DNA of 42,356 nt from a virus. Under the pieces are notes generated by a model. That model ran no database searches. It was not told the origin of the DNA and saw only the letters and a list, made by a program, of their open reading frames with translations. How positions within the stretch are numbered: the first letter of the stretch is position 1; each line of letters begins with the position of its first letter. The translations under genes were made by a program, and so were the position numbers. Of this stretch, positions 1 through 42,356 are shown piece by piece. The stretch spans positions 1 through 42,356 of the IMG/VR virus record IMGVR_UViG_3300005941_000013; one strand, given 5' to 3'.

Positions 1-1
1 A

Positions 2-1672
2 TATAGCTCTGGCGATATTAGATCTATTGGTATAGATGCTGATAACTATGCAAATTTAAAATCAGTGCAAAGTAGGTTTGACATTTATAATAGACAAGAA
101 AATGATCTATTGTTTGAACTGCCACGTGACAGAGTACAAGAAATAAGTTCTGTGACTGCTACTGTTGGTAAAGTGTACACTGTAAATAAAACTGCTAGTA
201 GCGTAACAATTAATACTGGTAACACCGATACATTTACTGAAACAGATGATTGGGTGTATCAGGTTAACTCAGGAGGCGATTTAAGTACTGACTTAAGTGT
301 AACGTTAAGCGATGGTGGAAACGGTCCAAATACACAGGCTGCTATTACCGGTCCTTCGAATGGTAACGGCCATGTTGTTGCATATCAGACTACAACTTTA
401 ACTCGTAAGAATAAATCGCTACAACCTGGCACAGCCGCAAATAGTTGGGCATCTGAAACTCTTAGTTTGGTTAACGACGAGTTTATACTTTCAAAAGCTG
501 ATATCTTCTCATTTAATAAAGTAACAGATGATACTACTAACGAAATTATAACATATAAATTTATTTTAAATAACGGACAAGATGATAACTATTACGGACC
601 AGGTAGAGGTAAGTTAAGAGGTGGCCAAGCTGCTCCGGCCGGAACGGTCACAGTAGAATATAAGTACTTTCAACACGATACTCCGATCGGCGCTGGGTAT
701 TTTGGAGGAGCGGCTTCTTATGGTGATATCACATTTAGTCAGATTCCCAAATATACTACGGCAAGAGGTGATACATACCACCTAGCCGACGTAATTGATA
801 TGAGATCCTTAAAAAATCCTGCTGATGAAACGTTTACTGGAGGCATTGCCCGTGTTGAGCCACTGCCTAAAAATCAATCAACAATTACCGTAGGCTTAAC
901 TAAGTACTGGCTACCTAGGAGAGATGCGCTTACTCTAACTTCTTCTGGAACTTTAAAGTATCACCAAGGTGCTTCATCTTATTCATTAGTTCCTCCTACA
1001 GGTGTAGATGGTAGGGACATGAAGTTGTATGATATTGTTATGTATCCATTCACATTTAATAATGAAGATTTAAGAGTAACACAGTATGATAATCGCGGAT
1101 ATAAGATGTCAGATATCCGAAGACTAGATGATAGAATTTCTAATGTTGAAAGAATAACAACTCTCTCATTAATAGAAGCTGAGTTATCATCTTTAGAAGT
1201 ATACGATCCTGATAATGCTACGTTTATTAGGCAAACTGAAGGCGTTACCGGAGATAATTTTGAAACTACTCTTCAATCAAATTGGTTTGATGATGATTAT
1301 AGAGCTGGCCATATGGCTGACACGCGTGAGCTGTTCCCGCTTTATTTCAACAAATCAATAGGTCTAACATATGATTCTGACTTATCTTTAGACACATGTG
1401 TAATAAAGGGCAATAATGTCTGGCCAAAATATACTGAAGTAGTTTCAGGTTTTGGCCAAGACGAAGCTACAGGTGTTATATCTGTTAATCAATTTGATAT
1501 ACCTCAAAGTATTGGTACAGCAGAGCTTACGCCAGAAGGCGATTATTGGACGAATAAACGTTTGGTGGACAAATCCTTTGTGCCTCAATCAAACGCATCA
1601 TTGCTACCAGATGGAACTGTAGAAATTAGTTCTCAAGGTACTATCACAGTAAGTACTGGTGCTTACAGTTAA
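2..1672 (+). CDS. Baseplate/virion structural protein, DUF4815-like, 5' truncated
   Basis: The reading frame is open from base 2, so the true start lies outside the window; an internal GTG at 65 is not a convincing start. 556 residues are visible. Around visible residues 370-420 there is a segment (DIRRLDDRISNVE, then TLSLIEAELSSLEVYDPD) that I recognise from DUF4815 structural proteins of marine T4-like phages. There it forms a helical stretch before the 'FxxxGLxPN' module. The rest is rich in beta-strand-like sequence. It ends at a TAA, and the next gene starts 15 nt later in the same frame. In relatives the three consecutive segments here seem to form one long polypeptide. Likely role is a baseplate or tail-fibre attachment component; the exact T4 counterpart is not clear to me. 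Confidence 0.75.
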   Translation, partial: YSSGDIRSIGIDADNYANLKSVQSRFDIYNRQENDLLFELPRDRVQEISSVTATVGKVYTVNKTASSVTINTGNTDTFTETDDWVYQVNSGGDLSTDLSVTLSDGGNGPNTQAAITGPSNGNGHVVAYQTTTLTRKNKSLQPGTAANSWASETLSLVNDEFILSKADIFSFNKVTDDTTNEIITYKFILNNGQDDNYYGPGRGKLRGGQAAPAGTVTVEYKYFQHDTPIGAGYFGGAASYGDITFSQIPKYTTARGDTYHLADVIDMRSLKNPADETFTGGIARVEPLPKNQSTITVGLTKYWLPRRDALTLTSSGTLKYHQGASSYSLVPPTGVDGRDMKLYDIVMYPFTFNNEDLRVTQYDNRGYKMSDIRRLDDRISNVERITTLSLIEAELSSLEVYDPDNATFIRQTEGVTGDNFETTLQSNWFDDDYRAGHMADTRELFPLYFNKSIGLTYDSDLSLDTCVIKGNNVWPKYTEVVSGFGQDEATGVISVNQFDIPQSIGTAELTPEGDYWTNKRLVDKSFVPQSNASLLPDGTVEISSQGTITVSTGAYS

Positions 1673-1687
1673 AAACAAGGTAAAGAG

Positions 1688-2485
1688 ATGCCATATAGAC
1701 AAGTAAAAAGAACGGGCAGTAGAAACGTTACACGAACACGTGATGTTATAAAACAGGACCGTTTAGGTTATAGTGAAGTAGATATACATAGACCAAAAAT
1801 TATATTTTTTGAGTTTAAAGGTTTGAGACCTAATATTCCTCATTGGATTTTCTTTGCTGATAAGCAGATAACAAAATACTGCAATACCTCATATAGCTTA
1901 ACAGACTATACGACTGCAGCAAGAACTTCAACTATTAAAGAGCCTGGAGATTCTTATATAACTGAAACAGCCTTTCCCGCTGGTTTAGGAGGAGCTACAA
2001 ATGGTGGTGCTGATGTCGCATTAACTTCTTCTGCAGATGGTTCATTAAGTGGGTTATTTTATTTGCAATCTAACACTACTACAAACTGGCCTATCAATAC
2101 TGATGGTACAAACTTTAGCGCACTAGATGTATCCGTTCTAGATAGAAACGAAGCTTTATCATACGCTGCTGCTCAATTCTATGCTCAAGGTCAAAACGAA
2201 TACTGGTACGAATATACTAATACTGAAAGCAAGCAGTTTTCTGAAAGTTACTCATATTTTGAAAGCGTTTTTTACGAAAATGACAATAATAATGATAACG
2301 ACGCACATGCGGGAGTTAATCAGTGTTTTGCTCCTAAAAACGAACCTATTTTTTCTCTACCGGGCTCATCAGCGCCGTTGAACATGGGATCTGTTCGACC
2401 AAAGGCTAGACCCGCCAGCATATATAATGCTACAAATGTTGCATCTGTTGCTTCAGGTAATGGTATAATTGGAGGTGGTTTCTAA
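1688..2485 (+). CDS. Virion structural protein, middle segment of split DUF4815-type protein
   Basis: 265 aa. The ATG at 1688 follows a purine-rich AAGGTAAAGAG. The segment IIFFEFKGLRPNIPHWIFF (residues about 36-54) matches the conserved 'RFTAxGLKPNTxxxxFFDG' element that follows the helical segment in DUF4815-type phage structural proteins. This suggests the gene continues the fold of the upstream protein. It is in the same frame as the upstream gene, separated by one TAA and five codons. The C-terminus is glycine-rich (GNGIIGGGF) and its codons contain the GGAGG Shine-Dalgarno of the next gene. Its stop TAA overlaps the next ATG by one base, so translation of the two is probably coupled. 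Function beyond a virion/baseplate component is inferred. Confidence 0.72.
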   Translation: MPYRQVKRTGSRNVTRTRDVIKQDRLGYSEVDIHRPKIIFFEFKGLRPNIPHWIFFADKQITKYCNTSYSLTDYTTAARTSTIKEPGDSYITETAFPAGLGGATNGGADVALTSSADGSLSGLFYLQSNTTTNWPINTDGTNFSALDVSVLDRNEALSYAAAQFYAQGQNEYWYEYTNTESKQFSESYSYFESVFYENDNNNDNDAHAGVNQCFAPKNEPIFSLPGSSAPLNMGSVRPKARPASIYNATNVASVASGNGIIGGGF

Positions 2486-4152
2486 TGACAGGTATTCTAC
2501 AATTAACAGAGCAAAAATCTCCTACAGCACAAACCTTTGTGGTTGATGAAGCAAGTGTGTTAACAGGTATAGGCATATTCTTTTACTCAGCTGATCCATT
2601 GCTTCCTATCACATTAGAGCTTAGGCCTACGACTGAGGGAGGCCAACCTTCTTCGAAGAGGTATATACCAGGCAGCAGAGTTGTAGCAACAGCTGCAGCA
2701 GTTGGAGCCAAAGCTGCAACAACATTTTCAGCTGCGACTGAATACAAATTCGAATTTTCATCTCCTATACAAGTGCCAGCCAATACACTTTTATCGGTGT
2801 GTATATACAGTAGCGCTGGTGCTGGTGCATACCAAACGTATTTTGCTCAGAACGGTGAATTTAATATTGGAACTACTACATCGAGATATAACTCTACCGT
2901 GAATACTTCGGGCGGCGCGTTATACTCATCTTCAAATGGCACAACATGGGAAGGTGATAATACAAAAGATTTAACATTTAAAGTATATAAAGCGCAGTTC
3001 GATACAGCGCTGTCTTCTGTTGCTAAGCTAGAAATAAATACTCCACCTCCTAAAAAATTAACAGAAAGCCTAGTACAAAATCAACTGGGCGATTACGTGT
3101 ATGATCCTTTAGTATTTACAGCTGGCGATGCTACTGTTTCTGTTCTTCATCCCGCTCATGGTTTTAGAGTAGGAGATACAGTAACTCTTAGCACTGACGC
3201 GACAGGATTTAGTAGTGGAGATACAGTAAATGGCGTCTTAGGTAGTAACATTTTAGGCGATAGAGTTATTACTGCAGCAGACCCGTATGGTTATACGTTT
3301 GAAATGGGTTCAGTAGCCACTGCTTCTGTTAGAGGTGGCGGTACTGGTTTATATGCTACTGAACAACACGAAATAGATGAATTTATGGTTAAGATTCCAG
3401 TATCAGCCCCATCTGGTACTAACGTTACTGCTAGTGCCGATTTTACATCTATAGGAGCTTGGCATGACACTAATACTGGATACCAAGCTATTGCTGGGGT
3501 TGGCTTAAATCTATCAGGGCCTCAAATACTTGATGAACCTGCTGTAATAGCATCAAGAGCACAAGAAGTTAATAAACTAGGTGGGAATCCTTCAACTGTG
3601 GTAAGCGTAAACTTATCTACTTCGAATGCAAATACGGCTCCTTATTTTAATGTTAATAGTTCTCAAGTCGAAACTGTGTCATATTTTATTGACCACCAGC
3701 AGTCTGATGTGGGTACAGCCACTGATAGAAACTTTATTAGTACTGTAGATTATGTACCTGAAACCTCTCCAGATGGCGGGACTTGTGGAAGTAAACATAT
3801 TTCAATAGTTTATAGTCTTACTAACTCCTCTACATCTATTGTAACTTTAGTAGATGCAGTAAGACCTATAGGAGCTGATTTTGATATATGGTTTAGGACC
3901 AATTTAAATTCAAGTGGAAACAAACTTTCTGAGCAAGATTGGACAGCTTTTTCTAAAGACATAAAAGTAACTAAGGGTAATAGTTATATAGACATTCCGC
4001 CTAGCAGCGACCTTTCTAGGTTTGTTGAATATGAGTTTAACGTATTCAATGTCTCTCCTTTTGACGAGTATCAAATAAAAATAACAATGAATGCTGAGAA
4101 ATCTACTAGATTCCCTCGTTTTAGAAACTTAAGAACAATAGCTACCTCATAA
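2485..4152 (+). CDS. Virion structural protein, C-terminal segment of split DUF4815-type protein
   Basis: 555 aa. The start ATG overlaps the upstream TAA (TAATG), with GGAGG at 2471-2475. The N-terminal 180 residues contain PTAQTFVVDE, LTGIGIFFYSADPLLPITLELRP and YNSTVNTSGGALYSSSNGTTWE, separated here only for naming. These match the 'DPLAQTF...IDLFFxxKxxxxPVxLxIRP...SxNGSTW' region that lies C-terminal to the 'GLKPNT' motif in long marine T4-like structural proteins. The remaining 370 residues are beta-rich with SGDTVNG/HGFRVGDTVTL-like loops, typical of baseplate or fibre-connector domains. The stop TAA again overlaps the next ATG. Most likely it is a baseplate-peripheral structural protein acting with the two upstream products. 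Confidence 0.72.
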   Translation: MTGILQLTEQKSPTAQTFVVDEASVLTGIGIFFYSADPLLPITLELRPTTEGGQPSSKRYIPGSRVVATAAAVGAKAATTFSAATEYKFEFSSPIQVPANTLLSVCIYSSAGAGAYQTYFAQNGEFNIGTTTSRYNSTVNTSGGALYSSSNGTTWEGDNTKDLTFKVYKAQFDTALSSVAKLEINTPPPKKLTESLVQNQLGDYVYDPLVFTAGDATVSVLHPAHGFRVGDTVTLSTDATGFSSGDTVNGVLGSNILGDRVITAADPYGYTFEMGSVATASVRGGGTGLYATEQHEIDEFMVKIPVSAPSGTNVTASADFTSIGAWHDTNTGYQAIAGVGLNLSGPQILDEPAVIASRAQEVNKLGGNPSTVVSVNLSTSNANTAPYFNVNSSQVETVSYFIDHQQSDVGTATDRNFISTVDYVPETSPDGGTCGSKHISIVYSLTNSSTSIVTLVDAVRPIGADFDIWFRTNLNSSGNKLSEQDWTAFSKDIKVTKGNSYIDIPPSSDLSRFVEYEFNVFNVSPFDEYQIKITMNAEKSTRFPRFRNLRTIATS

Positions 4153-4367
4153 TGGCAGACTATATACCAGTAAAAGATTATCCGGATTTAGTAAGAGATC
4201 CTAATACTAACATGATTTTGAATATAAATAAGAACAAACATAAGTATAATAATCTGATTAATGTGAGAAAGCAAAAAGAGCTAGATGAAATAGATCAACT
4301 TAAAAGTGATGTAAACGATATAAAAACAATGCTCCAAAAACTATTAGAGAACGGTTCAAATGGCTAA
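4152..4367 (+). CDS. Small coiled-coil protein, hypothetical
   Basis: 71 aa, coupled to both neighbours (TAATG at 4150-4154; 8-nt overlap with the next gene). The N-terminus reads [20 protein letters not shown] and a basic middle follows. Residues about 38-67 have heptad-like spacing of Leu/Ile/Val ([18 protein letters not shown]), predicting a short coiled coil. Small proteins of this design (IP...LVRDP...NxN, then a C-terminal coiled coil) recur next to fibre or baseplate genes in marine T4-like phages, but I know no assigned function. A trimerising or adaptor role for the adjacent long fibre is a guess. A perfect TATAAATA late-promoter box lies inside it at 4223-4230. Confidence 0.75.
4223..4230 (+). 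promoter_or_regulatory. Possible internal late promoter before the S74 fibre
   Basis: Perfect TATAAATA inside the 71-aa gene, 130 nt before the S74 fibre start. In an AT-rich genome this octamer can occur by chance in coding DNA, so it is a candidate only. Confidence 0.35.
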
Positions 4368-7300
4368 TTCAAAAATACCTAATATAACTTTAACTGATAC
4401 GTTAAATACGCAGCGAAGAAGAATTAACCAGCTGTTAGATTCAGTTGGTGATATGAGCCTAACAAGCATTGATCAAACTAGCGGTAGATCTACTTTCGCT
4501 GGAAGCAGACCTACTATTGGCGAGGCGTTACAAGAGCACGAGGCAAAGTTAGATTCTGCTGACACAATTAAAGTAAGAACACCAAAACTAGATGTGTATG
4601 ATAGCTCATCTACAAGTAGACTTGCAGGTAATTTAAAAGTAGATACTAATGTTGATATCGGTGGAAGTCTAACAGTCCACGGTATTGTTAACATGAAAGC
4701 TGGTTCTTCAGGAACTGTAACACTTGGAGATGACAATACAGATAACGTCGTATTCGATGCTGATATAAATTCAAGTATTATTCCTAATACAGATGACGCC
4801 TTTGATCTAGGTAGCACTGGACAAGAATGGCGTGATTTATATGTAGATGGAACTGGCTACATTGATGAAGTTTCAGCTGATAGTGCTACTATTGGTACTA
4901 TGAAAGTTACTGACTTAACTGATAACAGAATTGTATTTGCGGGTACTTCTGGAGAATTAGAAGATAATGCCAACCTTACATGGGATGATACTACTTTTAA
5001 TGTAACTGGATTGACTACTCTTGACAGTACTACGATAGACGGTGAACTATCCCTTGGAACATACGATATTAACGACGTAGCAAACGTGCACGTAAAAGAT
5101 GCTATTATCCATTCAGGTAATGATAATACAAAAGTTGTATTTGGTACGGATGCAGTAGATATACATACTGGCGGATCTTCAAGAATTGAAGTTGCAGATA
5201 CTACCGTGACAGTTACAAACGACTTACAAGTAGATGGCTCTCTTACTGTAGACGGTACCGTTAATTTTAAAGCCGGTACAAATGGCTCAGTTACTCTTGG
5301 TGATGCTAATACCGACAATGTAGTATTCACTGCCGATGTTAATTCTAGTATTATTCCCAACGCAGATAACTCTTTTGATTTAGGTAGCAATAGTCAGCAG
5401 TGGCGCGATGGTTATTTTACTGGTACAGTTAACGCTGATAATTTAGCTGCTGATTCCGCAACTATATCAGGTGATTTAGATGTTCAGGGAATTACCACTC
5501 TTGATAGCGCGACTGTAAGTAACGCTTTAAATGTTCAGGGAACTACTACTCTTGATGATGCCTTAACGGTTAATGACTCAGCGTATATCACAGGTAATTT
5601 GGACATTGGTGGTAATGTAACTTCAACAGGAACTGCATTCACTATTTCTGCTGAAACAGGTACTGATGATAATGTTTCGTTAGGAGATACGATAACTTTT
5701 GAAGCAGGTGAAGGTATTACCACAACTGTATCTAATAATAATATTAAGATTGATGGCGAAGTGGCAACATCATCTAACAAAGGTGTAGCTTCATTCAGTA
5801 CACAAAACTTCTCTGTGACTGACGGTGCAGTAACAATCAAAGACGATGGTGTTATTCTTGGAACAGAAACTACTGGCAACTATGTGTCAGGTATCTCAGG
5901 CACAGCTAATGAGATTACTGTTTCTCATACGCCGGGAGAAGGATCTTCCGCTACTATCAGTTTACCAGATAAGATATCAGGTATAGAAAGTATTTCTGCA
6001 GATAGCGCTACGTTCGACATTTTGAGTGTTTCTACTGGTTTTACTGTGAATGGAACATTTACTACCACTGGAGTAAGTAGGAATGCAAGCAGCTATACGA
6101 TAGTAAACGACGGTGTTTCAGTAAATGATATTAATAGAGCAGGATTAGCTGTTGATCGTCCAAGCACTGATAGCGCAGTACTACAATGGAATGAATTAGG
6201 AGATTATTGGGAAGCAGGAACACTTACTGGCCTTAATAGATTAGCACTTCAAAATGATAGCGCGGCATTTGACAATATCTTTACTCGCGACCTTACTGCA
6301 AACGCAGCAACAACTGGTATCTTAACAGTAGACAGTATTCAAAATACTAGCGGGGATATTACTCTTACTTCAGCTGCTGATATTAACCTTACTTCAGCTG
6401 CTGATGGCAACTTTAACTTTAAGCAAGATGGTTTTGCTAATCCTTCGTTGAAAATTGATACAGCTGGTTATTACAGTGATACTAATGCTCCAATCATGAC
6501 AACTGATGGTACAAATTCTTTTTATGTAAAGAGTAATTCCCTTGGCATAATTCATAATGATAGTACTAATGTTGGGCTGTCATTGCAACCATATCTAAGT
6601 GGGAATAAATCTCGTATTTGGTCTAGTAGAGATCTACACATTGGAACAGATCAAATTGATGTCACCACTAAAGGTTATGACGTAACTCTTGATACAGTTA
6701 ACAGCATTAACCTTGATGCTGGCAACGGTAACGTTTTCTTAGAAAATAACGGTACTCGTTTTGGTAGATTTGTTAAAAGCGGTAATGGGGTTAAAATACA
6801 CGGTGATACCAATAACGGTTATATCCATATTAATGACTCAGACATTACATTTAACGGCAATGTAGTATTCCAAGGTGAAGTAACAGAAATTAATGCTACA
6901 CAACTTAATATTGGTGATAACACTATTGTCCTCAACAATGACTTTGGTGGTACTAATCCATCAGAAGATGCTGGCATTGAAATTGAGCGCGGAACTCAAA
7001 GTAATACTGTGTTAAAGTGGGACGAGACTGATGATCGTTGGCAGTTTACAAATGACGGCACAACCTATTACAATATTCCAGTATCTTCAGAATATAATAA
7101 CAATGTCTATTCTTTACCAAAGGCAACTAATGGTACTAGAGGTGGTATACAGGTAGGTTACACTGAATCTGGTAAGAACTATCCTGTTGAACTATCTGGT
7201 GATAAGGCATATGTTAATGTTCCATGGACTGATAATAATGACAATACTACTTACGGTCTAGCTTCTCCTAGCGCTGGGACAGATATAAGACTTTTAGGTT

Positions 7301-8748
7301 CTGATGGAGATTCAGATAGAGTAAAGTTTACAGGCTCTGGAAGCGTTTCAGTTACCAGAACATCTGCCACCGAACTTACTATTACCGGTGCTGATAATGA
7401 CACTTGGAATGCAAACAGTAGTACGGCGGATGGTTATGTTGCATCAGGCGCTGGCCAAGCTAATAAAGTTTGGAAAACAAATGCAAGTGGTGTTCCCTCA
7501 TGGCGAGATGATGCCGATACAAATACAAACACTTGGAATGCAAACACTAAAACTATAGCTGGTTATGTGGCTGCACCAGGTTCTGTTGCAAGTAAAGTTT
7601 GGAAAACAGACGTAAGTGGTAATCCTGCATGGCGGGATGATGCTGATACAAATACTACCTACTCAGCTGGTGACGGCTTAGTTCTATCAGGTACAGAGTT
7701 TAGCTTTGACTCGACTTACGAACACGACAGAATTAAATTTGAACCAATTACATTGTCTGAAACGTTAGGTAATATTACAAGTACTGGTGCATTAACGCTA
7801 TCTCAATCTACTTCAAATTCACTAAGCCGCCCTATAGAACTGAGGTTAATGAATACTGATACTTCTATGGCTCACAACACCAATTGCGGATATATAAGAT
7901 TTGCAGGACGAAACTCTTCAAATGTTAGACATGATTATGCATGGATGCAAGGCACTACTGGATACACGGCTGGATCAACCACTAGTGGTGATGAAAACGG
8001 GGTATTAAAATTCTATATTCAAAACGGTGGTTCTGGGTTTAATTCAATCACGAGCTCAAACCAAAGTCTTGTTGGCACAACTATAAACAGCCCTGTGCAA
8101 ACGTATATTAAAGCAACAGAGGATATTTATCTAGTCCCAACTGATGGTCGTGTTTATATGCGAGGCGCAACAGCTAATGATCAAATCGAGTTTTATCTCG
8201 GAGTAATAGACCAAAAAATCATTGCAACTGATGATTTAAACGTAGGTGCAACTAACGGTGCCTTAACCTTATACACGGGTGATGCGGCGGACAACGGCGG
8301 TGATGTTAATTTAAATCCCCAAACCGGGCAAATTGGTTTGTACGCTGATGGTACTGAACGTGCTGGATTTGATTTAAATACAAACAACACTCTTAAAATC
8401 TATACTGGAGCCAACTTAGCGACTCTTAACTCAACATTCAGTAGTGATGATCTAACAGTTCAAGGTGACATTACATCTGTTTCTGATGTAAGAACCAAAG
8501 AGAACATTGAAACTGTTGCAAATGGCTTAGATCTAGTATCACAGCTACGTGGTGTGTGGTATAACAAGATTGGTAAAGATGAGCGTAAGGTTGGTGTGAT
8601 TGCTCAAGAGGTAGAAGAGGTTCTTCCAGAAGTTGTTCATACTGATACTGAAGGAATGAAAGCGGTTGACTATGGTAAGATGGTTGGCGTGCTAATTGAA
8701 GCTATCAAAGAATTAAAACAAGAAATAGAAGAATTGAAGGGTAACTAA
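4360..8748 (+). CDS. Giant tail fibre protein with C-terminal S74 (endosialidase-type) chaperone domain
   Basis: 1462 aa. The start ATG sits inside the end of the upstream gene. The body is a string of beta-rich fibre modules. Two homologous modules at about residues 102-170 and 293-360 share the features [24 protein letters not shown] and FDLGS-Q-WRD. A tandem pair at about residues 1016-1100 shares W-N-A-N, KVWKT and WRDDADTNT. Residues about 1372-1460 are a Peptidase_S74/intramolecular chaperone domain. It has [10 protein letters not shown] with the candidate nucleophile Ser1375 and Lys1380, then [34 protein letters not shown] and a terminal coiled coil. In the family this domain drives trimerisation and then cuts itself off, so the mature fibre would end near residue 1374. 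Probably the main long tail fibre, served by the chaperone gene downstream. Confidence 0.9.
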
Positions 8749-8749
8749 A

Positions 8750-9061
8750 ATGCCAGTAGTAACAACATATGATTACATTGACAGCGATGGCACAGTCCAG
8801 ACCGCAGATATGACACCTGAAATGATTGAGCAGGCAGAGGCACACAGAGTATTTCTTTTTACAGATCCTGCTTTTATTAATGCACAAAAGGAAAGAAGAA
8901 CAGAGCTTCTAAAAAAATGTGATTGGACACAAGGTGTAGATGTTCCAGATTCTATTAGAAGCCCTTATCAGACTTATAGAGCATCTCTAAGAGACTTACC
9001 TACACACTCTAACTGGCCGTTATTAGAAGATGACGATTGGCCCAGCCAACCCGAGGTGTAA
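8750..9061 (+). CDS. Tail fibre assembly chaperone (Phage_tail_APC-like)
   Basis: 103 aa, starting 1 nt after the fibre stop, with AAGGG at 8737-8741. The C-terminal half has the hallmark pattern of small fibre-assembly chaperones: ERRTELLKKCDWTQGVD, then P-D-S-I, then Y-Q-T-Y-R-ASLRDLPTH, then WPLLEDDDWPSQP. This is the 'R...LL..CDWTQ..D.P....Y..YRQ.LRDLP......WP..P' pattern of the Phage_tail_APC family. The N-terminus (YDYIDSDGTVQTADMTPEM) is a short specific domain. Its position directly behind the S74 fibre fits a helper for folding or joining that fibre, or for the three small tip-like proteins that follow. Confidence 0.85.
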   Translation: MPVVTTYDYIDSDGTVQTADMTPEMIEQAEAHRVFLFTDPAFINAQKERRTELLKKCDWTQGVDVPDSIRSPYQTYRASLRDLPTHSNWPLLEDDDWPSQPEV

Positions 9062-9064
9062 TTA

Positions 9065-9688
9065 ATGGCATTTAAAATAAACGGTAGTACGGTTATACCA
9101 TCTGGTTTTACTTTTGGGACCAAACCTGATATCGAAAATATAACTGATATTGACACAGGGACTATGCAAAAATTCTTTGGGTCGGGTGGATGGAACGAAG
9201 CATTTGGTAGCTTCACTCATGCCAACACTTCGACAGCGACAACCTACGATCTTAGAGCTCAACAATGCTGGCCCCAAACAAAGGATTTTAGAGAAGCCGT
9301 TTTCGAGATTCGTTGCACTGCGATGTCAGGTGGATCCAACACCTATTCTTTTAATGGTAGTGTGACATGGGAGATTGGGACCAATTATGAGAATGAACCA
9401 TTAATTAGCTTTGCCAATTACACAAATGTTGGTAATCAGGCGTATATTCATGTTGTGTTTAACGGAGCTCAGAACTCCTCGGTTTATACTTATTATCTTG
9501 CACATGCTTATCAGAAATTTAATTCACAAACAGGATATCTTGATCAGCTTACTAACAGTTATAAAAGCTTTTTTGGATTTTTTAATTGGGGGTCATTTAA
9601 TTCATCGGATCAAAATACTATTAGAATAGCATATCCGACCCATTCAGCGCCAAGCATGACTTGGACGCACAAATGTTACTATCGATGA
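9065..9688 (+). CDS. Putative fibre-tip/adhesin paralog 1 of 3
   Basis: 207 aa, no named family recognised. It starts 3 nt after the chaperone stop, with GAGGTG at 9053-9058. It is clearly paralogous to the next two genes. Shared landmarks are MAFKINGS at the N-terminus, LRAQQCWPQTKDFREA in the middle with ECT-like strands (IRCTAMSGG), and the C-terminal signature PSMTWTHKCYYR. The all-beta, aromatic-rich make-up and the position behind a fibre and its chaperone suggest a receptor-binding or fibre-cap protein. A cytoplasmic role cannot be excluded. No signal peptide or membrane segment is visible. Confidence 0.72.
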   Translation: MAFKINGSTVIPSGFTFGTKPDIENITDIDTGTMQKFFGSGGWNEAFGSFTHANTSTATTYDLRAQQCWPQTKDFREAVFEIRCTAMSGGSNTYSFNGSVTWEIGTNYENEPLISFANYTNVGNQAYIHVVFNGAQNSSVYTYYLAHAYQKFNSQTGYLDQLTNSYKSFFGFFNWGSFNSSDQNTIRIAYPTHSAPSMTWTHKCYYR

Positions 9689-9722
9689 ATTATCTTTACT
9701 TATCTAAAACGGAGCTTAAGCA

Positions 9723-10310
9723 ATGAGTTTGATCACATCAGACGCCAACGGTAATACGTGGACCATTATAAATGGCTCTAGAAGTCTATTAAACGTAGAC
9801 GATGTGAGTAGTGTTAATAGTCATAGAAATTGGTCAACAGGAAGCACATACTCTTTAGGTCCCACCTGGGGCCCCTTTTTTGACACTACTGTAAACTTGC
9901 GTACGCAAAACGTACAACCCACTACAAATGATTTCAGCGATGCTTGGTTTGAATTTAAGTGCACTGCGCTAAGTGGTGGTTCAGGTCAAAACTGGTCAAA
10001 TAATATCGAATACAGATTTGGCAGTAGCCATCAATGGCTTTGGCTTGCGTTTACGTCGAATCCACCAATTAGTTTAAATCAAAAGTTATTAATACATGTG
10101 CGAACAACAGAGAGTAATATATCCAATCCTAATAATGATCGAAAGAGTCTTATCAGAGCTTATTATACAGATCCAAATGTGGAAGATATCATGTCATCAG
10201 TTAGCTTAGCAGGACAACATATGGATTACACTACCGATGACGTTGAAATAAGATGGCGAGGCGGCCCTTCAACTATGACATGGACGCACAGATGCTTCTG
10301 GCGTGGTTAA
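9723..10310 (+). CDS. Putative fibre-tip/adhesin paralog 2 of 3
   Basis: 195 aa, preceded by GGAG at 9711-9714. It shares with its neighbours LRTQNVQPTTNDFSDA, FKCTALSGGSG, a QxWSNNIEYRFG strand and the C-terminal STMTWTHRCFWRG. The N-terminus differs (MSLITSDANGNTWTII). A 29-bp block (9906-9934) is identical to 10500-10528 in the third copy, so duplication or gene conversion between copies 2 and 3 was recent relative to copy 1. The function is inferred from context only: a virion surface or receptor-binding protein. Confidence 0.72.
   Translation: MSLITSDANGNTWTIINGSRSLLNVDDVSSVNSHRNWSTGSTYSLGPTWGPFFDTTVNLRTQNVQPTTNDFSDAWFEFKCTALSGGSGQNWSNNIEYRFGSSHQWLWLAFTSNPPISLNQKLLIHVRTTESNISNPNNDRKSLIRAYYTDPNVEDIMSSVSLAGQHMDYTTDDVEIRWRGGPSTMTWTHRCFWRG
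9906..9934. repeat. 29-bp direct repeat, copy A (copy B at 10500-10528)
   Basis: Bases 9906-9934 are identical to 10500-10528. Both encode the QNVQPTTNDF core of tip-like paralogs 2 and 3. Identity at DNA level inside otherwise diverged genes points to recent duplication or gene conversion. Confidence 0.9.
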
Positions 10311-10334
10311 TGGTTGCAAATAAAGGTATAACAA

Positions 10335-10919
10335 ATGGGATATAAAATTAACGGTGTAGAAGTTTTGAGTGATAGTTATGGGTTATCTAATATTGCAGTA
10401 GTCCCTACTAGCGTTCACGATCAAAGGCGGTGGAACAATGGTTCGTCTTATCAAAGAAGCAGTGCTTCTTGGACGGCAGGTACTGTGAACTTGAACACAC
10501 AAAACGTACAACCCACTACAAATGATTTTAGTGAAGCACTATTAAAAATGACATGTAACTCAATTGCATCCGGAACTCAGAGTTGGACTGGAAACATCAC
10601 ATTACAGTTTAGTAATGCAGGTACGGCAACTTCCAGAGCTTATACAATGGATGACTCTGCGGTGAATATTGGAATAAACTCTTTTGTTTTTGTATATATT
10701 AAAGCTGGTGGAGGAAATAACTCTCCTACGAGACCGCAATTTTACCTTTCAAGTTATCAAAGCGTTGGCACAAGGAACGTTGAATCAAACAAAGTGTCTA
10801 AGTATAAAAGAATTTTCGTAAATGAAAGTGTTGATCTTACTTCAGATGACATTATAATATCTTGGCCAGGCTCGACCGCCTCGAGCATGTCCTGGATCCA
10901 CGAAATGTGGTGGAGATAA
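10335..10919 (+). CDS. Putative fibre-tip/adhesin paralog 3 of 3
   Basis: 194 aa, AAGG upstream of the ATG. The N-terminus MGYKINGVEVLSDSYG resembles copy 1 (MAFKINGS). The middle has LNTQNVQPTTNDFSEA and the end has SSMSWIHEMWWR, the same C-terminal motif as its two neighbours with variation at the last residues. It closes the fibre block; a T4-type late promoter follows 36 nt downstream. Variation concentrated outside the shared core would fit a ligand-binding protein, but this is inference. Confidence 0.72.
   Translation: MGYKINGVEVLSDSYGLSNIAVVPTSVHDQRRWNNGSSYQRSSASWTAGTVNLNTQNVQPTTNDFSEALLKMTCNSIASGTQSWTGNITLQFSNAGTATSRAYTMDDSAVNIGINSFVFVYIKAGGGNNSPTRPQFYLSSYQSVGTRNVESNKVSKYKRIFVNESVDLTSDDIIISWPGSTASSMSWIHEMWWR
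10500..10528. repeat. 29-bp direct repeat, copy B
   Basis: Partner of 9906-9934; same reading-frame context in the third tip-like paralog. Confidence 0.9.
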
Positions 10920-10954
10920 ATTCTTATAATTCATCAAACATAAGTTCCTTTTCT

Positions 10955-10962
10955 TATAAATA
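10955..10962 (+). promoter_or_regulatory. T4-type late promoter upstream of the 1895-aa fibre block
   Basis: Perfect TATAAATA in a 102-nt intergenic gap, followed by ACACTAA. T4 late promoters are recognised by the gp55 sigma-like factor through this octamer near -10, so transcription would start around 10968. AGGAG at 11011-11015 serves the next gene. Confidence 0.8.
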
Positions 10963-11021
10963 ACACTAAATATAAGGCAGGGGCGATTTAGCACGTCCGA
11001 CAAAGAAACCAGGAGTGTTTT

Positions 11022-11378
11022 ATGGCCCAATACGAAGAATTTAGTGTAGACAAGGGTACTGACATTGCCATTGAGATTCATATGCTTGATGCCAATGGTA
11101 ATACTAAGAATTTAACAAATCATTCAGTTAGTGCATCTTTAAAGCGCAATTATAGCTCAGAAGCTTCTGTAGATTTTAATTCAATTATAGCTGCTCCGCC
11201 TACGGGCGGTATAGCAACCATTTCTCTCACCAATACTGATACTAGTGCGCTTCAAATTGGAAGATACGTTTATGACGTTAATCTTTCTTTTACTGATAGC
11301 GATGGAGATACTATTGTTGAAAGAGTTTTAGAAGGTAGGTTTCAAGTAACTCCTAACGTTACACAGGCAGGAGCATAA
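11022..11378 (+). CDS. Small beta-sandwich virion protein, hypothetical
   Basis: 118 aa, first gene after the late promoter, with AGGAG 6 nt before the ATG. The sequence starts MAQYEEFSVDKGTDI and continues with alternating strands (IEIHMLDANGNTKNLTNHSV, GGIATISLTNTDTSALQIG, RYVYDVNLSFTDSDGD). This looks like an Ig-like or BppU-N-type sandwich of the sort phages use to anchor fibres to the baseplate. The family is not assigned with certainty. Its stop and the next ATG are separated by one base, so it is probably made with, and perhaps bound to, the 1895-aa fibre downstream. Confidence 0.72.
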   Translation: MAQYEEFSVDKGTDIAIEIHMLDANGNTKNLTNHSVSASLKRNYSSEASVDFNSIIAAPPTGGIATISLTNTDTSALQIGRYVYDVNLSFTDSDGDTIVERVLEGRFQVTPNVTQAGA

Positions 11379-11379
11379 G

Positions 11380-14300
11380 ATGGCAGTAACTACTATAATT
11401 AAAAAGGTTGTTGTCGGAACTCCTTTAAGAAATGTTACTTCAGGGTCATTCAGTATCCAGAACCTTTCAGGATTTTCTTTAACATCTTTAGCTGATAACC
11501 AGCTTTTAAGGTACGATTCTGCAGCGGCCGCCTTTGTAAATACCTCTGTTCTTAATAATCTTAATATAGATAATTTCCAGTTTGATAGCGATACGCTAAC
11601 AATGTCTGGTAATAATCTAACTATTACTTCAGCTGCAACTACTATAAGTGGTGCTGTAGATATAGCAGGCAATTTAGAAGCTAATACTGTTAGTGTAGAT
11701 GACGTTTCAGTATTTAATAATAATGACCTTACTCCTAAGATATATGTTGATACGGAAATAGGAAAAGTTTCGAATTTACAATTTAAAACAGATGAAGGAT
11801 TTATAGATTCTGTTGAGCTATACGGCAATGAAATTGTAAATGCTATTGGCGGAAATGGAATAACTACTTCTGGCGCAAAAGTAGGATTAGACTATAACTT
11901 AAACATAGCTCTAGATAGTGCTGGAGCAGCAGCAGGAACATATGGCGGCGCAACCAATATTCCGGTATTTAAGTTAAATGATTTAGGTTTAGTGGAATCA
12001 GCCGGAGAGGTTGCAGTCGCAGGCGTTTCAAGTATAGACTTTGATTCATCTAATGGTACGTTTACTATTAGTACCGCAGATGGCGGAACCTTTGCCGAAG
12101 TAATTACTTTAGATCCTTATAATACTGGTAATTTAGCAGAAGGTTCTAATCTTTATTATACTAGAGCAAGATTTGATAGTGCATTAGGAGATACTACTAG
12201 CATATCTGCTATTAGAAACTATTTTTCTACATCTGGCGATATTGTCTATAATTCTAGTACTGGTGAATTTTCTGTTGACGTTTCTCAAGTCTACGACGCT
12301 AGTAACTTTGACTCAGATCTAGATAACGCTTTACAATCTTCAGTTACTTTAACTTATGACTCAGCTCATGACACTTTCGAAATTATCAGAAGAGCTGAAG
12401 TTATAATTGATGTAGCAAGTGCAAATGGCGGAGCTTATCAATTTACAGGAGATGGTTTCCCTGTACAATCTGGCGATAATCCATCTATATATCTTCAACG
12501 TGGTAAAACATATATTATCAATAATCCGTCACACGGCTCGCATCCTATCGAAATAAGATTGGAAGACGGAGGTACGCAATATACTTCAGGCGTAGTAGGT
12601 GACGGTACTAATCAAATCACATTCACGGTACCATTTGATGCACCCGATACTTTAGTTTATCAGTGCGGAATACATGCCGCTATGGTTGGTACATTCTATA
12701 TTGATGAAATAAAATCCAACACTACTAGCGATCTATCAGAAGGTAGCAACCTCTATTATACAACTACGAGAGCCGATTCTGACTTTGATAATAGACTAAC
12801 GACAAAATCAACTGCAGATCTTACAGAAGGTTCTAATCTTTATTACACTAAGGTAAGAACAGATTCCGACATTAACCAAGGATTTGCAGATAGAACTACA
12901 ACTGATGTTGCTGAAGGTACAAACCTTTATTATACTCAGTCGAGAGTAGATAGTGCATTTGATGTAAGATTAGCAACTAAATCCACTACTAATCTTTCAG
13001 AAGGCGATAATCTTTATTATACTAGAGCAAGATTTGATAGTGCATTAGGAGATGCCACATCTGCTTCTGCAGTTAGAAGTCATCTTAGCGCAAGCGGTGA
13101 TTTATCATATAACTCAACTACTGGCGATTTTAGCATTGACGTTGAGAGCATATACTCTGCTGCTAATTTTGATTCAGACCTTGACGCTGCTATATCTGGT
13201 GGAACCGCTCTTACGTATGATGCTGCAACAAATACAGTAAATTTAGACGACACAAGCGTGACTCCAGGATCATACGGATCGGCTAGCTTGGTTCCTACAT
13301 TTACTGTCGACCAACAAGGTAGGTTAACTGCGGCTGGAACTGTGAATGTTGCAGGTGTTGATTCTACATCTTGGAGCGGGGTTAATAGTACACTAACAAT
13401 TAATACAGCTGATGGTGGAGAGTTTAATACTCTAATCGATAGCTTTGGTACTGCAGTAAAATTTAATGCAGGAATAGATGTTACCGGTCCAGTTACTGTT
13501 ACAGGCCATTTACTTCCAGGAGCAGATAGTGCTTATAATCTAGGTGATTCAGCACAAAAATGGAAAGATTTATACCTAAGCGGTAATTCCATTTATTTGG
13601 GCACACTAGTCATGGCAGATAGCGATGGCAGCATGGTTATGAGAAATCATAATTCAGGTAAAATAAAATTACAAGCTGGTCAAGGTGTTTTCGATTCTGC
13701 GACAATAGGACAAATTACAAGTGATTCTGCATCTATAACACAAATAAATGCATCTAACCTTACCGTAGATAGCATTGACGCAGGCCGGGCAAACTTAGGG
13801 TATATTGAATTAGATCCCACTAGTTATCCTGACGGAAGTGCTCCAACAACAGTTGAAGGTGGATTATGGTACAACCCTGGACCTGATGCTCTAGTATATA
13901 AATCTTCTACTGCAAGTGTAATAAAACTGGGACAAGAAGAAGTAACAAGAGTCTTTAATAACTCTGGTAGCCAGATTGATAAAGGTAAAGCAGTTTATGT
14001 AACTGGTGCATCAAATGACTTCCCAACTGTAGCACTAGCAAGAGCAAATAGTTTAAATACAGTATACAAAACTTTAGGTTTAACTAAAGATATTATTTCT
14101 CCTGGCCAATATGGTTTAGTAATTAATAGGGGTTTAGTCGGAGGATTAGACACTCAAAACTTTGTAGCCGGCGATGTAGTACACGTATCAGTAGATTCTG
14201 CAGGTGAGTTAATTTCTAACAACCCAGTTTATCCAAACTATGCAGTTGAAATAGGTACGGTTCTGGTTGCTGATTCAGCCGAAGCAAATAATGTTGGTGG

Positions 14301-17067
14301 TTGTGTTCAAGTTACTATTACAAAAGAAGTAGTAGAAACTTTAAGAGTTGCAGGTGACGGTAGAATAGATGCAGATCTTACTATCGGTGGTAACCTAAAC
14401 GTTCTAGGTACGGAAACTCGTACTGCGGTATCAAACCTCAACGTTGCGGATACATTTATCTATCTTGGTGCTGGTGATACAATCGGTGCAGGTAATACTA
14501 ACTTTAATGGTACTGGCGACCAAAACGCTACATTCACTGGCCACTTTAAAGGCGATTCAGACGAGACTTTTAGAGTTAGAATTAGTGCGACCGGCGGAGA
14601 TACTATTGAATGGGCGTTAGATAGTTTTGGTGCTGGTGTACAACCATTTGATTCTGCACTAGGCCCATCTACATGGAACCTTACTAATAACGGACTTATA
14701 GCGCCTTTAGGCTATGGTGTTTCTATAGACTTTGATGCTGCTACTGGGCATGATCTTAATGATAGCTGGTCAGGTGATGCGTCACCGATTAACGTTCAAA
14801 TTGGTCTCGCTGGTAACTATAACGAACCAGATGATATTTATCGCCACGCTGGATTGTTTAGAGATACATCAGACGGTACTTGGAAGTTCTTTGATAACTA
14901 TACGCCCGAACCATCAGGTAGTATTAATACTGCTCACGCTACATACTCTTATGCAGATCTAAGAGCAAAACAGATTTCTGGTACAACAATTGAAGCGACT
15001 ACGGGATTTACTGGTACTTTAACTGGTACAGCTTCTGATATTTCAAATCATACTACTACTAATCTAACTGAAGGCTCAAACCTTTATTATACTACTGCAA
15101 GAGCAGATAGCGATGCTAAAAGATCAATTAGTGTTACTGATAACGGTGGTGATGGTTCTTTATCATATACAGAATCAACTGGAGTAATATCTTACACTGG
15201 TCCTACTGCTGCTGAAGTTAGAGCTCATTTTACTGCCGGTGAGGGTATTGATATATCATCGGGTGAAATAAAGGGAGAGGATGCAACCGATACTAATAAA
15301 GGTATTGCCTCATTCAGTAGTGATGATTTTGCTGTAACAAGCGGCGCTGTTACAATTAATTTCAGCTCAACTCCAGGAGCTGTAAACACTGCTGAAATAC
15401 CAGAACTAACAAATTTATATTATACTGATGCTAGAGTAGATGCAAACATTGCAGCTAAATCTACAGATGATCTTTCAGAAGGTTCTACTAATCTTTATTA
15501 CACCGCTGCTCGAGCTGATAGTGATGCTAAAAACGCTATTAGTGTTACAGGAGACCTTTCTTATAATTCTAGTACTGGTGTTATCAGTATTGATGTTGAA
15601 GAAGTTTATAGTAAGGCTAATTTCGATAGCGACTTAGGCAGTTCATCAACAACTATATTACCAGAGGGAACTAATCTATACTATACCACAGCTCGCGCTA
15701 ATTCAGATTTTGACACAAGACTGGCAACTAAGTCTACAGGTGATGTTGCCGAAGGTAGCAACTTATATTACACCACAGTAAGAGCTGATTCAGATTTTGA
15801 TGTAAGATTGGCACTTAAGTCTACGGATAATCTTTCAGAAGGTTCTACCAATCTATATTATACTAGTGCAAGAGCCGATAGTGATTCTAAAAATTCTCTT
15901 ATCGGCGGAACAGGGATAACATATACTCCCGCGACTGGTACCATAGACATTACTAATACTGGAGTAACTGCAAATACATATGGTTCCGCTTCGGCAGTAC
16001 CGCAATTAACAATCAATGATCAAGGTCAAATTACCAGTGCAACTACAGTAAGTGTCGCAGGGGTTTCTTCTACATCATGGACACCTGCTACTAATACTTA
16101 CAACGTATCTACGGCTGATGGCGGATCTTTTGATGAAGTAATAGACGAATTTGGTGCTGATGTTACTCTTCAGACTGGCACGAAGCTTGAAATAGGTAAA
16201 GGCGTATTTGGCCAAAGCGGCACAGGTGATCTTTATCAATCTAATTCAGGACCTATTAGATTTCAAACTACTACCCCAGCGGGCGATAGCTTCAAAATCC
16301 CAACTTGGATTACCAATGAAGGTTCTTATGTAGCCATATCTGGTGAGACCGGTGTAAACCTCCAATACGGTAATACTTCAGGTATTGGCTTAAATAGACT
16401 AGCCGCTAGATACCTTGGTAACTATTTAAGCGGGATTCAAAATATTACCGGTATGAGCGGTAGCAACCTTGCTGTGACTCCTAAAGTGGGTATGATTGCT
16501 AGAACATATCAAAATAGAGATTCAGACGCTTCGCCAAACAGTAATGATGGCGATCACGATTCATTTGGCGATCCTATTGTTAATTTCTATATGAGATCTG
16601 ATTTTAAAACGACAGACCATAGGTACTATGGTAATGGTTCATTAAAGGGATATTACATATCTCACGATTCTGATTATATAAGAAGTGGCTATGGTTACAC
16701 ACTCGAGGCTCCACATCTTGATTTAACACCAGGTGTTACATACAAATTCCATATGCACGATTCATCAATGAGCACTCACGATGTTAGGTTCTACTATGAT
16801 GATGCGAAGAATGGACTTATCTCTGATAGTGCGGCTACTATATCTTATGTAGGAACGGCTGGAGATAAAAACGTAGGAAACTCTTACGCTCAAATTAGGG
16901 TTCACGACTACGGACCAAGAACTATAGCATACCAATGTTTAAATCATCCATACATGGGTAATTCAGCCAATACTAATACGACAGGAGGAGGACGCGTGTG
17001 GTCAACTCCAGGAGGTATTAAAGTAGCAGGATTAATTGATGGTGTTATTGACGGCGGTACATATTAA
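11380..17067 (+). CDS. Giant tail fibre protein with NLYYT repeats and two cupredoxin-like domains
   Basis: 1895 aa. The body carries 11 copies of a fibre repeat (EG-NLYYT-AR-DSD and variants) between about residues 250 and 1510. A cupredoxin-like domain spans about residues 345-445, with putative copper ligands His388, Cys429, His432 and Met435 (YQCGIHAAM). Residues about 853-985 (VTRVFNNSGSQIDKGKAVYV onward) form a compact beta domain often found in marine phage fibres. 'YNLGDSAQKWKDLYL' is a common fibre joint, also seen in the S74 fibre. A second cupredoxin-like domain near the C-terminus (about 1780-1870) has His1800, Cys1853, His1856 and Met1859 (YQCLNHPYM). No S74 domain is present. 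Presumed role is a second long fibre; copper binding is predicted from ligands and not shown. Confidence 0.88.
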   Translation: MAVTTIIKKVVVGTPLRNVTSGSFSIQNLSGFSLTSLADNQLLRYDSAAAAFVNTSVLNNLNIDNFQFDSDTLTMSGNNLTITSAATTISGAVDIAGNLEANTVSVDDVSVFNNNDLTPKIYVDTEIGKVSNLQFKTDEGFIDSVELYGNEIVNAIGGNGITTSGAKVGLDYNLNIALDSAGAAAGTYGGATNIPVFKLNDLGLVESAGEVAVAGVSSIDFDSSNGTFTISTADGGTFAEVITLDPYNTGNLAEGSNLYYTRARFDSALGDTTSISAIRNYFSTSGDIVYNSSTGEFSVDVSQVYDASNFDSDLDNALQSSVTLTYDSAHDTFEIIRRAEVIIDVASANGGAYQFTGDGFPVQSGDNPSIYLQRGKTYIINNPSHGSHPIEIRLEDGGTQYTSGVVGDGTNQITFTVPFDAPDTLVYQCGIHAAMVGTFYIDEIKSNTTSDLSEGSNLYYTTTRADSDFDNRLTTKSTADLTEGSNLYYTKVRTDSDINQGFADRTTTDVAEGTNLYYTQSRVDSAFDVRLATKSTTNLSEGDNLYYTRARFDSALGDATSASAVRSHLSASGDLSYNSTTGDFSIDVESIYSAANFDSDLDAAISGGTALTYDAATNTVNLDDTSVTPGSYGSASLVPTFTVDQQGRLTAAGTVNVAGVDSTSWSGVNSTLTINTADGGEFNTLIDSFGTAVKFNAGIDVTGPVTVTGHLLPGADSAYNLGDSAQKWKDLYLSGNSIYLGTLVMADSDGSMVMRNHNSGKIKLQAGQGVFDSATIGQITSDSASITQINASNLTVDSIDAGRANLGYIELDPTSYPDGSAPTTVEGGLWYNPGPDALVYKSSTASVIKLGQEEVTRVFNNSGSQIDKGKAVYVTGASNDFPTVALARANSLNTVYKTLGLTKDIISPGQYGLVINRGLVGGLDTQNFVAGDVVHVSVDSAGELISNNPVYPNYAVEIGTVLVADSAEANNVGGCVQVTITKEVVETLRVAGDGRIDADLTIGGNLNVLGTETRTAVSNLNVADTFIYLGAGDTIGAGNTNFNGTGDQNATFTGHFKGDSDETFRVRISATGGDTIEWALDSFGAGVQPFDSALGPSTWNLTNNGLIAPLGYGVSIDFDAATGHDLNDSWSGDASPINVQIGLAGNYNEPDDIYRHAGLFRDTSDGTWKFFDNYTPEPSGSINTAHATYSYADLRAKQISGTTIEATTGFTGTLTGTASDISNHTTTNLTEGSNLYYTTARADSDAKRSISVTDNGGDGSLSYTESTGVISYTGPTAAEVRAHFTAGEGIDISSGEIKGEDATDTNKGIASFSSDDFAVTSGAVTINFSSTPGAVNTAEIPELTNLYYTDARVDANIAAKSTDDLSEGSTNLYYTAARADSDAKNAISVTGDLSYNSSTGVISIDVEEVYSKANFDSDLGSSSTTILPEGTNLYYTTARANSDFDTRLATKSTGDVAEGSNLYYTTVRADSDFDVRLALKSTDNLSEGSTNLYYTSARADSDSKNSLIGGTGITYTPATGTIDITNTGVTANTYGSASAVPQLTINDQGQITSATTVSVAGVSSTSWTPATNTYNVSTADGGSFDEVIDEFGADVTLQTGTKLEIGKGVFGQSGTGDLYQSNSGPIRFQTTTPAGDSFKIPTWITNEGSYVAISGETGVNLQYGNTSGIGLNRLAARYLGNYLSGIQNITGMSGSNLAVTPKVGMIARTYQNRDSDASPNSNDGDHDSFGDPIVNFYMRSDFKTTDHRYYGNGSLKGYYISHDSDYIRSGYGYTLEAPHLDLTPGVTYKFHMHDSSMSTHDVRFYYDDAKNGLISDSAATISYVGTAGDKNVGNSYAQIRVHDYGPRTIAYQCLNHPYMGNSANTNTTGGGRVWSTPGGIKVAGLIDGVIDGGTY
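12147..12192. repeat. 46-bp exact direct repeat, copy A (copy B at 13008-13053)
   Basis: Bases 12147-12192 and 13008-13053 are identical. They encode the NLYYTRARFDSALGD form of the fibre repeat. Such DNA identity inside a repeat family whose other members have diverged gives a substrate for recombination that would delete or add about 860 bp of fibre, including the first cupredoxin domain. Confidence 0.9.
13008..13053. repeat. 46-bp exact direct repeat, copy B
   Basis: Partner of 12147-12192; see that entry. Confidence 0.9.
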
Positions 17068-17071
17068 CTTG

Positions 17072-17079
17072 TATAAATA
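17072..17079 (+). promoter_or_regulatory. T4-type late promoter before the Mtd-N/cupredoxin fibre gene
   Basis: Perfect TATAAATA 4 nt after the stop of the 1895-aa fibre, in a 73-nt gap. The expected start of transcription is near 17085, leaving a leader of about 55 nt. Unlike three other late boxes here it is not followed by ACACT. Confidence 0.78.
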
Positions 17080-17140
17080 ATGTAAATTGTGGAGTCGAGT
17101 TATTACTCATAAAAAAGACTTTCCTTACTAGGGTTACAAA

Positions 17141-18352
17141 ATGGCAGCAAATATAAAACTAAAAAGATCCGCGGTCTCTGGAAAGATTCCTGGAACTGGA
17201 GATCTGGACTACGGCGAAGTTGCTTTAAACTACGCCGATGGTAGATTGTACTATAAAACCTCATCTAATACTGTTTCAAGTATTTCAGGTGGAGGTGCGG
17301 AAACAGATTCTGCAGCTCCTACTAGCTCGTTGCAAGATGGTTCTTTATGGTGGGATGCAGTAAACGGTAAGTTAAAAATTTACTATGGAGAACCAACTCC
17401 AGCAGCCGCAGCAATTAATTTAGCAGCTACACAAACAAATGCACAATCAGGAGATTATTTGTTTACTGGTAGCGATAGAAGTTCTACGTTCTCGAGCGAC
17501 CCTGATCCTACTATTTACATATATAAAGGTGATACACTAAATGTAGTTAATAGTGCTACAGCAATTCACCCGTTCTTCTTAGTTTCTCAGTTAAGTCTTA
17601 GTAACTCATATGATGCCCTCTATAATATTCCAGGTGTAACTAATAATGGTGGCTATAACGGTACTACAATCAGCTATCAGTTCAATTCCGTAGGAACATA
17701 TTACTATATCTGCTCAGCCCATCCATCAATGCAAGGCCAAATTATAGTAGTTGATGCAGCTGACGTTAGTGCTCAGTGGGTAGACGCAAGTGCATCTCAA
17801 CGAGGATTTACAGGATCTGCTGGGGCTATATTTCAAGGTGAAAATGTTCCGGCTAATCCTACAGCCGGTCAAATTTGGTACAATTCAAACACTGGGAAAT
17901 CATATATCTACTATACTAATCCCTCGACAAGTCAGTCGCAATGGGTGCTGCAAGCAGATCCTACAGTATCTGATGGAGATAGAGGCTATTCTGGCTCAGT
18001 TGGCTATACTGGTTCTCAGGGTGTATACGGTCCTCGTGTTATTTCTTTCCAAGCACCAGATTCAGGCGATCAGCAAACATTAATGTATACTGATAGGCAG
18101 ATGATAGTTTCTGAAGTAAGATCAATAGTTAGCTACCCTGGATCAAGTGTGAGCATGTCTCTTAAGTATGATTCTGATAGAAGCTCTTCAGGAACTCTGA
18201 TAACTTCTGGCACGATTAATAGTACAACTAGTGGAAACGTTGGCAGTATTTCTAATGCTACTATAGATGCTGGTCGGTGGATCTGGGCAGAAGTTACTAA
18301 CCCATTAGGCTTAGTGGACGAAGTAAGCATTAACGTAAGTTTTAATGGATAG
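17141..18352 (+). CDS. Fibre/adhesin with Mtd-type N-terminus, cupredoxin-like domain and short collagen stretch
   Basis: 403 aa. Residues 1-50 (IKLKRSAVSGKIPGTGDLDY, GEVALNYADGRLYYK) match the small N-terminal module seen in Mtd-like and many other phage fibre proteins. About residues 100-207 form a cupredoxin-like domain: YIYKGDTLNVVN, His143 (IHPFFLV), then YYYICSAHPSMQG with Cys191, His194 and Met197. All four type-1 copper ligands are present, with amicyanin-like C-x2-H-x2-M spacing. GYSGSVGYTGSQGVYGP (about 285-302) is a short collagen-like stretch. The last 100 residues form a beta-rich head domain. It has its own late promoter and is followed closely by the C1q-like gene. The function is predicted as adhesin; metal binding is untested. 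Confidence 0.85.
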   Translation: MAANIKLKRSAVSGKIPGTGDLDYGEVALNYADGRLYYKTSSNTVSSISGGGAETDSAAPTSSLQDGSLWWDAVNGKLKIYYGEPTPAAAAINLAATQTNAQSGDYLFTGSDRSSTFSSDPDPTIYIYKGDTLNVVNSATAIHPFFLVSQLSLSNSYDALYNIPGVTNNGGYNGTTISYQFNSVGTYYYICSAHPSMQGQIIVVDAADVSAQWVDASASQRGFTGSAGAIFQGENVPANPTAGQIWYNSNTGKSYIYYTNPSTSQSQWVLQADPTVSDGDRGYSGSVGYTGSQGVYGPRVISFQAPDSGDQQTLMYTDRQMIVSEVRSIVSYPGSSVSMSLKYDSDRSSSGTLITSGTINSTTSGNVGSISNATIDAGRWIWAEVTNPLGLVDEVSINVSFNG

Positions 18353-18360
18353 GAAATAAT

Positions 18361-19332
18361 ATGACTGCACTTCAATTCCCAGCTTCTCCTGCTCATTTAG
18401 GTTTATATTCAGATCCCAATCAAGCTGTTTGGCAGTATGATAGCGACTCCACAGTATGGGACGTAATTACTAGTACTACAAGAAAAGTTTTTAGCGGTGT
18501 AAAAGCTTCTACTACTGCTGCATTCGATTTGACAGGTTCATTTGCAGATGTGCCATTCAACACTGTAGAATTTAATATTGATAACTATTATTCAGATGAC
18601 AATATAAAATCTATAGCTCCTAGTACTGGATTCTATAGAGTACTAGCTTCTTTATTTAGTGATTCTTCAGGTACAGGATCTTCCTATACTGCTAGAATTT
18701 ATAAAAATACTACTATTTTATTAGGTGAAATATCCTTTGGCGCTAATCAAAATGTTAACTTTGATGAAACTATTTCTCTAGTAGAAGGCGATTTTATCAC
18801 TGTACAGTGTCAAGAGACTACTGGATTAGGAGCTTTAACTACTGATACCAATTTTACAATGTATAGAATAGGGTTCGCGCCGGGAACAGGAATATCTAAC
18901 CATAATGCGTTTAGTGGTGTAAGAAGTGTTGTAACAAATGCAGTAAGTACGACTTCGACTCCTACGGCAATTGATTTTTCAAATGTGGATTTTAACGCCA
19001 ACGCTAATGTACTTGGCGATCTATATTGGTATAATACTGAGCCAGAGCGTTTAACAGCAAGAGCTTCTGGGTATTATAAGATTAGATCTCTAGTTGAAAC
19101 TTCATCAGCAGGATCTAAAAATTCTTATACTATAACTTTAAGACAAACAACAGCAGGCGCAGTACAAACCTCAATTAGTACATCTACCATGTCAGCTAAT
19201 GATCAGTTAGAACTTGATCAAACAGTATACATAGCAGCAGATACGTTTTTAGAACTTTTAGTTTCTAATTCAGATAACACTGGTGCTATTAACCCAACCG
19301 TTTATTTAGAACTCGTTAGAGAAGGAGTATAA
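18361..19332 (+). CDS. Fibre protein with two tandem C1q/TNF-like jelly-roll domains
   Basis: 323 aa, with AGGAAA ahead of the ATG. The N-terminal 40 residues (LQFPASPAHLGLYSD, then WQYDSDSTVWDVI) are the same attachment module as in the collagen-like protein at 24920 (FPPNPANGDTY, WVYDSASTSWV). Two copies of a domain of about 135 residues follow. Each opens with FSGV and a run of Thr/Ser, then reads as a C1q-like jelly roll: VPFNTVEFNIDNYYSD, STGFYRVLASL, and an ARIYKN strand in copy one; ASGYYKIRSLVETSS and FLELLVSN in copy two. C1q/TNF-like heads trimerise in other systems and suit a trimeric fibre. Ligand unknown. Confidence 0.75.
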   Translation: MTALQFPASPAHLGLYSDPNQAVWQYDSDSTVWDVITSTTRKVFSGVKASTTAAFDLTGSFADVPFNTVEFNIDNYYSDDNIKSIAPSTGFYRVLASLFSDSSGTGSSYTARIYKNTTILLGEISFGANQNVNFDETISLVEGDFITVQCQETTGLGALTTDTNFTMYRIGFAPGTGISNHNAFSGVRSVVTNAVSTTSTPTAIDFSNVDFNANANVLGDLYWYNTEPERLTARASGYYKIRSLVETSSAGSKNSYTITLRQTTAGAVQTSISTSTMSANDQLELDQTVYIAADTFLELLVSNSDNTGAINPTVYLELVREGV

Positions 19333-19333
19333 A

Positions 19334-19702
19334 ATGGCATTCGTCAAATCAACCAGTACACTTTCGGCCGATGCTATTACCGTACCCAGTATTTCTGGCG
19401 GGGATAATGGTAAGGTGGTTAGAATATCTGGATCTAATACCGTAGTAAATGCAGCAAACACTGATACATCTTCACAGCTTTTTAATGTATTATTTAAAAT
19501 AGGTGATGAATACTACGCAGCTGGAACAATTTCAGGACTAACTGGACTAACGCCAGGGCAGGCTTACTATCTTTCAACTAGCGGTAATATACAATCATCG
19601 CCTCCCACACCTACTGCTTCAACTAGAGCTTTATTTATTGGGTTTGCTATCAACACTACAGACATTGTATTTCGCCCGGGTATTCCAATTTCAGGATCAT
19701 AA
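19334..19702 (+). CDS. Small fibre-associated protein, hypothetical
   Basis: 122 aa, starting 1 nt after the upstream stop, with GGAG at about 19322. It contains ISGLTGLTPGQAYYLSTSGN and SQLFNVLFKIGDEYYAAG. These resemble the 'G-LTPG-xYYLS-xG' beta module built into many phage fibre proteins, here as a stand-alone polypeptide. No signal peptide or membrane helix is seen. It may cap or decorate the neighbouring C1q-like or 1736-aa protein; this rests on context only. Confidence 0.7.
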   Translation: MAFVKSTSTLSADAITVPSISGGDNGKVVRISGSNTVVNAANTDTSSQLFNVLFKIGDEYYAAGTISGLTGLTPGQAYYLSTSGNIQSSPPTPTASTRALFIGFAINTTDIVFRPGIPISGS

Positions 19703-19705
19703 TTT

Positions 19706-22700
19706 ATGGCTATTGCTAATCTAACACAAGAAGTTTCCTTAGTAGATTCAGATTTTCTGGGTTTACCTGTTCAGCACCATATCGCTGATAATGGCTATTG
19801 GTATGTGTATCATCCTGCCGATATAGTTAATAATACTACGCAAACTGGTAATGCTATTGAACTATATAAATGGGATTCGGCTTTACATATAGATGCTTCT
19901 TATTATTTAAATAGTAGTGAGCCTACTTATGCTGAAACCGATGGAACTTTTGCTTGGATTAGCGAGACTTGGGACGGAACCGCAAAAAAATATCATGGTG
20001 GAGCTGGCCAGCACATTGGTACTGGTTCCAATGATATTACAGGTGTTTCTGAAAACGATGCATTTATGTTTTCGCACATTGGTCAATATGGTAACAACGG
20101 CGTTGGAGGTGGCGGGGATCTCGAAGATGACGCATTCTATTGGGATAGAATGTATCAAAGAAATCAAGGCGACGAGTGGGAATACTACCAATATCACAAG
20201 CACTTACCTTCTAACTATTCTAAATTTGATGATGGTAGATTAACCTGGGGATCAGATGGGTTTATTAGGCCTTCTGATAAACAGTACGGATATATGATTA
20301 ATATCCTAGTTAAGTCTGGCGGCTTGGCCTACTCGGTACCTCTAGCAAGAATCCATACTCCATCAGTTGGTGGTGCACATAACTCACACAATGACGTTAC
20401 GCTTCCTAATCAGGCCGGAATTAATTATCTTCCAGCTGGAATTTTAAAAGGTAGTTCAAATAGATTCCATGCATTTTATTTAGAAGATGCAAATAACGCT
20501 GATAGTGAATGGACTGTTTATTCTAGAACATTTACATCTTCTTCAGGTTCTTTCACTGCTCAAGTTAATTATGGTGATTTTAAAATACAAAAACCTACCT
20601 TTAATCCTTATCCTGGAGGTAACGAAGAAGCTGAAGGCGTACAAAGAGATTACACTTTTTCTATAAGTAGCGGACATACGTTTGGATCTTATATCTACTG
20701 GCCTGTTGTTATGCAGGCACAACCGAAAAGTTTTACAGTTCAACTAAACAATCAGGCAAATAAGTATAAAGTATTAGGTACAGATAGACAAGAACCAGGA
20801 ACTCTTGATGGGGTAGCAATTCAACCTGATATTCTTATGAAGGTTGGCGACACTATGGTTTTCACTAACCTAGTTTTAAACGTGCATCCTATGAATGTAT
20901 TCACAGACAATGGCGGAAGCCCTAGTGGAATTAATGCTCCAGGATCTTCAGGTAACGGTACTAATACTGTAACATTTACACCGCAAAGTGCAGGAACTTA
21001 TTACTATTTCTGTACGGTGCATAATGGTATGTACGGCGAGATTGTTGTCTCCGAACTTTCTACTGCGTCCGATCTTCAGATATGGAGAGTAACAGACGCT
21101 AATACTATTTCTCCTGGTACTTTAGAACGTATTAATATGCCTTATCCTTTTGAAGGAACAGACGTATATCCTAGTGCTTTAATTACATCTGTGGGTTCAA
21201 ACGGTTATATCACAGCTGCAGGTGGTCAATCCGGCGGCGCTCAGATGTACAGCTTTGATACTCAGATTGATTCCAGCGGAGACATCAGTTTTGAAGGTAA
21301 CATCGTAACGAATCCGCCAAGCAACCCTCTAAGAGTGCATGGTTTTAAATACAATGCAGAAAATACTAAATACTTTACACTATTAAGCGGAGACGATGGA
21401 GTTGGAACCTACAGCGGCGATGGCTTATACAGTTGGGATTTGGCCGGTGGTAGTTTTGCCGGTTATGAACATCTAGACTATGAAACGACAACAGGTGGGT
21501 TTATTAATCGTAATAGCAATACATCTGGTCATTTATCATACAATAATGCAACCGGTATAGTTACTAGAAAAAACCAGTTAGAACCAGAAGGTATTCCAAA
21601 TGGTACTAGCATTCTTCAATGGGATATAGCTTCTCCACAATTCTATAACAGAAAAGAAATTAATACCGGATCGACCGAATATTACTTCCAAGGTATTTAC
21701 TTATCAGATGGAAGAAAAGCTCTTGTAGGCAGAGTAGAAAATGCTCCTGGTAATTTAGGAAATGAATTATCTGGAGATATGGTTCTTACTATCGTAGATA
21801 ATGAAAACAACTCTGTAAGTTATAGTTATGGACTAGAAGGTGACGACTTTGTTACAGGTATTATAGAAGATGTTGAAAATAATAAGCTAGTATTATCAGG
21901 TTATGCAAAAGGTGAGCTAGCCGACAAATCTAAACAGTGGGTGCATGGCTGGGCTAGAAGATTTAGCAACACTGTTGATTCTTCAGGTTGTAGTTTTGAA
22001 TCTATCATAAGAGATAATAATGGTGATTATACTGTAGCTGGAACTGACACTTTAGACGGTAAACTGTTTTTAGCAAACTACGATAAGAATTTTACGTTAA
22101 GCTCATCTAAAAAAATAGATATTGGTTTTAGAAATGATGTCAGCGTGGATATATTGCACGATGAAGCCACAGGTGACAAATACGTCGTAGGATACACATA
22201 TAATGAAAGCTTTCCTTATAGCTCAACTATAATTGTAAAAATTGATTCAAGCGATACTATTATTTGGTCAAAAAAATTATCTCAGTCTAACTTATATATT
22301 AAACCAACCTCTGCTACGTTAGTTAAAAATTCAGGCACATTATATATTGCGACATTCCTACACAACTCAGCTGCTGATACTGGAGATTTTAAGGGCGGTG
22401 CGTTAGTTGTAATTGACACTGATGGTAATACTACATCTACTAGAGATTTGAGTGAAATCGGTATTGATATTAGCATGTATGTTAATAATGTAGTAGCTGG
22501 TGGAGATGATACCGGAAAATTCTTCTTTAGCGGTTCAGTTTCTAATGGCAGTGCTGGAAGTGTTCACAGAAGTCCTGCATGGGGAATGGCTTCTATAAGT
22601 GATGCTAATCTTGTAAAATATATTAACTATTCGAACAATACACTATCAGATGCTCAAAGTTGGGATGAGTATGAGGCAGCATGGCTTGATATAGCTTTAA

Positions 22701-24916
22701 TAAAATACGATTCTGATTTGTCAACACACGAGCTAATTTTAGGTGGTAAGAAAGAAGACACATCTCTAGCTTCAGGCGCAGAAGATTATAGCGGTACTAT
22801 GGGTGCTATGATGCTAGAAAGAGGACATAGTTCTTTTGCAATAATGCAAAAAGTAAAAATAGCTGATAGCGCAAGCTATGTTGTTGACGTTGAATGGTCA
22901 AAACAAATTAATTCTCCATTGGGTTATTTTGAAGAAGTTAATAGCTTGCTAGTAGAAGATTCTGACAGCAGGCCGTGGTGGTTCTTTGAAGATGAAGAGT
23001 TTCATAATGGAAATCATAGAGTAATCTTTACTGGTACTGGTTTAAATATGGACAGTGACGGCGGGACTCTTATGAGGGCTGATACTCTCCTTGGCGGCAT
23101 TAACACTAATGATGGATCAATATATTTTAATAATACTTTGGGCCACATGGGTGAAGATAATATAGGGAAAGATATTGTCTGGGATCATCTTACTCGTAAT
23201 TTTGTTACAGTAGGAGGTTCAACATCTCACTCACAGGGTAAAGACGGAGTATTGTTTAGAGGTGATAAAGAAGGTTGGGGAACAGGTGTTTATCACACTA
23301 CAGCTTCTACTTCCAATGCATATTATTATGATTCAGCTACTATTAATACTATTAACGAAACTGCTATAGAAACTACTAAGGTAGAAGTTTCAAATCCAAC
23401 ATACAATGATACATTATACACTTCTAGTGATATAGGAACGTCACTGATAGATGGATCATACTACGGTTTAGAATATAACGGGTCTTACGGCGCAAACGGT
23501 CTATTCACTGGATTTATGGCTATTGTAGATAAAGATGATTTACAAGAATTCCTGAATACTGAAACATATAGAAAAGAAAAAGCCGCAGGTAATATTATTC
23601 ATAGAGCAGATAATCTGTTTCAAATACACCAGATTTCTACTGTAGGCGATGCGACTGCAGATGATGGTAACGTATTTGCTTACGATGTCATAAAATCTTC
23701 AGACGGAGAATACTACTATATTGGTGGTCAGGTTTCTGGTAATATAGCTAAAACAAACACAGGCTTATCAGGAGTTTATGACTACTACTTAGCTCAGTGG
23801 GATATCGCAAGCAGTGAGTTTAGATTATGGCAAAACGGTGATGACGGTGATGAAGAAATCTATGCCCTTACAGAGCTAGAAGGAACATCTAAAGCAGTCA
23901 CAGACCCAGAAGCAGTAAACAACGGCGGGTTTGCAGGTACAGTAAGTTGGACACCAACCGTAGCAGGTACTTACTACTATCAATGTGGTAATCATAGTTC
24001 TATGAATGGACAAATTGTAGTCCAAGACGTACAAGGATCTACATCATCAATTGACATTACTGCTATGTACGATAATGTACCTCTTGCATTTAGATTCTCT
24101 GGAACAGATAGAGTAGGTAACATTAATCCTGCAGTAAATAACCCAACTATAACTATAGATACGGGTGACACAATTAATTTCACTGTGTATAATAGAGCAC
24201 ATCCATTCTGGATTCAGACTTCAACAGGATCAGGCGGAGCCAAAAAAGGTCACATTGCCTTTACTGGTAGAACAACAGGTAATTTAGCAGGCGGAACACA
24301 ATTTGGCGGCTATGATATATTTTTAGGAATATTTAATCCTAGGGCTTGGAATGCTGAATACTATAACATAGGTTCTGGTTTCAATGACAAAGGTATGAAT
24401 CTACATGATATAAATGAAATTCTACCTAATTCATTAGCCATTTCATATACTACTTTTGGCTCAGTAAACAATGCACAAACATTTGGATCTGAAGATATTG
24501 GTATTATTACTTTCAACTATGATAGTGATATTTGGTCTAACGGCTTTCAAACAGGTTCAGAAACGTCTGAAGAAATAGAACAAAACGGAAAAGCTAGTTC
24601 TAAGCTACTAGATGGTAGAATCGGAGTTGTTTGTAATACTGCTGGTGCATTTGCTGATGATGCGAATACGTTTGGATTAAAAGATATGGGTCTAGGTATA
24701 TTTGATTTTGATTCTGATGGATTAGGTAATTACCAAGGTTGGTCTAAGTACCAAGTTGGTTCTGGTTCTTCTGACTTTTCATACAGTATAGATAATAACG
24801 GTTCTAGTTTCTTAGTAACAGGATACTCAGAAGCAACTTGGGATAAAGACGTTTCTGGCGTTTTTGTAGAATTCGATCCTGAAAGAAACTTTAAAGGCAA
24901 AGTCGCGGGGACTTAA
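19706..24916 (+). CDS. Giant beta-propeller-like fibre protein with two cupredoxin-like domains, one circularly permuted
   Basis: 1736 aa. Much of residues 450-1736 consists of blade-like repeats of the SBBP/delta-60 style, for example LSDGRKALVGRVENA, DNNGDYTVAGTDTLDGKLFL, DGEYYYIGGQVSGN and NGSSFLVTGYSEA. This suggests one or more beta-propellers. A cupredoxin-like domain at about residues 340-450 has His394, Cys436, His439 and Met442 (YYYFCTVHNGMYG). A second at about 1393-1512 has its halves swapped: Cys1427, His1430 and Met1433 come before His1499. It also interrupts a propeller blade (EIYALTELE before, GHIAFTGRTTGN after). The N-terminal 330 residues are rich in Trp, Tyr and His with no family recognised. 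Probably a virion surface protein that binds cell-envelope ligands. Confidence 0.85.
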   Translation: MAIANLTQEVSLVDSDFLGLPVQHHIADNGYWYVYHPADIVNNTTQTGNAIELYKWDSALHIDASYYLNSSEPTYAETDGTFAWISETWDGTAKKYHGGAGQHIGTGSNDITGVSENDAFMFSHIGQYGNNGVGGGGDLEDDAFYWDRMYQRNQGDEWEYYQYHKHLPSNYSKFDDGRLTWGSDGFIRPSDKQYGYMINILVKSGGLAYSVPLARIHTPSVGGAHNSHNDVTLPNQAGINYLPAGILKGSSNRFHAFYLEDANNADSEWTVYSRTFTSSSGSFTAQVNYGDFKIQKPTFNPYPGGNEEAEGVQRDYTFSISSGHTFGSYIYWPVVMQAQPKSFTVQLNNQANKYKVLGTDRQEPGTLDGVAIQPDILMKVGDTMVFTNLVLNVHPMNVFTDNGGSPSGINAPGSSGNGTNTVTFTPQSAGTYYYFCTVHNGMYGEIVVSELSTASDLQIWRVTDANTISPGTLERINMPYPFEGTDVYPSALITSVGSNGYITAAGGQSGGAQMYSFDTQIDSSGDISFEGNIVTNPPSNPLRVHGFKYNAENTKYFTLLSGDDGVGTYSGDGLYSWDLAGGSFAGYEHLDYETTTGGFINRNSNTSGHLSYNNATGIVTRKNQLEPEGIPNGTSILQWDIASPQFYNRKEINTGSTEYYFQGIYLSDGRKALVGRVENAPGNLGNELSGDMVLTIVDNENNSVSYSYGLEGDDFVTGIIEDVENNKLVLSGYAKGELADKSKQWVHGWARRFSNTVDSSGCSFESIIRDNNGDYTVAGTDTLDGKLFLANYDKNFTLSSSKKIDIGFRNDVSVDILHDEATGDKYVVGYTYNESFPYSSTIIVKIDSSDTIIWSKKLSQSNLYIKPTSATLVKNSGTLYIATFLHNSAADTGDFKGGALVVIDTDGNTTSTRDLSEIGIDISMYVNNVVAGGDDTGKFFFSGSVSNGSAGSVHRSPAWGMASISDANLVKYINYSNNTLSDAQSWDEYEAAWLDIALIKYDSDLSTHELILGGKKEDTSLASGAEDYSGTMGAMMLERGHSSFAIMQKVKIADSASYVVDVEWSKQINSPLGYFEEVNSLLVEDSDSRPWWFFEDEEFHNGNHRVIFTGTGLNMDSDGGTLMRADTLLGGINTNDGSIYFNNTLGHMGEDNIGKDIVWDHLTRNFVTVGGSTSHSQGKDGVLFRGDKEGWGTGVYHTTASTSNAYYYDSATINTINETAIETTKVEVSNPTYNDTLYTSSDIGTSLIDGSYYGLEYNGSYGANGLFTGFMAIVDKDDLQEFLNTETYRKEKAAGNIIHRADNLFQIHQISTVGDATADDGNVFAYDVIKSSDGEYYYIGGQVSGNIAKTNTGLSGVYDYYLAQWDIASSEFRLWQNGDDGDEEIYALTELEGTSKAVTDPEAVNNGGFAGTVSWTPTVAGTYYYQCGNHSSMNGQIVVQDVQGSTSSIDITAMYDNVPLAFRFSGTDRVGNINPAVNNPTITIDTGDTINFTVYNRAHPFWIQTSTGSGGAKKGHIAFTGRTTGNLAGGTQFGGYDIFLGIFNPRAWNAEYYNIGSGFNDKGMNLHDINEILPNSLAISYTTFGSVNNAQTFGSEDIGIITFNYDSDIWSNGFQTGSETSEEIEQNGKASSKLLDGRIGVVCNTAGAFADDANTFGLKDMGLGIFDFDSDGLGNYQGWSKYQVGSGSSDFSYSIDNNGSSFLVTGYSEATWDKDVSGVFVEFDPERNFKGKVAGT

Positions 24917-24919
24917 TAT

Positions 24920-26755
24920 ATGGCATTTCTAAATTTTCCACCTAATCCAGCAAACGGTGATACATATTCTCAAAACTCTGTAGATTGGGTTTATGATTCT
25001 GCAAGCACCTCATGGGTAACTCAAGCAAACTTTGGATATTCTGGATCGCAAGGTTTTACTGGTTCTAAAGGATCAGGTTTTACTGGTTCAAGAGGTGAAT
25101 TAGGGTTTGTAGGTTCTAAAGGGGATGATGGCTCATTAGGGTTTACGGGTTCTAGAGGATTTACTGGCTCTGGTGCTAATTCTGGAAACGTTTATCAGGT
25201 AGATACAGGTACCACAGCAACTTCTACCGGTGGATCTTATACAGTTGCGGGACAACTTCTGTTTAATAATGTAACACTTGCGAGTGCAACACAAATTGGT
25301 TTACATCAAAATGCTAATAACGGAGCTTCTTGGGGATCTTATATTGATACGTGGGATGATAGCGGAACTAGTGCTAGTAGAGGTAAGCTACTACTGAAAA
25401 GTGACGATGTAAATTCTGGCGATTATTTAATATATGAAATAACTGGCAGTGTTCAAACTGCTGGAAACGGTAAGTTTTTTACAGTGACTTATGTTTCTGG
25501 TCAACTTGGGTCAATAGGTAATGATTCAAATCTAGTAGTTAGTTTCTTAACTAACGGTCCTATCGGTTTTACTGGATCTCAAGGAATTATTGGTTATACC
25601 GGATCACAGGGTATTATAGGTTACACTGGATCTCAAGGAATCATTGGTTATACCGGTTCTAAAGGCGATACCGGAGATATCGGTCCTATAGGATATACCG
25701 GTTCTGAAGGTAGCACCGGTCCTCAAGGCGTTATTGGTTTTACGGGCTCTCAAGGAATTATCGGCTATACTGGTTCTGAAGGTAGTACCGGTCCTCAAGG
25801 CGTTATTGGTTTTACAGGCTCCCAAGGAATCATTGGTTACACTGGATCTCAAGGTAATCAAGGCATTATTGGTTTTACAGGCTCTAAAGGCGATACCGGA
25901 GGAACTGGTCCTCAAGGGCCCATCGGCTATACCGGATCAAAAGGCGATCAAGGCGTTATTGGTTTTACAGGTTCTAGAGGGTTTACTGGATCAAGAGGAT
26001 CTGATGGTACATCCATCGCTATTCAAGGAACTGTTGCAACCGTTGCAGCATTACCATCAAGTGGTAATACTCCAGGTGATGCGTATATTGTGACAGCAAA
26101 TGGTAATCTTTACGTGTGGACTGGATCTTCTTGGACTGATGCTGGACAATTTGCAGGATATACTGGATCTCAAGGTATTCAGGGACCTATCGGTCCTATC
26201 GGTTACACTGGTTCAAGAGGTAACACCGGTGGGCAGGGTCCTATCGGTTACACCGGCTCTAAAGGTAATACCGGGGGGCAAGGGCCCATCGGCTATACCG
26301 GATCAAAAGGCGATACCGGAGGAGCAGGTCCAGGCGGACCAGGCGGTCCGGGCGGTCCACGAGGTTATACGGGTTCAAAAGGTGATACCGGCGGAGGAGG
26401 TCCTGCCGGTCCTGGCGGTCCTGGCGGCCCACGTGGTTATACTGGTTCAAAAGGTGATACCGGCGGAGGAGGTCCACGCGGTTACACAGGCTCTAAAGGT
26501 GATACAGGAGGGCCAGGACCAGGCGGACCAGGCGGTCCAGGTGGACCACGCGGTTATACCGGTTCTAAAGGCGATACAGGAGGACCGGGGCCTGGCGGAG
26601 GAGCAGGTCCTCGCGGCTACACTGGCTCTAAAGGTAATACGGGAGGACCAGGTCCTGCAGGGGGACCAGGTCCAGGTGGTGCACGTGGTTATACCGGGTC
26701 ATCAGGATTTGTAGCTTGGGGTTTACATTGGGCTGCAGGTTTGGTTTTTGGATAG
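24920..26755 (+). CDS. Collagen-like fibre protein
   Basis: 611 aa. The N-terminus (FPPNPANGDTYSQNSVDWVY) is the fibre attachment module shared with the C1q-like protein. Gly-x-y triplets run from about residues 39-88, 213-363 and 413-600, built largely of GYTGSQG, GYTGSKGDTG and, late on, GPGGPGGPRG units. Two small globular inserts separate them: about 90-212, and 364-412 (VATVAALPSSGNTPGDAYIV). Phage collagen-like proteins form trimeric rods. The protein ends with a short hydrophobic tail (FVAWGLHWAAGLVFG) and has no obvious trimeric head, so tip proteins may be supplied by the small genes downstream. Confidence 0.88.
   Translation: MAFLNFPPNPANGDTYSQNSVDWVYDSASTSWVTQANFGYSGSQGFTGSKGSGFTGSRGELGFVGSKGDDGSLGFTGSRGFTGSGANSGNVYQVDTGTTATSTGGSYTVAGQLLFNNVTLASATQIGLHQNANNGASWGSYIDTWDDSGTSASRGKLLLKSDDVNSGDYLIYEITGSVQTAGNGKFFTVTYVSGQLGSIGNDSNLVVSFLTNGPIGFTGSQGIIGYTGSQGIIGYTGSQGIIGYTGSKGDTGDIGPIGYTGSEGSTGPQGVIGFTGSQGIIGYTGSEGSTGPQGVIGFTGSQGIIGYTGSQGNQGIIGFTGSKGDTGGTGPQGPIGYTGSKGDQGVIGFTGSRGFTGSRGSDGTSIAIQGTVATVAALPSSGNTPGDAYIVTANGNLYVWTGSSWTDAGQFAGYTGSQGIQGPIGPIGYTGSRGNTGGQGPIGYTGSKGNTGGQGPIGYTGSKGDTGGAGPGGPGGPGGPRGYTGSKGDTGGGGPAGPGGPGGPRGYTGSKGDTGGGGPRGYTGSKGDTGGPGPGGPGGPGGPRGYTGSKGDTGGPGPGGGAGPRGYTGSKGNTGGPGPAGGPGPGGARGYTGSSGFVAWGLHWAAGLVFG
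25559..26720. repeat. In-gene collagen-like Gly-x-y repeat arrays
   Basis: DNA-level near-repeats encoding GYTGSQGIIG / GYTGSKGDTG units occupy about 25559-26008 and 26157-26720, with a non-repeat insert between. The second array is clearly richer in G and C (GGxGGxCCx codons) than the flanking DNA. Confidence 0.85.
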
Positions 26756-26765
26756 GATATAAGTT

Positions 26766-27347
26766 ATGAGTCATACGATATATAACCAAGCCGGGAACTT
26801 TGCCGGGTATGAAGGCTATACAATGCCTGATCCCGGGAGTACCACAAGGCACGCTATTGGGCTAAATATGGTATATCAAAGGTTGACTACTTCGTACGAT
26901 AAGTATTTATTTCATGGAGGCACGTCAAATAATATAGCACACATTGCGACTGATAGAAATGCTTCACCGGTAGATGGTTCTCATAATACAGGATCCGTTA
27001 ATTTTGATCTAGTTATTTTAAATTTAACTCTGACTAATATCAGCGATTTTGACGAACAGGTAGAAATAGATGCGGTATGGGAAAAACAAGCAGCGTCACA
27101 AGAAAGTATAAGTACTACCATTAATGGCCCAAGCCTTGCCGGAGGCACAGACAAAAGTGTAATGCCTACTAGTTTTTGGATACCTAAAGGAACAAGTTTT
27201 GTGCTATATAACAAGATGTCTCCGCTATACGTAACTAGAGAAAAAGTCGGTTTCGCTAGATATATGAGGTTTAAAACTATGAATAACGCGAATTCAGTAG
27301 ATCTAGTGTGCAGTTATGCTATAGTAGATCAAGAAAACGAGGGTTAA
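26766..27347 (+). CDS. Small virion-type protein, paralog family member 1
   Basis: 193 aa, AGGA overlapping the upstream stop. No named family. It belongs to a run of six small genes with the same plan: an N-terminal hydrophobic strand pair (LVILNLTLTNISD), a middle beta region, and a hairpin with the pattern hydrophobic-x3-[S/T/A]-P-[L/I/V]. Here that is VLYNKMSPLYV, followed by a last strand (VDLVCSYAIV). The N-terminal 60 residues (SHTIYNQAGNFAGYEGYTMP) are specific to this copy. Likely a fibre tip or decoration protein. Confidence 0.7.
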   Translation: MSHTIYNQAGNFAGYEGYTMPDPGSTTRHAIGLNMVYQRLTTSYDKYLFHGGTSNNIAHIATDRNASPVDGSHNTGSVNFDLVILNLTLTNISDFDEQVEIDAVWEKQAASQESISTTINGPSLAGGTDKSVMPTSFWIPKGTSFVLYNKMSPLYVTREKVGFARYMRFKTMNNANSVDLVCSYAIVDQENEG

Positions 27348-27746
27348 ATGCCGTTAAAACAAGAATTTTATGGCTACGGTAATGATCAGTTAAATTACCA
27401 TATGAAGCCAGTATTGATAGCTGAAAGAAGTTCAAGTAATAGTTTTACAGCCTTTACATCGAACGCTACCATACATTACGGATATGATATATTCAATATG
27501 ACTATCTACAATGAGTCTGGAAGTGAGGTAGATATATCAGTATTTATTGGAACTTCTGCATTCACAACTGGCTCGGGAGCTTATCTGTGCTATAAGGTAA
27601 GGGTTCCTGTATATGGTAGTTACTCACCAGTTACCACAGATTCAAGGATATTTGTTCATGACGGTACAGCTATATACATTGAAAAAAGCGGAACTGCAAC
27701 TATGAATTACACAATATGTGCAAATAGGTTTAGGAGTACTAATTGA
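27348..27746 (+). CDS. Small virion-type protein, paralog family member 2
   Basis: 132 aa, the shortest of the six. The ATG directly abuts the upstream TAA. It has YDIFNMTIYNESGSEVDISV as the N-terminal strand pair, and RIFVHDGTAIYIEKSGTA at the place of the hairpin, where the Pro of the family motif is absent (GTAIYI). It ends with MNYTICANRF. Presumed all-beta virion protein. Confidence 0.68.
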   Translation: MPLKQEFYGYGNDQLNYHMKPVLIAERSSSNSFTAFTSNATIHYGYDIFNMTIYNESGSEVDISVFIGTSAFTTGSGAYLCYKVRVPVYGSYSPVTTDSRIFVHDGTAIYIEKSGTATMNYTICANRFRSTN

Positions 27747-28270
27747 CGAATTTTATATCTCAGTCCGACTTTTCTACTGACTATGGCACTTACAATGTTG
27801 GCAGTGCAAGTGCGGAAATGCTGTCTACAAACTTACGATTAGTAACTACCAATAGCACTAGATTATTAGACTTTGGTAGTACTAATTCCTGGAATTATCA
27901 GTATATAATAAATAATCTTACTGTTACTAATTTTAATCATGACGATAATAATTTTTATGGCGGTGTGAGTGTATGGCTTTCAACTTATGTGGGTACCACT
28001 AATACTGTTAGCGATGCAGGTAGTACTAAAGGTTTTTTGTGCAAAGAGATGACTATAGGACCTAATCAAACTGTGCAGCTTATATCAAAAGATGCGCCTA
28101 TTGTAATGGGTTATGTGATGGATGGTACATTCGGTGGCGAATTTGGCGGTTCTAACGCAAGAATGTGGACTATGTATGTAGGAAATGTACAAGACAATAT
28201 AGGAGGCGGTATTGCAGAGCTGCATTTCCATTGCTCGTATTTAAAGATAAGTAGGGCATCATCAACATGA
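27743..28270 (+). CDS. Small virion-type protein, paralog family member 3 (TTG start)
   Basis: 175 aa. The start is TTG overlapping the previous TGA (TTGA), with TAGGAG at 27731-27736 at proper spacing. No ATG fits as well. Family features: YIINNLTVTNFNHDDNNFYG near residue 50, then a long insert, VQLISKDAPIVM as the hairpin motif and LHFHCSYLKIS at the end. The stop overlaps the next ATG (ATGA), so the two are coupled. Confidence 0.68.
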   Translation: MTNFISQSDFSTDYGTYNVGSASAEMLSTNLRLVTTNSTRLLDFGSTNSWNYQYIINNLTVTNFNHDDNNFYGGVSVWLSTYVGTTNTVSDAGSTKGFLCKEMTIGPNQTVQLISKDAPIVMGYVMDGTFGGEFGGSNARMWTMYVGNVQDNIGGGIAELHFHCSYLKISRASST

Positions 28271-28710
28271 CAGAATATGTTACATCACCAAATAGTGTTG
28301 GTAATTACGGTCTTGGCATCAACAAGTCATTTATCATGCAAACTTTTGCTGGCTATCGAACAGCAAGCGGCTATTATTTAAAGATGATACCATCTAACGA
28401 AACATGGGTTATTTCTAGAATAGCTATAACCAGAAACTACACAAGATCAATTGTGACCCAACCAGGCAACTACCCTCATCTAACGGGATCAGTAGGCCTG
28501 GACACCCCGTATGCCGACTTGGAAATTGAAGATGGGTTTAATAATTTGATTGTTAAGTATGCTACATCCTCTGGTCAAGGAGGAGATCAGATAGTTCTCA
28601 ATGATAGGAAAACGCCTTTAGTTATGACTGAATTTCAATCTATGCGAATAACTTCACTCTGGTCAAACTTTTATGTTAATTACACGTTTCAAAGACTGTA
28701 CAACGGCTGA
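28267..28710 (+). CDS. Small virion-type protein, paralog family member 4
   Basis: 147 aa, start overlapping the upstream stop. WVISRIAITRNYTR is the first strand pair, IVLNDRKTPLVM the hairpin motif, and YVNYTFQRLY the last strand. No signal peptide or membrane segment. Placed in the family by pattern only; pairwise identity with the others is low. Confidence 0.68.
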   Translation: MTEYVTSPNSVGNYGLGINKSFIMQTFAGYRTASGYYLKMIPSNETWVISRIAITRNYTRSIVTQPGNYPHLTGSVGLDTPYADLEIEDGFNNLIVKYATSSGQGGDQIVLNDRKTPLVMTEFQSMRITSLWSNFYVNYTFQRLYNG

Positions 28711-28728
28711 TTAAAGGAAGATAATTAA

Positions 28729-29181
28729 GTGGCAAATAATTTTTACGCAGCTAAGCAGATGAAACTTTCCACGTTTGGAGTAAGTTATGACGATACTGCG
28801 GCTAATACAACATCGACAACAATTTTAAATTGCGACCCTAATAGGAGCAGGTGTATACTGTCTTTATTCGTAACTGGTACCTCTACAAACACTAATGATC
28901 AGTATGATGTAATTGATATTGGCATTGGCCTAGCCTCGTCTGCGGGCTACGGTACCGGAAACTCGACAAGAATAATACAGAGTGTAAAAATATACCCTGA
29001 CACAACAGCTATAATAATTGATAGAAGAAGTCCAGTATATTTAAATGTAGCGTCGACGAATTCATATAATAATCTAGTATTTACGCATAATGAAAAAAGT
29101 GAGCCGAGTTTCTCCAGGCGATTTGATTTTGTTTGTAGTTTTATTGAGTTTACAGACGCCGCCGGCGCGCAAACCTGGTAG
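28729..29181 (+). CDS. Small virion-type protein, paralog family member 5 (GTG start)
   Basis: 150 aa. GTG start preceded by AAAGGAAG. The N-terminus (MANNFYAAKQMKLSTF) resembles a small virion protein type common in marine T4-like phages, which starts MANNF and has a 'strand - x - leucine/serine-rich hairpin - P' plan. It carries CILSLFVTGTSTN as strand pair, AIIIDRRSPVYL as hairpin motif and FDFVCSFIEF as the last strand. Likely a virion decoration or fibre-end protein. Confidence 0.7.
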   Translation: MANNFYAAKQMKLSTFGVSYDDTAANTTSTTILNCDPNRSRCILSLFVTGTSTNTNDQYDVIDIGIGLASSAGYGTGNSTRIIQSVKIYPDTTAIIIDRRSPVYLNVASTNSYNNLVFTHNEKSEPSFSRRFDFVCSFIEFTDAAGAQTW

Positions 29182-29197
29182 TAAGGATAAATTAAAA

Positions 29198-29701
29198 ATG
29201 GGAAACGTAAATTTTGCACCTGGAACTCAAATGGTTTTGATTCCTGGAAATTCTTCAGCTTCGGCGTATTTTTATGCTGCATCCCGCGGTGTATCGAATA
29301 CCTTTGGCGGTATATTTGAAATTCAGAGTGTAAGAGTTGTTAACCCTACAGGAAACTCTAGTTTCTCAGCTGATTACAAAATAAAAAGTGGTTTGGAGGT
29401 CGTTGGCTCTTCACCATCTCCTAATTTCGGAAGTGAATATAGATTTGGTACCTATGAACACCCAGGTGGGTCGATAATAGAAATAATTGATAGAGATACT
29501 CCGTTATGGCTCCGTGGAGGCCAAGGTCCAGGTCTAGGCCAAGGCGGGCAAAACACTGTTACTGCTAATATATCTGTTTCTACTAATAGTAATAATACGG
29601 CGGTCTTGCCTCACATGCTTGTAGTTTATAAATACTATAGAAATATAAATTTTGATACATTCACGAAAAATTCAATTGGGCTTGTAAATAATGTCGAGTA
29701 A
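29198..29701 (+). CDS. Small virion-type protein, paralog family member 6
   Basis: 167 aa from the ATG at 29198 (AAGGA at about 29183). The frame stays open upstream to 29090, but that would overlap the previous gene by 92 nt, so the later start is preferred. IFEIQSVRVVNPTGN is the first strand pair, IIEIIDRDTPLWLRGG the hairpin motif and LPHMLVVYKYYR the last strand. A Gly-rich loop (GQGPGLGQGGQN) follows the motif. A TATAAATA sequence lies inside its 3' end (29627-29634). Confidence 0.7.
   Translation: MGNVNFAPGTQMVLIPGNSSASAYFYAASRGVSNTFGGIFEIQSVRVVNPTGNSSFSADYKIKSGLEVVGSSPSPNFGSEYRFGTYEHPGGSIIEIIDRDTPLWLRGGQGPGLGQGGQNTVTANISVSTNSNNTAVLPHMLVVYKYYRNINFDTFTKNSIGLVNNVE
29627..29634 (+). promoter_or_regulatory. 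Possible internal late promoter before the MAM-like gene
   Basis: Perfect TATAAATA in the 3' end of small paralog 6, 78 nt before the ATG of the MAM-like protein. Candidate only; it encodes part of VVYKYY and may be chance. Confidence 0.3.
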
Positions 29702-29711
29702 GGATAGTTAG

Positions 29712-30479
29712 ATGAGCGTAAATTTTGAAAGAGGAAGTCTAAGGCCTAATTTGGGTTCTCAGGTGACGCAGGCCGAGCGCGAGAACCAAATGCCTTGGGA
29801 CGACGACCAAAGACATAGTATAACAAATTATAAGTCTAATATAGCATATAAGACTATTGAAGGTGGCGTTCATATGGCGGCTAATGTTTCTGGAGCAGGA
29901 TATTGGTACAATAATAACGACGGTCAGAAAACCGGTGCACCGCCCGGTGATTATACAATAGATACAATATCCGGTAATCAAGGTACCTCCTGGCTTACTA
30001 AAACCTATGATGCTACTACTTACATTGGTAATACTTGTAGACTTATTTTTCACTACACGGGCGGCTCTAGTTATACCGGTGATGCCCAAATAGGAAATGT
30101 CACTATAGGCTCTACTAACTATAGTTTTGAAAGTAACGCTGAAGGTTGGCGTACTACGCAATCGAATAGTTCAGCTATGGATAAAGACAACTATGATCAA
30201 GGAAACTTTGCTTTCAACCTTATTCAAAATGGCACTTCAGCAAACCGCTGGAACCGAGACGCAGGTGGTACAGGTTCTGGAGGTACTGGCCTTGTCGGCA
30301 ATGGAGCCGCCGGAAGCCAGTATCTTTACGCAGAGGTTTCTGGTTCAGGGTACCCCAGCAAAGACTTTATTTGCGATTCTCCTACTTTTGTTGTAGATAA
30401 CGGCACCTTTAATGCAGTGCTTGGTATGTATGGCGCGACAATAGGCACTCTTGATATATATCTTAGAGTAATATCTTAG
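29712..30479 (+). CDS. Virion protein with MAM-like domain
   Basis: 255 aa. Residues 1-60 (VNFERGSLRPNLGSQVTQ) are a specific N-terminal part. From about residue 100, CRLIFHYTGGSSYTGDAQIG looks like the end of one jelly-roll unit. Residues about 138-255 read as a MAM-like domain: F139-E-x5-W146 (YSFESNAEGW), a TGSGGTGLVGNGAAGSQYLY stretch, YAEVSG, and a final strand set LGMYGATIGTLDIYLRV. MAM domains are adhesion modules best known from animal cell-surface proteins, and related jelly rolls occur in marine phage and bacterial proteins. The assignment is by pattern, so a carbohydrate-binding jelly roll is the main alternative. Confidence 0.7.
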   Translation: MSVNFERGSLRPNLGSQVTQAERENQMPWDDDQRHSITNYKSNIAYKTIEGGVHMAANVSGAGYWYNNNDGQKTGAPPGDYTIDTISGNQGTSWLTKTYDATTYIGNTCRLIFHYTGGSSYTGDAQIGNVTIGSTNYSFESNAEGWRTTQSNSSAMDKDNYDQGNFAFNLIQNGTSANRWNRDAGGTGSGGTGLVGNGAAGSQYLYAEVSGSGYPSKDFICDSPTFVVDNGTFNAVLGMYGATIGTLDIYLRVIS

Positions 30480-30502
30480 AGTATCATAATAAGGAATAGA
30501 AA

Positions 30503-31693
30503 ATGACAGTTAATTATAGATGGGGCTCACGCGGAAATGTTATTTCTGCAATAGATAGCTTAAGACAAGATTTAAATCCTCACTATACTATGAACCGCGG
30601 TGAAATTGGCGGGTCGTTTAATACTAAATTTATTTCTGACTTTGACTACGCAGACAGGTTCGCTTCTTATGCAGGTTCTAGTCTGTCCTTCACCGTGTAT
30701 GATGTAGCCGATCCACGTAATACTAGACATCAAGCTTTACAGGCCGCTGGAACTATTACTGCCAACATTGGATGGTCTTATACCCAAACTGTTACGCTTG
30801 AACCTGCTAGTTATATGGTTTTATGTATAGGCGCCGGAGGAGGGGCAGCAGGAACTGGATCAAACCGTGGAGGCGGCGGAGGTGGTGGAGGCGGCCTTGC
30901 ATATATCAATTTTACTCTTACAGCTGCTACATCGTGCCAAATATTTGTAGGAATGCCTGGAATTACGATAAATGCTGGTACTACAAGCGCAGGTAGTTGT
31001 GGAGGATCGAGCGGTATCAAATTAAATGGAGTTAACGCATGTGCAGCCGAAGGTGGCCAAGGCGGAACGCCTGCTGGCAGCAGCGGTACCGGAACTACTA
31101 CTCAAGCGGCCCAGGGCGGGGCAAGACTGCCGTTGTCATTTTCTTTTAGTTCAGTAAATATGTCTAGTAGTGGTTTTTCGCAGGGCGGCGCAACTGGCGG
31201 CCGGGGAGGCAGATGGGCATATAATAATGCTGGAGGAGCCGGAGGAGGAGCAGCTGGATATTCAGGCAACGGAGGGATTGGTGCGTATGGGAATAACAAC
31301 ACAGACGGTACCAGTGGCGGTGGAGGTGGCGGAGGCGGAGGCGGTAGTACGAATTCGAATTGCGGTGGCGGTGGCGGAGTAGGTATATACGGTCAAGGCA
31401 GCTCTGGTTCTGCTGGGTCAGCTGGGAACCCCGGGGCAGGAGGTTCAGGCGGGGCGAATGGATTTAATGGCTCAGCTACATCTGACGGAGGAAACTATGG
31501 CGGCGGAGGAGGAGCTGACGATGACGATTTTACCTCAGGTTCTAGCTATAACGGATATGGCGGATCAGGCGCAGTAGTTATAGCGACTCAAATAGCAGGC
31601 GGCTATCCAAGTAGCTTTACCGCGCCTCTCTATGAAACGGTCAATAGTCTACCTTCTGGAACCACAGCAAACCAGTACTATGGTAATCCATAA
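30503..31693 (+). CDS. Glycine-rich adhesin (polyglycine type)
   Basis: 396 aa, AAGGA before the ATG. Residues 1-110 form an N-terminal part with RWGSRGNVISAIDSLRQDLN. From about residue 110 the protein is dominated by glycine, with runs of 8 or more (near residues 130 and 275) and GGAGGGAAG-type units separated by short strands. It ends with GGSGAVVIAT, the usual closing strand of phage glycine-rich adhesin domains (family often named Gly_rich_2), then 35 residues. Such domains are host-range determinants at fibre ends (compare the polyglycine loops of the gp38 adhesin of T-even phages, a different fold placement). Last gene of the adhesion cassette before the glycosyltransferase. Confidence 0.8.
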   Translation: MTVNYRWGSRGNVISAIDSLRQDLNPHYTMNRGEIGGSFNTKFISDFDYADRFASYAGSSLSFTVYDVADPRNTRHQALQAAGTITANIGWSYTQTVTLEPASYMVLCIGAGGGAAGTGSNRGGGGGGGGGLAYINFTLTAATSCQIFVGMPGITINAGTTSAGSCGGSSGIKLNGVNACAAEGGQGGTPAGSSGTGTTTQAAQGGARLPLSFSFSSVNMSSSGFSQGGATGGRGGRWAYNNAGGAGGGAAGYSGNGGIGAYGNNNTDGTSGGGGGGGGGGSTNSNCGGGGGVGIYGQGSSGSAGSAGNPGAGGSGGANGFNGSATSDGGNYGGGGGADDDDFTSGSSYNGYGGSGAVVIATQIAGGYPSSFTAPLYETVNSLPSGTTANQYYGNP

Positions 31694-31701
31694 AAAGACC
31701 A

Positions 31702-31709
31702 TATAAATA
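31702..31709 (+). promoter_or_regulatory. T4-type late promoter of the glycosyltransferase gene
   Basis: Perfect TATAAATA in the 48-nt gap, followed by ACACTGA, the same ACACT extension as at 10955 and 34743. AGGA at 31732-31735 is the ribosome site of the next gene. Confidence 0.82.
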
Positions 31710-31741
31710 ACACTGATATTTTTTACAATGTAGGATTAATT

Positions 31742-34738
31742 ATGAAAATTGCGATTATTGATTTATTAGGTTTAACTTATGATGGATATACTCTCGGATC
31801 TAGAGGATTAGGTGGTTCTGAATCTGCTGTAATTCTTATGTCTGCAGAGTTACAAAGACTAGGTTTTGATGTTACAGTTTTTAACAACTGTGAAGATTCT
31901 CAAGCTAGCCCTGGCACTTATAGTGGTGTAAAATATGTAGACCACGATTCAGCAGATGCTACTGAGTTTTACGACGTAGTAATATCTTCTAGATCAGTTT
32001 TTCCATTTTTTGCTGGTCATAAGTACGCAGAAATGTGTAGCCGGGCGAGCTATAAAGTAATATGGATGCATGATACCTTTTGTGAGGGTGATGAGCACAT
32101 TGAAACGATGCTTAATCAAGGAATAGTAGACCAGCTATTTACCTTATCAGATTTTCACACTAACTATGTTTTAAACTGTGAACATGGCGCTAAAAGAAAT
32201 TTTGAAGTATTAAAAAATAAAATATTCCAAACAAGAAACGGTGCTGTCAAAAGAATCGAAGATAACGATAGTTTAGCACATAAAGAAAAAAATCATTTCG
32301 TTTATAATGCTTCTGTAACAAAAGGATTAAAGCCTTTACTAAATCACATCTGGCCCAAAGTAAAAGAAAAAATACCTGAAGCCAAGCTAACAGTGATAGG
32401 TGGTTACTATAGATTTAGAGAGGGTGCTGAGCCTGATGCTCAAGAAAAAGATCTAGAAGCATTTAAAGAAAGTATAGATCCAGCATTAGATGTTACATTT
32501 ACTGGCGTTATTAATCAAAATCTAATAGCTAATATACTACAAAAAGCTGGATTTATGTTATATCCCACTGACTTTCCTGAAACATTCGGTATATCAACTT
32601 TAGAAAGTTTGTTATATAATACGCCTGTTATTACGTGTAACTTTGGTGCTTTAGAATCTACGGCTTTAGACTTAGCATGTTATAAAATAGATTATGCTTC
32701 GGTACCAAATAGCTTATTTCCTAATATTAATGAAGAAGCGCAGTCAGATCTTTTTGTAGATTTAGTAATTAATGCTTACAGCGACGACTACTTGTTATCT
32801 CAAAAAAGATCCTATTGCGGTGTACTTGATGATATTCATAGTTGGAGCAGCGTAGCTATACAATGGAAACAGCAAATATATTTTAAATTAGAAAAATATC
32901 TAAATGTAAATGAATATAAAAAAGCGCAGTATATTAACGATAAAGTGAACAGAGTTTTTAATAAAACATTTTTAAATGAAATTGAAAGGCAAGTATTAAG
33001 AAAAACAAGTGTTGAAAAAAGAATAGTTATAATTTCTCCTTTTAGAAACGCTGAAAGATATTTACAAACTCACTGCGAATCTATTGATCAACAAGATTAT
33101 GATAACTATCTGCATATTATGATAAATGATGCTTCTGATGATGGAAGCGCCGATGTTCTTAAAAAGTTTGAGAATGACCAAAGGATTATAATAGATAACG
33201 TAGTTAGAAAGGGATGCATCGCTAATCAGCTTCATGTTATTAGTAAACACTGTAAGCGTGGTGATATTGTAATGCTATTGGATGGTGATGATTTTCTAGT
33301 AAGTAATAATAGTATTTTTAATTACTATAACGAGGTATATCATCAAGGGTTTAGATTTACTTATGGGTCATGCTGGAGTCTTGCTGACGGTATTCCGCTA
33401 ATAGCGCAGGACTATCCTGTAGAAGTTAAGAAGGAAAGAACATATAGAGACCATCTATTTAATTGGAAAATTCCTTATACCCACTTAAGAACATGCGCAG
33501 CAGAATATTTTTGGGATATTCCTACTAGCCGATTTAAAGATGATGATGGAAATTACATTACCAGCGGAGCTGATAATCCGTTATTTTATGAGCTAATTGA
33601 AAAAGTCGAGTGGCAAAGAATAAAGGCAGTTAAAGAGATATTCTGCTACTACAATGATCTAAACCCGCTGAATGATTATAAAGTGAATTCCGAAGAACAA
33701 AATATAAACGCTAATCGGTCTTATGAAAAGATTCCTCTTATAGAGAATAATACAACAATGAATGAAACTAAAAAAATACTGATAGCAATTCCTACTAATG
33801 CTGGAATTGAGCCCGACACATTTAGATCAATCTATAATATGTCTGTCCCCGAAGGATATGAAACGCACTTTGAGTTTTTCTATGGCTATCAAATAGATCA
33901 AATTAGGAATCTAATTGCGGACTGGGCTAAAAAGTTTGATTACCTATTTAGCATTGATAGCGATATTATTGTGCCTAAAGATGCCCTTACTAAAATGCTA
34001 TCCTACAATAAAGATGCGGTAAGTGGTGTTTATATTCAAAGATTCCATGATAAGCAAACTAGTGAATTATATTACTTGAAAGATGGACGTCATTTAAACT
34101 ACCAAACAAATGAACTACCCCAGAATAGTGTAATTGAGGTTGATGCATTTGGTTTAGGGTGCGCTCTTATAAAGAGTGAGGTATTTAAAAATATAGATTA
34201 TCCGCATTTTGTGTATTCTTCTGCATTAGATCACTCACAAACTTTATCTGAAGATGTATATTTTTGCATGAAGGCAAAAGAGAATAGGTTTAAATTATAC
34301 GCAGATACAAGTATTATATGTGACCATATTGGCAAGCACAATTTTAAGGTAGGGTCTATGATGGCTTCTGAAGAAAAAGAAGCACTAGAAGTTAAAAAAC
34401 TTACATATGATATTGAAGGAGATAACTTATATAGTACATCTAATGATCAAAAGACTTTGCTACTAGAAAATTGCAATGACGCGTCTCTAGACATACTTAT
34501 TCCTCAGCATCTCATCGAATTCCCTAAATGTATTAGAATTGACTCACGAAAAAAGGAGTTAGAAATACTAAATGGATCAACACTGGTGTTAGAAAAATGC
34601 GAAGAAGTTGTAGTTAGAATTTTAAATGACCAACCTGATACGGATAACATACTTCAACATCTAGTTGATATGGAATTTAAGCTTATTTCTAAAGTAGAAA
34701 ATGAATTTGACAAAGACTATTACTTTAGTAGATTATAA
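31742..34738 (+). CDS. Three-domain glycosyltransferase (GT4 + GT2 + GT-A)
   Basis: 998 aa, cytoplasmic by sequence (no signal or membrane segment). Domain 1 (about 1-380) is a GT-B/GT4 enzyme, with LGGSESAVILMSAELQRLGF at the start and the E-x7-E motif E280...E288 (FPETFGISTLESLLYNTPVI). Domain 2 (about 430-650) is a GT2-type GT-A fold, with IISPFRNAERYL, NDASDDGS and the metal-binding DGDD at 514-517. Domain 3 (about 675-880) is another GT-A-like domain, with LIAIPTNAGIEPDTF and DSD at 739-741, then VDAFGLGCALIKSEVF and a DHIGKHN ending. The last 100 residues are unassigned. Three nucleotide-sugar transferases in one chain suggest that a short glycan is built stepwise. The gene has its own late promoter and sits between virion genes, so virion protein glycosylation is more likely than early DNA modification; this is inference. 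Confidence 0.88.
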   Translation: MKIAIIDLLGLTYDGYTLGSRGLGGSESAVILMSAELQRLGFDVTVFNNCEDSQASPGTYSGVKYVDHDSADATEFYDVVISSRSVFPFFAGHKYAEMCSRASYKVIWMHDTFCEGDEHIETMLNQGIVDQLFTLSDFHTNYVLNCEHGAKRNFEVLKNKIFQTRNGAVKRIEDNDSLAHKEKNHFVYNASVTKGLKPLLNHIWPKVKEKIPEAKLTVIGGYYRFREGAEPDAQEKDLEAFKESIDPALDVTFTGVINQNLIANILQKAGFMLYPTDFPETFGISTLESLLYNTPVITCNFGALESTALDLACYKIDYASVPNSLFPNINEEAQSDLFVDLVINAYSDDYLLSQKRSYCGVLDDIHSWSSVAIQWKQQIYFKLEKYLNVNEYKKAQYINDKVNRVFNKTFLNEIERQVLRKTSVEKRIVIISPFRNAERYLQTHCESIDQQDYDNYLHIMINDASDDGSADVLKKFENDQRIIIDNVVRKGCIANQLHVISKHCKRGDIVMLLDGDDFLVSNNSIFNYYNEVYHQGFRFTYGSCWSLADGIPLIAQDYPVEVKKERTYRDHLFNWKIPYTHLRTCAAEYFWDIPTSRFKDDDGNYITSGADNPLFYELIEKVEWQRIKAVKEIFCYYNDLNPLNDYKVNSEEQNINANRSYEKIPLIENNTTMNETKKILIAIPTNAGIEPDTFRSIYNMSVPEGYETHFEFFYGYQIDQIRNLIADWAKKFDYLFSIDSDIIVPKDALTKMLSYNKDAVSGVYIQRFHDKQTSELYYLKDGRHLNYQTNELPQNSVIEVDAFGLGCALIKSEVFKNIDYPHFVYSSALDHSQTLSEDVYFCMKAKENRFKLYADTSIICDHIGKHNFKVGSMMASEEKEALEVKKLTYDIEGDNLYSTSNDQKTLLLENCNDASLDILIPQHLIEFPKCIRIDSRKKELEILNGSTLVLEKCEEVVVRILNDQPDTDNILQHLVDMEFKLISKVENEFDKDYYFSRL

Positions 34739-34742
34739 CTAT

Positions 34743-34750
34743 TATAAATA
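34743..34750 (+). promoter_or_regulatory. T4-type late promoter of the neck-terminase operon
   Basis: Perfect TATAAATA with ACACTAA following, starting 5 nt after the glycosyltransferase stop. It would drive gp13 through gp17 as one coupled transcript. AGAGG at 34771-34775 precedes gp13. Confidence 0.85.
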
Positions 34751-34780
34751 ACACTAAGAATTTTAGCTTCAGAGGTCGCG

Positions 34781-35533
34781 ATGGCAATTAATAGCAGAGA
34801 CGAATTTATAGACTATATAAAAAGAGATTTAGGCGATCCTGTAATCGAGATAAATGTTGAAGAACAGCAGCTAGATGACCGCATAGATGAAGCTCTTGCG
34901 TATTGGAGAGAGTACCACTCTGATGCTGTCCATAGAACTTATATCAAACATCAGTTAACAGCAGAAGATATTACCAACAAGTTTGTTACTGTACCAAGTG
35001 ATACTCTTCATGTCGTTCGAATGTTTAGTCCAGGGTCAAGCACTACTTCATCAAGAAATTTCTTTGATATAAAATACCAGATGCATCTGAATGACATTGC
35101 TGATTTGCATTCTTATATCGGAGATCTTGGATATTATGAGCAGATGCAGCAGTACCTATCGCTTTTAGATATGCAACTAACTGGAACGCCTCAAGTAAAT
35201 TTTGTTCGTAGACAGTATAGACTCTATATACGTGGAGAAATTGAAGATAAAGATCTTCTTGAAGGAGATTATATAATTTTAGAGGCATATGCCTATATAG
35301 ATGAAAATACATTTTCAAGTATATGGAATGATATTTGGCTAAAAGAATATGCTGTAGCTCTGGTTAAAAGGCAGTGGGGTACTAACTTAATGAAGTTTGA
35401 TGGGATGCAGTTGCCTGGCGGAGTACAGATCAACGGTAGACAGATATATGAAGACGCTATGCAAGAAATAGAAAAACTAAGAGAAAGAATTAGATTAGAA
35501 CACGAGCTTCCTGCAGATTTTTTCGTAGGATAA
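34781..35533 (+). CDS. gp13: Neck protein gp13 (head completion)
   Basis: 250 aa (T4 gp13 is about 309). The N-terminus is typical of marine gp13: DEFIDYIKRDLGDPVIEINV, then Q-L-DDRIDEALAYWREYHSDA. The middle (VTVPSDTLHVVRMF, NFFDIKYQMHLNDIADL) and the C-terminal helix IYEDAMQEIEKLRERI also fit. With gp14 it forms the neck that seals the filled head and receives the tail. It lies immediately downstream of a late promoter and 3 nt before gp14. Confidence 0.9.
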   Translation: MAINSRDEFIDYIKRDLGDPVIEINVEEQQLDDRIDEALAYWREYHSDAVHRTYIKHQLTAEDITNKFVTVPSDTLHVVRMFSPGSSTTSSRNFFDIKYQMHLNDIADLHSYIGDLGYYEQMQQYLSLLDMQLTGTPQVNFVRRQYRLYIRGEIEDKDLLEGDYIILEAYAYIDENTFSSIWNDIWLKEYAVALVKRQWGTNLMKFDGMQLPGGVQINGRQIYEDAMQEIEKLRERIRLEHELPADFFVG

Positions 35534-35536
35534 CTC

Positions 35537-36412
35537 ATGGCAACTAATTTTTATTTTAGTCAAAAAGTAAGATCGGAACAAAATCTTTATGAGGATCTAG
35601 TAATAGAATCTCTTAGGATGTACGGTCAAGACGTGTATTATATACCCAGAGATATTCTTGAAGAAGATAGGATTCTTAGCGACGATATACCTTCTCAGTT
35701 TAATTCATCTCATAGAATTGAAATGTACATTGAAAACATTGAGGGCTTTGACGGAGAAGGTGATCTTTTTACAAAATTTGGTGTAGAAATTAGAGATCAA
35801 GCCACGTTTGTGGTATCTCGAAGAAGATGGAAACAGCTTGTAGCTAGATATGATAATGAGGTTGAGGGCTCAAGGCCCTTTGAAGGAGACCTCATATATT
35901 TAGGACTAACTAAAAAATTGTTTCAAGTGATGGCTGTAGAACACGAATCGCCGTTTTATCAGTTGAGCAATCTACCGGTTTTTAAACTGAGGTGTGAACT
36001 ATTCGAATATTCAGGCGAAATTATGGACACTGGTGTTGAAGAAATTGACGATATAGAAAGAGAATATTCTTATACATACAATGTAAGAACTGCAAATACC
36101 GATGTTAATTTTGAGGTAGGAGAAGAAGTAACTCAGACATTGGCAGACGGAACTGTAATGTATGGCGAAGTATCGTATTGGAAAGAATCTACTCGATCAC
36201 TTTCACTTGTAGGTGTAGGATCAAATGATCCAGGTAATTTGCATACATTCGTAAGTGGAAGAAGTATTAACAGTATAAATGGTAGTGTTTTGATTGAAGC
36301 TGTGACAGAAGAAAATAATATATCTAACAATGAACAAAACTCAGACTTCGATACAATTGGAGATGGTTTCTTAGATTTCTCAGAATCTAATCCATTTGGT
36401 GATCCATCATGA
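35537..36412 (+). CDS. gp14: Neck protein gp14 (head completion)
   Basis: 291 aa (T4 gp14 is about 256). Diagnostic sequence at the start: MATNFYFSQKVRSEQNLYED, then LVIESLRMYGQDVYYIPRD. VVSRRRWKQL and GDLIYLGLTKKLFQVMAVEH are conserved core segments, and the C-terminus NPFGDPS is typical. Partner of gp13 in the neck. The stop overlaps the next start (ATGA at 36409-36412). Confidence 0.92.
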   Translation: MATNFYFSQKVRSEQNLYEDLVIESLRMYGQDVYYIPRDILEEDRILSDDIPSQFNSSHRIEMYIENIEGFDGEGDLFTKFGVEIRDQATFVVSRRRWKQLVARYDNEVEGSRPFEGDLIYLGLTKKLFQVMAVEHESPFYQLSNLPVFKLRCELFEYSGEIMDTGVEEIDDIEREYSYTYNVRTANTDVNFEVGEEVTQTLADGTVMYGEVSYWKESTRSLSLVGVGSNDPGNLHTFVSGRSINSINGSVLIEAVTEENNISNNEQNSDFDTIGDGFLDFSESNPFGDPS

Positions 36413-36657
36413 CAGAAATTTTTGATTTCGGATTTACTGCAGTAGATGAAGATGAGCTCGAAGCAGTTCAAAAAGTTGCGAGTGAAGCAACGTCAACTGA
36501 AGAACGGCTGAACGATTTATATAACGCTGTTATTCCTCTTTTGAATAACCTTAAAAAGAACCCAGAAAAAGATTACATTCTTTGGCCTAATAGATATGAA
36601 AAAGTAGAACAGTTTGAAACTCATTTACAACAGATTTATAAAGGTACACTTAATTAA
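36409..36657 (+). CDS. Conserved small protein between gp14 and gp15
   Basis: 82 aa. Start coupled to gp14 (ATGA) and stop coupled to gp15 (TAATG). It is acidic and helical, with EDELEAVQKVASEATSTEER, LNDLYNAVIPLLNNLKKNP, and DYILWPNRYEKVEQFETHL. A small protein of this type (helical, with 'DYILWPNR') occupies the same place in other marine T4-like phages, but I know no proven role. Its fixed place in the neck operon suggests it helps head-tail joining or head formation. Confidence 0.82.
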   Translation: MTEIFDFGFTAVDEDELEAVQKVASEATSTEERLNDLYNAVIPLLNNLKKNPEKDYILWPNRYEKVEQFETHLQQIYKGTLN

Positions 36658-37427
36658 TGTTTAGTTATTTTTATCACCAGAGAATAAGAAAAAGTGTGGC
36701 CATATTCGGTACTTTATTTAATAACATATACGTTATTAGACAAGGATCGACAAGATCTTATAGCCAGGTTAAGGTTCCACTATCTTATGCTCCTAGTCGT
36801 AAATATCTAGATCGTATTAGGGAAAACCCCACACTAATCGATGATACAAATGTAGCTATTAAATTGCCGAGAATGGCTTTTGAAATTACTTCGATAGATT
36901 ACGACGCAGGAAGACAGTTACCAAAAAATAATAATTTTCAAACTGTATCTACTGGCGGATCTCTAAGAGATAATTTTACATCTGCAGTTCCGTACAACAT
37001 CGGATTTCAATTAAGTATTTTTGCAAAAACGCAAGATGATGCTTTGCAAGTAGTTGAGCAGATTTTGCCGTATTTTAATCCTCAGTATACTCTTACTGTA
37101 AAACCTTTCGATGAACACACTGACATAAAAGAAGACGTGCCAATATCTTTAGTTGGAGTAGACTTTGCAGATGACTATGAAGGTGCGCTAGAGCAGAGAA
37201 GGATTATAACATACACTCTTTCCTTCCAAATGTACATCAATTTTTATGGACCTATCAATAATAGAGGCGTTATTCGAACATCAATTACAAATGTATTCGA
37301 TCAGAACGCTGGTTTGAGCGATAGCGATCTACTGATGGAGACTTTAACTACTACACCGGATCCTAGCGGAGTTATAGGTCTGGCAGATAGTGATTTTGGA
37401 TTTAATACTGTTATAACATATCCGTGA
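36657..37427 (+). CDS. gp15: Tail completion/sheath terminator gp15
   Basis: 256 aa (T4 gp15 about 272). MFSYFYHQRIRKSVAIFGTL at the start, then FNNIYVIR, is the family hallmark (T4: FGYFYNSSFRRY...LFSNI). RMAFEITSIDYDAGRQLPKN and QVVEQILPYFNPQYTLTVKP are core segments. In T4 a gp15 ring caps the tail tube and sheath and docks to the neck. Translation is coupled to the small upstream gene. Confidence 0.92.
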   Translation: MFSYFYHQRIRKSVAIFGTLFNNIYVIRQGSTRSYSQVKVPLSYAPSRKYLDRIRENPTLIDDTNVAIKLPRMAFEITSIDYDAGRQLPKNNNFQTVSTGGSLRDNFTSAVPYNIGFQLSIFAKTQDDALQVVEQILPYFNPQYTLTVKPFDEHTDIKEDVPISLVGVDFADDYEGALEQRRIITYTLSFQMYINFYGPINNRGVIRTSITNVFDQNAGLSDSDLLMETLTTTPDPSGVIGLADSDFGFNTVITYP

Positions 37428-37442
37428 ACATAGGAGAAAAAG

Positions 37443-37580
37443 ATGGCTGAAGAAATTGCTAAGTGTCCTAATTGTGGTCATGACTGTCACGAAGAAAGCT
37501 ATGCGTGCAACGTAGATGATTGCGACTGTGAATCGTGCACCTGTGGTGGTTGTGCTATGGAATTTCCGGATAAAAGATAA
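37443..37580 (+). CDS. Cysteine-rich microprotein, probable zinc-binding
   Basis: 45 aa, with AGGAG at 37432-37436 and its stop overlapping the gp16 ATG (TAATG at 37578-37582). It has nine cysteines and two histidines: KCPNCGHDCHEE, then ACNVDDCDCESCTCGGCAM. The N-terminal C-x2-C plus following C/H look like one half of a zinc ribbon; the second half is a dense C-x4-C-x-C-x2-C-x-C-x2-C cluster. The strong ribosome site and coupling on the 3' side argue that it is a real gene. A zinc-stabilised partner of the terminase or tail terminator is possible, but no function is known to me. Confidence 0.8.
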   Translation: MAEEIAKCPNCGHDCHEESYACNVDDCDCESCTCGGCAMEFPDKR

Positions 37581-37936
37581 TGACAGATAATGTTAATAAT
37601 GATTTTGAGTATTCTAGACAGATCTACCATGATCTTCTAGCCAAAGGTTCTGAGTCTATGGAAGAGATGATGGAAGTTGCGAGAGCGACTGAGCATCCTC
37701 GGGCTTTTGAAGTTTTGTCTAATATGATGAAAAACATAGCGGATATAAACGGTTCTCTTATGGACCTTCATAAAAAGAAAAAAGACTTCGATAAAACAGA
37801 TGAAGCTAAGGAATTAGCTAACCAAACAACTAACAATGTGTTTATTGGTTCTACCAGTGACTTGCAGCGAATGCTATTAGATGATAATGAGGATGATAAA
37901 GTAGTTGACATTACAGACTATAAGAAGGATGAATGA
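37580..37936 (+). CDS. gp16: Small terminase subunit gp16
   Basis: 118 aa (T4 gp16 about 164). Helical throughout: DFEYSRQIYHDLLAKGSESM, EEMMEVARATEHPRAFEVLS, NMMKNIADINGSLMDLHKKK. It then has NVFIGSTSDLQRML, a segment typical of marine gp16. It forms a ring that recognises or threads concatemeric DNA and stimulates the gp17 ATPase. The start is coupled to the cysteine-rich gene, and the end overlaps the gp17 start by 8 nt. Confidence 0.9.
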   Translation: MTDNVNNDFEYSRQIYHDLLAKGSESMEEMMEVARATEHPRAFEVLSNMMKNIADINGSLMDLHKKKKDFDKTDEAKELANQTTNNVFIGSTSDLQRMLLDDNEDDKVVDITDYKKDE

Positions 37937-39524
37937 CACATATTTAGGCAATATGAACGTCAAGCGAGACGGTGTCACTCACAATTTTGCCAAAGAAGAA
38001 ATAAAAGAATACTCTAGGTGCTTAAAAGATCCTGGATATTTTGCTACGCATTATTGTAAAATAATTTCTCTAGATAGAGGTTTAGTTCCTTTTGAATTAT
38101 ATCCTTATCAAGAAAAAATGTTTGAAACTTTTAATTCTAATAGGTTTAATATTGTATTAGCTTGCCGCCAATCAGGAAAATCTATTTCAAGCGTAGCTTA
38201 TCTTTTATGGTTTGCAGTATTCCACCCAGAAAAAACAGTAGCTATATTAGCTAATAAGGGTGCTACAGCTGGAGAGATGTTGTCTCGTATTACTCTTATG
38301 CTTGAGAATCTACCCTTCTTCCTGCAACCTGGATGTAGAGCTTTAAATAAAAGATCTATAGAATTTTCAAATAACAGTAGGATTATTGCTGCTGCTACAT
38401 CAGGATCTTCTATTCGTGGTATGTCAGTAAACTTACTCTATCTCGACGAGTTCGCGTTTGTCGAAAGAGCATCTGAATTTTATACATCTACATACCCTGT
38501 TGTATCATCAGGTAAAAATACTAAAGTTATTATTACATCTACTGCTAATGGCCTAGGAAACATCTATCATAAGTTGTGGGAAGGTGCCACCCAAGGTACA
38601 AATGAATATATACCTTTCAGAGTTGATTGGTGGGATGTACCTGGAAGAGATGAAGCTTGGAAAAAGCAGACTATATCAAACACTTCTCAGTTGCAGTTTG
38701 ATCAAGAATTTGGTAATACCTTTTTCGGAACAGGTGATACACTTATTAACCCAGAGTGCTTATTAAGACAAAGATCATCTGAGCCAATTCGTATAGTAGA
38801 AAACGGCCATTGCTTAGTATACAAAGAACCTGAAAAAGGCCATCAGTACATTATGACGGTAGATGTGTCGAAGGGAAGAGGACAGGACTACTCAACTTTT
38901 AATTTGATCGATATTAGCGTTCGCCCGTTTGAACAGGTTGCTGTTTATCGCAATAACACTATCTCTCCATTACTCTTCCCTAATGTTATTTATAAATTTG
39001 CTAACGTGTATAACGAGGCATATGTTATCGTAGAAGCAAACGATCAGGGTACTTTAGTTACGAATGGTCTTTATCAAGAGTTAGAATATGAAAATCTGCA
39101 TATGGATTCTCTTGTTAAGGCTGACAGGATCGGCGTGGAGATGACAAGAAAAACTAAGCGCATCGGGTGTTCTGGCATTAAAGATATACTAGAAGAAGAC
39201 AAACTTATAATAAAAGATACGCAGACTATATTAGAAATGTCAACGTTTGTAGCTAGAGGGCAATCCTATGAAGCCTCAGAGGGTAACCACGATGACTTAA
39301 TGATGAATCTAGTGATGTTCGGTTATTTTGCAGTAGGTAATTCATTTGAGGAAATAACAGATGTAAGTCTAAAAGATATGATGTTTAAGCAAAGAATGCA
39401 AGAAATAGAAGCTGATGTTCTTCCATTTGGATTCATAGACGACGGCTTAGATGATGTAGTAGAAGATGACAACATAATAGAAAATGTAAAGCCATGGTAC
39501 GAAGACGTAGGTACAATGTGGTAA
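37929..39524 (+). CDS. gp17: Large terminase subunit gp17 (packaging ATPase and nuclease)
   Basis: 531 aa from the ATG at 37929 (T4 about 610). Frame-open TTG codons further upstream are less likely, because relatives begin just before 'YLGN'. The ATPase has a Walker A-type loop at 80-85 (RQSGKS) and Walker B at 170-174 (LYLDE, D173/E174). The RNase H-like nuclease has D312 (MTVDVSKGRGQDYS), E369 (VIVEANDQG) and D455/D456 (NHDDLMMN), matching the catalytic triad positions of T4 gp17. It packs DNA into the head through the portal and cuts the concatemer. All key residues are present. Confidence 0.95.
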   Translation: MNDTYLGNMNVKRDGVTHNFAKEEIKEYSRCLKDPGYFATHYCKIISLDRGLVPFELYPYQEKMFETFNSNRFNIVLACRQSGKSISSVAYLLWFAVFHPEKTVAILANKGATAGEMLSRITLMLENLPFFLQPGCRALNKRSIEFSNNSRIIAAATSGSSIRGMSVNLLYLDEFAFVERASEFYTSTYPVVSSGKNTKVIITSTANGLGNIYHKLWEGATQGTNEYIPFRVDWWDVPGRDEAWKKQTISNTSQLQFDQEFGNTFFGTGDTLINPECLLRQRSSEPIRIVENGHCLVYKEPEKGHQYIMTVDVSKGRGQDYSTFNLIDISVRPFEQVAVYRNNTISPLLFPNVIYKFANVYNEAYVIVEANDQGTLVTNGLYQELEYENLHMDSLVKADRIGVEMTRKTKRIGCSGIKDILEEDKLIIKDTQTILEMSTFVARGQSYEASEGNHDDLMMNLVMFGYFAVGNSFEEITDVSLKDMMFKQRMQEIEADVLPFGFIDDGLDDVVEDDNIIENVKPWYEDVGTMW

Positions 39525-39535
39525 AATCAATTTAT

Positions 39536-39543
39536 TATAAATA
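39536..39543 (+). promoter_or_regulatory. T4-type late promoter of the tail sheath gene
   Basis: Perfect TATAAATA 11 nt after the gp17 stop, in an 81-nt gap. The transcript start would be near 39549; AAAGG lies at about 39593-39597. This gives the most abundant tail proteins (gp18, gp19) their own late transcript. Confidence 0.82.
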
Positions 39544-39605
39544 CTAGTAATTGAAATCACGTATTATGAAAACATATAATTAGATTACTGGAAAAGGAAA
39601 CACAA

Positions 39606-41255
39606 ATGGCAATTGGCGTACCATCAGAGTCACCAGCAATTATTGTCAAAGAAGTAGATCTTACGGGCGGAGTGCCCAATGTACAATCTACAACTGCGGC
39701 ATTTGTAGGCGACTTTAATTGGGGACCAGTAAATGATCCAACTCTCACGTCAAATGAGGCTGGTTTGGTATCAACTTTTACTGCTCCCACAACAACTAAA
39801 TCCCGAGACTTTTTAACTGCATCTTACTTTTTAAAGTATTCAAATGCTTTACAAGTGGTAAGAGTAGGAGAAACGGGTAGAAAAAATGCAACTTGGCTGA
39901 CTGCAGCCGATGAGTTGCTGTCAGAAGATTCATTAGCAGCGTCTGGTATCATACAAAACTTTGACAACGATAATATAGACACTACTAATATTAATCGTAA
40001 GTTTGTAGCTAGATATCCTGGAGGTCTTGGAAATTCTATTAAAATAGCATATGCAGATTCGGGCGCTTGGGGCACCTGGCCTGCTGCTTATAAATCGAAT
40101 TTTGATGATGCACCCGCAGGAAACGAAAGACATATTCTTGTGATGGATGCTGACGGAACTATTACTGGAACTACTGGTACTGTTTTAGAAAAATACGAAT
40201 ATCTTTCTACTTCAGATAGTGCTGTTAGTGCAGATGGATCATCGAAGAGTATAGCTACCGTTATTAACAGAGCATCAAATTGGGTTTGGGTGGATAGCTC
40301 TAATATCGGACAAACTGATTCTGCAACTCTTTCGAAAGGTTCAGACGGAGACAGTAGTCCAACCGCGGCAAATTACATAACTGGATATGACCTCTTTAGT
40401 GATAAAGATACAGTTCAGGTAGATTTTTTAGTTGCGCCAGGCTCGACTGACAGCGCTGATAACAAAACTATTGTAGATAGTCTTATTACTACCGCAAGCT
40501 CGACCCGTAAAGATTGTGTTGTAGTTAATTCTCCTGCATATAATAGCGTTATAGGTCAATCCGATCCAGTATCTAAAACAAATGGTGAGGCAAACAATTT
40601 TGCATATACATCTTATCAGTTTATGGATAATAACTGGTTGAAAGTATACGATAAGTATAATGACGTATATTCTTGGATTCCAGCCGCATCTTCAACTGCA
40701 GGTATCATGGCAGCTTCTGATGCTAACTCAGCTCCATGGTTTTCTCCCGCAGGTTCTAGAAGAGGTGGATACCTGGGTGTAACAAGCTTGGCATATACTC
40801 CAACGAAAAGCCAAAGAGATACTCTTTATAAAGCTGGAGTTAATCCCATTGCTAATCTACCTGGTCAAGGTATTTTGCTTTACGGCGATAAAACTCACAT
40901 GAACAGACCTTCAGCATTTGATAGAATCAATGTAAGAAGATTGTTTAATGTTGTAGAAAGAGCGATAGCGTTGGCAGCAAGAAACACATTGTTCGAATTG
41001 AATGATGAGTTTACAAGAGCAGAATTTGTTAATATAGTTGAACCGTTCCTGAGAGAAATCAAAGGCCGGAGAGGCATTACAGATTTTAGAGTAGTATGCG
41101 ATGAAACTAATAACACAGCAGCTATTATAGATAGAAATGAATTTATTGCGAATATCTTCATTAAGCCAGCTCGGTCAATCAACTACATTACTCTTAACTT
41201 TGTAGCTGTAAGATCTGGTGTTGACTTCGAAGAAGTCGCCGGACTTTCGGTATAA
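39606..41255 (+). CDS. gp18: Tail sheath protein gp18
   Basis: 549 aa, shorter than T4 gp18 (about 659). The N-terminus has the sheath pattern ESPAIIVKEVDLTGGVPNVQ, then STTAAFVGDFNWGPV. The C-terminal core is strongly conserved: NPIANLPGQGILLYGDKTH, FDRINVRRLFNVVERAIALA, FLREIKGRRGITDFRVVCDE and a terminal beta segment (INYITLNFVAVRSGVDFEEV) that links neighbouring subunits. It forms the contractile sheath around the gp19 tube. The shorter length probably reflects smaller surface domains. Confidence 0.95.
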   Translation: MAIGVPSESPAIIVKEVDLTGGVPNVQSTTAAFVGDFNWGPVNDPTLTSNEAGLVSTFTAPTTTKSRDFLTASYFLKYSNALQVVRVGETGRKNATWLTAADELLSEDSLAASGIIQNFDNDNIDTTNINRKFVARYPGGLGNSIKIAYADSGAWGTWPAAYKSNFDDAPAGNERHILVMDADGTITGTTGTVLEKYEYLSTSDSAVSADGSSKSIATVINRASNWVWVDSSNIGQTDSATLSKGSDGDSSPTAANYITGYDLFSDKDTVQVDFLVAPGSTDSADNKTIVDSLITTASSTRKDCVVVNSPAYNSVIGQSDPVSKTNGEANNFAYTSYQFMDNNWLKVYDKYNDVYSWIPAASSTAGIMAASDANSAPWFSPAGSRRGGYLGVTSLAYTPTKSQRDTLYKAGVNPIANLPGQGILLYGDKTHMNRPSAFDRINVRRLFNVVERAIALAARNTLFELNDEFTRAEFVNIVEPFLREIKGRRGITDFRVVCDETNNTAAIIDRNEFIANIFIKPARSINYITLNFVAVRSGVDFEEVAGLSV

Positions 41256-41267
41256 AGGAGATAAAAA

Positions 41268-41795
41268 ATGGCAATATTAGGCGTTGATGATTTTAAGGCA
41301 AAATTAAGAGGTGGCGGCGCACGTCCAAATCTCTTTAAAGCTACTATCAATTTCCCAGGCTATGCAAATGGCGATGTGGAATTAACATCATTTTTATGCG
41401 AGGCAGCACAGTTGCCTGCATCAACAGTAAGTGTTATCGAAATGCCATTCCGTGGCAGACGTTTGAAAATGGCTGGCGACCGTGTATTTGATACATGGAA
41501 TGCTACTATTATCAATGACGTTGACTTTAATGTCAGAGATGCGATGGAACGTTGGATGAATGGGATTAATGCTCATTCCAATAACACTGGTCTTACGAAC
41601 CCAGTCGACTACGAAGCTGATCTAGTAGTGGATCAACTCGATAGAGAAGGTTTGGTTCTAAAGACTTATAACTTTAGAAGCTGTTTTCCAACTGCTATTT
41701 CAGCAATTGATTTAAGCTATGCTTCTGAAAATGAAATCGAAAGATTTACAGTGGAGTTCCAGGTACAGTACTGGGAATCAAATACTACTTCTTAA
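41268..41795 (+). CDS. gp19: Tail tube protein gp19
   Basis: 175 aa (T4 about 163), strong AAGGAG at 41255-41260. Family landmarks: KLRGGGARPNLFKATINFPG, SFLCEAAQLPASTVSVIEMP, FRGRRLKMAGDRVFDTWNAT, and MERWMNGINAHSNNTG. It polymerises to the inner tube through which DNA passes. It lies 12 nt after gp18 on the same transcript. Confidence 0.95.
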   Translation: MAILGVDDFKAKLRGGGARPNLFKATINFPGYANGDVELTSFLCEAAQLPASTVSVIEMPFRGRRLKMAGDRVFDTWNATIINDVDFNVRDAMERWMNGINAHSNNTGLTNPVDYEADLVVDQLDREGLVLKTYNFRSCFPTAISAIDLSYASENEIERFTVEFQVQYWESNTTS

Positions 41796-41800
41796 GTAGA

Positions 41801-41808
41801 TATAAATA
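41801..41808 (+). promoter_or_regulatory. T4-type late promoter of the portal gene
   Basis: Perfect TATAAATA 5 nt after the gp19 stop. The expected start of transcription (about 41814) falls inside the left arm of the hairpin at 41812-41831. Confidence 0.8.
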
Positions 41809-41811
41809 GTG

Positions 41812-41831
41812 GGAGGGCAGAGATGCCCTCC
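41812..41831 (+). terminator. GNRA-capped hairpin between gp19 and gp20
   Basis: A perfect 8-bp stem GGAGGGCA / TGCCCTCC with a GAGA (GNRA) tetraloop at 41820-41823; G41811-T41832 and T41810-A41833 could extend it. The following TAAATTTAA is only a weak U-tract. It could end the sheath/tube transcript or shape the 5' end of the portal mRNA, and the sequence alone does not decide. Confidence 0.6.
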
Positions 41832-41854
41832 TAAATTTAATATTGGAAAGTAAT

Positions 41855-42356
41855 ATGGCTGATACAGGTATAACATTATTTGGTTTTGAAATTAAGCGGA
41901 AGCAGGATAAGGCAGGTGAAAAGCTGCAATCTATTGTACCGCCGACAGATCAAGACGGTGCAGGCTATGTCACGGCTGCAGGTGCACATTATGGCACTTA
42001 CGTAAACATTGGTGATGATAATTTTGTAAAAGATAATTTACAAAGTGTAAGACAATACCGAGCAGTATCGATACACCCAGAGGTAGATGCTGCGATCGAA
42101 GATATTATTAACGAATCGATTACATCAAACGAAAATGAATCTCCAGTAGGTCTTGTATTAGATAAAGTTAAAACAAGCGATAGTGTAAAAAAACAGATTC
42201 AAGAAGAATTTGAAAACATATGCTCTATGCTGGATTTTACCAATCTAGGTCATGACATTTTTAGAAGATGGTATATAGACGGTAGAGTTTACCATCATTT
42301 AGTAGTTGATGAAAAGAATCTAAAGAGCGGAATTCAAGAAATCCGTAATATTGATG
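41855..42356 (+). CDS. gp20: Portal vertex protein gp20, 3' truncated by window end
   Basis: The first 167 residues are visible (T4 gp20 about 524). ATG at 41855, with TTGGAAAG upstream. Recognisable sequence: SVRQYRAVSIHPEVDAAIED, IINESITSNENESPV, a long helix with SDSVKKQIQEEFENICSMLD and FRRWYIDGRVYHHLVVDEKN. This is the start of the T4-type portal, the dodecamer through which gp17 pumps DNA and to which the neck binds. It has its own late promoter after the tube gene. Confidence 0.92.
   Translation, partial: MADTGITLFGFEIKRKQDKAGEKLQSIVPPTDQDGAGYVTAAGAHYGTYVNIGDDNFVKDNLQSVRQYRAVSIHPEVDAAIEDIINESITSNENESPVGLVLDKVKTSDSVKKQIQEEFENICSMLDFTNLGHDIFRRWYIDGRVYHHLVVDEKNLKSGIQEIRNID

Follow-up and report, generated by a model that had tools for sequence, protein, structure and literature searches.

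Cupredoxins of the plastocyanin/amicyanin type (PF00127) match both halves of the domain analysed here, and the Cys-x2-His-x2-Met of the domain aligns with amicyanin, whereas its halves are swapped in order, the whole is lodged inside another domain, and it carries 'HP' as against the 'PH' of amicyanin. The azurin of entry 5syd, known to us by its title, is likewise a circularly permuted cupredoxin, but an engineered one. Marine phages are known to encode normal-order cupredoxins, with the His half first and the Cys half second, as in the tail spike protein of P-SSM2 and the tandems of related phage proteins (e.g. L010–L018), and small ORFs of marine Bacteroidetes (L136, L138–L140) match the same family profile at 111–120 bits but, unlike the present domain, are of normal order, free-standing and cellular. 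Protein SXBG_00005 of Synechococcus phage S-CAM1 (BFVD A0A1D8KFC6) and its IMG/VR relatives place the C-terminal part first, carry the domain as an insertion and keep the presumed ligands, as does the present protein, and differ from it in where the chain is cut and in the host protein. The published records of the S-CAM1 protein that were examined do not describe it as permuted; no natural circularly permuted cupredoxin was found described in the open-access literature searched (subscription papers lay mostly outside its scope), and passages of PMC4532836, PMC12051499 and PMC3143127 contain no description of one. The original prediction knew of no such domain in a virion protein, which holds for this literature, although the S-CAM1 case already lay unrecognised in deposited sequence. 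Here we present residues 1393–1514 of a phage protein as, very probably, one permuted and closed cupredoxin, for which a tandem origin, a copper site and an accessory role are proposed. Sequence, relatives and structure prediction together lend good support to its being a natural circularly permuted cupredoxin.

Host protein and layout of the insert

The window, by which we mean the whole stretch of DNA analysed, is a 42,356-base virus record whose terminase is nearest, among phage records, to that of Phage C48C1 (71.9% identity, residues 11–511), a phage placed by taxonomy in Kyanoviridae. The gene at 19706..24916 (+ strand) encodes a protein of 1736 residues made of propeller-like repeats with two cupredoxin insertions, and among the neighbouring genes are one whose product matches a collagen-like tail fibre and one for a protein with Peptidase_S74. 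A match of the 1736-residue protein to a tail-family PHROG is uninformative on the location of the protein because the best-matching stretch, residues 323–450, is its normal-order cupredoxin. The protein is probably a structural protein of a marine phage and may be a phage fibre.

The permuted cupredoxin as a whole occupies residues 1393–1514 (23882–24247), and all of its parts are encoded on the + strand. It is preceded by a strand, EIYALTEL (residues 1384–1391, 23855..23878), that is predicted in both AlphaFold2 models described below. The C-terminal half of the cupredoxin comes first (residues 1393–1442, 23882..24031, profile positions 67–118) and contains the presumed ligand loop Cys1427-x2-His1430-x2-Met1433 (23984..24004). 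The N-terminal half comes second (residues 1447–1514, 24044..24247, profile positions 9–72) and contains the presumed ligand His1499 (24200–24202). The strand that follows, GHIAFTGRTTGN (residues 1515–1526, 24248..24283), is supported by the AlphaFold2 models and by relatives in which the site is empty. The reading frame, the four ligand positions and the correspondence of residues 1393–1512 to 23882–24241 were all given correctly in the original prediction; of the limits proposed there the start stands, whereas the end lies a few bases further on, at about 24247.

Order of the cupredoxin halves and their presumed ligands

The order of the halves was read with a cupredoxin family profile of 119 positions, whose 52 source domains are all of normal order, come from other loci and include several near-identical tandems. 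The window domain gives two matches to this profile, model positions 68–118 followed by 9–70, which together cover the model nearly once, and a profile search beside the insert revealed no remaining N-terminal half upstream and no C-terminal half downstream. Three scans of IMG/VR located the permuted domain in 21 contigs carrying 11 distinct sequences, namely that of the window and 10 others that are 52–82% identical to it over the domain; in one contig the matched stretch is identical to that of the window, and contig L077, which starts past the insertion site, was left out of the count. The swapped order is kept in all 11 distinct sequences, with model positions 68–72 to 117–118 first and 4–9 to 66–71 second, and no orthologue with one half alone was present among the 21 contigs. 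On joining the halves in normal order, each of the 11 gives one full-length match of 101–133 bits. In a rotation scan the window domain peaks at the junction of its halves (116.8 bits versus 61.7 bits in natural order), whereas each of six normal-order control domains, rotated three residues at a time, scores highest when left unrotated (rotation 0). Comparison of profile with profile points the same way, the natural order aligning over 64 columns (E 1.1e-21) and the re-ordered one, built from 6 of the 11 distinct sequences, over 108 columns (E 1.2e-44). The Pfam PF00127 Copper-bind model scores the window domain at 18.6 bits in natural order (profile positions 60–99), under the cut-off of 21.2, and at 26.6 bits after re-ordering (positions 15–99), over it. 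The swap of halves claimed in the original prediction is thereby confirmed, and the re-ordered search proposed there as a check returned one full-length match, the Pfam cut-off being passed after re-ordering alone. At the level of sequence, coverage of the family profile once, by two segments in swapped order, is shown and is read as circular permutation.

In a survey of 255 sources (1510 distinct ORFs), which were retrieved by cupredoxin or flanking queries and hence form a non-random sample, the swapped adjacent arrangement occurs only in the window family and the S-CAM1 family, and 10 normal-order tandem pairs were correctly kept apart from it. Deduplicated on the C-terminal 300 residues, the survey holds 11 window-kind proteins, 24 S-CAM1-kind pairs in 16 proteins, and 159 full normal-order domains. 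With later loci added and deduplication by exact sequence, it holds 18 window-kind pairs in 18 ORFs, among which the window protein, a contig copy and a fragment are counted separately, and 34 S-CAM1-kind pairs in 24 ORFs; as the sequences were retrieved with related queries, these numbers are not natural frequencies. A tblastn search with the window domain matched 22 phage records; the order check of these, which left out P-SSM5, P-HM2 and duplicates, found S-CAM1 permuted and P-SSM2, AG-345-E02, AG-345-P14, S-H9-1, P-HM1, MED4-213 and AG-345-F15 all of normal order. The S-CAM1 insert matches 35 records, and the corresponding check, which left out the ACG-2014 phages, found S-CAM4 and Sf-CH5 among those of normal order. 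A bacterial scan (one genome per species) yielded five confirmed loci whose five cupredoxins are all of normal order, and when viral contigs were scanned using normal-order domains as queries, the 80 best among 491 confirmed matches contributed no permuted case. The wider survey also gave 99 other partial matches. In L181 and L218 a C-terminal part lies ahead of an N-terminal part, ∼145 residues apart.

The presumed ligands His, Cys, His and Met are invariant in all 11 distinct sequences, and from these residues a copper-binding, type-1 site is predicted with somewhat better than even confidence. Searches of solved-structure sequences bear on the assignment of the ligands. The natural-order profile (11 rows) finds auracyanin A as its best match (E 0.00043), in two stretches of swapped order, and the re-ordered profile (6 rows) gives a best E of 0.0065, worse than natural order; for phage relatives of normal order, the match to plastocyanin has E 7.2e-6. 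Re-ordering extends the amicyanin alignment to 84 positions, versus 27 in natural order, and in it the Cys-x2-His-x2-Met of the window family is aligned with amicyanin, whereas the phage His of 'HP' sits two positions ahead of the His of amicyanin's 'PH'. As the 'HP' His misses that of amicyanin, the N-terminal ligand His1499 was assigned by conservation, and our estimate of the likelihood of copper binding was lowered slightly because of this misplacement. A lesser but real possibility is that the permuted cupredoxin-like fold no longer binds metal and persists purely as a scaffold. Such a reading would accommodate the poor fit of His1499 to amicyanin, as well as the finding that 24 of the 159 full normal-order domains fail a simple four-ligand pattern, from which ligand loss may be tolerated. 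Against it stand the invariance of the four residues in domains that are otherwise 52–82% identical to that of the window, and the presence of HPF in 24/24 pairs of the S-CAM1 family, although the latter pairs were found by a pattern that itself requires C..H..M and H and so favours this result.

Predicted structure and the insertion site

Two AlphaFold2 models were computed. The small one spans residues 1384–1528 and rests on 11 full rows plus 34 hand-chosen half-domain fragments of 17 normal-order cupredoxins, which, having been entered as separate rows, do not directly tell the predictor how the halves are to be paired. It depicts a single compact all-beta domain (pLDDT 86.4, pTM 0.80), so that both cupredoxin segments are confidently predicted to fall in one domain, in agreement with the single-domain expectation of the structural check put forward in the original prediction. 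VIA-align returned nine entries with Z ≥ 2 for this model, the first of which is the circularly permuted azurin 5syd (Z 3.5, rmsd 3.2, 81 aligned); given the low Z, this match is only supportive. Natural cupredoxins are absent among the nine entries, which says nothing for a different fold, and Foldseek gave no match in the PDB at E ≤ 0.001. Sequential aligners are expected to miss permuted chains. At the same threshold (E ≤ 0.001) BFVD yields a single match, SXBG_00005 or 'proximal tail fibre' of S-CAM1 (E 6.3e-6, rmsd 2.7, 93 columns), a protein that is itself permuted by sequence.

Fibre proteins are often trimers, and the C-terminal half of one chain might pair with the N-terminal half of its neighbour, an exchange that single-chain prediction could not see. 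We consider such a swap between subunits very unlikely, given that the single-chain prediction is confident. The join between the halves is short (a raw gap of 1–6 residues between the two matches in the window family), which by itself is compatible with either pairing.

The large model (residues 720–1736, 11 sequences) has a mean pLDDT of 63.5, with 10-residue means of 67–89 across the insert, 24–50 just before it and 25–71 after it. Among the 50 PDB matches listed for it, which have low TM-scores and no matched ranges given, many are, as we take them to be, propeller proteins. The host domain of the insert is thus likely a propeller, with the adjoining blades predicted at low confidence. The insert, of ∼121 residues, lies in a turn joining two neighbouring strands, and its flanks align to the empty site of two distant homologues, L134 and L135 (44% and 37% identity over the upstream stretch), in which the equivalent of EIYALTEL runs directly into that of 24248–24283. 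The empty site reads DEEIYALTEMANGKIAFVGRTAGE in L134 and is a longer turn in L135, whereas the filled site of the window reads DEEIYALTELE...KKGHIAFTGRTTGN; both homologues carry a normal-order cupredoxin at another place. A comparison of these sequences suggests that the ∼121 residues were gained at the turn, with loss from it less likely. The placement of a permuted cupredoxin between two neighbouring strands is supported by these empty sites. As to the proposal that the flanks form one propeller blade, they do join in the empty-site relatives, whereas the blade itself is predicted with low confidence in a likely propeller.

The same outer ends bear on a further alternative, that of two decayed tandem cupredoxins, the first without its N-terminal half and the second without its C-terminal half, whose remnants do not make one domain. 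A plausible ancestor for such a pair is at hand, as related phage proteins carry normal-order tandems with equal spacing at the C-to-N junction. After correction for the model ends, 8/10 tandem pairs have a spacing of −4 and the remaining two have −19 and −17; in the window family the 18 permuted ORFs range from −5 to −3, and 33/34 pairs of the S-CAM1 type have −3. Against decay, the two segments span the profile a single time, losing or duplicating little of it, in all 11 distinct sequences; the presumed ligands are invariant, one compact domain is confidently predicted, and the outer ends run into stretches directly joined in the empty-site relatives. We hold this reading to be highly improbable. 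An error of assembly or sequencing by which portions of a repeat-rich gene changed places, conceivable in a record with several mutually similar cupredoxin stretches that could confuse assembly, has a negligible probability and is ruled out by the orthologous contigs, 20 further ones having the same order in domains 52–82% identical and one having an identical matched stretch. A permuted single domain is the reading we hold with little doubt.

The same protein contains a normal-order cupredoxin (residues 339–450, 20720..21055, + strand), whose presence had been pointed out in the original prediction. It has no counterpart at the same position in L134 and L135 and is likewise an insertion, from which it follows that permutation is not required for insertion. 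The idea that the new ends of the permuted domain fit a blade loop is borne out as a fit, but the fit alone fails as an explanation, and a need for permutation in order to fit between two strands is weakened by the insertion at residues 339–450. Cupredoxins nested in normal order inside another cupredoxin occur in 20 other proteins, and a five-glycine run lies on either side in the three sequences inspected.

Probable separate permutations, proposed origin and role

In the open frame of SXBG_00005 from S-CAM1, profile positions 95–117 match residues 197–219 and positions 6–93 match residues 224–308, i.e. a full cupredoxin in swapped order that is cut ahead of the Cys strand (profile ∼94 versus ∼70 in the window); re-ordering raises its score from 72.9 to 98.7 bits. 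Its host part matches Peptidase_S8, and subtilase-like proteins of this kind are found in S-CAM1 and its relatives. Scans for the S-CAM1 kind yielded 33 loci and then 37, mostly from the same contigs, with one of the 37 (L017) being of another kind. A second site, unoccupied in part of the relatives, holds another permuted copy in the rest: by pattern this second site was readable in 29/34 sources, a count that leaves out L091, L092 and L112, and it is empty in 19 and filled in 10, while in L093 and L103 it is also filled, though the pattern missed both. As the cut points differ between the two families, the simplest reading is that permutation happened at least twice separately.

The agreement in C-to-N spacing between normal-order tandem pairs and the permuted ORFs is the basis on which we propose a tandem origin. 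The ancestor would have been a tandem cupredoxin pair, of which the middle, C-terminal half plus N-terminal half, was alone kept or captured between two repeat strands; in terms of a single domain, the chain would have been opened in the loop following the His strand and the old ends joined via a short linker. Among the sequences compared, normal-order phage domains are the closest to each half. A search for the tandem parent identified none, the best relatives of the two halves differing in most sequences with scores that are close.

From cupredoxin topology we assume that the copper site is at one pole of the domain and that the original termini, like the two new cut points, are at the other; in that case the copper pole would face outward in all forms. 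The domain may be an accessory one, rigid and stabilised by metal, at the surface of a tail fibre or adhesin, where its most likely role would be to aid contact with the host surface or to protect the fibre, rather than to act as an electron carrier in a pathway. An accessory display role, suggested by ligand conservation and gene context, has in our estimation an even chance of being correct. The chances are similarly balanced for a broader proposal, in which marine T4-like phages have permuted cupredoxins at least two times and use them as pluggable copper domains for propeller and subtilase loops, copied within a gene, perhaps so that the virion surface makes use of copper.

A pair of natural permutants that are cut at different points and keep their presumed ligands would allow a direct test of which ways of connecting the chain are compatible with a type-1 copper site. 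Comparison of empty and filled sites in relatives, including those of the second copy in the S-CAM1 family, makes it possible to put permutation and insertion in sequence. If the reading as pluggable domains is true, these proteins would be a natural counterpart to engineered insertions of permuted domains, and copper binding by the domains in virions, if it occurs, would point to a metal-dependent feature of marine phages.

Cupredoxins in normal order and local composition of the window

Two further cupredoxins of normal order are encoded in genes neighbouring that of the 1736-aa protein, at 17417–17755 (in a 403-aa protein) and 12412–12702 (in a 1895-aa protein), which brings the record to at least four cupredoxins across three proteins. 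The distant homologues of the 1736-aa protein in which the insert site is empty also carry a normal-order cupredoxin elsewhere in the same gene, at residues 807–912 in L134 (1536–6107) and residues 819–941 in L135 (1437–6047). At the nucleotide level, GC skew is approximately zero across the permuted insert (23850–24299), and ranges from 0.07 to 0.3 in the other intervals of 22500–24899. Elsewhere in the window, 31742–34738 encodes a 998-aa protein whose single chain has matches to glycosyltransferases of two types, group 1 and family 2.

Other permuted and possibly interrupted cupredoxins

The subtilase-like proteins of Synechococcus phage S-CAM1 and its relatives contain a second type of permuted cupredoxin, found among the fetched loci in L055 (3980–4321), L104 (4632–7241), L095, L105, L093, L103 and L088. 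Some of these proteins possess a second permuted copy at a site that is empty in others, and the two copies share 66–78% DNA identity (locally aligned bases, four proteins). Split matches were observed in two further loci, where a C-part match is followed ∼145 residues on by an N-part or middle match: residues 350–389 then 535–589 in L181 (frame 1–4938), and residues 772–831 then 974–1027 in L218 (frame 1427–7279). These are possibly additional rearranged or interrupted cupredoxins.

Nested and free-standing cupredoxins

A cupredoxin nested within another cupredoxin is present in L041 (7791–8495) and in 19 other proteins, with the inner domain placed ahead of the HP strand of the outer domain and, in the three of the 20 proteins inspected, bordered by glycine runs on both sides. 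In L155 the outer domain (4343–4531) reads YYYVSENAQAM at the Cys and His positions of its relatives, and its ligands have likely been lost. Free-standing cupredoxins are found in marine Bacteroidetes (L136, L138, L139 and L140), encoded by short open frames of 134–155 codons that have a signal-peptide-like start, and these cellular domains are close to those of the phages.
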